DNA from: Deltaproteobacteria bacterium
GTDB taxonomy: Bacteria > Desulfobacterota > Desulfobacteria > Desulfobacterales > Desulfosarcinaceae
Direction of reading: 5' to 3'
Length of the DNA stretch: 49,949 nt
Assembly (NCBI GenBank): GCA_021824175.1
Contig: JAKALP010000037.1
Location: forward strand, 1-49,949
The notes below the pieces were generated by a model. It saw nothing but the letters and a program-made list of their open reading frames with translations, had not been told where the DNA came from and ran no database searches. A program made the position numbers and the translations under genes. The stretch's first letter is position 1. Every line of letters begins with the position of its first letter. This document shows positions 1-49,949 of the stretch, in pieces.

Positions 1-278
1 ATGTCCGGGAGCTGGAGCATGTGCTGGAGCACGCCTTCGTGCTTTGCAATGGGCGGGTAATCGCCATGGAGCATCTGCCCGCTGAAATCAGGGATGTTGA
101 CGGCCGGGAGCATCCCAGCGCCCAAGGCGGGCGCCCGAAACAAGCCTATGCGGCCCAGGAGGTTCTGGCCGCCTTGGAAAAATGCCGCTGGAACAAAACC
201 AAGGCCGCGCTTCTCTTGGGGATCAACCGGCGCACCATCCATCGCAAAATACAGCGCTATCAACTGCTCGACACCTAA
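1..278 (+). CDS. NtrC-type sigma-54-dependent response regulator, C-terminal fragment (cut by window edge)
   Basis: Only the last ~92 residues are in the window; the frame is open at base 3 and reads VRELEHVLEHA, the end of the AAA+ domain of sigma-54 activators (usual form NVRELENVIE). A short linker leads to a Fis-type helix-turn-helix near the C-terminus (VLAALEKCRWNKTKAALLLG, then INRRTIHRKIQRY), which binds enhancer-like sites upstream of sigma-54 promoters. The usual receiver domain would lie outside the window. The protein probably acts in the cytoplasm as the output half of a two-component pair. Two good sigma-54 promoter matches elsewhere in the window (near 3401 and 22916) could be targets, but nothing ties them to this regulator. 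Confidence 0.9.
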   Translation, partial: VRELEHVLEHAFVLCNGRVIAMEHLPAEIRDVDGREHPSAQGGRPKQAYAAQEVLAALEKCRWNKTKAALLLGINRRTIHRKIQRYQLLDT

Positions 279-348
279 GATCATCTGATATCTCAGCCAC
301 TGAGAATCTTGTCACCCGCCCACTCTGTTATGTAATTCATCAGCACGG

Positions 349-774
349 ATGCCATGTTGCACTATCCTTTCCAAACTTAAGAGCCTGAATACCAGCACCG
401 GCACGTTGCGTGGCAAAATCAACACCAGCAAACTCCAGGTTTGCGGCCACCCCAAGGGCGGCGGCGGCGCGCTTTGGGCATCATCCAACCTTGGATCGGG
501 TTTGGCCTCCACCGTTGGCATGGCGCCCTGGCAAGAAGAATTCGTGACCCTCAGCGGCATTCGGGCCACTACCCTGATCCAGGCCGGTTTGCTTGACCCT
601 CTGGCTACCGCCGTCATGACCATGAACGAATACAACTTGCTGCCCGGCAGCATTAAAATGGGCTATTTTGTTTATACGGCTGCCGATCATATGTCCTGGG
701 CCAGCATGGGTCTGGCCCGTCCGGCTCTAAGCCAGGATGGGGTCGCCTGGATGAAATACTACAAGCCATCTTAA
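349..774 (+). CDS. doubtful open frame or decayed gene tail
   Basis: A 141-codon open frame without a recognisable domain. The first ~40 codons look like random translation. From about codon 45 onward the composition is more protein-like, with a hydrophobic stretch around TLIQAGLLDPLATAVMTMNE. No convincing ribosome-binding site precedes the ATG. It could be the 3' end of a lost gene or simply noncoding sequence between the regulator and the convergent lipoprotein gene. I assign no function. Confidence 0.22.
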   Translation: MPCCTILSKLKSLNTSTGTLRGKINTSKLQVCGHPKGGGGALWASSNLGSGLASTVGMAPWQEEFVTLSGIRATTLIQAGLLDPLATAVMTMNEYNLLPGSIKMGYFVYTAADHMSWASMGLARPALSQDGVAWMKYYKPS

Positions 775-878
775 CAAATGCGAAACCACCATTTTCTTCC
801 GAGACGGCAGTTTGAACCGAGGGCCGGGCCTCACCGCGGAAAGGATATTCCCCCGTCGTCTGCGCGCGATGGATATTT

Positions 879-1226
879 TTACTTCTGGATGTTTTTATCT
901 ACCCGCAGCACGGAAAAGTTTTTATCGATAATCAGCCGATCGGTTTCGTAGAGGTACACATCCCGATAGAATCGATAGACCAAAAGCTCGCGTGGAATCC
1001 CTTTAACAAGATCGCCCGGTTCGACCTTCAACTGAAAATAACGGGAGGATTCCGAGTCCAACCGGTAGTAATCCCTTACCAGTTTCACGATGCGTTCGGC
1101 GGATCGCGGATCAAGCCTTGGACCGGTTTCGGGATTAAGAATAATCACGGGGATCTTCTGATGAGCCATGCCACAGCCTGCAAAGAGCGCAAGGACCGCC
1201 GCCAGGGCCATCAAAATAATTCGCAT
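879..1226 (-). CDS. small lipoprotein of unknown function
   Basis: The start at 1226 is chosen because it gives an immediate signal peptide and has GGAGGA about 8 bases upstream; a longer frame exists but lacks this. The 115-residue product begins with a hydrophobic segment and a lipobox (LFAGC, Cys at about residue 18), so it should be lipidated and membrane-anchored. The mature ~98 residues are mixed charged and hydrophobic (YRLDSESSRYFQLKVEPGD; RFYRDVYLYETDRLIID) without a motif I know. It is transcribed in the same direction as the protease-like gene at 1497-2774 but separated by ~270 bases, so an operon is uncertain. Confidence 0.75.
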   Translation of the reverse strand: MRIILMALAAVLALFAGCGMAHQKIPVIILNPETGPRLDPRSAERIVKLVRDYYRLDSESSRYFQLKVEPGDLVKGIPRELLVYRFYRDVYLYETDRLIIDKNFSVLRVDKNIQK

Positions 1227-1496
1227 TGCGCCATCCTCCGCCACGTTATGTTTAATGGTATTCCGCGGGCCAATCGGCGGCCCCCATATCAATAATTTAA
1301 GGCCCAACCTCCATCAGATTCGTACGCTGCGGAGCGATCCTCATATTGGGTTTCGCCACCCATTTCGAGGACGTGCACGAGTATAAGTCGTCATAAAAAA
1401 TGCTGTGGTAAATGCGCCAGTTCGGAAGCCATCAAACACCAGCCGCCCGCGCACGCCTTCCAAAAGCATGCGCGGGCAACAATGATACGCGTACCG

Positions 1497-2774
1497 TTAA
1501 TTGCATCCATTGCCACTGCCGCCGCCACTTCCAGTGCCGCCGCCCTCCTCATAACCGGGACATCCGCCGACGCGATAAGTCTTTCCGCCATCCGTCGTAT
1601 AGAGCGTGGTGCTCGTGGTTCCGGAAGATCCCAGGCTTTGGTTGGAGCCGACCGCGTAGTAGTTGGTTATGGTGCTGCATCCACTTTGCACGTTTTGAGC
1701 ATAAGCCCTGCCGGCCGAAACGTGCTGGCTGTTGGTGGCCGTATAGGATTGACAGGCCGTGCCGCCGCTGCTGGAAGTTGAACTGCTGCTGGAACTTGAG
1801 CTTGACCCGCTGGCGGGGCAATAATCACTGCCGCCACCGGATATCCCGTGCGCCCCGGACTGGGGATAACCAGTGCTCTTTTCGCAGGCGGGGAGCGAAG
1901 AAGTCATGGCTTGTTTTTGGCTGACCACTTTGTTTAACCAACATTTAAAAACCTCTTCGGACGGACCGACATACAGATTGACATTGCCGCCGACAAATTT
2001 TTGCACCCCCGCGCCGACGATGGCCGGCTCCAGCGGAGAATTGTGTGTTTGGCAGGAGTTGAAGTAGAGCACCTTGTTTTTCAAACCGCTTGATCCCAGC
2101 CCCTTAAAGAAGTTGTAGTCCACCGTCCCATCGCTGACGGCAATACCGCTTGTGCTTCCGTGTCCCACGCGTCCGATCATCTTCAAGTTGGAACACGCCA
2201 GCCAGTTGGCATAGGCGGCCTTGTTCTCCGCGCTGCCCTTGAGCACTTTTACATTGTAACCCGCTGATTGAGCCAGGCTGGCGGCATAATCCACGGCCTT
2301 TACCGCAGTGGGATACTGGGAACTTGAGAGGTTGGTGGCAAAGACCATTTCCACGGTGTTGTCCGGGCATGAGGCGTAGGTATCATAAAGCAGATCCACC
2401 TCATCCGGGGCTTCGACATAATCGCGTTGTATGGACCCGAGGCGATACCCGTGAAGGAGATTGACCCTTGCGGTTTCGTAACTGTAGGTCTCCTTGGCGA
2501 GAATATAGACGATGAGATGATCGGGCAGACCGCTTTCAGCGCCATATACATTGACCATCACCCGAAAAATATGCTGCTCATTTCTGCTGATTTGAAACGC
2601 CGATTTAACTAGCTCCTTGATCCGACCGGCATCAAACCCGCCCGGCGCGGCATAGAGGCGATTTTGAAGAACCTCGATGGGTACTTCGGCAAATGCCGGA
2701 ACCGTTAACGATAGAAGAAGAATACCGCAAAAAAGGATTTTGAACATCCGAACAAATTGATTACATCGTTTCAT
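1497..2774 (-). CDS. secreted caspase-fold-like (clan CD) protein with PHB-depolymerase-type C-terminal module
   Basis: This 425-residue protein has a Sec signal peptide (cleavage probably after AFA, residue 29). Residues ~30-125 are of unknown type. Residues ~140-290 look like a caspase-hemoglobinase fold: alternating hydrophobic strands, a His in GRVGHGS (His205) and a Cys after a strand in VLYFNSCQT (Cys241), the His/Cys dyad order of clan CD peptidases. A Ser-rich linker (about 322-337) joins a Cys-bounded module (341-405, YTATNSQHVSAGRAY and YAVGSNQSLG) resembling the small tail module of extracellular PHB-depolymerase-family esterases. The protein ends in a Gly-rich run and the residues Gly-Cys-Asn. 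The start has only a weak purine-rich leader. Domain calls rest on motifs seen by eye; protease activity is inferred. Confidence 0.7.
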   Translation of the reverse strand: MKRCNQFVRMFKILFCGILLLSLTVPAFAEVPIEVLQNRLYAAPGGFDAGRIKELVKSAFQISRNEQHIFRVMVNVYGAESGLPDHLIVYILAKETYSYETARVNLLHGYRLGSIQRDYVEAPDEVDLLYDTYASCPDNTVEMVFATNLSSSQYPTAVKAVDYAASLAQSAGYNVKVLKGSAENKAAYANWLACSNLKMIGRVGHGSTSGIAVSDGTVDYNFFKGLGSSGLKNKVLYFNSCQTHNSPLEPAIVGAGVQKFVGGNVNLYVGPSEEVFKCWLNKVVSQKQAMTSSLPACEKSTGYPQSGAHGISGGGSDYCPASGSSSSSSSSSTSSSGGTACQSYTATNSQHVSAGRAYAQNVQSGCSTITNYYAVGSNQSLGSSGTTSTTLYTTDGGKTYRVGGCPGYEEGGGTGSGGGSGNGCN

Positions 2775-2953
2775 CTTCCTACCCCCCCGCTTAAATGTTT
2801 ATTCCAACTTACCACTATCCGGTTGCCCTCATTTGAGAAGGCCTTTATTCCCTTCGCTTCACTTTACCAGACATCGCGGGGCGGCATTGCTTGACGGCGT
2901 GCCGCTCAGCTCCAAATGCTCAATAAATCGCCAGGGAATGATCTTCGTGGCGC

Positions 2954-2976
2954 AGGCCGTTTCAAAACGGCCTTTT
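2954..2976 (+). terminator. possible small rho-independent hairpin
   Basis: An 8-bp stem AGGCCGTT / AACGGCCT closes a TCAA loop and is followed by TTTCCC on the plus strand. No intact plus-strand gene lies immediately upstream, so it may end the transcript of a vanished gene. Confidence 0.35.
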
Positions 2977-3400
2977 CCCGTGGGGGGCGCGGGATCAGCG
3001 GCGGATTATCAAAATCCAGCGGCAAGGGCGAATCAACGGAGCCTCAACGCGAATACTGGGCTCAAACCATGGTTCATCCCATTTCGGCTTGATCTCCAAT
3101 CCGGTTGCAACTTTAAAACTGTGTTCGACGAAATTTAAAAAATACGAGTTTTATTACCTTGATTAAATTACATCATGTAGCGATAGCCTTTCAACCCGTG
3201 AAATCACTAAAATTATCGATCCAAAAGCCTATTTCTTCTGTCCGGTCGATGCCCCCCGGCAATAGAGTTCCCAAAAAGCCAACACATCAATGTGACCTGT
3301 CCCATGGCGGGGCGCCCCAAAGCGCGACATGTCACTAAATGATGGTTCCCCCAGCAAATGCTTTTCGCCATTATTTCAATAAAGAACAATTTTGCTTCTA

Positions 3401-3418
3401 TTGGCACATCCCATGCTT
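3401..3418 (+). promoter_or_regulatory. candidate sigma-54 promoter
   Basis: TTGGCACATCCCATGCTT matches the -24/-12 consensus with the obligatory GG-N10-GC spacing (GG 3403-3404, GC 3415-3416) and one mismatch in the -12 box. It points at the lipoprotein hydrolase gene beginning at 3651 and would leave a leader of about 220 bases. Spacing and box quality support it; promoter activity is inference. Confidence 0.42.
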
Positions 3419-3650
3419 TACGAATTCCGTTTGCGTTGATTGAGAAAGAATCGCGCGCAAGCGCCATCCGTGGTTCCATCCCCCCCCACAAAAAAGAGTC
3501 AAAACCATTTAAGGCGCACATCCCAGCGGAATTGTCTTCCTTCAGCAACGTTTCACAAAGGAAGTCATCAATAACCTTGGGGCGCTTTGTCTCAACAAAC
3601 CGCCTTGATTTATTAAACCAGTGTTATTCAAAAGGAGAGGAAGAAAACTA

Positions 3651-4613
3651 ATGAAAAAGAAAATGGTAGTAATGTTGGCTTCGTCCATGACCGCGCTGTT
3701 GATGATGATCGCCCTGCTCGTCAACGGCTGTGACCCCACCCCCACTCCAACCGGCATGACTAAGAAGAAGATCACGGTGTCGCGCGGTACTTTCAGTTAC
3801 CGGGAAGGGGGCAGCGCCACCGGCACGGCCGTGGTCATGGTGCATGGCTGGCCCGAAAGCTCTTACTGCTGGGAGGGGGTCGCGGCCAAAATGACTTCCA
3901 CGCTGCGAATTATTGCGCCCGACCTGCGCGGGCTCGGCGACAGCGAGCGCACCATGAACAACCTCCAAGCTTATCAAAAGGTAGAACTGGCCAAGGATAT
4001 CGTCGCCATTCTCGACGCCCTGAAAATCGATTCCTTTTATCTGGTGGGTCATGACTGGGGCGGCGTGGTGGCCCAGGAGGTCGCCCTCGCCGTCCCCAGC
4101 CGGGTCAAAAAGCTGGCTATCTTAAATATGCCCATTATTCTCAACCTGCAGAATAATATGGCGGCAAGAGATATCATCTACAGCAAGGGCGCCGTTCCTT
4201 TCTGGTATCAGTACTTCCAGCAGCAGGAGAATTTGCCCGAAGCCATGATTCCGGGCAATGAAGATGTCTGGGTGCCCCATTTCTTCAAAAACCGACCGGT
4301 GCCCCAGGCCTCCATCAATGAATACATCCGCTGCTACAGCATTACCAACACTGCCGCCACCGGCGCGTCCTACTACCGCACCATGAGCGACGACGGACAG
4401 CGCTGGTACTCACTGGCGACCGCCGGCACCAAATTCTCCATGCCGGGGCTCTATATTTACGGCAATCTGGACACGGTAATCATCCGGGATTACTTGACCG
4501 GCATCGAGAATTACTTCCCCTCCCTGCAGGTCAAAGAGATCGAAGCTGCTCACTTTGTTCAGGAAGAAAAACCCGCCGATGTGGCGCAGCTGCTGAATGA
4601 CTTTTTTAAATAG
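3651..4613 (+). CDS. alpha/beta-hydrolase lipoprotein, epoxide-hydrolase / haloalkane-dehalogenase-like
   Basis: The start at 3651 follows AAAGGAGAGG with good spacing and opens directly into a signal peptide with a lipobox (LLVNGC, Cys27), so a 320-residue lipoprotein is expected. The catalytic domain carries HGWPES (residues 65-70, oxyanion region), the nucleophile elbow VGHDWGG with Asp135 where lipases have Ser, and a late catalytic His301 (AAHFVQEEK). An Asp nucleophile in GHDWGG is typical of epoxide hydrolases and haloalkane dehalogenases. The cap domain lies around residues 165-250. It is closely similar throughout to the cytoplasmic enzyme at 11180-12055, so one arose by duplication and gained or lost export. 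The substrate is unknown. The esterase gene follows after a 112-base gap containing a hairpin. Confidence 0.88.
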   Translation: MKKKMVVMLASSMTALLMMIALLVNGCDPTPTPTGMTKKKITVSRGTFSYREGGSATGTAVVMVHGWPESSYCWEGVAAKMTSTLRIIAPDLRGLGDSERTMNNLQAYQKVELAKDIVAILDALKIDSFYLVGHDWGGVVAQEVALAVPSRVKKLAILNMPIILNLQNNMAARDIIYSKGAVPFWYQYFQQQENLPEAMIPGNEDVWVPHFFKNRPVPQASINEYIRCYSITNTAATGASYYRTMSDDGQRWYSLATAGTKFSMPGLYIYGNLDTVIIRDYLTGIENYFPSLQVKEIEAAHFVQEEKPADVAQLLNDFFK

Positions 4614-4659
4614 AGGGCCCATAAGCGTGTTGTCTTAAGCAAAATCAACATAGGAGGGA

Positions 4660-4686
4660 GCCGGGAGGCCTGCATTTCCTCCCGGC
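4660..4686 (+). terminator. perfect 9-bp stem-loop between the two exported hydrolase genes
   Basis: GCCGGGAGG and CCTCCCGGC form a perfect stem around a 9-base loop. There is no U-run after it, so it may be an mRNA-stability or processing hairpin rather than a true intrinsic terminator. Confidence 0.5.
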
Positions 4687-4725
4687 ATGGGTTCGTAACC
4701 GCTAACAAAAGGGAAGGGAAGCGCT

Positions 4726-5784
4726 ATGAAAAAGATGGGTTTGAAGTTAAGTTTGATCGTAGTCCTTTTTGCGGCGGCCGCGTTGTTGGTGGCCTACGCG
4801 TGTGTGCCGGACACAGGCAGCTCCTGCAACACCACGCTGAAGCCGGGCGATGATCTGAAATGCACGCTCAACGGCCGCACCTTTTATCTCTACGCGCCCA
4901 AAACCTACAACGCCAGCAAGCCTGCGGCCCTGATCGTGGATGCCCACGGCGCCGCGGAAAGCGCCTCGGCCCATGCCGGCCTGGGCGACGAGTATTGCAC
5001 GCCCGGCACCCCCAGCCTTTGCTACCCGGCCTATGGATCGGGTTGGCGCAAGGAAGCTGAGATGCCTGGCGCCGGGTTTATCGTGATCACGCCCCAGGGC
5101 AACAACAACGCCTGGACCCAGAGCGACGAATCTTTTATTTTGAACACCGTGGCCCAGGTCAAACGCATCGCCAACATCGACGCCAATAAAGTCTACATCA
5201 GCGGCATCTCCAACGGGGGCCTACTCAGCTATTGGGTGGGGTGCCCCAACACCAATGTCTTCTCGGGTCTGGCCCCGATCTCCGGCGGCGCCAAATGCAG
5301 CAGCGTGGGCAAGGCCATTCCGGTGATCACCTTTGATGCCCAGCCCGATTTCGCTTACCAGACCTCGGTGAACGCCAGCGACGCCATGGTCAGCCTGGAC
5401 AAATGCAAAAGCGGCCCCACCACCTGGCTGACTGTGGACAAAAACTACACCGAAGCCGTGTGCTACGATGACCCCTATTCCAACAGTCCCAAACTGGTGC
5501 CGTGTTCTTCCATTTCCCCCGCCATCCAGCCCACGGTTTGCAAGCGCTGGTATAACTGTGACCGCGGGGTAGAAGTGGTCTTCTGCGATGTGGCGCCCGG
5601 TACTTCCCATGGCGCGGGCAACGAGGCGGTGGATGCCCACGTCCTTTACTACAACAACTCCCATTTGAGTCTGCCGTCCCTGGCGTGGCGTTTCTTTAAA
5701 AGCATGCCCGACGGCGGCGGCACCAGTTCCAGCAGCAGCTCCAGCACCAGCTCCACCTCCAGCAGCAGTGGCGGATGTAATTAA
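4726..5784 (+). CDS. exported PHB-depolymerase-family (CE1-like) esterase with Ser-rich Cys-terminal tail
   Basis: The 352-residue product starts after AAGGGAAGGGAAGCG. It has a hydrophobic leader followed by Cys26 in LVAYAC, an imperfect lipobox, so it is either lipidated or secreted. The catalytic domain has the strand-turn region LIVDAHGAAESA (oxyanion) and the nucleophile elbow YISGISNGG (Ser162), the form seen in the PHB depolymerase / feruloyl-esterase LpqC-like family. A C-terminal His is present in GTSHGAGNE. Many Cys residues suggest disulfides. After residue ~333 comes a Ser/Thr-rich linker ending abruptly in Gly-Gly-Cys-Asn, similar to the terminus of the caspase-like protein at 1497-2774. 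Likely substrates are polyesters or esterified polysaccharides; this cannot be read from the sequence. Confidence 0.86.
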   Translation: MKKMGLKLSLIVVLFAAAALLVAYACVPDTGSSCNTTLKPGDDLKCTLNGRTFYLYAPKTYNASKPAALIVDAHGAAESASAHAGLGDEYCTPGTPSLCYPAYGSGWRKEAEMPGAGFIVITPQGNNNAWTQSDESFILNTVAQVKRIANIDANKVYISGISNGGLLSYWVGCPNTNVFSGLAPISGGAKCSSVGKAIPVITFDAQPDFAYQTSVNASDAMVSLDKCKSGPTTWLTVDKNYTEAVCYDDPYSNSPKLVPCSSISPAIQPTVCKRWYNCDRGVEVVFCDVAPGTSHGAGNEAVDAHVLYYNNSHLSLPSLAWRFFKSMPDGGGTSSSSSSSTSSTSSSSGGCN

Positions 5785-5910
5785 CCGCGGGGGCGAGCCG
5801 CCTTTCGTTCGACGGCCCATCATGTCCGCTTCGCCCATAGGCGAGGCAGATCCGATGGGAGAATCGCCCCATTTCCAGACAGGCCATCACGGCCCATTTC
5901 CATCCAGCAA

Positions 5911-5951
5911 AAAATCCCGAACCGCGCCTTGGCCTGGTTCGGGATCTTTTC
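5911..5951 (+). terminator. rho-independent terminator after the esterase
   Basis: ATCCCGAACC (5914-5923) pairs perfectly with GGTTCGGGAT (5936-5945), preceded by an A-run and followed by CTTTTC. It should end the plus-strand transcript of the exported hydrolases. Confidence 0.85.
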
Positions 5952-6104
5952 AAACGCTTAGCCACCCTTAAGTTTAGCCCCCAGCCCGCCGATACCATGA
6001 GTTGGAACATTGCCCGGTGAATGGGTAGGCCATGCCCACGGCCATCGTCTCCAAACAGGCGATCCATGAAAATCCGCATCGAAGGTGTCGCAACATTAAA
6101 GGAC

Positions 6105-8867
<2,763 letters not shown>

Positions 8868-8891
8868 TATTATGAGTGGGTATTTCGCGTC

Positions 8892-9537
8892 ATGCCTATG
8901 GAAATCTTATTGGTTGAAGACAACCATCAGGATGCTCACCTCCCTGGGCTTGCGCGGAGACGCGGCCGAGATGAAACGCATCGGCTTTGCCGCCTATTTG
9001 ACCAAACCCGTACGGCCCGATCAACTCCAGGCCTGCCTATTGACCCTGCTCGGCCGCGACCCCGCGCGGATCATGGAAGACCGACCCGCTCCGCTGGTCA
9101 CCAGCCACACCTTGACCGATGACAAACGCCGGGCCACGCGCATTCTGCTGGCCGAGGACAACGCCATCAACCAAAAATTCGCCCTGCATGTGCTGGAGCG
9201 TTTTGGATTTCAAACCGACGCGGTGTTCAGCGGCCAGGCCGCCATCGAAGCCCTGGCGGCCACGCGCTACGATCTGGTGCTCATGGATGTGGAGATGCCC
9301 GAAATGAGCGGATTCGAGGCGACAGCCATCATCCGCGACCCCGCCTCGGCGGTCCTCGATCACAACATACCCATCATCGCCATGACCGCCCGGGCCGGGG
9401 ACGAAGATCGCAAGGCATGTCTGGCCGCCGGCATGGATGATTACATTGCCAAACCCATTCGGCCCGAAGCGCTGGTGCGGCTGGTAGAAATGCGAATCGG
9501 GGCGCGGCAGACATCCTCTTTAGAAAATTTGCATTAA
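8892..9537 (+). pseudogene. collapsed tandem copy of the hybrid kinase (REC1 start fused out of frame to REC2 end-REC3)
   Basis: The segment opens with MPMEILLVEDNHQDA, the counterpart of the first 15 residues of the kinase at 6105. It then jumps at about 8931-8936 to sequence matching the end of that kinase's REC2 (MLTSLGLRGDAAEMKR), in another reading frame, and continues through a complete REC3 ([38 protein letters not shown]) to the stop at 9537. The PAS, HisKA and ATPase domains are gone. Bases GATG occur at both ancestral sites, consistent with a deletion at microhomology. The surviving REC3 frame runs back to an upstream start without a clear ribosome-binding site, so expression of a lone receiver cannot be excluded. 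Confidence 0.85.
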
Positions 9538-9596
9538 AGTTTTCTCCCTCCAAGTCGATATCAAGGGAAAGACTTTCAACTAAAGGAGAAATTAAT

Positions 9597-10604
9597 ATGA
9601 AAATAAGCAAGCTGACCTGCCTGATCATCAGCATAGTGATGCTGGCGCTGTTGGCCGGACCGGCCGCGGCGGCTGATCTGTCCGCTAAAAAAGTGGTGGT
9701 GGTCTCAGGCTGCGCCAAGGCCGTAAATAGTGCCGTGGGCTACAATTTAGTTCAAGACGGCATCAGTGATACCTTTAAGGCCGTTGGGATCACCCCGGTC
9801 TTCCTGTGGGCGGACATGACCTATCAGCCTGACGACGCGGCCAAGACCAAGGCCGGCGATGCGGCCATTGCCGCTGCCATGGCGGAAAAACCCGATCTGA
9901 TCATCACCCTGGATGATGACGCTCTGAAGTTCGTCGGCTCCAGAATCGAAAAGATCCCCGTGGTGTTCACCTGGATCTTTGGCGCGCCCAACACGTTGGG
10001 CATGCCCAAGGACAATGTCACCGGCATTGTGCGCGCCTCTTATGCTGTGGACAACTGGCGTTTGGCCAAAAAGCTCTACCCCAATATGAAAACCGTCGCC
10101 ATGATCAGCAAGCCCAGCTTGGTTCTGGAGGGCGCCAAGAAGGTTCTGGCCGCCAGGGCCCCTTTCATGGAAAAGGATTCCGGGCTCCTTTATAAAGATA
10201 TGTTCATGTGCGAAACCTTCGATGACTGGCAAAAGGCGGTCAAAGAGTTTCCCTATGACTTGATGTACCTGGGCGACACCAGCCGCATCACCAAGGATGG
10301 CAAGGAGATGGACCGCAAGGAGCTGTGCCTGTGGACCGTGGACAATGCCAAGGTACCGGTCATCGCGGCCGTGGAAGTAGATGTGGAGGGCGGCGCCCTG
10401 TTTTCCATTGTGACCTCGGAAAACACGACCGGCAAAATGGCGGCCGAAACAGCCATGGGCATACTAAACGGCGGGGAGATCAGCCAGGTCTACCAGCAGA
10501 CCAAGAAAGGCAAACTGGTGTTCAACGTCAAAACCGCTCAGAAGTATAAGCTGGAAGTTCCTTACGAGATCCTGTCGAGCGCTGACCGGGTCATCGAGAA
10601 ATAG
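9597..10604 (+). CDS. periplasmic ABC_sub_bind-family substrate-binding protein
   Basis: A 335-residue protein with a Sec signal peptide (cleavage after AAA, about residue 26), preceded by AAAGGAG. The mature part alternates strands and helices as in type I periplasmic binding folds: VVVVSGCAKAVNSAVGYN, PDLIITLDDDALKFV, IPVVFTWIFGAP, a hinge around MISKPSLVLEGAKK and the closing lobe VPVIAAVEVDVEGGALF. This pattern fits the ABC substrate-binding family PF04392, whose members are often encoded beside sensor kinases rather than permeases. No transporter gene adjoins it. It may deliver a ligand signal to a membrane sensor elsewhere; the hybrid kinase upstream has no periplasmic domain, so direct contact is unlikely. 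Confidence 0.82.
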   Translation: MKISKLTCLIISIVMLALLAGPAAAADLSAKKVVVVSGCAKAVNSAVGYNLVQDGISDTFKAVGITPVFLWADMTYQPDDAAKTKAGDAAIAAAMAEKPDLIITLDDDALKFVGSRIEKIPVVFTWIFGAPNTLGMPKDNVTGIVRASYAVDNWRLAKKLYPNMKTVAMISKPSLVLEGAKKVLAARAPFMEKDSGLLYKDMFMCETFDDWQKAVKEFPYDLMYLGDTSRITKDGKEMDRKELCLWTVDNAKVPVIAAVEVDVEGGALFSIVTSENTTGKMAAETAMGILNGGEISQVYQQTKKGKLVFNVKTAQKYKLEVPYEILSSADRVIEK

Positions 10605-10636
10605 ATAGAAGATAAACGTCCGAAGAAGAAAACAAC

Positions 10637-10678
10637 AGCGCCGCATCGCGTTGCCAGCGATGCGGCGCTTTTTCTTTT
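10637..10678 (+). terminator. strong rho-independent terminator
   Basis: AGCGCCGCATCGC (10637-10649) and its exact complement (10657-10669) flank a 7-base loop and are followed by a run of T residues. It closes the kinase/ABC_sub_bind region before the convergent operon. Confidence 0.93.
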
Positions 10679-10684
10679 ACTTGC

Positions 10685-10757
10685 ATTGCCTGCGGTGCGT
10701 AAAATGCACCCTACCACCAACCAATACGCCCTTTGAGGGTGCGCCGCGCGCACCAAC
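10685..10757. repeat. degenerate GTGCGC/GCACCCTA repeat
   Basis: Contains TGCACCCTACCACCAACC and GAGGGTGCGCCGCGCGCACC, a loose version of the inverted repeat seen cleanly at 29726-29789 and 35583-35640. It lies between convergent transcripts. Confidence 0.45.
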
Positions 10758-10762
10758 CACCA

Positions 10763-11143
10763 TCACTTGGAAACGATATCCTTGTACTGCGCCGGATCAG
10801 TGGCGTAGAGCACCGCCCGCTCAAGGGCTTCGGCGCGAAATTCGTGAGTTTTAAGATAGCCGGGATCATTGGCCATTTGCAGAAACGCCTTGCGCGAGGG
10901 ATATTTGACCAGCATGACCACATCCCAGGTTTCATCGCCGTTGAGCAGCTCATTGGCCTTGCCGAAATAAAGTACTTCGGCGCCGACACCCTTCACAAAG
11001 GGGCCGGACGCGGCAATATAGCGCAAATAGTACTCCCGGCCGCCCTCTTGCTTGAACTTGAGCAGGTTGAGCATGACAAAAGGTTTATCATTGGTCTCAG
11101 CCGCGGCCGCCAGGGCCTCAAACTGATCCGGATTGGATCCCAC
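10763..11143 (-). CDS. DUF1330 (dimeric alpha-beta barrel) protein
   Basis: 126 residues. The GTG start at 11143 is forced: a stop codon (TGA) directly precedes it in frame, and GGAGGAG lies about 11 bases upstream. The sequence FVMLNLLKFKQEGGREYYLRYIAAS, GAEVLYFGKANELL and WDVVMLVKYPSRKAFLQMANDP follows the DUF1330 pattern, a small ferredoxin-like dimer fold related to the EthD/ABM group. Members are cytoplasmic and usually accompany catabolic enzymes; the reaction is unknown. It is the last gene of an operon, 36 bases after the epoxide-hydrolase-like gene. Confidence 0.85.
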   Translation of the reverse strand: MGSNPDQFEALAAAAETNDKPFVMLNLLKFKQEGGREYYLRYIAASGPFVKGVGAEVLYFGKANELLNGDETWDVVMLVKYPSRKAFLQMANDPGYLKTHEFRAEALERAVLYATDPAQYKDIVSK

Positions 11144-11179
11144 TCATCGCCCATCTCCTCCCTCTCTTCGGCAGAAGGA

Positions 11180-12055
11180 CTACCCATCTTTTCTAAGAAA
11201 ATCGTTCATCAATACCGCCACCTCCTGGGCTTTTTCTTCCTGGATAAAATGGCCGGCCTGAAGTTTTTCCACTTGGATCGAATCAAAGCAATTTTCGAGT
11301 CCAATCAAATTTTCAGGAACGATGGTAATCTCTTCTTTGCCGTAGATATAAAGGGTGGGCATGGGGAACTTCTTGCCGGCCAGGGTGGCCCAATGCGGGG
11401 CATCCAGTCCCATGGCGCGATAGTAAGAAGCAGCCGTAGCCGCTGTATTTTCGATGCTGTAGCAGCGCACATATTCGGCGATGGAATCGGCGGGGATGAT
11501 ACCGTCGCGGCCTTTTTTGCCGAAGAAATAGCGCACCCACACCTCTTCATTGCCCTTGATCATGGCCTCGGGCAGACCCGGCTGCATCTGGAAATACTGA
11601 TACCAGTACGGCAAAAAGCGCATGGCCGCCAGTGCTTTGGCCGCTTCCATGCCGCCGGCCACGTTGGTGAGAATGGGAATATTCATGATAACCAGTTTCT
11701 TCACTCGCTCGGGAACCAGCAGCGCCGCCTCCTGGGCCACGATGCCGCCCCAATCATGGCCCACCAGAAAGAAGTAATTGATGTTCAAGGCATCGATGAT
11801 CGCGATGATGTCCTTGGCCAGTTCTACTTTCTGATAGGCTTCGATCTTCATGGTGCGCTCGCTGTCGCCCAGACCGCGCAGATCGGGCGCAATCACGCGC
11901 AAGGCGGGATCGAGAAACTCCGCCACCCCTTCCCAGCAATGGGAACTCTCGGGCCAGCCGTGCAACATGACCACGGGAATGCCGTTGGGGTTGCCGCCCT
12001 CCCGAACATTGAATACGCCTCTTGGAACTGTGATCTTGTTTGTCTTCATGGCCAT
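11180..12055 (-). CDS. cytoplasmic alpha/beta-hydrolase, epoxide-hydrolase / haloalkane-dehalogenase-like
   Basis: 291 residues, start at 12055 after GGAGGAAAAAGTT. There is no signal peptide. HGWPES (32-37), the nucleophile elbow VGHDWGG (Asp101) and the late AGHFIQEEK (His269) mark an Asp-His hydrolase of the epoxide hydrolase / haloalkane dehalogenase group. It is very similar along its whole length to the lipoprotein at 3651-4613, including the cap segment (PYWYQYFQ; YVRCYSIENTAATAASYYRAM). It lies in one operon with nitronate monooxygenase upstream and DUF1330 downstream, suggesting detoxification or degradation of a small electrophilic or nitro compound. The substrate is inference. Confidence 0.9.
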   Translation of the reverse strand: MAMKTNKITVPRGVFNVREGGNPNGIPVVMLHGWPESSHCWEGVAEFLDPALRVIAPDLRGLGDSERTMKIEAYQKVELAKDIIAIIDALNINYFFLVGHDWGGIVAQEAALLVPERVKKLVIMNIPILTNVAGGMEAAKALAAMRFLPYWYQYFQMQPGLPEAMIKGNEEVWVRYFFGKKGRDGIIPADSIAEYVRCYSIENTAATAASYYRAMGLDAPHWATLAGKKFPMPTLYIYGKEEITIVPENLIGLENCFDSIQVEKLQAGHFIQEEKAQEVAVLMNDFLRKDG

Positions 12056-12075
12056 AACTTTTTCCTCCTCTTATC

Positions 12076-12120
12076 CTTCACCCCTCTCCCCGTTATGAAG
12101 AGTGGGAAGAGAGGGTGAAG
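12076..12120. repeat. CTTCACCC/GGGTGAAG palindrome inside the operon
   Basis: CTTCACCCCTCTCCCC and GGAAGAGAGGGTGAAG are imperfect inverted copies around a 13-base loop. It is a diverged member of the CCCTCACCCCGACCCTCTCC family also present at 18139, 20584 and 26383. It sits between the monooxygenase and hydrolase genes and could modulate read-through. Confidence 0.7.
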
Positions 12121-12140
12121 CAAATCACTGCCCGGCCGAG

Positions 12141-13253
12141 TTATACATATCGACGGGGGAAGCCTTCGATGATCTCCCTGGCTTCGCGCACCATGCGGTC
12201 CACCAATTCTTTGACCGTGGGCATATCGTTGATGCGCTGGGCGCATTCGCCACCGGCATACAATGCGCGGCTTTCGTCGCCTTCATAGGTGGCGTTGATG
12301 CCATCTTTTTCAAATTCGATCAGCTCGCGGGCGCCCTGGCTCATGCCGTCGTCGGGCACGCCCGTGAACACGCCGGGCGCTTTGGCCAGGGTGTTTTCCA
12401 TATGCTTGATGCTGGCCGGGGTTTTAATCCAGCGGGCCGGCCCCACGAAGCCGCGCGCCACCAGGGTGCCGCGGTCGCCGGCCTTGACCACCCCTTCTTT
12501 CCACAATTGGGCGAAATCGCTCTCCTTGGTGGCCAGGAAGCGCGTGCCCATCTGGACACCGGCCGCGCCCAGAGCCAGGGCCGCCACCAGGGTCTTGCCG
12601 TCGCAGAAGCCGCCGGCGCCCACCACCGGAACGCCGTGGGGGGCCATGGCCTCGACCACCGCGGGCAGCAGGATCATGCTGTGCACCGGCTCCCAGGAGG
12701 TATGAAAACCGCCCTCGTGCCCCGAGGCCACGATCAGGTCCACGCCGGCTTTGCGGCAGCGCTCAGCGCCTTTTACCGACGGCACCACGTGCAGCCACTT
12801 GAAACCCGCGCCTTTGATTTTGTCGCCCCAGCCCATGGGATCGCCGGCCGAAGTAAAAATCACCTTGAAACGCTCGTGCATCTCGGGGTTCTCTTTGCGC
12901 ATCTTGATGGCCGTGTTGATGATCATATCGGCAATGGGCTTGAGTTCGGCCGACACCATGACATTGACGCCGAAGATGCCGCCGCTGGCCTTGGTTTGCT
13001 CAAAGGTTTGCTGATAAATCTTCTGGAAGATGACTTCGGGCGCATCATCGGGCGAAGCACCGCCGGTCTCCGCGAAATGCTTGTAGATGGCGGGCTGATC
13101 TTTCTTGGTGGTGATGCCGCTGGTGGACAGCAGGCCCAGAATACCCGCGTTGGCCGTGGCAATGCACAGCTTGTTATTGCTGAACGGTCCCATGCCGGCC
13201 TGGATAATGGGATATTTGGTCCCCAACAGTTTGCAGAGTGCGGTGTTTAACAT
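12141..13253 (-). CDS. nitronate monooxygenase-family flavoenzyme (2-nitropropane dioxygenase-like)
   Basis: 370 residues starting at 13253 with AAAGGAGAG seven bases upstream. It is a TIM-barrel FMN enzyme: N-terminal YPIIQAGMGPFSN, VIFTSAGDP, the VDLIVASGHEGGFH segment that carries the catalytic His of the family, VPVVGAGGFCDGKTLVAALALGAAGVQMGTRF (phosphate-binding region; written here in two blocks) and a C-terminal NMO-like tail. Such enzymes oxidise propionate-3-nitronate or alkyl nitronates; some homologues are enoyl reductases. It is the first gene of an operon with the hydrolase and DUF1330 genes, and lies divergent to the MerR-TetR fusion regulator. Confidence 0.92.
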   Translation of the reverse strand: MLNTALCKLLGTKYPIIQAGMGPFSNNKLCIATANAGILGLLSTSGITTKKDQPAIYKHFAETGGASPDDAPEVIFQKIYQQTFEQTKASGGIFGVNVMVSAELKPIADMIINTAIKMRKENPEMHERFKVIFTSAGDPMGWGDKIKGAGFKWLHVVPSVKGAERCRKAGVDLIVASGHEGGFHTSWEPVHSMILLPAVVEAMAPHGVPVVGAGGFCDGKTLVAALALGAAGVQMGTRFLATKESDFAQLWKEGVVKAGDRGTLVARGFVGPARWIKTPASIKHMENTLAKAPGVFTGVPDDGMSQGARELIEFEKDGINATYEGDESRALYAGGECAQRINDMPTVKELVDRMVREAREIIEGFPRRYV

Positions 13254-13594
13254 AATTCTCTCCTTTTGCTGATGATGTCAGATCATGCGATTTCAGATCG
13301 CGTTATATCGTGTTAAAATACGGCTTCAAAACAGCTCCCCAACATGATATTCTAGACAATATGGAGAATGTCTTGTCAAACATAAAAGTGAAGTTATGCA
13401 ATCCCCGTTGTTTGCCTAAGAAATTGTTTTCACATGATTTTGTCCTTGATGAAAAACACGGTTTTATGTCTGACATGATACATAATAAGCCGATATTACA
13501 CGGCGAACAGTTACACTATAAAAATATTGATTTATAGTTTTACTTTATAATTTTACTTGATAGCTGAGCAGATGAAACCCCAGGCCGCAACCCC
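13254..13594. promoter_or_regulatory. AT-rich divergent promoter/operator region
   Basis: 341 bases separate the divergent operon and regulator and are much more AT-rich than the genes. A perfect palindrome ATGTC-T-GACAT lies at 13466-13476, and AGACA/TGTCT half-sites spaced by ten bases occur near 13354-13373. A TATAAT hexamer at 13546-13551 could be the -10 box for the regulator gene. The palindromes are plausible operators for the fusion regulator. A short open frame here (13310-13537) lacks protein-like composition and is not called. Confidence 0.5.
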
Positions 13595-14512
13595 ATGAAA
13601 ATCGCCGAATTGGAAAAGATATCAGGCGTTCCGCGCTCCACGATCCACCATTATGTGAATTTCGGCCTGTTGCACCGCCCGGCCAAATCGGGCCAGACCA
13701 TGGCCGAGTATGATCAGAAGCACCTCCAGCGGCTGGAAGCCATCCAGAGGATCAAGCTGGACTATTTGAAAAGCGCCAAAACCTCCCGCATTCCCCTGGA
13801 TCACATCAAGTACAAGCTCAGCGAAAGCTACTCCCTGGTCAAGCCCGCCGCCGAAGCCAAGCCTCGCCCGGAAAGCAACGGCCGCAAAGGGTCGAAGAAG
13901 AAAGAAGAGATCATCGAGGCCACCTTGAAGATCTACGCCCACCGGGGCTACTACCTGACCAATATCCGGGAAATTACCCAGGCGGTGGGCATCTCTTCGC
14001 CCACCTTCTACCGCTATTTCAAGGACAAAAGAGAACTCTTCGTCGAAACCATCGAGTATGTGGTCAAGAATTTCAAAAAGGAGATTCGGGCGGCGGTGAA
14101 AAATGAAAAAGACCCCAGCCGCCGCTCCAAGATCATGTTTGAGATCTTCTACAGCCACTACTCCAAGATCGGCGAAATTCTCAACCAGCTGCGCTCCGGC
14201 GTCATCATCGGCGATCCCTGGGCCAAAGAGCGGCTCTCCCGCCTGTATGGCGAAATGATGGAGAACTTGATCAAGGAGATTCAGGGGGCCATCAAAAACG
14301 GCATCATCCGGCCGGTCAACCCCGTGCTGCTGGCCTACTTCAATCTGGCCATCAATGAGGCCGCCATGCACCTGAGCTCCATGGACAGTTCTTTTACCAT
14401 CCACGACGCCATGTATTTTGTAGGCGATATGCTCAACAATGCCTTTTTGACGGAAGAGGGCAAAAAGAACTTCAATATCTTCTACAAGTTCCGGGAACCT
14501 GAAACAAAATAG
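13595..14512 (+). CDS. MerR-TetR fusion transcriptional regulator
   Basis: 305 residues with two different DNA-binding domains. Residues 1-75 are a MerR-type winged helix (MKIAELEKISGVPRSTIHHY then VNFGLLHRP and a Leu/Lys helix). A charged linker (~82-103) precedes a TetR N-terminal domain (EIIEATLKIYAHRGYY, then NIREITQAVGISSPTFYRYF, ~104-150) and a helical ligand-binding/dimerisation domain to residue 305. TetR proteins usually repress until a ligand binds; MerR domains usually bend promoter DNA. The gene is divergent from the nitronate monooxygenase operon, the classic place for its regulator. No strong ribosome-binding site is visible before the ATG at 13595. Confidence 0.9.
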   Translation: MKIAELEKISGVPRSTIHHYVNFGLLHRPAKSGQTMAEYDQKHLQRLEAIQRIKLDYLKSAKTSRIPLDHIKYKLSESYSLVKPAAEAKPRPESNGRKGSKKKEEIIEATLKIYAHRGYYLTNIREITQAVGISSPTFYRYFKDKRELFVETIEYVVKNFKKEIRAAVKNEKDPSRRSKIMFEIFYSHYSKIGEILNQLRSGVIIGDPWAKERLSRLYGEMMENLIKEIQGAIKNGIIRPVNPVLLAYFNLAINEAAMHLSSMDSSFTIHDAMYFVGDMLNNAFLTEEGKKNFNIFYKFREPETK

Positions 14513-14549
14513 TGCTTGGTCGAAAACCCCTTATAAACGGCCCCTCAAA

Positions 14550-17045
14550 TCAATTTTGCCGGGACTTTGGGGGCCCATCCAACACCTCGCGGATGGTTTC
14601 CGAAATCTGGCGCAGCAGAACAGGCTTATTGACAAAGGCCCGGATACCCATGGCCATGGCGGTTGTTTGGTCGATGGCGGCGCTGTAGCCGGTGCAGAGC
14701 ACCACGGGAATATCGGGCCGGATCTTCATGCATTCCAGAGCCAACTGGTCACCCGAAATTTTGGGCATGGTTAAATCAGTGATGATGAGATCAAACTGAT
14801 CCGGATCATTTCTGAAAAGCGATAGCGCCTCGACACTGCTGCAGGTTGCAGTAACTTGATAACCGAGAGACCCAAGCATGGTTTTGCCCAGCGTGGCCAG
14901 GGACTCTTCATCATCCACAAAAAGAATGCGCTCGTTGCCTCGCGGCACCGCCTTTTCCGGCCTCACCGCCTGCACCGACCGCCGCTCGACGGTCGGCAGA
15001 AACACATTGAAGACCGTGCCTTCGCCGGGATGGCTCAGGACCGTCACTACCCCGCCATAGCTTTTGACGATGCCGTGAACCACGGCCAGCCCCATGCCCG
15101 TGCCTTTGCCCCGCTGCTTGGTGGTGAAGAATGGGTCGAAGATCCGTTCAATCAAGTCGGCGGGGATGCCGTGGCCGGTATCGCTGATGGTCAGTTTGAC
15201 GTGGGCTCCCGGCGTCAACCCTGGGTGGCGGTGGGCAAAATCCGCGTCTATGGCCACGGTTTCAAGCTCAATGCCCAGCACACCGCCCCTGGCGGACATG
15301 GCCTGGCCGGCATTGGTGCACAAATTCATGACCACTTGATGGATCTGGGTGGGATCGGCCATCACCGTGGGAGAATCTTTAAGTCTCAGGCGTATTTCGA
15401 TGGATGCCGGCAGCGTGGCCCGCATGAACTTGCCCACTTCCCGCGCAATGGGCAGAACATCCACGGGCATGAGTTCATGCTCACTCTGCCGGCTGAAGGC
15501 AAGAATGTGTCCCACCAGGTCCCTGGCCCGCTTGGCGGCCTCCAAGGTGTTGATCAAATTGTCGTGCAGGCAGCTTCCCGGCGCGCATTCGCTCAGGGAC
15601 AATTCCGTATAGCCGAAAATTGCCGAAAGAATATTATTGAAATCGTGGGCAATGCCGCCGGCCAGGGTACCGATGGCTTCCATCTTGGAGGCCTGCTGGA
15701 GCCTGCGTTGCAACTGGTCTTTCTCCTCATCGGCGCGCATGCGTTGAAGCAGGCGCCACATGCCCTGCATCAGCAACCGCAATTGGCGCACATCGGCATC
15801 GTCATAATCCTGGGCTTTGTTGCCCACTCCGGCCACGGCCACGATCCGGCCGCCTTCGAAAACCGGAATGTTCAAATGGCGGATCAAGGCCACATGACCT
15901 TCAGGATACCCTTTTTTCAACTCAGCGGGCAGGGCCGGATAGCCATTGGCCATAAAGGGTGCGCGCCGCCGGACCGCCTCGCCCAACACCCCTGCTTCCG
16001 AGACCTTGAATTCCACTGGCTTGTTTTCGTCGGCACCCGGCTTGAGCGCCCCTGGCGACCAGGAGTACATGGTCAGGGTGGATTCATCCGCGCTGGCAAA
16101 GGCCAGATAACCGATCTCGCTTTTGGTCAGCTTGATGGCCTCCCCCAGGGCGTAGTCGGTGATATCGGTCATGCCGGCATCGCTCATCTGAAACAGCTCC
16201 AGCAGCGCCTCCAGCCGCGCCTCATCCAGCCGCAACGCATTTTCCACGGTTTTCATATCGGTGATATCCGTGGAAATGCCGCCGACCGCGGCCACGGCGC
16301 CGGCATCATCCAGCAACGGAAATTTGATTGAAAGGTACTCGTGCTGGCCGTCAGCCAGCTCGGCCTGTTCGTGGAAGGTGACCGGCTCTTTTTGGGCAGC
16401 CACGGTTTGATCGTTGGCGAGTTGTTGTTTGGCGATGTGGGCCGGAAACAGATCGCTGGGCCGGCGGCCGATGACCTTGCTGCGGTCCAGTTGGAAGATC
16501 TCACAAAAAGCGCGGTTGATCAGTTTAAAGCGGCCGGCGAGATCTTTGACATAGATGACATTGCGGGCATTGTTGATGATGGCGTCGAGCAGCAAGCGCG
16601 AGCGGCGGTGCTCCTCGATCTCTGCTTGAAGCTGCCGGGTCCGTTCTGAAACGCGCTGTTCAAGCTCGATCTGATACACCTCGTTTAACCGCCGTTGGCG
16701 CCGCTCTTCAAAAATTACACCCAGCATGAGACTCAGGTTTTCAAGATAGGGGATATAAGGGGTAAAAAGCGCTGGGTCGCGCACACCGCAAAACAACTCA
16801 CCGAAAATCATGCCGCCGAACTTTAATCGAAAGCACCCGAAGGCTGGCGCCTCCGACGGTTGTTCGTCCTCATGGATGGCCCGATCCATGAGCCGGTAAG
16901 TGACCTGTTGCACTCCCGGCACGGCCTCCAATCCGCGACAGACAAAGCTCAGAATCGATTTGCCGTCCGGCAGGTGGGACACCATTCCCTGGATCAGGGC
17001 GATCTGTCCCAAAGTCTGGGCCGAGAGCTGTGCGGTGGAAGACAT
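14550..17045 (-). CDS. hybrid sensor histidine kinase (GAF-like, PAS, GAF, HisKA, HATPase, REC)
   Basis: 831 residues. The ATG at 17045 is preferred to an upstream GTG because GGAGG lies eight bases before it. The N-terminal ~120 residues are GAF-like, followed by a coiled coil ([17 protein letters not shown]), PAS (~150-265, [19 protein letters not shown]), GAF (~282-440), HisKA around 460 ([14 protein letters not shown]), HATPase (~560-680; [34 protein letters not shown]) and a C-terminal REC (~700-825, [13 protein letters not shown]). It has no membrane segments. The gene begins 16 bases after the stop of the MEDS-domain gene, so the two are cotranscribed and probably form a sensing unit. 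Confidence 0.93.
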
Positions 17046-17061
17046 GGACAAAGCCTCCACC

Positions 17062-17676
17062 CTAACGCAAGAACTCTTCCGGCGGGATATAGAAAGGATT
17101 TTTGATCACCGCGCCCCGCACCACCATGTGGGGATGCACCTTGAGGACATCCATAATGGTGGCGCCGTCAAAGGCGCGGGCATCGTACTGGCACACCGAT
17201 GTCACGGGCACATCCTTGAGCAGCAGGCTGACCCTGGATTCATACTCCAGTAAGCGCTCGCCGCCGGGAATATGCTGCACCTCGGGCAGCATCTCGCCGA
17301 TGGCGCGAGCCCCGACAAATCCCGATTGCACCGATTGGCGGTGGAACTCGGTCAGAAGATTGAGCATCCGGTCCGGATCAAAATAGTCATTTTGGAAATA
17401 GATATCCCGTGTGCCGGAGAGCGCAAAGGCCCCCTCCTTGGCCAGTTCGGAAAAGGAGAGGCCGTTTTTGGAAAAAAATTCGTTCATTTGGCGCTCATCA
17501 ACTTTTTCCGAAAAACAGGCGGCCCGCTCTTTGGCTTGCAGGCCGCTGAGCAAGAATTTGAGCAAGGAATCGTTGCGCTCATCGTCATCCGTGTAAATCT
17601 GGCAAATGTGCGTGCCCGCGGGCACTTGCCCGGCCGTGAAGCCCAGCGATACCATCAATGGTTGTGCTTCCTTCAT
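17062..17676 (-). CDS. MEDS-domain (DcmR-type sensory) protein
   Basis: 204 residues, start at 17676 after GGGAGG. The pattern GTHICQIYTDDDERNDSLLK, a conserved acid cluster, LSGLQAKERAACFSEKVDE and a closing YDARAFDGATIMDVLKVHP fits the MEDS domain (PF14417), named from methanogen and methylotroph sensors and thought to bind small hydrocarbon-like ligands. Such domains are usually fused to or encoded beside kinases, as here: the hybrid kinase gene follows 16 bases downstream. It probably acts in the cytoplasm as the kinase's input module. The ligand is unknown. Confidence 0.85.
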   Translation of the reverse strand: MKEAQPLMVSLGFTAGQVPAGTHICQIYTDDDERNDSLLKFLLSGLQAKERAACFSEKVDERQMNEFFSKNGLSFSELAKEGAFALSGTRDIYFQNDYFDPDRMLNLLTEFHRQSVQSGFVGARAIGEMLPEVQHIPGGERLLEYESRVSLLLKDVPVTSVCQYDARAFDGATIMDVLKVHPHMVVRGAVIKNPFYIPPEEFLR

Positions 17677-17850
17677 GGCAAATACCTCCCTATGATTAAA
17701 TGGTTACCAAGGCACCACCAATTCCGCGCAACTTCGGTGCAATACGATCATGGGAATATATGTCAGCGGGGATAATCTTTTGATTATAACAATATCGCTT
17801 GGAATTACAAGGTGAAGACTGGCAAGGACGAATCAAATGCCCAATGACCT

Positions 17851-17880
17851 TAAGGCACAAAGGCACTGAGGCACTGAGGG
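17851..17880. repeat. GCACAAAGGCAC-type repeat
   Basis: Tandem-like AAGGCACAAAGGCACTGAGG units, one of four dispersed members (others at 19558, 31512 and 47057). Confidence 0.6.
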
Positions 17881-18147
17881 TCAAAATAGAAGCGGTTTTT
17901 CATGGTATGCGGCATAGGTTGTGACGGGCGCTGCTCCCCGGTAGTACACCTGAACGGTTTCACAGCAGCATTGGCAGCAATTGCAAATGACCATCTCATC
18001 TTTTTCAGCCGCGACAAGCGATAGCGAGAGGGTCTTGGCCTTGCGCAGGGCCGCAATGATAAACTGCTCGGTGTGTTGGCTGATTGCCAGGGTTTTAAAG
18101 GCGGCGGCCGTTTGACTTGCATAATTGGCTGGCTTTTGCCCCCTCAC
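17881..18147 (-). pseudogene. Cys-rich remnant, probably of a [4Fe-4S] protein
   Basis: An 88-codon frame with ICNCCQCCCE near residue 54-63. Clusters of the form CNCC-x-CCC occur in ferredoxin-like proteins of anaerobes after an acidic/hydrophobic helix, as here (AKTLSLSLVAAEKDEM). No second cluster, no start with a ribosome-binding site and no family-length product remain, so it looks like a decayed fragment. It could instead be a small genuine Cys-rich protein. Confidence 0.38.
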
Positions 18148-18189
18148 CCCGACCCTCTCCCCCGCTGAAGATCGCGGTGGAGAGAGAGA
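18139..18189. repeat. CCCTCACCCCGACCCTCTCC palindromic repeat (degenerate copy)
   Basis: The left arm is intact and the right arm (GGTGGAGAGAGAG) is degraded. It belongs to the same family as 20584-20621 and 26383-26420. Confidence 0.65.
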
Positions 18190-18240
18190 TTAATTGAACA
18201 TTCTGCTTCGAGAATGCTTAGAAGCCATCTCCATAATGGG

Positions 18241-18480
18241 TCACAGATCCGAAAATCTAAGATTCGGCCAGCGTTCAAGCCAGCCCTTCTTCTCGGCTCT
18301 CTGTTTGGCCAGGGCATGGCCTTTTCTTGGATTGGGCGACACCTTGCCGGATAAAAGCGAATCCAGGCCAAATGGCGCGCATACTTCCACCTCCCCGCCG
18401 GGCAGAAGCCGCACCGCCACTGCCGTTTCGATTTCCGGCCAAAAAGACATGGCATGCTGGGAGGAGTGGTAGGGTGGATC
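18241..18480 (-). pseudogene. 3' fragment of a nucleotidyltransferase-family (NTP_transf_6) gene
   Basis: The minus-strand frame ending at 18241 contains IETAVAVRLLPGGEVEVCAPFG, LDSLLSGKVSPNP and AEKKGWLERWPNL (first string split to stay short). This is the C-terminal signature of the PF06042 nucleotidyltransferase family, in which an A-V-x-V-R-L strand, an APFGLDDLF turn and a K-W-x-E-R-W-P helix follow one another. Upstream of the HAMSFWPE segment the similarity stops and the frame runs into unrelated sequence near the next gene, so the N-terminal two-thirds with the catalytic Asp residues are missing. Confidence 0.65.
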
Positions 18481-18488
18481 GCCGTTTC

Positions 18489-19469
18489 TTAAATGCAATT
18501 GAGCAGCACTTGCCGGCTGCACTTCAAAAGGACACAGCTTCGGCAAAGGGTCTGGCCCAGCTTTATGTCCAGGGCGCGGATGGTGTGATGTGTCTCGTCG
18601 GCCGGGCCTTCCAACAAAATATTTTTGTGGTCCAGATGCATGTCCACCATCTCGGCCGTTAACAGCTCCTTTGCGCCGGCCAATACGCATTCTACTTCTT
18701 CCAGGTAGTAATCCGCTTTGAGGGATTTGGATTTGATGGCGCTTAACTCCTTCTCGATCTCTTCGAGCATTTTCTGGGCCGCGCCATAGGATTGTTTGGC
18801 GGTCTCACTGCGCCACTCCAGCACCATGGCTTGCCTTTCGGTCTCCAGAATTTTCAGCTTGGTCGTCATTTCCGCTCGCAAATCACGCAGTTCTTCTTCA
18901 CGCGACTTTTCTTCGAGGATCTTTTCAAGGGCCCAATGGGCCAGAATCTGCAACACGCCTTTGCGCAAGGCCAGGGTGGCGTCCTCGATTTTAGTTGATG
19001 GCACCCTGAACTTGTGATCGGAAAAGCCGATGGTCTTCAGGGCCACGTCTTTGACCACGATTTCTCCTTTGAGCTGGGCGCCGAAAATCGTTTTGGCCTT
19101 TCGATCCATGGTCAGCAACACATAAAAGAGATCCGGAGGATTTTGGGAGAGAAATTGACTCAGGTCCGGATCATTGCGCAGTGTTTTCTTCAGATGGGCG
19201 CTATCGATGAAAAATGGATTGACCAATTGAACAAAAAGCATTTCGTCGCTGGTGGCATCCAACGGGTCTGGAAGCGTTTCGATCAATCGGGTGATATGCT
19301 GCCACGCGAATTCCAGCGCGGGCTGCAACTTCTGCTTGTATCCGTGCACCAGCCGAATCTTGGGATAGGAGTTGGCCAGAACCAGCTCCAGTGCCTCCTC
19401 CATGCCCGGCAGTGTCGCGGCCGAAGTTTTCCCCAACTTGTTTTTGATGGTTGAAAACCAGCTACCCAC
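18489..19469 (-). CDS. hypothetical coiled-coil protein
   Basis: 326 residues from a GTG start at 19469 (GGAG seven bases upstream). There is no signal peptide or membrane segment. Residues ~190-265 form a long charged helix, probably a coiled coil (EKILEEKSREEELRDLRAEM; MLEEIEKELSAIKSKSLKAD). The N-terminal part has an ordered look (NPPDLFYVLLTMDRKAKTIF) but no motif I recognise. It ends nine bases before the nucleotidyltransferase remnant; the last ~15 residues (RSCVLLKCSRQVLLNCI) look atypical and may be read-through into altered sequence. Confidence 0.65.
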   Translation of the reverse strand: MGSWFSTIKNKLGKTSAATLPGMEEALELVLANSYPKIRLVHGYKQKLQPALEFAWQHITRLIETLPDPLDATSDEMLFVQLVNPFFIDSAHLKKTLRNDPDLSQFLSQNPPDLFYVLLTMDRKAKTIFGAQLKGEIVVKDVALKTIGFSDHKFRVPSTKIEDATLALRKGVLQILAHWALEKILEEKSREEELRDLRAEMTTKLKILETERQAMVLEWRSETAKQSYGAAQKMLEEIEKELSAIKSKSLKADYYLEEVECVLAGAKELLTAEMVDMHLDHKNILLEGPADETHHTIRALDIKLGQTLCRSCVLLKCSRQVLLNCI

Positions 19470-19557
19470 CGCGATTCTCCACTCTCCAGCGTAATTACTT
19501 CACTATTTCAGGCACCGGGGCGGGAATGACGTACCAATCGACGAAAAACTCCCTGAT

Positions 19558-19612
19558 TCCTTTGTGCCTTTGTCCCTTAGTCCCTTTGTCCCTCTGTGCC
19601 TTGTAGCAAAAC
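19558..19612. repeat. TTTGTGCCTTTGTCCC-type repeat
   Basis: Five successive near-copies of a ten-base TTTGTCCCTT / TTTGTGCCTT unit. Related sequences occur at 17851, 31512 and 47057. Confidence 0.65.
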
Positions 19613-19652
19613 AATACGTCCCTAATACGACCGTGTGTCCGAAGGCACAATC

Positions 19653-20459
19653 TCAAGCCTCGGCTTTCGCTGTTTTGTGGCGCGGAAAATGCGGGCAGCG
19701 CTCCAGGCACTTGAAGCACGAGACGCTGTACATCTCGAACAGGCTCATGGTGAGCTGCTCCATGAGCTGGGTCATAAAGCGGCTGTGGGCCGTCAGCCAG
19801 CGCAGGGGCCGCATGAGCATGAAGGGCGGCAGCAGCAAATGTTCGATGCAGTTGCACATGCAACGGGTGATATCGATGCCCTTTTCCGACAAAGCCCCCA
19901 CCGGGCAGGCCTTCAGGCAGATATCGCATTTCTCGGGGCAGATTCGTGGCAGATCGGCCGGGCCGCTGGCGGGCCACGCCATTTCGGTGAGCAGCCCGCC
20001 CAGCCGCAGGGTGGTGCCGTAGTGGGGATGAATCAGCAGCGTGTTCTTGCCCATCTTGCCCAGTCCGGCCTGGACGGCAAAATGCTTGAGGCTGGCTATG
20101 CCCCGGGGCTCGCCGTTGTGATAGGCCAGCGGGCTGTAACTGGGAATGGGCAGGGACGCATAGCCGGCGGCTTCGAGCATCACGCAAATGGCGGCCACGG
20201 CGTCGTTCATGGCGTGGGAGTAGGTGTGAAAACTGCCGGTATAGGAAGAGTAATGCCGGTTGTGGCGCGGGGCCCGGAATACGGAGGCCGGCAGCGGCCG
20301 GGCCAGGACCAGCGCGCTTTTGGCATTGGGCAGCAGATCCATGGGCCGGAACCCTTCGGGCGCCAGGCGGTTGAGGGTGGCGGCATCGGCCGCGCCGAGC
20401 AAGGGGATCTCTTTTTGCCGGATGAACGCATTGACTTTTTCCATCAGCTCGGGATGCAT
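19653..20459 (-). CDS. QueG-like (epoxyqueuosine reductase-type) 4Fe-4S protein
   Basis: 268 residues, start at 20459 with AAGGAGACC upstream. It carries LPNAKSALVLARPLP and LAYHNGEPRGIASLKHFAV, then LGKMGKNTLLIHPHYG, followed by Fe-S motifs CPEKCDICLKACPVGAL, CMCNC and, near the C-terminus, CFKCLERCPHF. The layout resembles epoxyqueuosine reductase and related corrinoid/Fe-S reductases that share a fold with reductive dehalogenases. It is shorter than QueG and has an altered cluster region, so a role in queuosine synthesis is doubtful. Probably a cytoplasmic redox enzyme of unknown substrate. A Cys-rich fragment of another Fe-S gene lies 1.5 kb away. Confidence 0.8.
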   Translation of the reverse strand: MHPELMEKVNAFIRQKEIPLLGAADAATLNRLAPEGFRPMDLLPNAKSALVLARPLPASVFRAPRHNRHYSSYTGSFHTYSHAMNDAVAAICVMLEAAGYASLPIPSYSPLAYHNGEPRGIASLKHFAVQAGLGKMGKNTLLIHPHYGTTLRLGGLLTEMAWPASGPADLPRICPEKCDICLKACPVGALSEKGIDITRCMCNCIEHLLLPPFMLMRPLRWLTAHSRFMTQLMEQLTMSLFEMYSVSCFKCLERCPHFPRHKTAKAEA

Positions 20460-20583
20460 GGGGGGTCTCCTTCTTTACATTACAAGGGGTTCGTGCATGT
20501 GCGCGTGCACGAGGCGGAAGCATAAAGATTGTTGCGCGCTTGGCCTAAGGGCATAACCACATTCCGTTTTGAAGGGCGGATAC

Positions 20584-20621
20584 CCCCCTCACCCCGACCC
20601 TCTCCCCAGGGGAAGAGAGAG
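20584..20621. repeat. CCCTCACCCCGACCCTCTCC palindromic repeat
   Basis: The left arm is complete; CCCCAGGGG forms the tip and the right arm GAAGAGAGAG is partial. Same family as 12076, 18139 and 26383. Confidence 0.7.
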
Positions 20622-20770
20622 CTTATATCCGGGCGCTCAGAGGCATGTTAAGAAATTCTGCTTCCCTTATTCCATCCCATGGCAAAAAGAATCATTCAAG
20701 TATTATATGCGCTGGGCGGTTAGAAGAAATACAGCCTGTCACAGACCCCCGCGACCGAATGCGGCACAGG

Positions 20771-20840
20771 CTTATCCGTGTCATCCGTGTAATCCGTGGT
20801 AAAATTTTTTACCACGGATTACACGGATGACACGGATAAG
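20771..20840. repeat. 70-base near-perfect palindrome (ATCCGTGTAATCCGTGG type)
   Basis: The 30-base left arm 20771-20800 is exactly complementary to 20811-20840, with AAAATTTTTT between, giving up to 34 paired bases. The arm is itself built from three ATCCGTG units. It lies downstream of the M6 protease gene and could act as a bidirectional terminator. A diverged relative is at 29647-29718. Confidence 0.92.
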
Positions 20841-20924
20841 CTAAATCAGGCATCGGGGAATTCTTCTGTGGTGAGTATCTTTTTAGTGGGTCGATACCTC
20901 TTCCGAACCCATGCTCCTGTTTGG

Positions 20925-22832
20925 TTAGAACAGCGAGCTGGAGATAAAGCACCCACCGCCACCGCCGCCGCCCGAATCGCCCTGGCCGCTGGTCAGGGAG
21001 CTGTCGGCGCCGCCGTTGAACACGGCGCGGATCTCATGATCGAGTTGGGTGTTGGAGAAGGTGTACTGCCCCACCGCGCCCACCGACTGCCCATCCACCA
21101 GAACGTCGCTGATCTGGGCGCCGGCATCCGGGGTGATGGTGAAGGTCACCGAACCGCCGAATTCCACGGCGGCGGGGGTGGCCGGCCAGATGGAGCCGTT
21201 GCCCGAAACCGTGGGCGCAATGGCATAAGCCTGGGTCAGAGTGGCTCGGATGGTGGTGCCGGACTCGACAATCCCGGTGATGCTCAGATGGCTGGGCGTG
21301 CCGTCGTAGTAAACGCTGTCCGGGTCGGCGCCAAAGGTGAAGGCCGTGTTGTGCGAAGTGCCGGGGAAGAGATCGCCGCGATCGCCTTGGTTAAAGCCCA
21401 ATTCCAGATCCCAATCGCCGTCGGCCTGCACCAGGGCCACCCGGTAATGAGTGGTGGCGCAATCCATGGGCGGCGCGCACTCCTGGCTGTTGTCCTCGTT
21501 GGCATAACTGGCCTTGGCTTCGTCAATGTGCCAGATGGCCAGGCCGGAGCCCGGCAGTCCCTTGTCAAAACCAACCTTCTGCCGGTTTTCCACCAGGAAG
21601 TATTCATTGGGGTTGGCCGGATGGGCTGAATAAAAGAGGTAGACATCATCCGCTTCAGCGGCCGGGGCTATGGCTTGATCCACCAGGCTGCCGGACACCT
21701 GCACGGGATTAACCCAACCCAGGAAGTATTTGCTCCAGGCGCACAGATGCGCGGGGCTATCGCCCGGCCAGGAGACATAGTTCCAGCTGCCCCCGCTCAT
21801 CAGGCCCCAGTCGCCGATGCCGCTGGAGCTGTAATCCACATCATAAAGATCAGGCAAACCCAGGGCATGGCCGTACTCGTGGGCGAACACGCCGATGGTT
21901 TGAAGCTGGCCCCAGAGTTTCTCAGGCTGGATCACGTAATTATTGATGATGATTTGACCGCAGGGCGCCACATCATTGGTGAGGTACTGGCCGGCGCCGT
22001 CGCCGAAATAAGAGGCGCTGTTCAGGCTCCAACTGTGGGACCAGATATCACTGTCCGGGCCGCCGGCTTCCTCGCCCGAGCCTTGATGGACGATTACCAC
22101 GCTATCCACGCGGCAGTCGCCGTCCGAATCATATTGGGAGAAATCAATGCTCGCATCCGCGGCCACCACCGCTTCACGCACCAGGGTGGCCGGGTAGCGG
22201 TCATAACCATTGGCATCATTGGTGCCGTAAAAGTCATGGGTGTGGGAAGCCGTATACCAGCCGGTGACGCCCGCCGTGCCCGCGGATACTGAAAAAGCGC
22301 CGTGGGAAACTTCCTCATAATACTCTTTCATGCTTTTGTTGCCCGTGCCGAACAACAGATGGTCGAAATCGGCAGCATTATAAGTCGGGGTCGTGTCGCT
22401 GAAGTTGACCATCAACACCGGCACCGGCCGCGTACCGGTGACCGGCTGGCGGTTGGCGGTCGGAAGTTGGACATTGGCCGCGCCATTGCGGAATTTGCGA
22501 GGCGCGGAACCGCGCGCTGGACGAATGTGCTTGGCCGACCCAGGGGTGGCATTGGCGCGGCCCACCACCGCGCCTACGGCCGCGCCGCGCCCATTGCCGC
22601 CTTCGGTGGCATAGCGCCAGACACGGGTGGTGGGATCTTGAACAATGGTATAACCATCAGCGGTTTCCCAGCCATGGCGCCCCTCATCGCCCCAGATTTT
22701 GGCCTGGAAGGTGGTGCCGTCGGGCTGTTGCATCTCCTGGACCGAGGTAATGGCCGGCACACAGTAGCCGGTGTGATAGCTCATCAGGGCGATCAGTATT
22801 CCGAGGGTCCCTATTTTCAGCATTCTGGTCAT
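20925..22832 (-). CDS. secreted M6-family metalloprotease with CFI-box C-terminal tail
   Basis: 635 residues with a Sec signal peptide (~25 residues). After a propeptide-like region rich in Arg/Ala (~80-130), the catalytic domain contains the zinc site HEYGHALGLPDLYD (about residue 314; HExxH plus downstream Asp) and GDWGLMSGGSW, the Met-turn region of M6 / immune-inhibitor-A-like peptidases. Residues ~395-540 form the beta-rich post-catalytic domain (YFLVENRQKVGFDKGLPGSG, IWHIDEA). A short repeat domain (~560-610) and a Gly run ending CFISSSLF follow; a Gly-rich run with Cys-Phe-Ile at the extreme C-terminus matches the CFI-box-CTERM type of processed surface-protein tails. A sigma-54-like promoter lies ~85 bases upstream. 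Confidence 0.92.
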   Translation of the reverse strand: MTRMLKIGTLGILIALMSYHTGYCVPAITSVQEMQQPDGTTFQAKIWGDEGRHGWETADGYTIVQDPTTRVWRYATEGGNGRGAAVGAVVGRANATPGSAKHIRPARGSAPRKFRNGAANVQLPTANRQPVTGTRPVPVLMVNFSDTTPTYNAADFDHLLFGTGNKSMKEYYEEVSHGAFSVSAGTAGVTGWYTASHTHDFYGTNDANGYDRYPATLVREAVVAADASIDFSQYDSDGDCRVDSVVIVHQGSGEEAGGPDSDIWSHSWSLNSASYFGDGAGQYLTNDVAPCGQIIINNYVIQPEKLWGQLQTIGVFAHEYGHALGLPDLYDVDYSSSGIGDWGLMSGGSWNYVSWPGDSPAHLCAWSKYFLGWVNPVQVSGSLVDQAIAPAAEADDVYLFYSAHPANPNEYFLVENRQKVGFDKGLPGSGLAIWHIDEAKASYANEDNSQECAPPMDCATTHYRVALVQADGDWDLELGFNQGDRGDLFPGTSHNTAFTFGADPDSVYYDGTPSHLSITGIVESGTTIRATLTQAYAIAPTVSGNGSIWPATPAAVEFGGSVTFTITPDAGAQISDVLVDGQSVGAVGQYTFSNTQLDHEIRAVFNGGADSSLTSGQGDSGGGGGGGCFISSSLF

Positions 22833-22915
22833 GTGCGCGTCTCCGTTTCATCCTTTGCTTGCCAGCTTTTCCAACCTTTGGCCGGCCTTGGTAAACTTGC
22901 CTTGCGCCACCTATA

Positions 22916-22933
22916 TAGCCAGGTGCGTGCCAG
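22916..22933 (-). promoter_or_regulatory. sigma-54-like promoter of the M6 protease gene
   Basis: On the minus strand CTGGCACGCACCTGGCTA has a perfect -24 box (TGGCACG), GG-N10-GC spacing and a one-mismatch -12 box. It sits about 85-95 bases upstream of the protease start, an ideal distance. A sigma-54 activator tail is encoded at the start of the window. Confidence 0.6.
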
Positions 22934-23082
22934 AGGGTTTAATATGGTTTAACAATTTGAAATTTAATGATTTTAATGCAAGCCGAAGGAACGCTGGAGG
23001 CCTAAAAACCCCCCAAATGGATAGGGCTGAAAGTCGGTGGGCTATCAATATGATAGGATCAAATAAGGACTTAAGGTGTGCC

Positions 23083-23152
23083 ACCTCGCTCCCATGCTCT
23101 GCGCGGGAGCGTCGCGGCAGAGATGTGCATTCCCGCGCTGAGGAACGAGGGA
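23083..23152. repeat. CCTCGCTCCCATGC / GGAACGAGG inverted repeat
   Basis: CCTCGCTCCCATGCTCTGCG and CATTCCCGCGCTGAGG-AACGAGG form imperfect arms around a GC-rich centre. This resembles a widespread class of dispersed intergenic repeats. Confidence 0.55.
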
Positions 23153-23155
23153 AAT

Positions 23156-23176
23156 CGTACGCGTACGAGTACGACA
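23156..23176. repeat. GTACGCGTACGAGTACGA repeat
   Basis: Self-complementary GTACGCGTAC followed by GAGTACGAC. A longer copy of the same family occupies 43865-43927. Confidence 0.6.
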
Positions 23177-23327
23177 CATACCAGGGTTAGCCGCGTGCGC
23201 GGCTCGTGTTTCAGGCTTCCCCGCCGGAATAGATGTTGCGTGAACCCCAAACTTTATATATGAAAAATTAGTATCAGGTTCCTGCCACAAACCTCCTGCC
23301 TGTCCGGAGGAGTGAATCACTTAAACA

Positions 23328-23374
23328 AACCGCTCCAAGCGGTTAAAATTTTGCCGCCGGTCAGGCGGCGGTTC
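23328..23374. other. two adjacent hairpins
   Basis: AACCGCT-CCA-AGCGGTT (23328-23344) is followed by GCCGCC-GGTCAG-GCGGC. They fall in the 850-base gap between the protease and the ABC importer genes and may be transcript ends or debris of a repeat. Confidence 0.4.
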
Positions 23375-23507
23375 CCTGTTCTCACCATCTCAGTTTTCTG
23401 CTCGGCGGTCTTCTTCTCTGCGTGGGTTCCATCCGGAGCGGTCGCATTTACTTCTGTTGACATCGGACGCTGGTGAGTTCCTCGACAACGGTTGGGATGT
23501 TTGTCTT

Positions 23508-23654
23508 TAGAAGTGGTTTTAAAACCCCTTTTCAGGTTTAAGGCCGCGGCGGGCCGAAAGGTTCAACCGCAGGAATACATGGAGTATTTTGAGGATTGAA
23601 CCTTTCGGCCCAACAAAGGATTTGAGCCTGAAAAGGGGTTTTAATCCACTTCTA
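23508..23654. repeat. nested palindromic element, complete copy (element A)
   Basis: The outer arms, ~28 bases (23508-23536 against 23627-23654), match with one bulge. The inner arms are a perfect 16 bp (23551-23566 GGGCCGAAAGGTTCAA against 23596-23611). The 29-base core between them reads CCGCAG-GAATAC-ATGGA-GTATTT-TGAGGA and can fold a third small stem (AATAC/GTATT). The same core with entirely different inner arms is present at the window end (49851-49949), and half-copies occur at 45752 and 48715. The element ends 30 bases before the start codon at 23685. Confidence 0.88.
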
Positions 23655-23684
23655 TCCAACAACTTAGACGATGAGGAGGACAAC

Positions 23685-25109
23685 ATGGAGGAAAAGCATG
23701 GCCTCAGCAGGCGGGATTTCATCAAAATCGCGGGCGCCGGCGTCGGCGCGGTGGCCACGGGTCTGGGACCGACGATCTTTGTCCGCAAAGCCCAGGCCGC
23801 GGACAAAACTCTGAAGATTTTGGTCTGGTCCCATTTCGTGCCGCGCTTTGACAAGGAGTGGTTCGATGGCTTTGCCAAAAAATGGGGCGAGGCCCACGGG
23901 GTTCAAGTGACCGTGGATCACATCAGCCTGGCGGAAATCGGCTCGCGCACCGCGGCCGAGATCGCGGGCGGCCAGGGCCATGACCTGATCGAATGGATCT
24001 CGCCGCCGGCCCAGTTCGAGCCCAGCGTGGTGGATATGACCGATGTCAACAAAGAGGCCGAGAAGCGCTTCGGCAAGCAGCATCCCCTGTGCACCAAAAG
24101 CTCTTTCAATCCCAACACGAAGAAATACTACAGCTTCTGCCACGGTTGGACCATCGATCCCGGCTGCTACCGCAAAAGCTTGTGGGAAAAGGTCGGCAAG
24201 CCCGAAGGTCCTGAAAAGTGGGAAGACCTGGTCACCTTTGGCGGCAAGATCAAGAAAGAACAGGCCGTGCAGTTGGGCGTTGGATTATCCCAGGAGCTGG
24301 ACTCCAACATGGCGGCCCGCGCCCTGCTCTGGTCCTATGACTCCAGCATCCAGGATGCCGAAGAAAATGTCATCATCAACAATGAGCGCACCATTGAAGC
24401 CGTCGAGCTCATGGCCAAACTCTTCACCGAGTCCATGACGCCGGAAGTATTTGCCTGGACCGCCGTGTCCAACAACCAGGCCCTCATCGCCGGCAAGGCC
24501 TCATACATTTTGAATTCCATCTCCGCCTACCGCTCGGCCCAAAAGGAAGTCCCGGAGATCGCCAAGGATGTCTATTTCGTGCCGGCCTTGAAGGGGCCCA
24601 AAGGCACGCGCTGGAGCAGCGAGCACGTCATTTATAACTACATCATCCCCAACTACTCCAAGAATGTGGAGACGGCGAAGAAATTCCTGCTCTCCCTGGT
24701 GGAGAATTATGATCAGGCCATGTACGCCAGCGAGTTATACAACTCTCCGGCCTTTTTCGATGCCCCCATTCCCTCCGGCAACCGGGGTTATGCGGCAGTC
24801 AAGGGCGCCAAGGTCTTGCGCGATCTGCACAACACCTGGTTTGACAACGATCCCTTTGTCATCGAAGGCGAAGCCAAAGGCAAGCTGATGGTGTTGAAGG
24901 ATGCCGAGAAGTGGAGCACCAACGTTGGCCATCCGGGCCCGGCCAACCCGGCCATCGGCGAAGTATTTGCCACCTTTATTCTACCCAACTTGATGGCCAA
25001 TGCCGCGCGCGGCATGAAAGCCTCTTTGGCCGTTGAACAGGCGGAGCTTCTGATCAAGCCGATCTTCGCCAAATGGCGCAACAAAGGCCTGGTGGGCGGA
25101 AAGGTATAG
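23685..25109 (+). CDS. Tat-exported extracellular solute-binding protein (family 1, sugar-type)
   Basis: The start at 23685 (after GAGGAGGAC) is chosen because it directly opens a twin-arginine leader, SRRDFIK, with hydrophobic segment and an A-x-A-like end near residue 38 (KAQAADK). The 474-residue protein then shows the family 1 binding fold: LKILVWSHFVPRFDKEW, GQGHDLIEWISPPA, a hinge/second lobe and Trp/Tyr-rich ligand region (WSSEHVIYNYIIP; NNQALIAGKASYIL). Folding before export by Tat is unusual for such proteins and may reflect a cofactor or ligand. The importer ATPase gene starts one base after its stop, so it belongs to the following ABC system. The substrate is probably a carbohydrate or polyol, which is inference from the family. 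Confidence 0.92.
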   Translation: MEEKHGLSRRDFIKIAGAGVGAVATGLGPTIFVRKAQAADKTLKILVWSHFVPRFDKEWFDGFAKKWGEAHGVQVTVDHISLAEIGSRTAAEIAGGQGHDLIEWISPPAQFEPSVVDMTDVNKEAEKRFGKQHPLCTKSSFNPNTKKYYSFCHGWTIDPGCYRKSLWEKVGKPEGPEKWEDLVTFGGKIKKEQAVQLGVGLSQELDSNMAARALLWSYDSSIQDAEENVIINNERTIEAVELMAKLFTESMTPEVFAWTAVSNNQALIAGKASYILNSISAYRSAQKEVPEIAKDVYFVPALKGPKGTRWSSEHVIYNYIIPNYSKNVETAKKFLLSLVENYDQAMYASELYNSPAFFDAPIPSGNRGYAAVKGAKVLRDLHNTWFDNDPFVIEGEAKGKLMVLKDAEKWSTNVGHPGPANPAIGEVFATFILPNLMANAARGMKASLAVEQAELLIKPIFAKWRNKGLVGGKV

Positions 25110-25110
25110 G

Positions 25111-26142
25111 ATGGCTCAAGTCGAGATCCGAAAGTTATCCAAACAGTTCGGTGAAGTCCAGGCCGTTCATGAAGTAGAGCTGCAGGCCCGCGAAGGAGAA
25201 TTTCTGGTGCTGCTCGGCCCCTCCGGATGCGGCAAGACCACCTTGCTGCGCATGATCGCCGGCATAGAAGCACCCACTTCCGGAGATATTCTCATCGGCG
25301 GCCGAACGGTCACCCATGTGCCGCCCCGGGCCAGAGACATTGCCATGGTGTTCCAGAGCTATGCGCTCTACCCGCACATGACGGTCTTTAAAAACATTGC
25401 CTTTCCCCTGCGCACCCGGGGTGTCGAGAAGAACGCCATCCAGGAGAAAGTCGAATGGGCGGCCAAGATGTTCAGCATCGAAAAGCTGCTCAAGCGCAAG
25501 CCGCGCGAGCTCTCTGGCGGCGAGCGCCAGCGCGTGGCCCTGGCCAGGGCCATGGTGCGCCAGCCCAAAGTCTTCCTGCTCGATGAGCCGCTTTCCAACC
25601 TCGACGCCAAGTTGCGCACCGCCGCGCGCGAAGAGCTGCGGCAGTTCCAGCGCAACATCGGCATCACCACCATCTACGTGACCCACGACCAGGTGGAGGC
25701 CATGGGCCTGGGAGACCGCATCGTGGTCATGAACAAAGGCACCATTCGGCAAGTGGGCAAACCGCATGAAGTCTACCAAGAACCGGCCGATATCTTCGTG
25801 GCCACCTTCCTGGGATCGCCGCCCATGAACCTGGTGGAAAAAGACAATGTGTTGATGGGTTTTCGCCCCGAGAGCTTTTTACCCAGGGAAGTATTTGGAG
25901 ACAACGGCGGGCTGGAGTGCTTCCAGTTCGCCGTGACCTGGCTCGAAGATCTGGGCGCGGAACGGCTAGTATATGGCGATGTGGGCCTGCCCTGCCCCCA
26001 TCGCCATGTGATTTCCAAGATTGCGGCCAGCACGCCCAAGGCCTTGGAGCCCGGCAAAACTTATCCGTTTGCGGTCAAGACCCAGGACCTGCGCTATTTT
26101 TACAAGGGGACGGGTGGGCGAATTAAAGGTGGCGGTGCCTAA
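25111..26142 (+). CDS. ABC importer ATPase, MalK/UgpC type
   Basis: 343 residues, ATG one base after the TAG of the binding protein gene. Walker A GPSGCGKTT (~35-43), Q-loop VFQSYALYPHM, signature LSGGERQRVALARAM, Walker B VFLLDEPLSNLDAKLR and switch His in YVTHDQVEAM are all intact. The C-terminal ~110 residues form the regulatory OB-fold region typical of MalK-like subunits (MGFRPESF, then GAERLVYGDVGLP). It powers uptake through the two permeases encoded downstream. The operon is interrupted after this gene by 283 bases holding two palindromic repeats. Confidence 0.95.
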   Translation: MAQVEIRKLSKQFGEVQAVHEVELQAREGEFLVLLGPSGCGKTTLLRMIAGIEAPTSGDILIGGRTVTHVPPRARDIAMVFQSYALYPHMTVFKNIAFPLRTRGVEKNAIQEKVEWAAKMFSIEKLLKRKPRELSGGERQRVALARAMVRQPKVFLLDEPLSNLDAKLRTAAREELRQFQRNIGITTIYVTHDQVEAMGLGDRIVVMNKGTIRQVGKPHEVYQEPADIFVATFLGSPPMNLVEKDNVLMGFRPESFLPREVFGDNGGLECFQFAVTWLEDLGAERLVYGDVGLPCPHRHVISKIAASTPKALEPGKTYPFAVKTQDLRYFYKGTGGRIKGGGA

Positions 26143-26198
26143 TCATGGGGCGGGGGCGCAACGAAGAAAGACGTAAAAAGCCATCTGAACTCTTGAAT

Positions 26199-26280
26199 TA
26201 CCATGAAGAACATGAAGAGCATGAAGTCTGCATTGAATCCAATTTAGTATTCCTTCATGTTCTTCATGCTCTTCATGGTT
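26199..26280. repeat. CATGAAGA/TCTTCATG inverted repeat
   Basis: The 28-base arms ACCATGAAGAACATGAAGAG... and its near complement (26252-26280) surround a 24-base loop. Each arm is a triple repeat of a nine-base CATGAAGAR unit. A second copy lies at 33437-33516. Confidence 0.85.
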
Positions 26281-26382
26281 GAAGGTCTTTGTCTAAATTG
26301 ATCAAGCATTTACTTTTAACACGCTGATCTCTTCGCCTGAGTACGAAAATGGAAGTAAGCGCAAACCCAACGAGCAGCACAA

Positions 26383-26420
26383 CTCCCTCTCCCCCATGGG
26401 GAGAGGGTCGGGGTGAGGGG
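26383..26420. repeat. palindromic repeat supplying the ribosome-binding site of the first permease
   Basis: CCCTCTCCCCC-ATG-GGGAGAGGG is followed by TCGGGGTGAGGGG, the full right arm of the CCCTCACCCCGACCCTCTCC family. Its last bases, GAGGGG, lie five bases before the ATG at 26426 and are the only Shine-Dalgarno-like sequence there. Confidence 0.85.
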
Positions 26421-26425
26421 CAAAA

Positions 26426-27343
26426 ATGAATTTCTCCAACATCCGCGATAATGAACGTTCCCTGGCCGTGGTGATGGTGGCGCCGGCGATTCTCTACATC
26501 GCCGCCATGATCGGCTTTCCCTTTTTGCTGGCCATTGCCTATAGCCTCAGCGATGTGACCACGGGCGACACCAGCCTGCATTTTGCGGGACTGACCAACT
26601 TCAAGGCGGCGCTGGCTGATCCCGTGTTCTGGAAAGCGCTGAAGAATACCTTCATCTTCACTTTTTCTTCCCAGATTCTGGTGATCATTCTCTCCCGTAT
26701 GCTGGCCATGATCCTCATGGAAGAGTTTCGGGGCAAATGGATCGCGCGCTTTATGGTGCTGATGCCCTGGACCGCGCCCATTGCCCTGGGCACCATCGGC
26801 TGGCTGTGGATTCTCGATTCCATCTTCAGCCCCCTGGATTGGCTGCTGCGCCGCGTCGGACTGCTCGGCTGCCCCGATTGCTTCTTCGGCTCCATGTCCA
26901 ATCTCTACTGGCTCGGTGTGCCGGCCCTGGCCATGGGCTCGGTGATTCTGGTGCACACCTGGCGCATGCTGCCCCTGGCCACGGTGATCATCATGGCCGG
27001 CTTGAGCTCCATTCCCAAGGAGATTCACGAAGCCGCCGAAATCGACGGCGCCGGCTTCTGGCGCCGCATGTTCCAGATTACTACCCCCCTGATTCTGCCC
27101 ATCATGAGCATCGCCTTTCTCTTCGGCATTATCTTCACCTTCACGGACATGACCGTGGTCTACGTGCTCACGCGCGGCGGGCCCGTGCACAGCACCCAGG
27201 TCCTGGCGAGCTGGTCATTTCTAAAGGGCATCGAAGGCGGCGACCTGGCCCAGGGCGCGGCCATCTCACTATTCCTGTTTCCGGTCCTGGCCGGCGTGGC
27301 GGCCCTCATTCTCAAGCTGGCGCGCCGCACGGAGGTGGTCTGA
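26426..27343 (+). CDS. ABC importer permease, MalF/UgpA type
   Basis: 305 residues with about six hydrophobic membrane segments (first VVMVAPAILYIAAMIGFPFL). The cytoplasmic EAA loop is clear at HEAAEIDGAGFWRRMFQITT, followed by PLILPIM, the contact site for the ATPase. It is the first of two inner-membrane permease genes for the Tat-exported binding protein; its stop overlaps the next start (TGATG), implying translational coupling. It is separated from the ATPase gene by repeat insertions, and its ribosome-binding site comes from one of them. Confidence 0.93.
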   Translation: MNFSNIRDNERSLAVVMVAPAILYIAAMIGFPFLLAIAYSLSDVTTGDTSLHFAGLTNFKAALADPVFWKALKNTFIFTFSSQILVIILSRMLAMILMEEFRGKWIARFMVLMPWTAPIALGTIGWLWILDSIFSPLDWLLRRVGLLGCPDCFFGSMSNLYWLGVPALAMGSVILVHTWRMLPLATVIIMAGLSSIPKEIHEAAEIDGAGFWRRMFQITTPLILPIMSIAFLFGIIFTFTDMTVVYVLTRGGPVHSTQVLASWSFLKGIEGGDLAQGAAISLFLFPVLAGVAALILKLARRTEVV

Positions 27344-28188
27344 TGTCTTCCTTAAGAAAAAAGGCCCGGCGCGGAGGTCTCTATGCCATTATCACAGGCT
27401 TTGCTTTTTTCAGCGCCTTCCCGTTCTACTGGATGCTGATCACCATGTTCAAGCGCGACCACGATCTCTTCAATCCGGAGAACAATCCCTTCATTTTCAA
27501 CGAAGCGCCGACCCTGGAGCATCTCAAACTGCTGTTCTTCGACACCCACTTCGTCGTCTACATGCTCAACACCTTTTGGGTGGGACTCTCCGTGGTGGCC
27601 ATCACCCTGGCCATTGCCGTACCCGCGGCTTACAGCCTGGCGCGCTGGGCCGGGCGCTGGAGCGAAAATCTCGGCGTGGGGATTTTCCTGACCTACCTGA
27701 TTCCGCCCACCCTGCTCTTCATTCCCATGTCGCGCGTCATTGCCATGCTTCACAGCCAAGAATCGCTGCGGGCACTTATCCTGGTCTATCCCACCTTTAC
27801 GATCCCCTTTTGCACCTGGCTGCTCATGGGTTTCTTCAAATCCATTCCCCGCGATATCGAAGAACAGGCCATGATCGACGGCTGCAGTTGCCTGGGCGCC
27901 ATGGTGCGCGTGGTCATGCCCCTGTCCATCTCCGGCATCCTGACCATTGTGGTCTTTGCCTTTACGCTGTGCATGCATGAATTCGTCTATGCCCTGGCCT
28001 TCATCTCGGTCTCGGCCCAGAAGACCATCAGCATCGGCGTGCCCACCGAACTGGTGCGTGGCGATGTCTTCCGCTGGGGACCGCTAATGGCCGGCGCCCT
28101 GATCCCGTGCATTCCCATCTCCATTCTCTACACCTTTTTCCTGGACCGCTTCATTGCCGGATTCACCATGGGCGCGGTCAAGGGGTAA
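27343..28188 (+). CDS. ABC importer permease, MalG/UgpE type
   Basis: 281 residues beginning at the ATG that overlaps the upstream TGA. There are six predicted membrane segments (first YAIITGFAFFSAFPFYWMLI) and an EAA loop in diverged form, EEQAMIDGCSCLGAMVRVV followed by MPLSISGI. The conserved periplasmic-side start FPFYWML is typical of the second sugar permease. It completes the importer of 23685-28188 (binding protein, ATPase, two permeases). No hydrolase or kinase for the imported compound follows. Confidence 0.93.
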   Translation: MSSLRKKARRGGLYAIITGFAFFSAFPFYWMLITMFKRDHDLFNPENNPFIFNEAPTLEHLKLLFFDTHFVVYMLNTFWVGLSVVAITLAIAVPAAYSLARWAGRWSENLGVGIFLTYLIPPTLLFIPMSRVIAMLHSQESLRALILVYPTFTIPFCTWLLMGFFKSIPRDIEEQAMIDGCSCLGAMVRVVMPLSISGILTIVVFAFTLCMHEFVYALAFISVSAQKTISIGVPTELVRGDVFRWGPLMAGALIPCIPISILYTFFLDRFIAGFTMGAVKG

Positions 28189-28234
28189 GGGTTGTACGGC
28201 AGCTGCTGATAGCTTAGAAAGACAATTAGATTAT

Positions 28235-28398
28235 ATTGAACGACGAATATCGAACAATAAATATCGAATTTCAAAGTCTCTTTTTGTTCTGGATAGCAAT
28301 TTTTATGCTTGCGACAAAATCAATCAGCCATTCCTCAAGATCAAACCGTATAAGTTCCTTCGAAATTTTGCTGTTCCTTGTTCGATATTGGATATTCA
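28235..28398. repeat. GAATATCGAACAA / TTGTTCGATATT inverted repeat
   Basis: The left arm (28235-28257) and right arm (28379-28398) are about 80 percent complementary around an AT-rich centre that also contains ATATCGAATTTC / CGAAATTTTG pieces. It fills most of the 355-base gap between the importer and the reductase gene. No open frame in the gap looks coding. Confidence 0.6.
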
Positions 28399-28543
28399 TT
28401 TTTGGAGAAACACCGATATGTAACAGCTGTGAATTGCGCTCCGGTCCTCACGCCTTATTGCCAGTGGACTCAGCATGAACTATTTTTCTCTGATTTGGAA
28501 CAAGTCATAAATATTCCGCAACGCACCCACAGGAGGAAGACAA

Positions 28544-29608
28544 ATGCTACAGGTAGATAAACAAACGCCGGTCATGGTCACCGGCGCCACTGGCTATGTG
28601 GCCGGCTGGATCGTCAAAAGGCTTCTGGACGAAGGGCTCAGCGTGCACGCAGCGGTGCGCGACCCGCAAAACAAAGAAAAACTCAAATACCTCAACCAGA
28701 TCGCCGAAAAGGCGCCCGGAAAAATTAAATACTTCAAAGCCGATCTGCTGGACCAGGGCTCGTATGCCCAGGCCATGGCCGGCTGCCAGGTGGTCTTTCA
28801 CACCGCCTCACCCTTTATCCTGAATGTGAAGGACCCCCAAAAGGAGCTGATCGATCCGGCCCTGCTGGGCACGCGCAATGTGCTGGAAGAGGTCAACCGC
28901 ACGGCCTCGGTCAAACGCGTGGTCCTGACCAGCAGTTGCGCCGCCATCTACAGCGACAACGCCGACCTGGAGAGAACGCCCAAGGGCGTGTTCACCGAAG
29001 AGGTCTGGAACACCACTTCTTCTTTGACCCACCAGCCCTATTCCTATTCCAAGACCTTGGCCGAAAGAGAAGCCTGGAAGATCAACGAGCAGCAAACGCG
29101 CTGGGACCTGGTGGTGATCAACCCCTCCCTGGTCATCGGGCCGGGCATCAACCCCCGCGCCACTTCCGAGAGCTTCAAGCTCATCAAGCAGTTCGGCGAC
29201 GGCGCCATGAAACCGGGAGTGCCGCATCTGGGCATGGGCGTCATCGACGTGCGCGATCTGGCCGAAGCCCACTTCAGGGCGGCCTTTACTCCGGCCGCCA
29301 AAGGCCGCTACATTATCTCGGCCCATAACACCGATTATCCCGCCCTGGCCGCCATCTTGGTGGAAAAGTACGGCGACCGCTACCCCATCCCGCGCCGGGT
29401 GTTGCCCAAATGGCTGGTGTGGCTGGTCGGACCGCTGGTCAACAAAGCCATGACGCGCAAGATGGCTGCCCTGAACGTCAACCGGCCGTTTAAAGCGGAC
29501 AATGGCAAGGGCGTGCGCGAACTGGGGTTGCAATACCGCCCCATGAAGGAATCCATGAATGACTTCTTCCAGCAGATGATCGACAGCGGGGTTTTGCGTC
29601 AGCGGTAA
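28544..29608 (+). CDS. NAD(P)-dependent epimerase/reductase (dihydroflavonol-4-reductase-like extended SDR)
   Basis: 354 residues after a strong CAGGAGGAAGACAA leader. The Rossmann glycine motif is VTGATGYVAGWI (about residues 12-23) and the catalytic pair is YSYSKTLAE (Tyr-x-x-x-Lys); an upstream Ser in LTSSCAAIYS completes the triad. NPSLVIGPG and MGVIDVRDLAEAHFRA are conserved in extended SDRs that reduce ketones or epimerise sugars. The C-terminal part GVRELGLQYRPMKESMNDFF is the usual substrate-domain end. It appears monocistronic. Substrate unknown; two HpnA-like relatives lie at 39443 and 42213. Confidence 0.9.
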   Translation: MLQVDKQTPVMVTGATGYVAGWIVKRLLDEGLSVHAAVRDPQNKEKLKYLNQIAEKAPGKIKYFKADLLDQGSYAQAMAGCQVVFHTASPFILNVKDPQKELIDPALLGTRNVLEEVNRTASVKRVVLTSSCAAIYSDNADLERTPKGVFTEEVWNTTSSLTHQPYSYSKTLAEREAWKINEQQTRWDLVVINPSLVIGPGINPRATSESFKLIKQFGDGAMKPGVPHLGMGVIDVRDLAEAHFRAAFTPAAKGRYIISAHNTDYPALAAILVEKYGDRYPIPRRVLPKWLVWLVGPLVNKAMTRKMAALNVNRPFKADNGKGVRELGLQYRPMKESMNDFFQQMIDSGVLRQR

Positions 29609-29646
29609 TGAGTTTTCGTTGGGGAGCAAAGAATGATGCTTGGCTT

Positions 29647-29718
29647 CCGATCATCCGTGCAATCAGTGTAATCAGTGGTAAAAAAGGACCACGGATTACA
29701 CTGATGACATGGATAAGC
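29647..29718. repeat. ATCCGTGCAATCAGTG palindrome (diverged relative of 20771-20840)
   Basis: Imperfect 30-base arms read CATCCGTGCAATCAGTGTAA and ATTACACTGATGACATGG around AAAAAAGGA. Confidence 0.75.
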
Positions 29719-29725
29719 TAACGAC

Positions 29726-29789
29726 GGTGCGCAAAGCGCACCCTACAGTCACAGCATATGCATGAATCGTAGGGTGCGCTTTGCGCACC
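29726..29789. repeat. GGTGCGCAAAGCGCACC inverted repeat
   Basis: A perfect 21-base inverted repeat (29726-29746 against 29769-29789) with a 22-base loop containing GCATAT. The same arms, loop motif and right flank (AAGGATARTRAAA) recur at 35583-35660. Confidence 0.88.
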
Positions 29790-29863
29790 ATTTAAAGGAT
29801 AGTAAAATTGTTTTTATACTTCCTCCGCGCTCCTCAGCGCCCTCAGCGCCTTGCGTTAATCTT

Positions 29864-30628
29864 TTAAGCGTCTCTTGTGCCATCGGCTTCCAGCAACCGC
29901 CGCACTTCTTCCGGCAATCCGTTGGATTCAAAAGTGGTCTGCTTTTCTTCTCCGGGAAGACAAACGGAGAGCATATGGGCATGCAGCGCCAGGCGTTCAA
30001 AGCCGTGGTGTTGGCGCAGGTAGGTTAGAGCGCGGGTCGAGCCGTAACGGCGGTCGCCCACCACCGGATGGCCGGCCAGCTTGGCATGGCGCCGGATCTG
30101 GTGCTTGCGGCCGGTGAGCAGGCGGCACTCGATCAAAGAATAGTGCGTGCTTCTCTCCAGGAGCCGCGCGCGCGTGGCGCACTCCAGGCGCTTGCCCCGG
30201 CCCATGGGGTCCTCGCGGCCGGCGGCCGCATCGGTCAGGGGCCAGGTCCATTCAATCCAATCCCGCCCCGCGGCTGGATCTTCCAGCGGGCCATGCACCA
30301 AGGCCAGGTAACGTTTATCGACGCTTCCCTCCGCGAACTGCCGGCCGAAAAACGCCAGGGTCTCGGCATCCCCGGCCAGGAGCACCAGGCCGCTGGTGTC
30401 GCGGTCAAGGCGGTGGGCCGCATGCAGGGCGCGCAGATCGCGGCTCACGCCCGGCACTTCTCCGGCCCGCACCGCCGCCAGCACCAGCGAACACAAGTCC
30501 CGACCCGGATCATTGTGCACGCTCAGGCCGCAAGGCTTGTCCACCACCAGCCAATGAGAACCGCGGGCCAAGACCGCTATCGGGTGCGGTGCGACGTCAA
30601 TTATGATTGCCATGCCGGGTTCAGCCAT
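29864..30628 (-). CDS. RluA-family RNA pseudouridine synthase
   Basis: 254 residues, ATG at 30628 with GAAAGGG nine bases before it. Motif I region WLVVDKPCGLSVH, catalytic motif II HRLDRDTSGLVLLA (the Asp is the nucleophile that attacks uridine C1'), KRYLALVHG and motif III RLLTGRKHQIRRHAKLAGHPV are intact. There is no N-terminal S4 domain, as in short RluA/RluC-like members such as TruC. It modifies tRNA or rRNA in the cytoplasm; which target cannot be told. It follows the exporter permease gene by 20 bases, so it is cotranscribed with an unrelated transporter. Confidence 0.92.
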   Translation of the reverse strand: MAEPGMAIIIDVAPHPIAVLARGSHWLVVDKPCGLSVHNDPGRDLCSLVLAAVRAGEVPGVSRDLRALHAAHRLDRDTSGLVLLAGDAETLAFFGRQFAEGSVDKRYLALVHGPLEDPAAGRDWIEWTWPLTDAAAGREDPMGRGKRLECATRARLLERSTHYSLIECRLLTGRKHQIRRHAKLAGHPVVGDRRYGSTRALTYLRQHHGFERLALHAHMLSVCLPGEEKQTTFESNGLPEEVRRLLEADGTRDA

Positions 30629-30648
30629 CGCGCGCGCCCTTTCTTCTA

Positions 30649-31452
30649 CTAGATTTCACTGCGGCTAAAGCGCCATAAGGCTAGGGCAGCCAGCAGCGCC
30701 GTCCAGACCAGCACATTGAGCCACACGTAGCCCAGGGGCATGGCCTCGAAAGCCCGCTCGGTGATCCAGGTGGAAGCATAATCCTGAAGCATATAGACCT
30801 TGGGAAAGAGAATGCGCCACGGGGCGGTCTTGGTCTGGCCGGAGATCACCTGGCGCAATGTCTCGCTTTGCATGAGCTGATAAGCCCCGTCCGAGACAAA
30901 GCCGACAGCGATAATGATCAAGGAGAAGATCGCGGCCATCACGTTGGGAAGAAATAGCGACAAAGTGCAGGTCAGCATGACGCCGAACAGCAGGTTGATC
31001 GAACAGATCAAGGTGGCGGTGAAATAGCCGGACACCAGGGTGCCGGTATTGGCCAGGCCGATCAGCGCAATGGTCAAATGCAGAATGAACATGAAGAGAG
31101 CGGCCAGCAGCCAGGTGCCGGCAATTCTTCCCAACAGATACTGCCAGCGCTCCACCGGCCGGGCCAGGAACATCACCATGGTCCCGTCCTCGCGATCCCT
31201 GGAGAAGATACCCATGGCCAGCAAGGTCGTCATCAGGAACATGCCGGCGGCCACCACATGAAAAGCAATCACCGAGGCATGCAGCGCCAGGGAGGCCGGG
31301 TCCAGGGTGCGGCCGTTGATCGTATAGCTGCCGTGGTAGCAACTTCGCAGCAGGAGAACAAAAAAGAGCGCCACGGCCAGCAGCACATAAAAACTCTTCT
31401 GGCGCATGAGATCTTTGACCGTAATGAAAGCAATGCGGGACAAATTGTTCAT
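30649..31452 (-). CDS. ABC-2-type exporter permease
   Basis: The ATG at 31452 is preferred to a TTG six bases upstream because AAGGA lies seven bases before it. The ~267-residue product has six hydrophobic segments: VLLAVALFFVLLL near the N-terminus, a segment rich in VIAFHVVAAGMFLMTTLLAM, then FMFILHLTIALIGL, FGVMLTCTLSLFL, FSLIIIAVGFVSDG and the C-terminal VLVWTALLAALAL. The loop FSRDREDGTMVMFLARPVER is typical of ABC-2 permeases that pair with NatA-like ATPases. Its partner ATPase is encoded upstream across a 144-base gap filled by a repeat. The exported substrate is unknown. Confidence 0.86.
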   Translation of the reverse strand: MNNLSRIAFITVKDLMRQKSFYVLLAVALFFVLLLRSCYHGSYTINGRTLDPASLALHASVIAFHVVAAGMFLMTTLLAMGIFSRDREDGTMVMFLARPVERWQYLLGRIAGTWLLAALFMFILHLTIALIGLANTGTLVSGYFTATLICSINLLFGVMLTCTLSLFLPNVMAAIFSLIIIAVGFVSDGAYQLMQSETLRQVISGQTKTAPWRILFPKVYMLQDYASTWITERAFEAMPLGYVWLNVLVWTALLAALALWRFSRSEI

Positions 31453-31511
31453 CTTCAAATCCTTAGCTTGGGCGCGGTAATGGTGAATAGCGGATTTGGT
31501 TTAATTATTTT

Positions 31512-31588
31512 CGCACAAAGCCACGAAGCCACGAAGGTTATTTAAAAATCTTTGTGCCTTTGCCTCTTTGTGCCTTTGTGCCTTTTTT
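31512..31588. repeat. AAGCCACGAAGG / TTTGTGCC repeat
   Basis: Contains GCACAAAGCCACGAAGCC and four TTTGTGCCTTTG-like units in opposite sense. It separates the exporter ATPase and permease genes. Related copies lie at 17851, 19558 and 47057. Confidence 0.65.
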
Positions 31589-31596
31589 GCTTGCGG

Positions 31597-32319
31597 CTAT
31601 GCATCATTTGCTTTTCCCCCCTCCACGTGGCGGATAAATACTTCTTCCAGGGTCTCGCTCGCCTGGACGATATGCGCCAGCGGTCCCTGGACCATGATGC
31701 GGCCCTTGTTCATGATGGCCACCGAACCGCAGAGCCGCTCCACTTCCGACAGCAAATGGGAGTTGAGCAAAATAGTTCCGCCGCGCCGCTTGTACTCCTC
31801 CAGCAGCACCCGCACATCGCGCATGCCCAGCGGGTCCAGGCCCGAGACCGGCTCATCCAGCACCAGCAGGGCCGGATCGCCCAGCAGGGCCGCGCCCAGG
31901 CCGATGCGCTGGACCATGCCCTTGGAGTAATGCGACGCTCTCTTCTTCTCCTGGCCTTCCATGCCCACCCGCTTCAGCATCTCGGACACGGCCGCTCTGG
32001 CCTGAACGCCGGCCAGTCCGCAAAAGGCCGCCTGGCGCATCAGATATTCCCAGCCGGACAGATACGGCGGGATGCGGTGAATCTCGGCCAGATAGCCCAG
32101 CTTGCGGCGCGATTCCGACCGACCGGCCGGCTGCCCCTCGATGAATATCCGGCCGGCCGTGCTGCGCGAAAAGCCCAGCAGCATGCGCACCAGGGTGGTC
32201 TTGCCGGCCCCGTTGGGCCCCAGCAGGGCAAAGGCCTCGCCCTTGGGCACCGCAAAGGAGACCCCGTCCACGGCCACCAGCGGTCCAAAACTCTTGGTCA
32301 CATTTTCAAAGGCAATCAT
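31597..32319 (-). CDS. ABC-2-type exporter ATPase
   Basis: 240 residues. Walker A GPNGAGKTT (~34-42), signature HYSKGMVQRIGLGAAL (a YSKGM variant of LSGGQ, common in NatA/NosF-like ATPases), Walker B LLVLDEPVSGLDPLG and switch His LLNSHLLSEVE are present. ILLNSHLLSEVERLCGSVAI continues the fold. There is no membrane segment; it energises the permease encoded downstream. No ribosome-binding site of quality is seen at 32319, and the ATPase is the first gene of the three-gene transcript ending with the pseudouridine synthase. Confidence 0.92.
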   Translation of the reverse strand: MIAFENVTKSFGPLVAVDGVSFAVPKGEAFALLGPNGAGKTTLVRMLLGFSRSTAGRIFIEGQPAGRSESRRKLGYLAEIHRIPPYLSGWEYLMRQAAFCGLAGVQARAAVSEMLKRVGMEGQEKKRASHYSKGMVQRIGLGAALLGDPALLVLDEPVSGLDPLGMRDVRVLLEEYKRRGGTILLNSHLLSEVERLCGSVAIMNKGRIMVQGPLAHIVQASETLEEVFIRHVEGGKANDA

Positions 32320-32407
32320 GGTGAAACCTTTTTATCTCTCTTGGATGGTGGTTTGTCTTCGGTTTGATTCATAGCCTTCTATTGGGTTGGATAGCAAGGG
32401 GGGGGGC

Positions 32408-32512
32408 GTTGATTCGTTGATTGGTTGATTCGTTAATTCGTGAAAGGAATTCTTTTCCTTTTTATGCTTAGGGCTGCTAATGTTAGAATACAACGACTCA
32501 ACGACTCAACCC
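32408..32512. repeat. GTTGATTCG... / CAACGACTCAAC repeat
   Basis: Short tandem units TTGATTCG / TTGATTGG on the left and ACAACGACTCAACGACTCAA on the right are roughly complementary. They precede the DsrE gene. Confidence 0.5.
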
Positions 32513-32524
32513 CAGGAGCGCCCC

Positions 32525-32872
32525 ATGAAAAAATTCGCCCTTTTCGTATTCAACGGAGATCCCATGTGCTTTATCCACGTGCTGCTGAACGCCCTGGATA
32601 TGCGCGCCAAAGGCCACGAAGCCAAAATCATCGTGGAAGGCGCGGCCACCAAGCTGATCCCCGACCTGGCCAAGCCCGATTTCCCACTGCACTCGCTGTG
32701 GAAGAAGAACCGCGAGGCCGGCACCGTAGCAGGAGTTTGCAAGGCCTGCGCCACCAAACTCGGCACCCTGGAAGCAGCCAAGGCCCAGGGCCTGACCCTG
32801 CTGGACGACATGTCCGGCCATCCGAGCATGGCCGGGTATCGCGATAAGGGATACGAAATCATCACTTTCTGA
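32525..32872 (+). CDS. DsrE-like sulfur-relay-type protein
   Basis: 115 residues from the ATG at 32525 (AGGAGCG upstream). The start FALFVFNGDPMCFIHVLLNA and HEAKIIVEGAATKLIPDL follow the DsrE/DsrF-like fold. A conserved Cys pair VCKACATKLG (CxxC) and DDMSGHPSM occur in a subgroup of cytoplasmic DsrE-family proteins of anaerobes. A role in sulfur transfer is known for the family but not for this subgroup. Its stop codon overlaps or abuts the truncated protease sequence that follows, suggesting that a deletion joined them. Confidence 0.83.
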   Translation: MKKFALFVFNGDPMCFIHVLLNALDMRAKGHEAKIIVEGAATKLIPDLAKPDFPLHSLWKKNREAGTVAGVCKACATKLGTLEAAKAQGLTLLDDMSGHPSMAGYRDKGYEIITF

Positions 32873-33285
32873 TCTGGCCCTACAACGTGGCCAAGTTCGC
32901 CGCCAAACCGCCCCAAAAATGCTACACCCAGGCCCTCCAGGACCGCATCAGCGCCTATGCCCGCCTCAGCACCCTGGATGAAATGCGCGCCTGCCTGGCC
33001 GATGGCTATCCCTTTGTCTTCGGCTTTTCCGTCTACGAAAGCTTCGAATCCCAGAAGATGGCCAAGAGCGGCGTGCTGAAAATGCCCAAGGCCGGTGAAA
33101 AAATGCTCGGCGGCCACGCCGTGCTGGGCGTAGGCTATGACGACACCACCAAACGCTTCCTGGTGCGCAACTCCTGGGGCACCGACTGGGGCAAGAAAGG
33201 CTATTTCACCATGCCCTATGCCTATGTATCGGACCGCAATCTCTCCGATGACTTCTGGACCATCCGCAAGGGCGGGAATATGTAG
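32873..33285 (+). pseudogene. headless C1 (papain-like) peptidase fragment
   Basis: From the base after the DsrE stop, a frame reads IWPYNVAKFAAKPPQKCY, CLADGYPFVFGFSVYESFES, GGHAVLGVGYDD and FLVRNSWGTDWGKKGYFTMP. This is the C-terminal half of a papain-like enzyme with the catalytic His (GGHAV) and Asn (RNSWG). The N-terminal half with the catalytic Cys is missing, and no ribosome-binding site precedes any start. The family-like sequence begins exactly at the DsrE stop, so the 5' part was probably lost in a rearrangement. The fragment is otherwise well preserved, suggesting a recent event. Confidence 0.85.
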
Positions 33286-33436
33286 ATCGGCGGCTGGCCC
33301 GATGGCAAATAGGGCGGACAGTAGCCCATTGATCTTCCCAAACCACACCGCCTTTTTCAACTCCCACTCCCCGCAACCTTCAGCGGGAAGTGGGTCGGGG
33401 GCTAATATTGACTGCCTTGTAAGAAGGCAGATTCCT

Positions 33437-33516
33437 ACCATGAAGAGCATGAAGTTCATGAAGATGAAAAAATTTCATCACAATTTCAGCTTCATGCCCT
33501 TCATGCTCTTCATGGT
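33437..33516. repeat. CATGAAGA/TCTTCATG inverted repeat (second copy)
   Basis: Arms 33437-33463 and 33490-33516 are built of CATGAAGAG units around an AT-rich loop. Same family as 26199-26280. Confidence 0.82.
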
Positions 33517-33603
33517 TCAAAGAAAAAACGATGATATCACGACTTATTACCAGCTTATCAATTTTGATGGCCTCGTAAAAAGTAGCACGACGGTCGTTAA
33601 CGT

Positions 33604-33670
33604 CATCCCCGCGAAGGCGGGGAACCAGGAATATCTGGTTGTTCTGGACCCCCGCCTTCGTGGGGGCGAC
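33604..33670. repeat. CCCCGCGAAGGCGGGG inverted repeat
   Basis: GTCATCCCCGCGAAGGCGGG and CCCGCCTTCGTGGGGGCGAC, with CCAGG / TTCTGG internal pieces, form a long imperfect hairpin. This type of intergenic repeat is widespread in proteobacteria. The remaining 33671-33944 shows no coding signal. Confidence 0.8.
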
Positions 33671-33944
33671 GCCTTCTTGGACCTACTACGACTTCATCAT
33701 TATTCAATATCGCAAAGCTTCATAATTGCGAATGGATATGGGGCAGCACACCCCATGAGTTCGCAAATTCGCCCATTCCCAACCGCCCGCCACAGCCCTA
33801 CCGACCCCTCCCTCCGGCGCTATCCCGGCACGGCATGAATTTCATACCGGACCACTTCGCAATGATTTGAAAATATGAAAGAATTTAACTATAGATCCAA
33901 TCTCGGGGGTATCGTAATCTCATTACCCACAATTGGAGGAGAAA

Positions 33945-34199
33945 ATGGCGACCTTAATCAAAATAGGAAATTCGCGGGGAATCCGTATTCCAAAGGCTGT
34001 AATTGAGCAAGCACGATTAGAAGACAAGCAATTGGAATTCAAAATAATCGATGACGGACTGTTAATTCGACCCGTTAAGAAGAACCGAGAAGGCTGGAAA
34101 GAACAATTCGATAAAGCCATTAAATCCCAGGAATCAAGCGCAGCAGATCAGGCGTGGTTGGATGCCCCCTTGGCGGATGAAGAGGACTGGGAATGGTAA
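33945..34199 (+). CDS. MazE-like (SpoVT-AbrB fold) antitoxin, apparently without its toxin
   Basis: 84 residues; the ATG at 33945 follows GGAGGAGAAA. LIKIGNSRGIRIPKAVIEQA is the classic MazE swapped-hairpin DNA-binding motif, and the acidic, Trp-rich tail (QAWLDAPLADEEDWEW) is the usual toxin-binding end. MazE proteins neutralise a MazF RNase and repress their own operon. The expected toxin start overlaps the stop (ATGGTAAAA at 34193) but runs only eight codons, so MazF seems lost. The gene is more AT-rich than its surroundings, suggesting acquisition. Confidence 0.87.
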   Translation: MATLIKIGNSRGIRIPKAVIEQARLEDKQLEFKIIDDGLLIRPVKKNREGWKEQFDKAIKSQESSAADQAWLDAPLADEEDWEW

Positions 34200-34261
34200 A
34201 ATGCGTATTAAGGGGCTAACTCTCTAAATGGCCTCCGGAGGTCAAGGAAAAAGGGAGATCT

Positions 34262-34564
34262 ATGGGGTCATCAAACCTTAATTTCAAAAGGAAAATTATA
34301 AGATCGGATTTTAAACCAGCAAAACAGCATGCGATTTTGACTACCGGGGAAGTAATTAAAAAGCTACGCGAATTAAAAGGATGGACTCAAAAGGAATTAT
34401 CAAAATATTGCGCCATCAATGCAAAAAATATCAGCATGCTTGAAAACGACAAATTAGAAATAGGTAAGAAAAGAACAGAGCAACTCGCCAAGGCATTTAA
34501 TGTACATCCTGCTATAATTATGTTTCCCGAATACGAATCCAAAGAGATTCAAAAAGTGGCATAA
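34262..34564 (+). CDS. XRE-family (Cro/C1-type) HTH regulator
   Basis: 100 residues, ATG at 34262 with GGGAGA upstream. The helix-turn-helix spans about residues 30-85: GEVIKKLRELKGWTQKELSK, then CAINAKNISMLENDKLEIGK and a conserved LAKAFNVHPAIIMFPE end. The basic N-terminal extension (FKRKIIRSDFKPAKQH) suggests it may be a type-II toxin-antitoxin antidote of the HigA type, which often has a short extension, but no adjacent toxin is present. The sequence is AT-rich like its upstream neighbour. A weak hairpin plus six T residues at 34587-34609 may end the transcript. Confidence 0.85.
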   Translation: MGSSNLNFKRKIIRSDFKPAKQHAILTTGEVIKKLRELKGWTQKELSKYCAINAKNISMLENDKLEIGKKRTEQLAKAFNVHPAIIMFPEYESKEIQKVA

Positions 34565-34586
34565 CCTACACCTTTCCGCAGGACGG

Positions 34587-34609
34587 AGCCGGGGTGAGCG
34601 GGCTTTTTT
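34587..34609 (+). terminator. weak candidate terminator after the XRE gene
   Basis: AGCC...GGCT flanks GGGGTGAGCG and is followed directly by TTTTTT. The stem is only four to five pairs, so support is modest. Confidence 0.35.
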
Positions 34610-34771
34610 CAAAGGCGTAGATTGGTAGATTGGGGACGCCCTTAACTTTTTAACTTCTGCCTCTATCTTTAAACTTTAAGTGGCAAATCAATATTAGTAG
34701 TGAAGTCAGTCTATCGATAGCAAGTGGTGTGTGCTCCAGGTCTTATCCCAAGCGGGTTTAGCTGTGGATGA

Positions 34772-35557
34772 ATGAAAATGAGCTTCGGCCAAAAAAGGCA
34801 TTTCCTAAGGAGATTTCGCGAGCGGTTCGCTTTACGGTTCCATATGACTATTATCCTGGTTGCGACCGCTTGCTCCGGGGTTTTCGCCTCCAAGCTTTTT
34901 CTTAGCGCCGGGATTAGTAATTTCCTTGTGAGGTATCCATTATCCGTTGTTTTCGCTTATCTTGTTTTCTTCCTGTGCATCAAGCTTTGGCTTATCTACA
35001 TGGGTCCAAAGAAGCAAACCAGAGGCTCAGACTTTAGCAATACGTTTGATCTGCTGGATCTCCCAGGCTCCGGGTCCAGGGCAGTGTTTCGGGCGGGCGG
35101 GGGGCATTTTGGGGGTGGCGGCGCTTCTTCTTCCTTCGAGCTTCCGGCCTCTGGCATTGTGGGTGAGGGCGGTTCCGGTGCGGCCGAGAGCCTGGGCGAT
35201 GCGGTGGGCGAAGCGGCGGGTGCCATCGGGGATGAAGGCGGTATCGCGGCGGTCGTGGTGGTGGCCTGCCTTGCCGCTATCATCGCAACGATCCTCGGGG
35301 CCTCTATTTATATGATTTACGAGGCCCCCGTGATTCTGTCGGAGGCGGCCTTCGAAGCGTTCCTGGCAGCCACGCTCCTGAAAAGCACTAAAAAGATCTA
35401 TTCCGGTGACTGGCTGGGGAGCATCTTTGCCGCGACCTGGAAACCCTTTTTAATTACCTTCATCATGGCTTTGGCCGCGGGGGGCTTGTTGCATTACTAC
35501 TTTCCAGAGGCCCACAAGGTCGCTGAGATCATTCAGCGATATGGGTTGAAACCGTGA
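34772..35557 (+). CDS. membrane protein with internal Gly-rich segment, unknown function
   Basis: 261 residues. Two membrane segments lie near the N-terminus (~25-45 MTIILVATACSGVFASKLF and ~55-77 VVFAYLVFFLCIKLWLIYM). A Gly/Ser stretch follows (GGGHFGGGGASSSF, ~107-120), then a small-residue-rich region, a third segment (~160-182 VVVVACLAAIIATILGASIY) and a fourth near the C-terminus (FLITFIMALAAGGLLHYYF). The Gly motif resembles the tail of TPM-domain (YgcG-like) proteins, but no TPM domain is present. No good ribosome-binding site is seen. It is the first of three adjacent genes of unknown function. Confidence 0.7.
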   Translation: MKMSFGQKRHFLRRFRERFALRFHMTIILVATACSGVFASKLFLSAGISNFLVRYPLSVVFAYLVFFLCIKLWLIYMGPKKQTRGSDFSNTFDLLDLPGSGSRAVFRAGGGHFGGGGASSSFELPASGIVGEGGSGAAESLGDAVGEAAGAIGDEGGIAAVVVVACLAAIIATILGASIYMIYEAPVILSEAAFEAFLAATLLKSTKKIYSGDWLGSIFAATWKPFLITFIMALAAGGLLHYYFPEAHKVAEIIQRYGLKP

Positions 35558-35582
35558 ACGTAGTGCTTTTTAGTCTTGATTT

Positions 35583-35640
35583 GGTGCGCAGAGCGCACCC
35601 TACAGACCGAGCATATTTGGTAGGGTGCGCTTTGCGCACC
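35583..35640. repeat. GGTGCGCARAGCGCACC inverted repeat (second copy)
   Basis: 21-base arms (35583-35603 against 35620-35640) with one mismatch. Loop and right flank match the copy at 29726-29789. Confidence 0.86.
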
Positions 35641-35711
35641 GTTTGAAGGATAATGAAAATATCAGGGTAAGAGATTTGTGGCGTCACATCCAATATTTTA
35701 AAGGAAATCTC

Positions 35712-36215
35712 ATGTTCACCCAACAACAGACGTACAGCAGAATCAGAGAGAAACTGATCCCCTACGGACAGTATTTGGGGCTGCGGGATGTGCCGGCCGA
35801 CAGGCAAGCGTTCACGCCCGTGGATATCGGCTATTGTGCGTTGCTCGTCGCGGTCTGGGCGGTGAAGCAGTATGTCGGCGCGTTCCTGGGCGCGAAAGCC
35901 AAGGGGCGCGCGGAGTCCAAGCCCGATGATAAGATGAAGCGATTGGAGCAGAAGTACGCTGAGCTGGAGAAGTATGCCCAGCTCCAAAACAGACGGGTGG
36001 AGCAGCTGGAGGAGCGCCTGGATCGGGTCGTCGCGACCTTTGAGGCGTTGGACTCAGACCCCATCGCTATTGCCCAGGCCAGGAAAGAGGATTTGATCGT
36101 GTTTCTGGGCGAATTGGGCCTGACCCAACGCAAGGCGGTGGCGTGCGCGGATGATTTGCATTTGCTTTTGGAAACCGAAATCAAACCGATATTCACTCCC
36201 GGAGTAAAACCGTGA
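35712..36215 (+). CDS. single-span membrane protein with coiled coil, unknown
   Basis: 167 residues from the ATG at 35712 (AAGGAAATCTC upstream). One hydrophobic segment lies at ~39-60 (IGYCALLVAVWAVKQYVGAF). It is followed by a charged coiled coil of about 50 residues (MKRLEQKYAELEKYAQLQNR, VEQLEERLDRVVATFEAL) and a soluble end (DLIVFLGELGLTQRKAVACA). The layout suggests an anchored scaffold or regulator. Its stop overlaps the GTG start of the next gene by four bases (GTGA), so the two are translationally coupled and probably form one complex. Confidence 0.78.
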   Translation: MFTQQQTYSRIREKLIPYGQYLGLRDVPADRQAFTPVDIGYCALLVAVWAVKQYVGAFLGAKAKGRAESKPDDKMKRLEQKYAELEKYAQLQNRRVEQLEERLDRVVATFEALDSDPIAIAQARKEDLIVFLGELGLTQRKAVACADDLHLLLETEIKPIFTPGVKP

Positions 36216-37411
36216 AGATGCTGTTGGCGGCCGGCGCGGGCCGGTTGGAAGAGGGCACCCGCCTCGGGCCGGAGGCGTCGCAATCGCTGGCGCAAGCGGC
36301 CCTGCATATCATGGCCGTCTCCATGGACAATCTTGACGACCAATCCCTTTGCGTGGCCGAGCGCTTTGCCGGCGCGGCCCGGGAGCAGGCCGATCCATTG
36401 CGGGGGAAAGTGTGCTGGGAGGACGGCGCGTCCGGTACTCCCGAATGTGTAACGCACCTGCGGCGGGCCATGGATCTGGCGCAGAATGTGGCGCGATATC
36501 TGCCCCAGGAGTCTGCCGGGGCTTTTGCGAATTTGCGGCAGATGCTGCAAGAGGCGCTCCGGTCATTTCAAATTATGACGGATTGCGGCTCCAATGACGC
36601 TTTGGTGAAGAGGATCACTGCTTTTGGCCAGCGGTTGCCCTCATACAGGAACAAGTACTTTGACTACGGGTTGATCAACATGCAGGCCCTGGCGTCGGCC
36701 CATCTTCAGCGCCATGGCATCCGCGCGGAGATCCCCGTGGATAAAGAGATTGAAGATCCCGCCGTCCTTATCCAGGCGCTGATGAAGAGATCCCATGACC
36801 ACCGATACTTGGCGGAGAGTTATGCCGAAGAAGGGCTGCATCTTCTCTCCTGTTTTGAAGAGCAAGCCGCTCGCGCCAGGACTGCTTCTGCGTGGGCCGA
36901 GGTTTTGAATGTGGCGCATCAGTCGCTCTTTTGGGTGACCGCAGCGAAGACGGCCTTTGATTGGTCGGAGACACGCTATGCCAGGGCCGGGTGTGCGGTT
37001 CCCGCTGATCTGCTGAAGGAGCGCCAGGTGGTCGAAGAATACCGGGTTGAAATTATCCAACTGCTGCTGCACCGCGGAGGGTCGTTTATCTTTGGCCCCA
37101 TCATCGCTTTGGGAGAAGCAATGCTCCGACACAAGATCAGCGGCGGCCCTGAACCGAAACTCATCAATGCCGTCAACGACTGGGCCGCAAGGACGCCAAT
37201 CTACCCGGAGCGGCTGCGAAAGGTCTGGCTTGGTATTGCCGGGGAGGAAGAGCGCACGGGTTCAAATACTCCTGTGAGCCGCCTTATCGATCGCATCGCG
37301 CAAGAGTTTCCAAAAGTCTTCACGGATCGCGCCGTGGCGTGCGCGAGCTTGCTGACCACCGATTTGTTCTCAGGCTTCGATCGCCACGATTGCGAGTCGA
37401 ATCAGAAGTGA
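36212..37411 (+). CDS. large helical protein of unknown function
   Basis: 399 residues from a GTG start overlapping the previous stop. It is almost wholly helical by composition (SQSLAQAALHIMAVSMDNLD, HLRRAMDLAQNVARYLPQES, EEYRVEIIQLLLHRGG), with no signal peptide and no membrane span. Scattered Cys residues (about ten) are not arranged as a metal site. I recognise no family. The tight coupling to the coiled-coil membrane protein suggests a cytoplasmic partner docked at the membrane. Confidence 0.75.
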   Translation: MKMLLAAGAGRLEEGTRLGPEASQSLAQAALHIMAVSMDNLDDQSLCVAERFAGAAREQADPLRGKVCWEDGASGTPECVTHLRRAMDLAQNVARYLPQESAGAFANLRQMLQEALRSFQIMTDCGSNDALVKRITAFGQRLPSYRNKYFDYGLINMQALASAHLQRHGIRAEIPVDKEIEDPAVLIQALMKRSHDHRYLAESYAEEGLHLLSCFEEQAARARTASAWAEVLNVAHQSLFWVTAAKTAFDWSETRYARAGCAVPADLLKERQVVEEYRVEIIQLLLHRGGSFIFGPIIALGEAMLRHKISGGPEPKLINAVNDWAARTPIYPERLRKVWLGIAGEEERTGSNTPVSRLIDRIAQEFPKVFTDRAVACASLLTTDLFSGFDRHDCESNQK

Positions 37412-37450
37412 TGTGTGGTAAATCATGGCGTCTATGGATAGAAAACATCC

Positions 37451-37543
37451 GGCGCGTTTTTCGCCTTCAAGATCGCGCACACGGCCGAACATCTCGGCCA
37501 GATATCCTACCTGCGGGGCATGCAACGCGATAGAGACAAGTAG
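37451..37543 (+). pseudogene. 3' end fragment of a DinB-family gene
   Basis: Thirty codons, GAFFAFKIAHTAEHLG then QISYLRGMQRDRDK and TAG, match the last thirty residues of the intact DinB protein encoded at 43328-43840 (GAFFAIIITHTAEHIG, EISYLRGMQRGMDK). Nothing upstream of 37451 continues the similarity. It is a duplicated or left-behind gene end with one of the metal-binding-type His positions (HTAEH) still present. Confidence 0.88.
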
Positions 37544-37566
37544 AAGAGGCTTGCGTCCACTGAGAA

Positions 37567-37658
37567 GGGGGCCAATCCTTGAATTGTGACCAAACATAAC
37601 TATTTCCTTTCCAAGACCGATTTTTAATCGTCTTGAATCACAATGCAAGGCTTGGCCC
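37567..37658. repeat. long imperfect hairpin between convergent genes
   Basis: GGGGCCAATCCTTGAATTGT (from 37567) pairs with its near complement ending at 37658, 20 of 22 positions. The interior holds a second stem CAAGACCGATT / AATCGTCTTG. It may be a bidirectional terminator or a non-autonomous repeat. Confidence 0.8.
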
Positions 37659-37675
37659 CCATGGACTGGCCGGTG

Positions 37676-38767
37676 TTATGGCTGCCGGCTCAGGGTCACA
37701 CTCTGATTGATGGTGTTATCCACTCCGCCATCAAAGACAAAGCTGCCCGTAACGGTCGAAGTAGAAACGTCGGCATTCGAAAGAGCGGCAGTAAAAGGGG
37801 ATGTCCCTATGGTACCGCTGCCGGACGCATTAAGTTTTCCACTTGTACCGGAAACGCTCCCGTTGAAGACGCTGATCGATACATTGCCCCCGGCGTCGCA
37901 TCCCACCCCGGAAACCAATGAAATGGTGGCGCTGCCACTGACATCGAAGGTGCCTTCATAAGGGTCGGCCAGCGTGCCGCTGCCAGTCACGACCACCTCG
38001 ATGGTGCCGGATACCGCATGTTGCCAGACACATCCACCCCCGCTCTCCGTCATCGTACCGGAGAATGATCCTGAGTAGATCGCCGTGTCGCCGGGCGAGC
38101 CGCAGTCTCTTAGACATTCTCCTTCAAATGGGGGAAGCCATTCCGGAACCGTTTCTCCCTTGGCGGCCAGCAGGTGGCTTTCAGCCTCAAAAGGATTGCG
38201 CTGAATTCGTCCCACCAGGTCCGCGGCTGTATCGGCGCTGATTTGTCCTGAGAATTGCGCATCCATGATGTGGGTTCGAACCTGGACCGATGCGATGGAG
38301 GTAAACACCTCCGGCTGGGCCAGGTCGAGAAGCATGGAAGCTGGATCAGGCAGCAGCAGATTGCTGGCCACCGAGGTGATAAAGATTTCGATCATTTGGT
38401 AGGTTTCTGAATTGCGAATTCTGGTGATCGTATCGGATATGGCGGCTCTATTTACCGATGACCGGGCCGATAGCGATGAAGAATTCAGCGGGACGCCGAG
38501 CACATGGGTTTCAAGATAACTCTCAAGGTCCTGAGCGCCAGTGGATTCGGCGTCGATGTTGGTAAGGATTTGTTCATACGATGTGAGGTACTGCTCATCG
38601 GTGAGCCCGCCGCTCAGTGCGCTTTGATCAAGGGCGGTGATTTGGGTCACAAATTGCGAATTGACATCAGTGGTGCTCTCCCCGGAACTGCCGCCACCTC
38701 CACCGCCTCCACATCCTGCCAGACCTAGCGCTAGCGCGAATACAAGAATCAGTAATTTCAGCTTCAT
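37676..38767 (-). CDS. Gly-rich-leader lipoprotein, unknown function
   Basis: 363 residues, start at 38767 with AAAAGGAGGATAATT upstream. The signal peptide ends in a lipobox LGLAGC followed by a run of seven Gly (residues ~19-26), a common linker on surface lipoproteins. Residues ~30-200 are helical (LTDEQYLTSYEQILTNIDAE). The C-terminal ~150 are beta-rich and repetitive with alternating Ser/Thr/Gly (YSGSFSGTMTESGGGC, VVVTGSGTLADPYEGTFDVS), like a beta-barrel or beta-helix. Two Cys pairs (CLRDC; GVGCDAGG) could form disulfides. It points toward the DinB fragment and hairpin. Confidence 0.85.
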   Translation of the reverse strand: MKLKLLILVFALALGLAGCGGGGGGGSSGESTTDVNSQFVTQITALDQSALSGGLTDEQYLTSYEQILTNIDAESTGAQDLESYLETHVLGVPLNSSSLSARSSVNRAAISDTITRIRNSETYQMIEIFITSVASNLLLPDPASMLLDLAQPEVFTSIASVQVRTHIMDAQFSGQISADTAADLVGRIQRNPFEAESHLLAAKGETVPEWLPPFEGECLRDCGSPGDTAIYSGSFSGTMTESGGGCVWQHAVSGTIEVVVTGSGTLADPYEGTFDVSGSATISLVSGVGCDAGGNVSISVFNGSVSGTSGKLNASGSGTIGTSPFTAALSNADVSTSTVTGSFVFDGGVDNTINQSVTLSRQP

Positions 38768-39442
38768 TCAATTATCCTCCTTTTCAAAGGTTAGCGGAAA
38801 TCCCCCTTAAGGGGTTATCTGTCCAAGTTTCGGGAGTCAGGGCAACGAACTTAAGTCTTTTTTTTGTTTTCTATCCCTCCTCAATTCTCAATATGAGAGT
38901 ATTCAGCCATTTAGTATGTCTGCGGCCCTAAATTTGCCCCCAGAGCCTTATCCCGCAGGTCTTTTGCCTGGCGATTTTGAAACAAAATCCTTTTCGAGGC
39001 GGTTTACGGTGAGTCAAGCTTGGCGATGCCCGCGGCAATGGGCCGTTTGCCTAAATTATGAATTGAAGTATGGGTCAATTCAACATAGGGTGGAGGCAGG
39101 GGTATGCGCCGCACAATTAATTGAGATTTGGGAGGTTTTCTTTTTGCGGCACGTCATTTCAGTCCCACAGAAATACGGGACAAACTGTGTGGGAATCCAG
39201 ATTAATACCAAATTAATAGGATACCATCGCGCTGGATGCCGGTTTGTGCGGGAATGATAAAAGAAACGCACCGATGCCCGAATTATTTACAAGCGATCTC
39301 TAAATATGCTTTTGTCCGAGACTTTTTTGAAAGCAAATTTTAGATCCACCAAATACTCTATTTTGCTGCCGGAGAATGATTTACCTCCGCATCGAGGGCC
39401 AAACAAGATCTTTTTAAGATCGCCTGCATTGAAGGAAGCAAT
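38768..39442. other. intergenic region, no supported gene
   Basis: 675 bases between divergent genes. A CCCCCTTAAGGGG palindrome lies near 38804-38816. Open frames on both strands around 38916-39271 lack protein-like composition and ribosome-binding sites. Confidence 0.5.
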
Positions 39443-40444
39443 ATGAAGAAACTTGTCGCGGGTGGCACGGGGTTCATTGGCGGTGAAATCGTCCGCCAGT
39501 TGGTTCAGGCGGGCCATGAGGTGAAAGCGATTGTACGGGAGAAGAGCAACCTGCGTAACCTGGCCCATCTGGAGCTTGAACGTGTCACGGGTGACATTCG
39601 CGACAAGGACGCCATCAAGCGCGCGCTGACCGGGTGTGACACGTTTTTTCTTACGGCCGCGTACTTTGCCCATTGGGCCCCGAATCCCCGACTGCTCTAT
39701 GAGGTGAATGTCGGCGGGACGAGAGCCTCTCTTCAGGCCGCCCTGGAAGCCGGGGTGGAAAGAGTGGTCTACACGAGCACCAACAACGCCATCGGCGCCG
39801 CGGCCGGGGAGACACCGGCCAACGAAGAAAAAGAGTTCAACTACTGGCAAACCGGCGATCACTACTCGATGTCCAAATATATTGCCGAGAATGAGGCCAG
39901 AATTTTAGCGATAAAGGGTCTGCCGGTAGTATTTGTCAATCCGACTTTGGTGATTGGAAGAGGCGACTTGAAACCCACGCCTTCCGGCCAGATGATCATT
40001 GACGTGGTGAATCGGAACTTGCCTGGGTATATCGATGGCGGCGTGAATATCGTGGATGTGGAGGATGTGGCCAGAGGACATCTGCTGGCGGCGGAGAAAG
40101 GCAGGATCGGCGAGCGTTATCTTCTGGGCAACCGGAATGTTTCGGTGCGCGAATACATTGAGTTAATCGCCAATGTCGCCAATGTCAAAGCCCCCAAATT
40201 GAAGATTCCATATAAAATGGCGGTCGCGCTTGGAAAACTCTTCGAACTGCAGGCGGCCATGACCAGGAAGCCGCCCATGGTGACGGCTAGTGAGGTTCGT
40301 ATCGGCCGAATGCGGGAATGGTATGACTGCTCCAAGGCCATCAAAGAGCTGGGTTTTTCACAAACGCCCATCGAAGAGACGATCCGCAAAGCCATCGCGT
40401 GGTTCAGGGAGAATAACTACTTGGGTAGACCCAAGGATGCGTAG
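39443..40444 (+). CDS. HpnA-like NAD-dependent epimerase/dehydratase
   Basis: 333 residues, ATG at 39443 after GAAGGAAGCAAT. The Rossmann motif is VAGGTGFIGGEIVRQL, the acidic-residue region DIRDKDAIKRAL, and the catalytic YSMSKYIAENEA with Ser/Thr in VVYTSTNNAIG. NPTLVIGRGDLKPTPSGQMI and VNIVDVEDVARGHLLAAEKG match the subgroup named after hopanoid-associated sugar epimerase HpnA. No hopanoid genes are nearby, so that role is unproven. It shares architecture with the product of 42213-43259. The PilT-like gene follows after 28 bases. Confidence 0.9.
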   Translation: MKKLVAGGTGFIGGEIVRQLVQAGHEVKAIVREKSNLRNLAHLELERVTGDIRDKDAIKRALTGCDTFFLTAAYFAHWAPNPRLLYEVNVGGTRASLQAALEAGVERVVYTSTNNAIGAAAGETPANEEKEFNYWQTGDHYSMSKYIAENEARILAIKGLPVVFVNPTLVIGRGDLKPTPSGQMIIDVVNRNLPGYIDGGVNIVDVEDVARGHLLAAEKGRIGERYLLGNRNVSVREYIELIANVANVKAPKLKIPYKMAVALGKLFELQAAMTRKPPMVTASEVRIGRMREWYDCSKAIKELGFSQTPIEETIRKAIAWFRENNYLGRPKDA

Positions 40445-40472
40445 AAGCCACTGCTAAAATTGGACCAATATT

Positions 40473-41732
40473 ATGATCAATGAACTCATCGAAGCAGCAA
40501 AAGCAAAAGGCGCCAGCGATTTGCATCTGGAACCCGGACTGCCGGCAGTGTATCGAGCGGGCGGTCAGCTTGAAATGCAAGGCGAACCCATTTCTTCGGA
40601 AGCCTTAAACGCGCTGGCTCGGCAAATCATCGATAAAGAGAGCTGGTCGGATTTTTTGAGCAAGGGCTCATATGACACGTCAATGAACATTCAAAATGTT
40701 CGCTGCCGCATTAATATTCTCAGGACCAATCGCGGAATCGGTTTTGCCATTCGATTGCTGTCATCATTTCAGCCCACCGTCGAAAAATTGAATCTGCACC
40801 CTGATATTAACGAGGTTATAAAACACAGCCACGGGCTCGTCCTTTTTTGTGGACCCACCGGCAGCGGCAAATCTTCCACCATGGCTGCATTAATTCAAGA
40901 AATCAATCAATCCAAATCCAAGCATATCATTACGATTGAAAGTCCGATTGAATACCAATTCAAGATGATCCATTCGATCATCCGGCAACGGGAGGTCGGC
41001 AAAGACACGCCCTCATTTTATCAGGGGATCATTGACGCCATGCGCGAAGACCCGGATGTCCTGATGGTGGGAGAGATGCGCGAGCCGGAAGTAATGCGAG
41101 AAACGCTCAATGCCGCCGAAACCGGGCATCTGGTTTTTGCTACCATTCATTCCGGTTCTTCCGGAGAAGCGATATATCGGCTGGTAAATGCCTTCCCGGC
41201 CGAAATGCAGGATAATGTGAGAGCCCAAATCGCGGATTGCCTGCTGGCGGTGATCTGCCAACGCCTGGTGTACCGGTCCGAAATCGATGCGCGGGTTCCC
41301 GAGTGTGAAATTCTATTTGCGAACTTTGCCATCAAATCGGTCATCCGGGGTGGGAAATACTCTAAAATCGAAGATGTTTTGCAAACCGGTTCCGAAGAAA
41401 AAATGTGGTCCTTCCAGCGCTACCGCGAATGGTTGAACAAGCGCGGCAACTGGTATCTTCCTAAAAATGACGCCGTGGAAAAGCCCATTGAACTGAGTCG
41501 AAATGATGAAAACTTGCACGGCGAAAAGATGATGAAGGCCGAATCGCCCGCCAAGACCAAGATATCGAACCCCGGCAAGCCCGCGCCCAAAGCAGCCAAT
41601 GCCAGTAAGCCCGTGGCGCCAAATAAAAGAATTTCCGAAAGCAAACCGGACCAAAATGAAGTATACAAACTCGATGAGCCTGAAGATTTGGATTCGATTT
41701 TAAAAATGTTGGAAAAGCGAAAAGATGATTGA
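40473..41732 (+). CDS. orphan PilT/PilU-like type IV pilus retraction ATPase
   Basis: 419 residues. The N-terminal domain (~1-100) begins ELIEAAKAKGASDLHLEPG as in PilT. The ATPase core has Walker A LFCGPTGSGKSS (~125-135), the Asp box IITIESPIEY, Walker B DPDVLMVGEMREPE and the His box ETGHLVFATIHSGSSGEAI; AIRLL and the final QRLVY are also PilT-like. Residues ~330-419 are a low-complexity Lys/Pro/Ala tail absent from standard PilT (about 345-370 residues), ending in an acidic-then-helical piece (LDEPEDLDSILKMLEKRK). No ribosome-binding site is clear and no other pilus gene is nearby. It may serve a distant pilus or have been repurposed. Confidence 0.92.
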   Translation: MINELIEAAKAKGASDLHLEPGLPAVYRAGGQLEMQGEPISSEALNALARQIIDKESWSDFLSKGSYDTSMNIQNVRCRINILRTNRGIGFAIRLLSSFQPTVEKLNLHPDINEVIKHSHGLVLFCGPTGSGKSSTMAALIQEINQSKSKHIITIESPIEYQFKMIHSIIRQREVGKDTPSFYQGIIDAMREDPDVLMVGEMREPEVMRETLNAAETGHLVFATIHSGSSGEAIYRLVNAFPAEMQDNVRAQIADCLLAVICQRLVYRSEIDARVPECEILFANFAIKSVIRGGKYSKIEDVLQTGSEEKMWSFQRYREWLNKRGNWYLPKNDAVEKPIELSRNDENLHGEKMMKAESPAKTKISNPGKPAPKAANASKPVAPNKRISESKPDQNEVYKLDEPEDLDSILKMLEKRKDD

Positions 41733-41785
41733 CGGATAGACGGCGGGCCAAGTCTGCTCTTTGCTGCAAGCCATTTCACTAAGCG

Positions 41786-41968
41786 TCAGGCCTGATAGAC
41801 CAGTTCCCCGCTCTTGAAGACCATCCGCGGTTTGAAAGTGTTTGAAACGTTTCCAGGGGATTTTTTTCGAAAACCGCCAGATCGGCGATCTTGCCGGGTT
41901 CGATGCTCCCCAGATCGCGCTCCAAGCCGAGCAGCTGGGCATTGTTGAGGGTGGCCATGCGCAGGATA
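41786..41968 (-). pseudogene. frameshifted 3' fragment of an amidohydrolase
   Basis: On the minus strand from 41968: [40 protein letters not shown], then after a frame change [14 protein letters not shown] and a stop at 41786. This is the conserved end of imidazolonepropionase-like amidohydrolases (A-T-x-N-A-x-x-L-G, x-G-S-I-E-x-G-K-x-A-D-L, V-x-x-V-x-K-x-G). The metal-binding bulk of the enzyme is missing and the frame is broken, so it is not functional. Confidence 0.88.
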
Positions 41969-42078
41969 TCTGTAACACATCAATATAAAGAGAAATTTCC
42001 ATTTAAGTGGCCATCAAGCGCTGGACTGTTTAGGCGGTTGCCTAATTCATTAGATTATTTTGAATAGCTTGTAGCAAT

Positions 42079-42177
42079 ATGGCATACGATGAAGATCTTG
42101 CCAGCAAGGTCAGAATTCTTCTGGCCGACCGTACGGGATGCAGTGAAAAGAAGATGTTTGGCTCAACAGCTCCATAA
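42079..42177 (+). pseudogene. 5' fragment of a TfoX-type gene
   Basis: A 32-codon frame starting MAYDEDLASKVRILLADRTG and continuing CSEKKMFGS before a stop at 42177. It matches the start of TfoX N-terminal-domain proteins (M-A-Y-D-E-x-L-A-x-R-x-R-x-x-L, then E-K-K-M-F-G-G). The remaining ~70 residues of the domain are gone. A promoter could still drive it, but a 32-residue product is unlikely to fold. Confidence 0.85.
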
Positions 42178-42212
42178 ACCGCGGAACCATCGTCTAATCA
42201 AAGGAGGGGATT

Positions 42213-43259
42213 ATGAAAAAGGCATTGGTGACGGGTGCGGCCGGCTTCATCGGCTCGCATGTGGTTCAGGAACTGCTCAAGGAAAATGTGGCCGTGAGAG
42301 CGCTGCTCCGGCCCGGTGAAAACACCCGCAATCTCGACGGGCTGGATATCGAGCGGATGGAGGGCGATATTCTGGACAAGGCGGCGGTGGCCAAAGCCAT
42401 TCAGGGCGTGGATACCCTTTTTCATCTGGCCGCGGTCTACGCCATCTGGATGAAGGATTGGCGGGGCATCTACGAGGTCAATCTCCAGGGATCGCGCAAT
42501 CTCTTATGGGCGGCCCTGAAGGCCGATATCGAACGGGTGGTGTATACCAGTTCCATCGCGGCCTTGGGCATTGCACCGGGCAAAACCCTGGCCAACGAGG
42601 ATACGCCGTTCAATCAATACGACCTGGGCAATCACTATGTGCTGACCAAATATCTCTCCCAGCAGGAAGCATTGGGCTTTGCCGAGCACGGGTTGAACCT
42701 GGTGGTGGTGAACCCGTGCTTTCCCTTTGGCGCCAACGATATCGCGCCCACGCCCACCGGCCAGATCATCCTGGATATCGTCAATGGGCTCAACCGCTTT
42801 GCTTTCAGCGGCGGCTTCAATATCGTGGATGTCCGCGATGTGGCGCGCGGGCATGTCCTGGCCGCCAAAAAAGGCCGGGCCGGCCAAAAATATGTGCTGG
42901 GCAATATGAATATCACCATGCCCGGATTCATGCGCCTGGTGAACCGGATTGCCGGCAAGCCCAACCGGTTGTTTCTCTGGTTTCCGCGGATTTTTCTGCG
43001 GCTGGCCACGGGGCCCATGAAGTATTGGTCTGATTACATCACTCACCGGCCGCCGCTGTCTACGCCGGCGGAAATCAAGTATGCTTCCCAGTATCTCTAT
43101 TTTGACAACAGCAAAGCCAAAACCGAGCTGGGTCTGGAGTTTGCGCCCATCGAAGAGTCCATCTCCCGGGCCATCGAGTGGTTCCGGGCGCATGGGTATA
43201 TTCGCGGCGGCGAGCAAGTACAGCGGCAGGGGTTGATCGACCAGACCAATTCGGGATAG
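42213..43259 (+). CDS. HpnA-like NAD-dependent epimerase/dehydratase (paralogue)
   Basis: 348 residues with an excellent AAAGGAGGGGATT leader. The motifs are VTGAAGFIGSHVVQELL, catalytic HYVLTKYLSQQEA with Ser in VVYTSSIAALG, NPCFPFGANDIAPTPTGQII and FNIVDVRDVARGHVLAAKKG. It is the same extended-SDR subgroup as 39443-40444, with the same PTPxGQ and NIVDVxDVARGH blocks. A C-terminal helix-rich stretch (LFLWFPRIFLRLATGPMKYW) is hydrophobic and may touch the membrane. The DinB gene follows 68 bases downstream, so the pair is probably cotranscribed. Confidence 0.9.
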   Translation: MKKALVTGAAGFIGSHVVQELLKENVAVRALLRPGENTRNLDGLDIERMEGDILDKAAVAKAIQGVDTLFHLAAVYAIWMKDWRGIYEVNLQGSRNLLWAALKADIERVVYTSSIAALGIAPGKTLANEDTPFNQYDLGNHYVLTKYLSQQEALGFAEHGLNLVVVNPCFPFGANDIAPTPTGQIILDIVNGLNRFAFSGGFNIVDVRDVARGHVLAAKKGRAGQKYVLGNMNITMPGFMRLVNRIAGKPNRLFLWFPRIFLRLATGPMKYWSDYITHRPPLSTPAEIKYASQYLYFDNSKAKTELGLEFAPIEESISRAIEWFRAHGYIRGGEQVQRQGLIDQTNSG

Positions 43260-43327
43260 AAGTCGTAGTGAAAGAGAATTATGGCTCGCAGTTAAAAATC
43301 ATCTACCCATCGTTACAAGGAGAACAA

Positions 43328-43840
43328 ATGGAAATACAGCGCTATATCGGTACCGAGTTGTCGAGTTCGAAAATGGCCCTGGGGCGGGTGCTCCAGGGGC
43401 TGAGCCAGGCGGAGCTTGACTGGCGGCCAGCGTCGGGGTGCAACTCCATTGGCTTGATTCTGTTTCACATGGCCCGGACCGAAGATGCGCTGGTGCAGGG
43501 GCTGCTGCAAAAGGTGGCCGCGGTCTGGGACACCGAAACGTGGCATGAAACACTCGGGTTGGCCAAGGAAGAAAGCGGTTCGCATTATACCGTGGATCAG
43601 GTCAATGCATTCAAAGTGCCGGAGCTGGCCAAGATCCTGGCCTATTATGACGCCGTGCGCGCCAAGACCAAGGAGAAATTGCGCAGCATGCCGGTCGAGG
43701 CCTTTGATGAGAAGATCATGTTCCCCCATGTCGGGGAGATGACCATCGGCGCATTTTTCGCGATAATCATCACCCATACCGCCGAACACATCGGCGAGAT
43801 CTCCTACCTGCGGGGCATGCAGCGCGGCATGGACAAGTAG
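43328..43840 (+). CDS. DinB-family protein (putative metal-dependent four-helix enzyme)
   Basis: 170 residues from the ATG at 43328 (CAAGGAGAACAA before it). The His positions of the DinB/YfiT-like four-helix fold are visible: ILFHMARTEDALVQ in helix 2 and ITHTAEHIGEISYLRG in the last helix, the usual three-His metal site being completed there. Family members bind zinc or nickel and include thiol-dependent transferases, but most are uncharacterised. A fragment of a second copy lies at 37451-37543. It follows an HpnA-like epimerase gene in one transcript. Confidence 0.88.
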   Translation: MEIQRYIGTELSSSKMALGRVLQGLSQAELDWRPASGCNSIGLILFHMARTEDALVQGLLQKVAAVWDTETWHETLGLAKEESGSHYTVDQVNAFKVPELAKILAYYDAVRAKTKEKLRSMPVEAFDEKIMFPHVGEMTIGAFFAIIITHTAEHIGEISYLRGMQRGMDK

Positions 43841-43864
43841 AAAAGACTTTGGGTTCAAACTCTT

Positions 43865-43927
43865 GTAGTACTCGTACTTGAAGGAGTTTATTTGCTTTTC
43901 GAGTACGAGTACGCGTACGAGTACGAT
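43865..43927. repeat. GTACTCGTAC / GAGTACGAGTACGCGTAC repeat
   Basis: GTAGTACTCGTACTTG on the left and CGAGTACGAGTACGCGTACG on the right are inverted around an AT-rich loop. It lies between convergent DinB and carboxylesterase genes and may end both transcripts. A fragment of the family is at 23156. Confidence 0.75.
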
Positions 43928-43941
43928 TAATTACTTGGATA

Positions 43942-45696
43942 TTATATAATCAAACTCGACATCTCTTTCATTACTTCTAGTATTTCCTGGGCGCGCGGTT
44001 CACGCAGAAGCTGACCCATGATGACCAGGGCATTATACTCCTCGGTGGACATTTGAATCCGCAAGTCACTGTCGCCGGCATCGAGGATCAGACTTTTGGG
44101 CGCATTGAGGAATTTATTGGACCAGGGCTGCCATTGCGGCAACTTCTCCGCATAGACATTGGGGTCTCCTTTGCGGGCAAGCCCATCCAGATACGTCATG
44201 ATGGCTTGGGAGAGGGCGGTCCTGCCGGGAAGATTCTGGTCCGTATACCCCACTTTGCCCAGCATGCCGGTCACATTGTCGGTGTTGCCGAAGAAGAATT
44301 CTATTTCCATGCCGTGACATGAGCCCAGGGCGTAATTATAAGGATAGGGAAGCACGCTGCCGGCGCCGCCGGCCCCCCAATTGAAGTTATACTCATAGAT
44401 ATTGTCCTGGTAGGCCCGCATGGATCTTACGGTGCTGTCAATGCCGGCTTTCCAAAGATCGGTCATGTATTTGGAGACAAGGTTGTAGAGTTCGATCAAG
44501 TCCGCGTCGGCCGTGCCCAGCGCAATGGGCATGAATTGCGGCGTCATGAATAGGAAGAGTTTAACTTCATCCTCGTTGGTGCCGATGATCAGGGGCACCT
44601 TGTTCGGGTAGGTCCCGTCGCGGAGCGCGGCGGTTCCTGACTTGGGGATGACCACGCCATCGGGAAAAATATTGGGCATGATGTACATGGCCCCTGAAGC
44701 GGGAGTATTCAGCGCGATCAGATCCTGGGCGGATTGGGCCAGAAGATATTTTTTGATGTCACTCCTGGACATCTTGTCGAGATAGGCCTGGGCCGAAGCT
44801 TCGTCCGTTGCCAGTCCGTCTCGGATCAGGCTTTTGATGATGATCCCGTTGGCGTAGGTTTCGCCGGATTTCACGGAAGAAGTGATCGCCATGCCGCTTT
44901 CTATCACGGCGTGATGAAAAAGCCCCTTGGCCAGGTCGGACATGATCAGGGAAAAAGTATTGAGACCGCCAGCGGATTCGCCCGCCACGGTAACGCCGCC
45001 GGGATTACCACCAAAGGCCGCAATGTTCTTCTTCACCCACTCCAGGGCCTTGATGATATCCAGGGTCCCAAAGTTTCCTGAATTGTCATAGGCGTTGAAT
45101 CCCTTGAGGGCCGGATGGGTAAACCAGCCTAGGGGCCCGAGACGGTAATTGATGGAGACCACCACGAAGTTGTCCGTCGTGGAGAGATTGGCCCCGGACA
45201 GATCCTGGTGCAGGGGCAGCTGGATGCTGTTGCCGCCGCCGTGGATCCAGAAATATACCGGCAGATTGCTCTCTTTGGTGTTGGGCCGCCAGACATTCAG
45301 ATACAGGCAGTCTTCGCTGCCGCCAATGCCGATGGTTTTGCTGATATCCTCAGGGTCGGTGAGATACTGCGGGCAGATGTCGCCGAATTCGTCCGCCGGC
45401 TTGATACCCTTCCAGGAATCCGGCTCCTGGGGCGCTTTCCAGCGCAGATTGCCCACCGGCCGCTTGGCGAAAGGCAGGCCCTTCCACACAATGGTTTGAT
45501 CCGCGTAATTTCCTTTGACCAGACCGGATGCGGTTTTTACTACCAGGGGATCGCCACTGGTGCCAGCGAAACCGCTCGGCTGGTCACCAGTTCCATTGCC
45601 GGCCGCCGCGGCCGCGGAGATAAATTTGCTGCCCGCCGCAAGGAACAATAGACAAATCATAAAAGGTAGAAAATAGTTTGGGATGAATTTCTTCAT
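43942..45696 (-). CDS. secreted type-B carboxylesterase
   Basis: The start at 45696 (GGAGGGCAGGCT before it) gives a Sec signal peptide (ICLLFLAAGSKFISAAAA); a longer frame adds 16 residues without a ribosome-binding site. The ~584-residue enzyme shows the family signatures GLPFAKRPVGNLRWKAPQEP, EDCLYLNVWRP, the oxyanion GGGNS, and nucleophile TVAGESAGGLN. A later acidic residue (GTNEDEVKLF) and His in GSCHGMEIEFFFGN complete the triad. It hydrolyses carboxylic esters in the periplasm or outside the cell. Together with the esterase at 4726 and hydrolases at 1497, 3651 and 20925 it makes the window rich in exported hydrolases. Confidence 0.94.
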   Translation of the reverse strand: MKKFIPNYFLPFMICLLFLAAGSKFISAAAAAGNGTGDQPSGFAGTSGDPLVVKTASGLVKGNYADQTIVWKGLPFAKRPVGNLRWKAPQEPDSWKGIKPADEFGDICPQYLTDPEDISKTIGIGGSEDCLYLNVWRPNTKESNLPVYFWIHGGGNSIQLPLHQDLSGANLSTTDNFVVVSINYRLGPLGWFTHPALKGFNAYDNSGNFGTLDIIKALEWVKKNIAAFGGNPGGVTVAGESAGGLNTFSLIMSDLAKGLFHHAVIESGMAITSSVKSGETYANGIIIKSLIRDGLATDEASAQAYLDKMSRSDIKKYLLAQSAQDLIALNTPASGAMYIMPNIFPDGVVIPKSGTAALRDGTYPNKVPLIIGTNEDEVKLFLFMTPQFMPIALGTADADLIELYNLVSKYMTDLWKAGIDSTVRSMRAYQDNIYEYNFNWGAGGAGSVLPYPYNYALGSCHGMEIEFFFGNTDNVTGMLGKVGYTDQNLPGRTALSQAIMTYLDGLARKGDPNVYAEKLPQWQPWSNKFLNAPKSLILDAGDSDLRIQMSTEEYNALVIMGQLLREPRAQEILEVMKEMSSLII

Positions 45697-46175
45697 AGCC
45701 TGCCCTCCTCCGTATTGTGTTTGAAATTTAGGAAAATATCGCACGCAAGCGATCTCAAAAAGTATTTTGGTTTAAAATCGAGATGGAGGCAGATTGATAT
45801 CAGACTTTTCCGGTCTGATTTCAACCCTGTCTGACCTTTATGAGCAACGGTGGAATATGAGCAACAATGGAAATTTTGATTACATTTAACTTGAGTGTAA
45901 ACTATCCTTGGCGCCCTTCCCGAGCAATCAGGAAAAGCCTAATTGTAATGCGGTAAAAGCCTATTTTAACAGGCCGGCTTAAAAAAGTAATTTAGCCCGA
46001 TATTTTTGCGAACCTGAAGATCCTTTCTTTGAGATGACATATATTTCGCCGCCAATCCCGCCTCAGTTCGGCGGGAGACAAAAAGATTATTTTGAGATAG
46101 GTTGTGTAATATTGATGCTCAGTTTATGCCTCTGGCGCACTAATTTTTCCAAGACCCCAACGCGGGAGAAGCCAC
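45697..46175. other. intergenic region with hairpins and a half-copy of the nested element
   Basis: Besides the repeat at 45752-45800, CAGAC-TTTTCCG-GTCTG forms a small hairpin near 45800-45816. The rest is AT-rich. A weak CTGGCGC-type -24-like sequence near 46134 lacks a proper -12 box. No gene is supported. Confidence 0.45.
45752..45800. repeat. left-half copy of the nested palindromic element (element C)
   Basis: CTCAAAAAGTATTTTGG then TTTAAAATCGAGATGGAGGC aligns with the left half of the copy at 49851. The core and right half are absent. Confidence 0.65.
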
Positions 46176-47003
46176 ATGCAAGATCAAACCGCAAGCCGCA
46201 CGGCCATTGGGGCCGCTTATATCCGGGCGGTCCATCAAATTCTGGATGCCAAGCCCGGCATTTTGGACGACCCCGTGGCCGCCAGGCTGCTGGGACCCAA
46301 CACCGAAAAGCAGATCCGCGCCGATGCGGCCCGACATATGACCGCGGAGGCCAAAGCACTTCGGTCCCATGTGGTGCTGCGTTCCCGGTTCGCCGAAGAG
46401 CGGCTGAAGTTATCCCTGGAACGAGGGGTAAAGCACTACATCCTTGTTGGCGCCGGATTGGACACCTTTGCGCTACGGCAACCGGACTGGGCCGCTGGCC
46501 TGACCATCGTGGAAGTGGATCATCCCAACACCCAGCGATTAAAGCTGGACAAAATAGGGGCGGCCGGCCTGCGCGTGCCGGACAATGTCTTCTTCGCGGC
46601 GCTGGACTTTGAAAGCCAATCATTGGAACAAGGATTGTCGCGCCATGGAATTGAAGCCAAAGACCCTGTCTTCTTTTCCTGGCTCGGCGTCACCATGTAT
46701 CTGGCCGAGCCCGCCATTGATGCCACGCTTAACTGCATGGCCCGCGGCCCGCGCGGCAGTGAAGCGGTCATTACTTTTCGTCAACCCGTACCATGGCGAA
46801 GCCGGCTGGCCGAGCGGGTGGATGAGCTGGGCGAGCCCTTCGTAAGCCTGTTCACGCCGGAGCAATTCAACGATAAGCTGCTTCAGGCCGGGTTTGACAG
46901 GGTAGAATTTCTCACCCAGGATCTGGCGGCCCGCTATCTTCTCGCCAGGCCGGATTCACTACCACCCCCCAAGCTAGCGAGCATTGCTTCAGCGCTCCTT
47001 TAA
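46176..47003 (+). CDS. class I SAM-dependent methyltransferase (leucine-carboxyl/polyketide O-methyltransferase-like)
   Basis: 275 residues. The start region SRTAIGAAYIRAVHQILD and the SAM-binding motif YILVGAGLDTFALR, then VEVDHPNTQRLKLDKI and a late FFSWLGVTMYLAEPAI, fit the LCM/PPM-like family (PF04072; TIGR00027-type), common in bacteria with natural-product or stress-related roles. It is cytoplasmic. The ATG at 46176 lacks a strong Shine-Dalgarno sequence (GGGAGAAGCCAC lies upstream). No biosynthetic cluster surrounds it, so the substrate is open. Confidence 0.9.
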   Translation: MQDQTASRTAIGAAYIRAVHQILDAKPGILDDPVAARLLGPNTEKQIRADAARHMTAEAKALRSHVVLRSRFAEERLKLSLERGVKHYILVGAGLDTFALRQPDWAAGLTIVEVDHPNTQRLKLDKIGAAGLRVPDNVFFAALDFESQSLEQGLSRHGIEAKDPVFFSWLGVTMYLAEPAIDATLNCMARGPRGSEAVITFRQPVPWRSRLAERVDELGEPFVSLFTPEQFNDKLLQAGFDRVEFLTQDLAARYLLARPDSLPPPKLASIASALL

Positions 47004-47056
47004 TGCCCCGGCACTAAGTACACATAGTCGTAATTACGATGACGTATTGTGTCGCC

Positions 47057-47105
47057 ACAAGCACAAGGCACAAAGGCACAAAATGGCGAAGACGCAAAGG
47101 CACGG
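47057..47105. repeat. GCACAAGGCACAAAGGCAC repeat
   Basis: Tandem ten-base units AAGGCACAAA with GAAGACGCAAAGGCACGG. Fourth member of the family at 17851, 19558 and 31512. Confidence 0.65.
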
Positions 47106-47138
47106 AGAAGCAAAGTCAATGCAAATTCACTTTGAGAA

Positions 47139-47597
47139 CTACTGTTCCAACCGGTCGTCGCCGGACCGAATCAGCAACAGCGGCAATTCAGCGGCCTGCA
47201 ACACACCCGCGGCCACGCTGCCGTAGGAGACCCGCATCAGCCCGCTCCAGCCATGGGTTGCCATGGCAATGAGGTCCGCCGACACATCTCTAGCGATCTT
47301 TAAGATGGATTTCACCACGGCGTCGCGGGTAAGACGGATATCGGCCGAAATATCTTCCAGATTGAACCGGTTCTGAATGTCGGCAAGATAGACCAGATCT
47401 CGCTCTCTTTGTCTTTCCAGCTGGGCATGGTAGTGTTCGACATCGATCACTTCATCGCGATCCAGCAGCAGGGGTTCATCTTCGACCTTCAGCAGTACTA
47501 CCCTGGCCCGGCTCTGCTTGGCCATATGCTGCACGTGGGGCAGTATGGCTTCGGCGCGCCTGGACCCATCCAATGGGACGAGTATGGTTCGATACAT
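47139..47597 (-). CDS. universal stress protein (UspA family)
   Basis: 152 residues, start at 47597 with a perfect AAGGAGGTGCCCC leader. It begins MYRTILVPLDGSRRAEAILP, includes the ADLIAMATHGWSGLMRVSYG strand-loop and ends SVAAGVLQAAELPLLLIR. The G-x-x-G-x-x-x-x-x-x-x-x-x-G-[ST] nucleotide loop of ATP-binding Usp proteins is recognisable but altered (HGWSGLMRVSYGSVA). It acts in the cytoplasm as a dimer under stress or starvation. It is a stand-alone gene. Confidence 0.93.
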   Translation of the reverse strand: MYRTILVPLDGSRRAEAILPHVQHMAKQSRARVVLLKVEDEPLLLDRDEVIDVEHYHAQLERQRERDLVYLADIQNRFNLEDISADIRLTRDAVVKSILKIARDVSADLIAMATHGWSGLMRVSYGSVAAGVLQAAELPLLLIRSGDDRLEQ

Positions 47598-48031
47598 GGG
47601 GCACCTCCTTGTCCAATGTTGTGGTTATGGCCCTTCATGGGCCCACCCCATGAAAAGACTTCACTGGCGAGCACCATACCGAGATTTGCTTCTTCAACGA
47701 TTCAGCTGGCGAACCTTAGGATAGGATGGGCAATGATTAAGCGGATAGGCGGATTGATGAAATGCGGCGGGCAAGCTACGCTTTGCAAAAAGCAATCAAA
47801 TAGAGGATTGGGCCAATGGTCAGTCCTTGAGCCGAAGATTAATGATACCAAGGGCCCAAGGGAGGGTCAACAAATATATCCATGCCCGCATCTCCGCCGA
47901 AGTGGTCGGAACGTATTGATATTTTATAGATAAGTTGACCGCTCGGGGAACTTTTTAACGGCGGGTCATCCCCGCTGCTTGATATGCATTAGAACATAGA
48001 CCCGCCATGGAACAGACAAGGCGGTCGCGCG
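47598..48031. other. intergenic region, no supported gene
   Basis: 434 bases. TTCATGGG-CCCAC-CCCATGAA forms an 8-bp hairpin near 47634-47654. Plus-strand codons around 47850-47915 have a protein-like look (VNKYIHARISAEVVG) in a short frame and might be gene debris, but no family is recognised. Confidence 0.4.
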
Positions 48032-48541
48032 TTACCTTTGGGCCACCGCAAAGGCCAGTTTCAGCACCAGCCTGAGCAGTTTCGCAAAATATCGCAGCAA
48101 TATGAGGGTGCCGACACCCGCGAAAAGAAATCCCAAGAGCATTAATACAAGACCTGATTCCTTTAGTTTGAAGTCGTTTTCCGAACCGTGCAGGTACTGG
48201 TTGATGGTTGCGGCGGTTTTGGTGCAGGAAGCAAATTTGCCGGTTGAAAAAGGTATCCGGATCTGATCGGTCACCAGCATGACGTGATAGATGGGGTTGC
48301 CCTTGGAATCCTTGCCTTCGGAGACTTCGGCACCCTGGAAATCGCTTAAATTCAAGGTGGTGGTGATCTCGGTCCCGCGAATGATATTGTCTTCCTGAAG
48401 GATGCAGTGATTCTCGGCCCGGTTGCAGATCAAGTAAGTGTCCGATGACATGAAATAGACCACGGCCAGTCCTGCCGCGAGAAAAACAAGGGCGAGAATA
48501 AATTCCCCGACCGGTCCAAGCTTCTTTTTAACGGTGGCCAT
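48032..48541 (-). CDS. two-span membrane protein, unknown function
   Basis: 169 residues; the ATG at 48541 is preferred because AAAAGGAGTCGAAA precedes it, whereas the upstream in-frame start has none. One span lies at ~13-32 (GEFILALVFLAAGLAVVYFM) and another at ~130-150 (LVLMLLGFLFAGVGTLILL). Between them is a ~95-residue beta-like domain (LICNRAENHCILQEDNIIRG, TLNLSDFQGAEV), resembling the TM-PH-like-TM arrangement of small signalling or sorting membrane proteins. No motif pins down a role. Confidence 0.8.
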   Translation of the reverse strand: MATVKKKLGPVGEFILALVFLAAGLAVVYFMSSDTYLICNRAENHCILQEDNIIRGTEITTTLNLSDFQGAEVSEGKDSKGNPIYHVMLVTDQIRIPFSTGKFASCTKTAATINQYLHGSENDFKLKESGLVLMLLGFLFAGVGTLILLRYFAKLLRLVLKLAFAVAQR

Positions 48542-48714
48542 TTTCGACTCCTTTTGAAGTTCCGCCATTGATGGAAGCGCCTATAATTGACGATGATCCA
48601 GCTCATTGCCCAGTTGCACGCCAATCATGACAATATCACGGATTTTCAGCGCTTTAAAGATCGGACAGAGTGCCCTGAATAGATACCATGGGGCTGACGA
48701 TGACTGCCAGAGTT

Positions 48715-48762
48715 CTCAAAAAAGTACTTAGGTTCAATTTTGAGTCGGAGACAAATTAATTG
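48715..48762. repeat. left-half copy of the nested palindromic element (element D)
   Basis: CTCAAAAAAGTACTTAGG then TTCAATTTTGAGTCGGAGAC aligns with elements C and B. The core and right half are missing. Confidence 0.55.
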
Positions 48763-48790
48763 CGCTGTTGATGGCGCCTGGCCCCCAATT

Positions 48791-48808
48791 CTGGAAAACC
48801 TGTTGCCA
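48791..48808 (+). promoter_or_regulatory. weak sigma-54-like promoter candidate
   Basis: CTGGAAAACCTGTTGCC has GG-N10-GC spacing and a good -12 box but a poor -24 box. It lies ~90 bases upstream of the gene at 48895. Confidence 0.22.
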
Positions 48809-48894
48809 TCTTCCGACCTGGGCCTATATAACGTCCTCATGTCGATGCCTGAATCAATATTTTCATCACATTCATCATTGGGAGATGACAATTA

Positions 48895-49713
48895 ATGAAA
48901 ACACTCTTGAAATTGGGTTTGCTCTCCTGCCTGATCATCTTCAGTGCCTGGATCGCCATCGCGCTGGCCGAAAATTCTCTGGCTGATTTTGGTCTGAAAG
49001 TAAATGAACTCGAAACGCGCCTTGCGGATTCTCTGGCCAAAGGCTATGTTCCGGCCTATCCCGACAAGAAATTGTTCAAAGCCGCGTCGCCCTCGGCGCA
49101 GGCCGCCTTTGTGCGCAATGCCCTGGGCTGGTTTAAGAGCTATACCGAAACCGACGCATTCAAGGCCGACTATGCCAAGCAACGCGCGGCGGCCAAGCCG
49201 AAACCGCCTAAAGCCGCCACCGCGGATCAGAAGCAGGCCGATAATCTTACCCAACAGCGCCAGGATCTGGAGAAGATGAAGCAGGAGATCGCCCAGATGC
49301 CGCCCGATATGCAGAAGCAGATGCAAGGCGCGTTGAAAGAGATGGAGGCCAGTATCAACAAACAGGCCAAAGATCCGCAAATGGTCGCCATGATGAAGCA
49401 GAATTTCGAGCAGGCGGTCGCCGCCGAGAAGCAGACCTACCAGGAGCAGATGGCAGCCTGGGAAAAGAACTATCCCGAGAATCCCAAAACCCTGGTGGCC
49501 AACCGCCTGCGCCAATTCCTCGAAGTGAGCCAGAATATCCCCTTTAACGCCGAGCTGGTGTCCAACCCCAAAAGCAAAATCGTGAAGTTCGCTGATCCCC
49601 AATATGAATCCCAAACCCCGGAATGGAAACTGTGCTTCCGCGCTGGCCGCGAACCGGTGCAGGCCGCCCGGGCCTTTGTCAGCGAATGGCTGGGCCAGAT
49701 TGAAAAAAAGTAA
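48895..49713 (+). CDS. exported helical protein of unknown function
   Basis: 272 residues, ATG at 48895 with GGGAGATGACA before it. A Sec signal peptide is cleaved probably after AIALA (residue 25). The mature protein is rich in Ala, Lys and Gln and mostly helical; residues ~105-195 look like a coiled coil (QRQDLEKMKQEIAQMPPDMQ, KQMQGALKEMEASINKQAKD). The ends are more globular (PKTLVANRLRQFLEVSQNIP; WKLCFRAGREPVQAARAFV). Probably periplasmic. No family is recognised. Confidence 0.8.
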   Translation: MKTLLKLGLLSCLIIFSAWIAIALAENSLADFGLKVNELETRLADSLAKGYVPAYPDKKLFKAASPSAQAAFVRNALGWFKSYTETDAFKADYAKQRAAAKPKPPKAATADQKQADNLTQQRQDLEKMKQEIAQMPPDMQKQMQGALKEMEASINKQAKDPQMVAMMKQNFEQAVAAEKQTYQEQMAAWEKNYPENPKTLVANRLRQFLEVSQNIPFNAELVSNPKSKIVKFADPQYESQTPEWKLCFRAGREPVQAARAFVSEWLGQIEKK

Positions 49714-49850
49714 TAATTGCCCTCTGTGCTCTTGTGGTTATGAATAGACCGGCCAGCGATATGTTACTGAACTATGCCATAGAGCGCTTAGCCCCATCGG
49801 TAGCCGCGGGCCGTGCTCCTTTTCGTAAGTATGCTACAAGCCATCTCAAA

Positions 49851-49949
49851 ATAAGGGTTTTGGGCCAAAATCGCGACGGAGGCAAATTTTAAACCGCAGA
49901 CATACTGAAGTATTTCGAGGATTTAAAATTTGCCTCCAACAAAGAGTTT
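49851..49949. repeat. nested palindromic element, copy cut by the window end (element B)
   Basis: Perfect 16-base inner arms GGAGGCAAATTTTAAA (49878-49893) against 49922-49937. The 28-base core CCGCAGACATACTGAAGTAT then TTCGAGGA matches the core of element A, while the arms are unrelated to A's arms. AACAAAG follows the right arm in both copies. The right outer arm would lie beyond the window. Confidence 0.85.

Follow-up and report, generated by a model that had tools for sequence, protein, structure and literature searches.

What keeps the small palindromes of bacteria in existence: the mobilisation of their ends, or something that one of their strands does when folded? Two palindromic elements, here called A and B, make this long-standing question testable. 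They lie in a stretch of DNA of 49,949 nucleotides (the window), and a preliminary description of this stretch had drawn attention to them.

Element A, an entire palindromic element of 147 bp with the ends TAGAAG...CTTCTA, occupies positions 23508..23654 of the plus strand; a covariance-model match (E 3.0e-22) covers 23532-23631. It begins with a left outer arm (23508..23538, plus strand, centroid fold), the end of which, TAGAAGTGGTTTTAAAA, resembles IS5-family ends. The left inner arm GGGCCGAAAGGTTCAA (23551..23566) and the right inner arm TTGAACCTTTCGGCCC (23596..23611), both on the plus strand and both defined by the fold, enclose the conserved core CCGCAGGAATACATGGAGTATTTTGAGGA (23567..23595, plus strand), which agrees with the core pattern at 0 mismatches and with the conserved columns of the alignment. 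The right outer arm follows at 23625..23654 (plus strand, centroid fold). The outer stem amounts to 29 bp in the centroid fold and to 35 bp in the minimum-energy fold. Folded as DNA, the element reaches -51.2 kcal/mol, as compared to a mean of -17.6 for dinucleotide shuffles (z -11.1). The limits of the element, its 16-bp paired inner arms and its outer arms, as listed in the preliminary description, are confirmed by the fold.

Element B (49835..49949, plus strand; covariance-model match with E 2.3e-13 at 49867-49949) lacks its right outer arm, because the contig, C60, stops at 49949 and thus within the element. Its left outer arm begins near 49835, as judged by alignment with its own subfamily. 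The core (49894..49921, plus strand), recognised by a gapped core pattern and by the subfamily alignment, has a loop that is one base shorter. The inner arms of 16 bp, 49878-49893 and 49922-49937, are perfectly paired and unlike those of element A; that the inner arms of the two elements differ wholly and are each perfectly paired had been claimed before, and the folds of both agree. Against dinucleotide shuffles, the fold of element B has a z of -4.9.

Downstream of element A, the chosen ATG of a solute-binding protein gene is found 30 bases past the end of the element; the protein has a probable Tat signal (PF10518 slightly under cut-off), and an ABC ATPase gene comes next. Upstream there are an unnamed ORF of 119 amino acids and a minus-strand gene whose product matches M6 peptidases.

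A and B belong to a large family. With up to 3 mismatches, the core pattern has 50 matches in the 6.07-Mb host genome and 0 in the reversed control; the gapped pattern has 61, its control again 0. From 36 diverse copies a covariance model was built, which gave 110 host-genome matches at E <= 0.01. As 19 of these are the second strand of the same palindromes, 91 places are left (de-duplicated by hand from the match list). Such a search of the host genome and its relatives had been proposed in the preliminary description; a large dispersed family is what it revealed. In the order, too, 113 of 146 sampled genomes have matches (E <= 0.001). The typical copy is a palindrome of ~145 bp (range ~120-150 bp), with outer arms of transposon-like character, followed inwards by short conserved linkers, by the inner arms and by a core of 28-30 nt with the sequence CCGSRGnnATAC-n-GTATTTnGAGGA.

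At least four subfamilies, plus single odd copies, can be delimited in the host genome by reading the alignment: the A-type with TAGAAG ends and the inner arm of element A, the B-type with TACAAGC ends and the inner arm GGAGGCAAATTTTAAA, a TAGTGC-ended one with GGAGGCAAAATTTTAA, and a GAGGT-ended one with GGGGTGAGGTGGCCAA. From the own-genome counts 3 of 73 rows were left out (C32:105081, which is false, and C40:24806 and C47:62460, which did not fit the regular expression). The arm sequences are largely inherited within a subfamily; between subfamilies they are mostly unrelated yet paired. The arms are thus not "freely varying", as had been assumed: the contrast of A and B is one between subfamilies. 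Other copies with the same arm sequences, which the preliminary description had named as a refutation (simple inherited repeats), do exist inside each subfamily, and to this extent the refutation applies; its opposite expectation, arms that differ wholly and nevertheless pair, is right between subfamilies. The window also contains a lone end-like sequence, TAGTGCTTGGTCGAAAACCC, at 14510..14529 (plus strand), which has 1 mismatch to the TAGTGC-class end and may be the remnant of such an element. It lies directly 3' of a stop codon, and a partner end is absent nearby among the matches listed.

For the structure alignment, 36 of 68 dereplicated copies were chosen by eye and aligned without reference to structure. 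RNAalifold deduced 33 pairs from this alignment, 23 of them with two-sided changes. Paired cells amount to 94.7%, in shuffles to 79.2%; the covariation is 0.474, as opposed to 0.181 in shuffles and 0.04-0.14 if the partners are slid, a control that favours the structure, which was derived from the same 36 sequences. In 500 shuffles none of the five observed values was ever attained. These statistics ignore the kinship of the copies. The compensatory base-pair changes typical of structured RNA are therefore present by count and against controls, with kinship left in, and the idea of a constant core with covarying stems, put forward for two elements, extends to 36 diverse ones. A second, model-fitted alignment comprises 131 matches in 99 of 112 loci; the counts do not draw on it. 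Conservation concerns the core and the two linkers, which are of the TCAAGG type on the 5' side and of the CAACGC type on the 3' side; most of the variation is found in the arms. The internal loop of the core (CC-GCA-GG/GA ... GA-GG) may be kink-turn-like in outline.

A DNA cruciform would be expected to yield G.T and A.C mismatches equally. In the 33 pairs of the 36-copy alignment, 130 G.T stand against 16 A.C; if only the arms are considered, without the core and two wobble-rich columns, the ratio is 41 to 16. By position, 20 of the 33 pairs have more G.T, 5 more A.C, and 8 are equal. An unbiased count was obtained from an alignment of 164 elements that penalises G.T and A.C alike. Here the linker region has 89 G.T versus 19 A.C and the outer arms 119 versus 59, while the inner arms show no excess (45 versus 42). 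In the host genome the inner arms have 20 G.T versus 30 A.C, which is partly due to one fixed A.C common to a subfamily; in one class of the own genome, the outermost 14 positions have 12 versus 6. The excess of G.T outside the inner arms suggests the folding of one strand. Probably it is the strand bearing CCGCAG...GAGGAT that folds, be it as RNA or as single-stranded DNA; judged from aligned sequences, the evidence is moderate, since the copies are related and the inner arms are devoid of the G.T excess.

Such findings could also be read as those of a structured RNA, small or cis-regulatory, that the host keeps for regulation and that has been spread by duplication rather than selfishly. This reading can invoke the strong covariation, the preference for U.G at alignment columns 6-97 and 7-96, where no other pair is as frequent (20 and 22 of 36 copies), the excess of G.T over A.C and a core conserved over a phylum. 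We nevertheless consider it distinctly improbable. Some 90 copies without a common gene context or orientation are hard to reconcile with regulation, the matches per genome of the order vary from 0 to at least 28, and the copies bear the marks of transposition, i.e., target duplications and presence or absence at an orthologous site.

Direct repeats of at least 6 bp flank the ends of 23 out of 73 elements with clear ends; 2.0 are expected from re-paired flanks. The TAGTGC-ended copies duplicate TANNTA (e.g., TATTTA, TAACTA, TAAATA), the GAGACC-ended ones ~5 bp (by inspection). Among the direct repeats listed, none as long as 4 bp belongs to copies with TAGAAG or TACAAGC ends, such as A and B, which have at most a TA on either side. 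In a metagenome-assembled genome labelled Sandaracinaceae (Myxococcota; G355), 10 of 12 copies are flanked by a TNA duplication, as compared to 41 of 132 mismatched pairs; this control is as high as it is because the left flanks in G355 all read T-N-A.

One site, that of the copy C42:56639, was compared in detail. The copy is absent from the same gene junction in two congeners, G148 and G126, where the gaps are 220 versus 366 bases and 93 versus 197 bases, respectively; the duplication itself is no longer legible here, so far has the spacer diverged. For element A, a search of 30 relatives (up to 9 candidates per genome) for an empty site found no match to the flanks, with the exception of a 219-base match of 70% identity inside the gene downstream. 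Around element A, it is essentially the element alone that is conserved among these relatives. Nor does a rule of gene context or orientation emerge from 72 own-genome copies, as far as a crude gene finder can tell: 16 lie between convergent genes, 15 between genes of the same orientation, 11 are opposite, 8 divergent, 16 were called inside mostly short ORFs, and 6 have no gene on both sides. The non-autonomous mobile element suggested in the preliminary description is borne out by the target duplications, the empty site and the TNA in G355; the labels "hairpin-mobilised" and "structured RNA", used there as well, are to be read conditionally. Carriage by phages or plasmids was considered and rejected, since viral contigs (two patterns), plasmids (two queries) and phages (one query, distant blastn) gave 0 matches each.

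The enzyme that moves the elements may be sought via their ends. Among the genomes of the order, 30 loci with DDE_Tnp_1 were surveyed, and inverted repeats were found around 22 of them. One type of insertion sequence, present in three genomes, has ends, AGAAGCTGTTTTAAAA, that are identical to those of TAGAAG-class elements at 15-16 of 17 positions. The other inverted repeats flanking transposases score 9-13 (one row 0) against the same 1038 element-end windows. The end of element A deviates from the matching ends at 2 of 16 positions. The insertion sequence with these ends measures 0.9 kb and encodes an IS5-family transposase (NF033580, E 1.5e-68; 2 of 3 proteins tested). Its three copies show, by eye, the target duplications TCA, TTA and TAA. 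As far as sequence can tell, the TAGAAG class fits miniature inverted-repeat transposable elements (MITEs) of the IS5 type. Two genomes that contain this insertion sequence have 0 element matches, and the third does not appear among the matching genomes listed.

DDE_Tnp_1 matches occur in 117 of the 146 genomes of the order, with a single one in the host genome. A general requirement for DDE_Tnp_1 had to be rejected, because some element-rich genomes are devoid of it: G008 (96% complete), G050 (97%) and G048 (86%) have neither a DDE_Tnp_1 nor a Y1_Tnp match, which means that in these genomes other enzymes, or enzymes since lost, must act. One type of transposase is also insufficient, since the target duplications differ by class (TNA, ~5 bp, TANNTA). 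In the own genome, TAGTGC-class ends paired at the distance of an insertion sequence were not seen among the matches listed (ten lone ends inspected). Of 15 inverted end pairs listed as more than 260 bases apart in the collected loci, the five that were inspected contained no transposase-like ORF by eye. An ordinary DDE transposase, acting on the ends, is what the target duplications and the IS5-like ends suggest.

The elements share with REP/BIME-type palindromes that they are palindromic, intergenic and multicopy. REP palindromes are moved by a RAYT (Y1) transposase, and Y1_Tnp matches are indeed as common as 128 of 146 genomes of the order. The assignment to this group is nonetheless very improbable. 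G008, G048, G050, G097 and G106 (the last two only 74-77% complete) each contain at least 28 element matches without any to PF01797 (Y1_Tnp), and a requirement for RAYT was rejected on account of such genomes. The elements have target duplications, which Y1 enzymes of the REP/RAYT group are not known to make. The size of the elements, ~145 bp, finally, contrasts with the 20-40 bp that the abstract of PMC3733652 gives for REP.

The outer arms deserve a closer look. In the host genome, 22 full-length TAGTGC-class copies were compared (a 23rd was out of register and left out). Their outermost 14 positions display 24 two-sided Watson-Crick changes, 22 one-sided ones and 11 two-sided changes that leave the position unpaired; without position 7, the numbers are 16, 21 and 3. 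At positions 15-28, there are 6 two-sided versus 34 one-sided changes, the latter mostly at two positions. At position 7 of the TAGTGC ends, 13 of 22 copies have Watson-Crick pairs, with all four kinds represented, and 6 have a wobble pair. If a transposase were the only reader of this site, there would be no need for a free position to match its partner. Pairing itself seems to matter, unless one arm is copied from the other. It seems that at position 7 pairing rather than sequence is kept, which, like the excess of G.T over A.C, points to a folded single strand.

The second possibility, copying of one arm from the other by hairpin-templated repair or replication instead of stepwise compensation, would account for the frequency of two-sided changes at the outermost 14 positions, so different from that at positions 15-28, and for the copies in G355, where GTCCAGAA...TTCTGGAC alternates with GTCGAAAA...TTTTCGAC around near-identical middles. 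However, one-sided and unpaired changes are as common at the same outermost positions, and a swapping of ends between source copies would look the same. We consider such copying unlikely.

More weight has to be given to the view that these are ordinary MITEs of which the ends alone matter, the middle being inherited from an ancestor and the pairing of the arms being a by-product of palindromic origin. The ends do function like terminal inverted repeats and are accompanied by target duplications, those of one class match the ends of IS5, and the arms are inherited within subfamilies. Still, we consider this view rather improbable: the core is near-invariant, while the adjoining arms diverge completely and yet stay paired, position 7 of the TAGTGC ends keeps its pairing and not its sequence, and G.T exceeds A.C outside the inner arms.

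Likely, therefore, though by no means certainly, A and B are copies of an old MITE-like, non-autonomous family that carries a conserved folded core. The MITE character is seen in the small size without a transposase gene (~145 bp, 121 bp in G355, and thus below 500 bp), in the terminal inverted repeats, in the duplication of the target site, and in the dispersal combined with absence at an orthologous site; as for a partner insertion sequence, the 30 transposase loci of the order gave matching ends for the TAGAAG class only, and only in other genomes, and the own-genome listing of TAGTGC-class ends gave none. In mechanistic terms, the ends of the elements would be the terminal inverted repeats of transposons, at least partly of the IS5 type, and would be acted on in trans, presumably by DDE transposases of that type, which may move the element; the insertion would duplicate a short target. 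The middle, which is composed of the core hairpin, linkers with internal loops and the inner arms, would represent a folded domain conserved to the depth of the phylum, while arm sequences and ends might be exchanged by compensatory change or by swapping of modules. The fold of the CCGCAG...GAGGAT strand, as RNA or single-stranded DNA, may help the element to spread or to persist.

How far does the family reach? In the phylum, 49 of 198 genomes have covariance-model matches at E <= 1e-5, and 5 of these 49 belong to the order. Among 84,980 species genomes, the core pattern detects at least 112 stretches. Most of them bear the label Desulfobacterales, Desulfobacteraceae or Deltaproteobacteria; 15 are assigned no further than to Proteobacteria or Pseudomonadota (mostly one metagenome-assembled genome, MAG), 1 to Ruminococcus and 1 to Sandaracinaceae. 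Outside the phylum the covariance model was run on two genomes: the Sandaracinaceae MAG has 69 matches, the Ruminococcus MAG 1. A 121-bp subfamily with the same core comprises 11 of 12 fetched Sandaracinaceae stretches and L187; the twelfth, L340, is a degenerate relative. The copies L173 (Ruminococcus) and L187 (Sandaracinaceae) are probably real and not chance matches; they were left out of every count on the 185-element set. The family thus apparently extends beyond the Desulfobacterota, into Myxococcota and Bacillota, the assignments being labels of metagenome bins taken from record titles.

One may go a step further and tentatively regard the core as a transferable recognition module, folded as RNA or as single-stranded DNA, through which small parasites of various transposon families are enabled to spread. 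In Desulfobacterota and, apparently, in Myxococcota and Bacillota, one and the same hairpin of ~28 nt would have been combined with ends of the IS5 type and with others; the folded strand would be read by a conserved machinery, protein or RNA, either in the course of mobilisation or for the protection of the element. We regard this proposal as less likely than not.

For the annotation of sulfate reducers, the family is a very abundant repeat. The three fully scored Desulfobacterota genomes have 110 (the host), 118 (Desulfosediminicola flagellatus) and 37 (Desulfospira joergensenii) matches, second-strand matches included. It probably also breaks assemblies of these organisms; element B ends a contig. 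In G072, many elements, their scores identical, lie no more than ~120 bases from the start of a contig. Probably short-read assemblies are interrupted by the repeat, and the copy numbers are likely too low.

At gathering score, neither the window nor any of 16 loci had a match in Rfam 15. The low-threshold matches on element A concern microRNA and lncRNA models only and were dismissed as generic hairpin matches. A coding peptide, as in the palindromic coding repeats of Rickettsia, was rejected likewise: in six frames of 174 central segments of ~90 bases, no frame is open in all copies, the best one in 109 of 174, and the variation of the core by single bases (28, 29, 30) breaks any frame. Searches of open-licence papers yielded no description matching the element family; one for the letters of the core led only to papers that, by their titles, look unrelated.

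Related systems are nevertheless known. ERIC/IRU and Correia/NEMIS of enterobacteria and Neisseria likewise have terminal inverted repeats and target duplication. They live in other hosts, and each of these families is known with one set of ends; the present family, set apart from them by description, combines one core with several unrelated end classes and extends over a phylum. Passages of PMC2229807 and PMC10969869 portray them as repeats of ~100-200 bp whose transcripts fold as long stem-loops. Chunjie of Geobacter uraniireducens, compared by its description in part of PMC10969869, resembles the present family as a MITE with inverted and direct repeats that is mostly intergenic; it measures 178-235 bp. 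The multicopy nucleotide sequences of Geobacter metallireducens form intergenic families, some with a central palindrome, and the one printed in the pertinent part of PMC2700814, GRCGTAGCGCTGCTACGCC, differs from the present core. The Rickettsia palindromic elements, in the sections of PMC10969869 and PMC2229807 that deal with them, are repeats of ~105-150 bp in several families with a conserved peptide frame, which the present elements lack in that none is open in all copies. The IS5-family insertion sequence (NF033580) has ends resembling those of one element class and TNA duplications like the G355 copies; unlike the present elements, it is autonomous, 0.9 kb long and without the core.

MITE-like mobile palindromes, then, are already known; several end classes around one folded, phylum-wide core appear to be new. 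Bacterial MITEs are usually thought to be lineage-specific and their middles to be of no importance. Here the middle is the best-conserved part, common to a phylum and apparently beyond, and it sits between unrelated end classes. It looks like a widespread family of small mobile elements with a folded shape under selection.

Some copies are themselves nested palindromes. A second, smaller hairpin family (TCCCGCCTTAGTTCGGCGGGA / TCCCGCCAAAGTTCGACGGGACAGG) is found inside the linkers or the core of the G000 copies C2:30220, C8:97095, C55:356, C33:85234, C51:58206 and C47:62460; in C55:356 it is apparently a clean insertion of ~25 bases. L229 (G000:C22:82995-83218) is a nest of three levels: TAGTGC-type ends enclose a palindrome ACCATGGAGAGCATGAAG...CTTCATG, which in turn encloses a core-less TACAAGC...GCTTGTA mini-element. 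L230 and L231 (G000:C39:38442 and 67692) are core-less deletion derivatives of the TAGTGC class, ~45 bases in length, in which the left end is fused to the right end within the linker.
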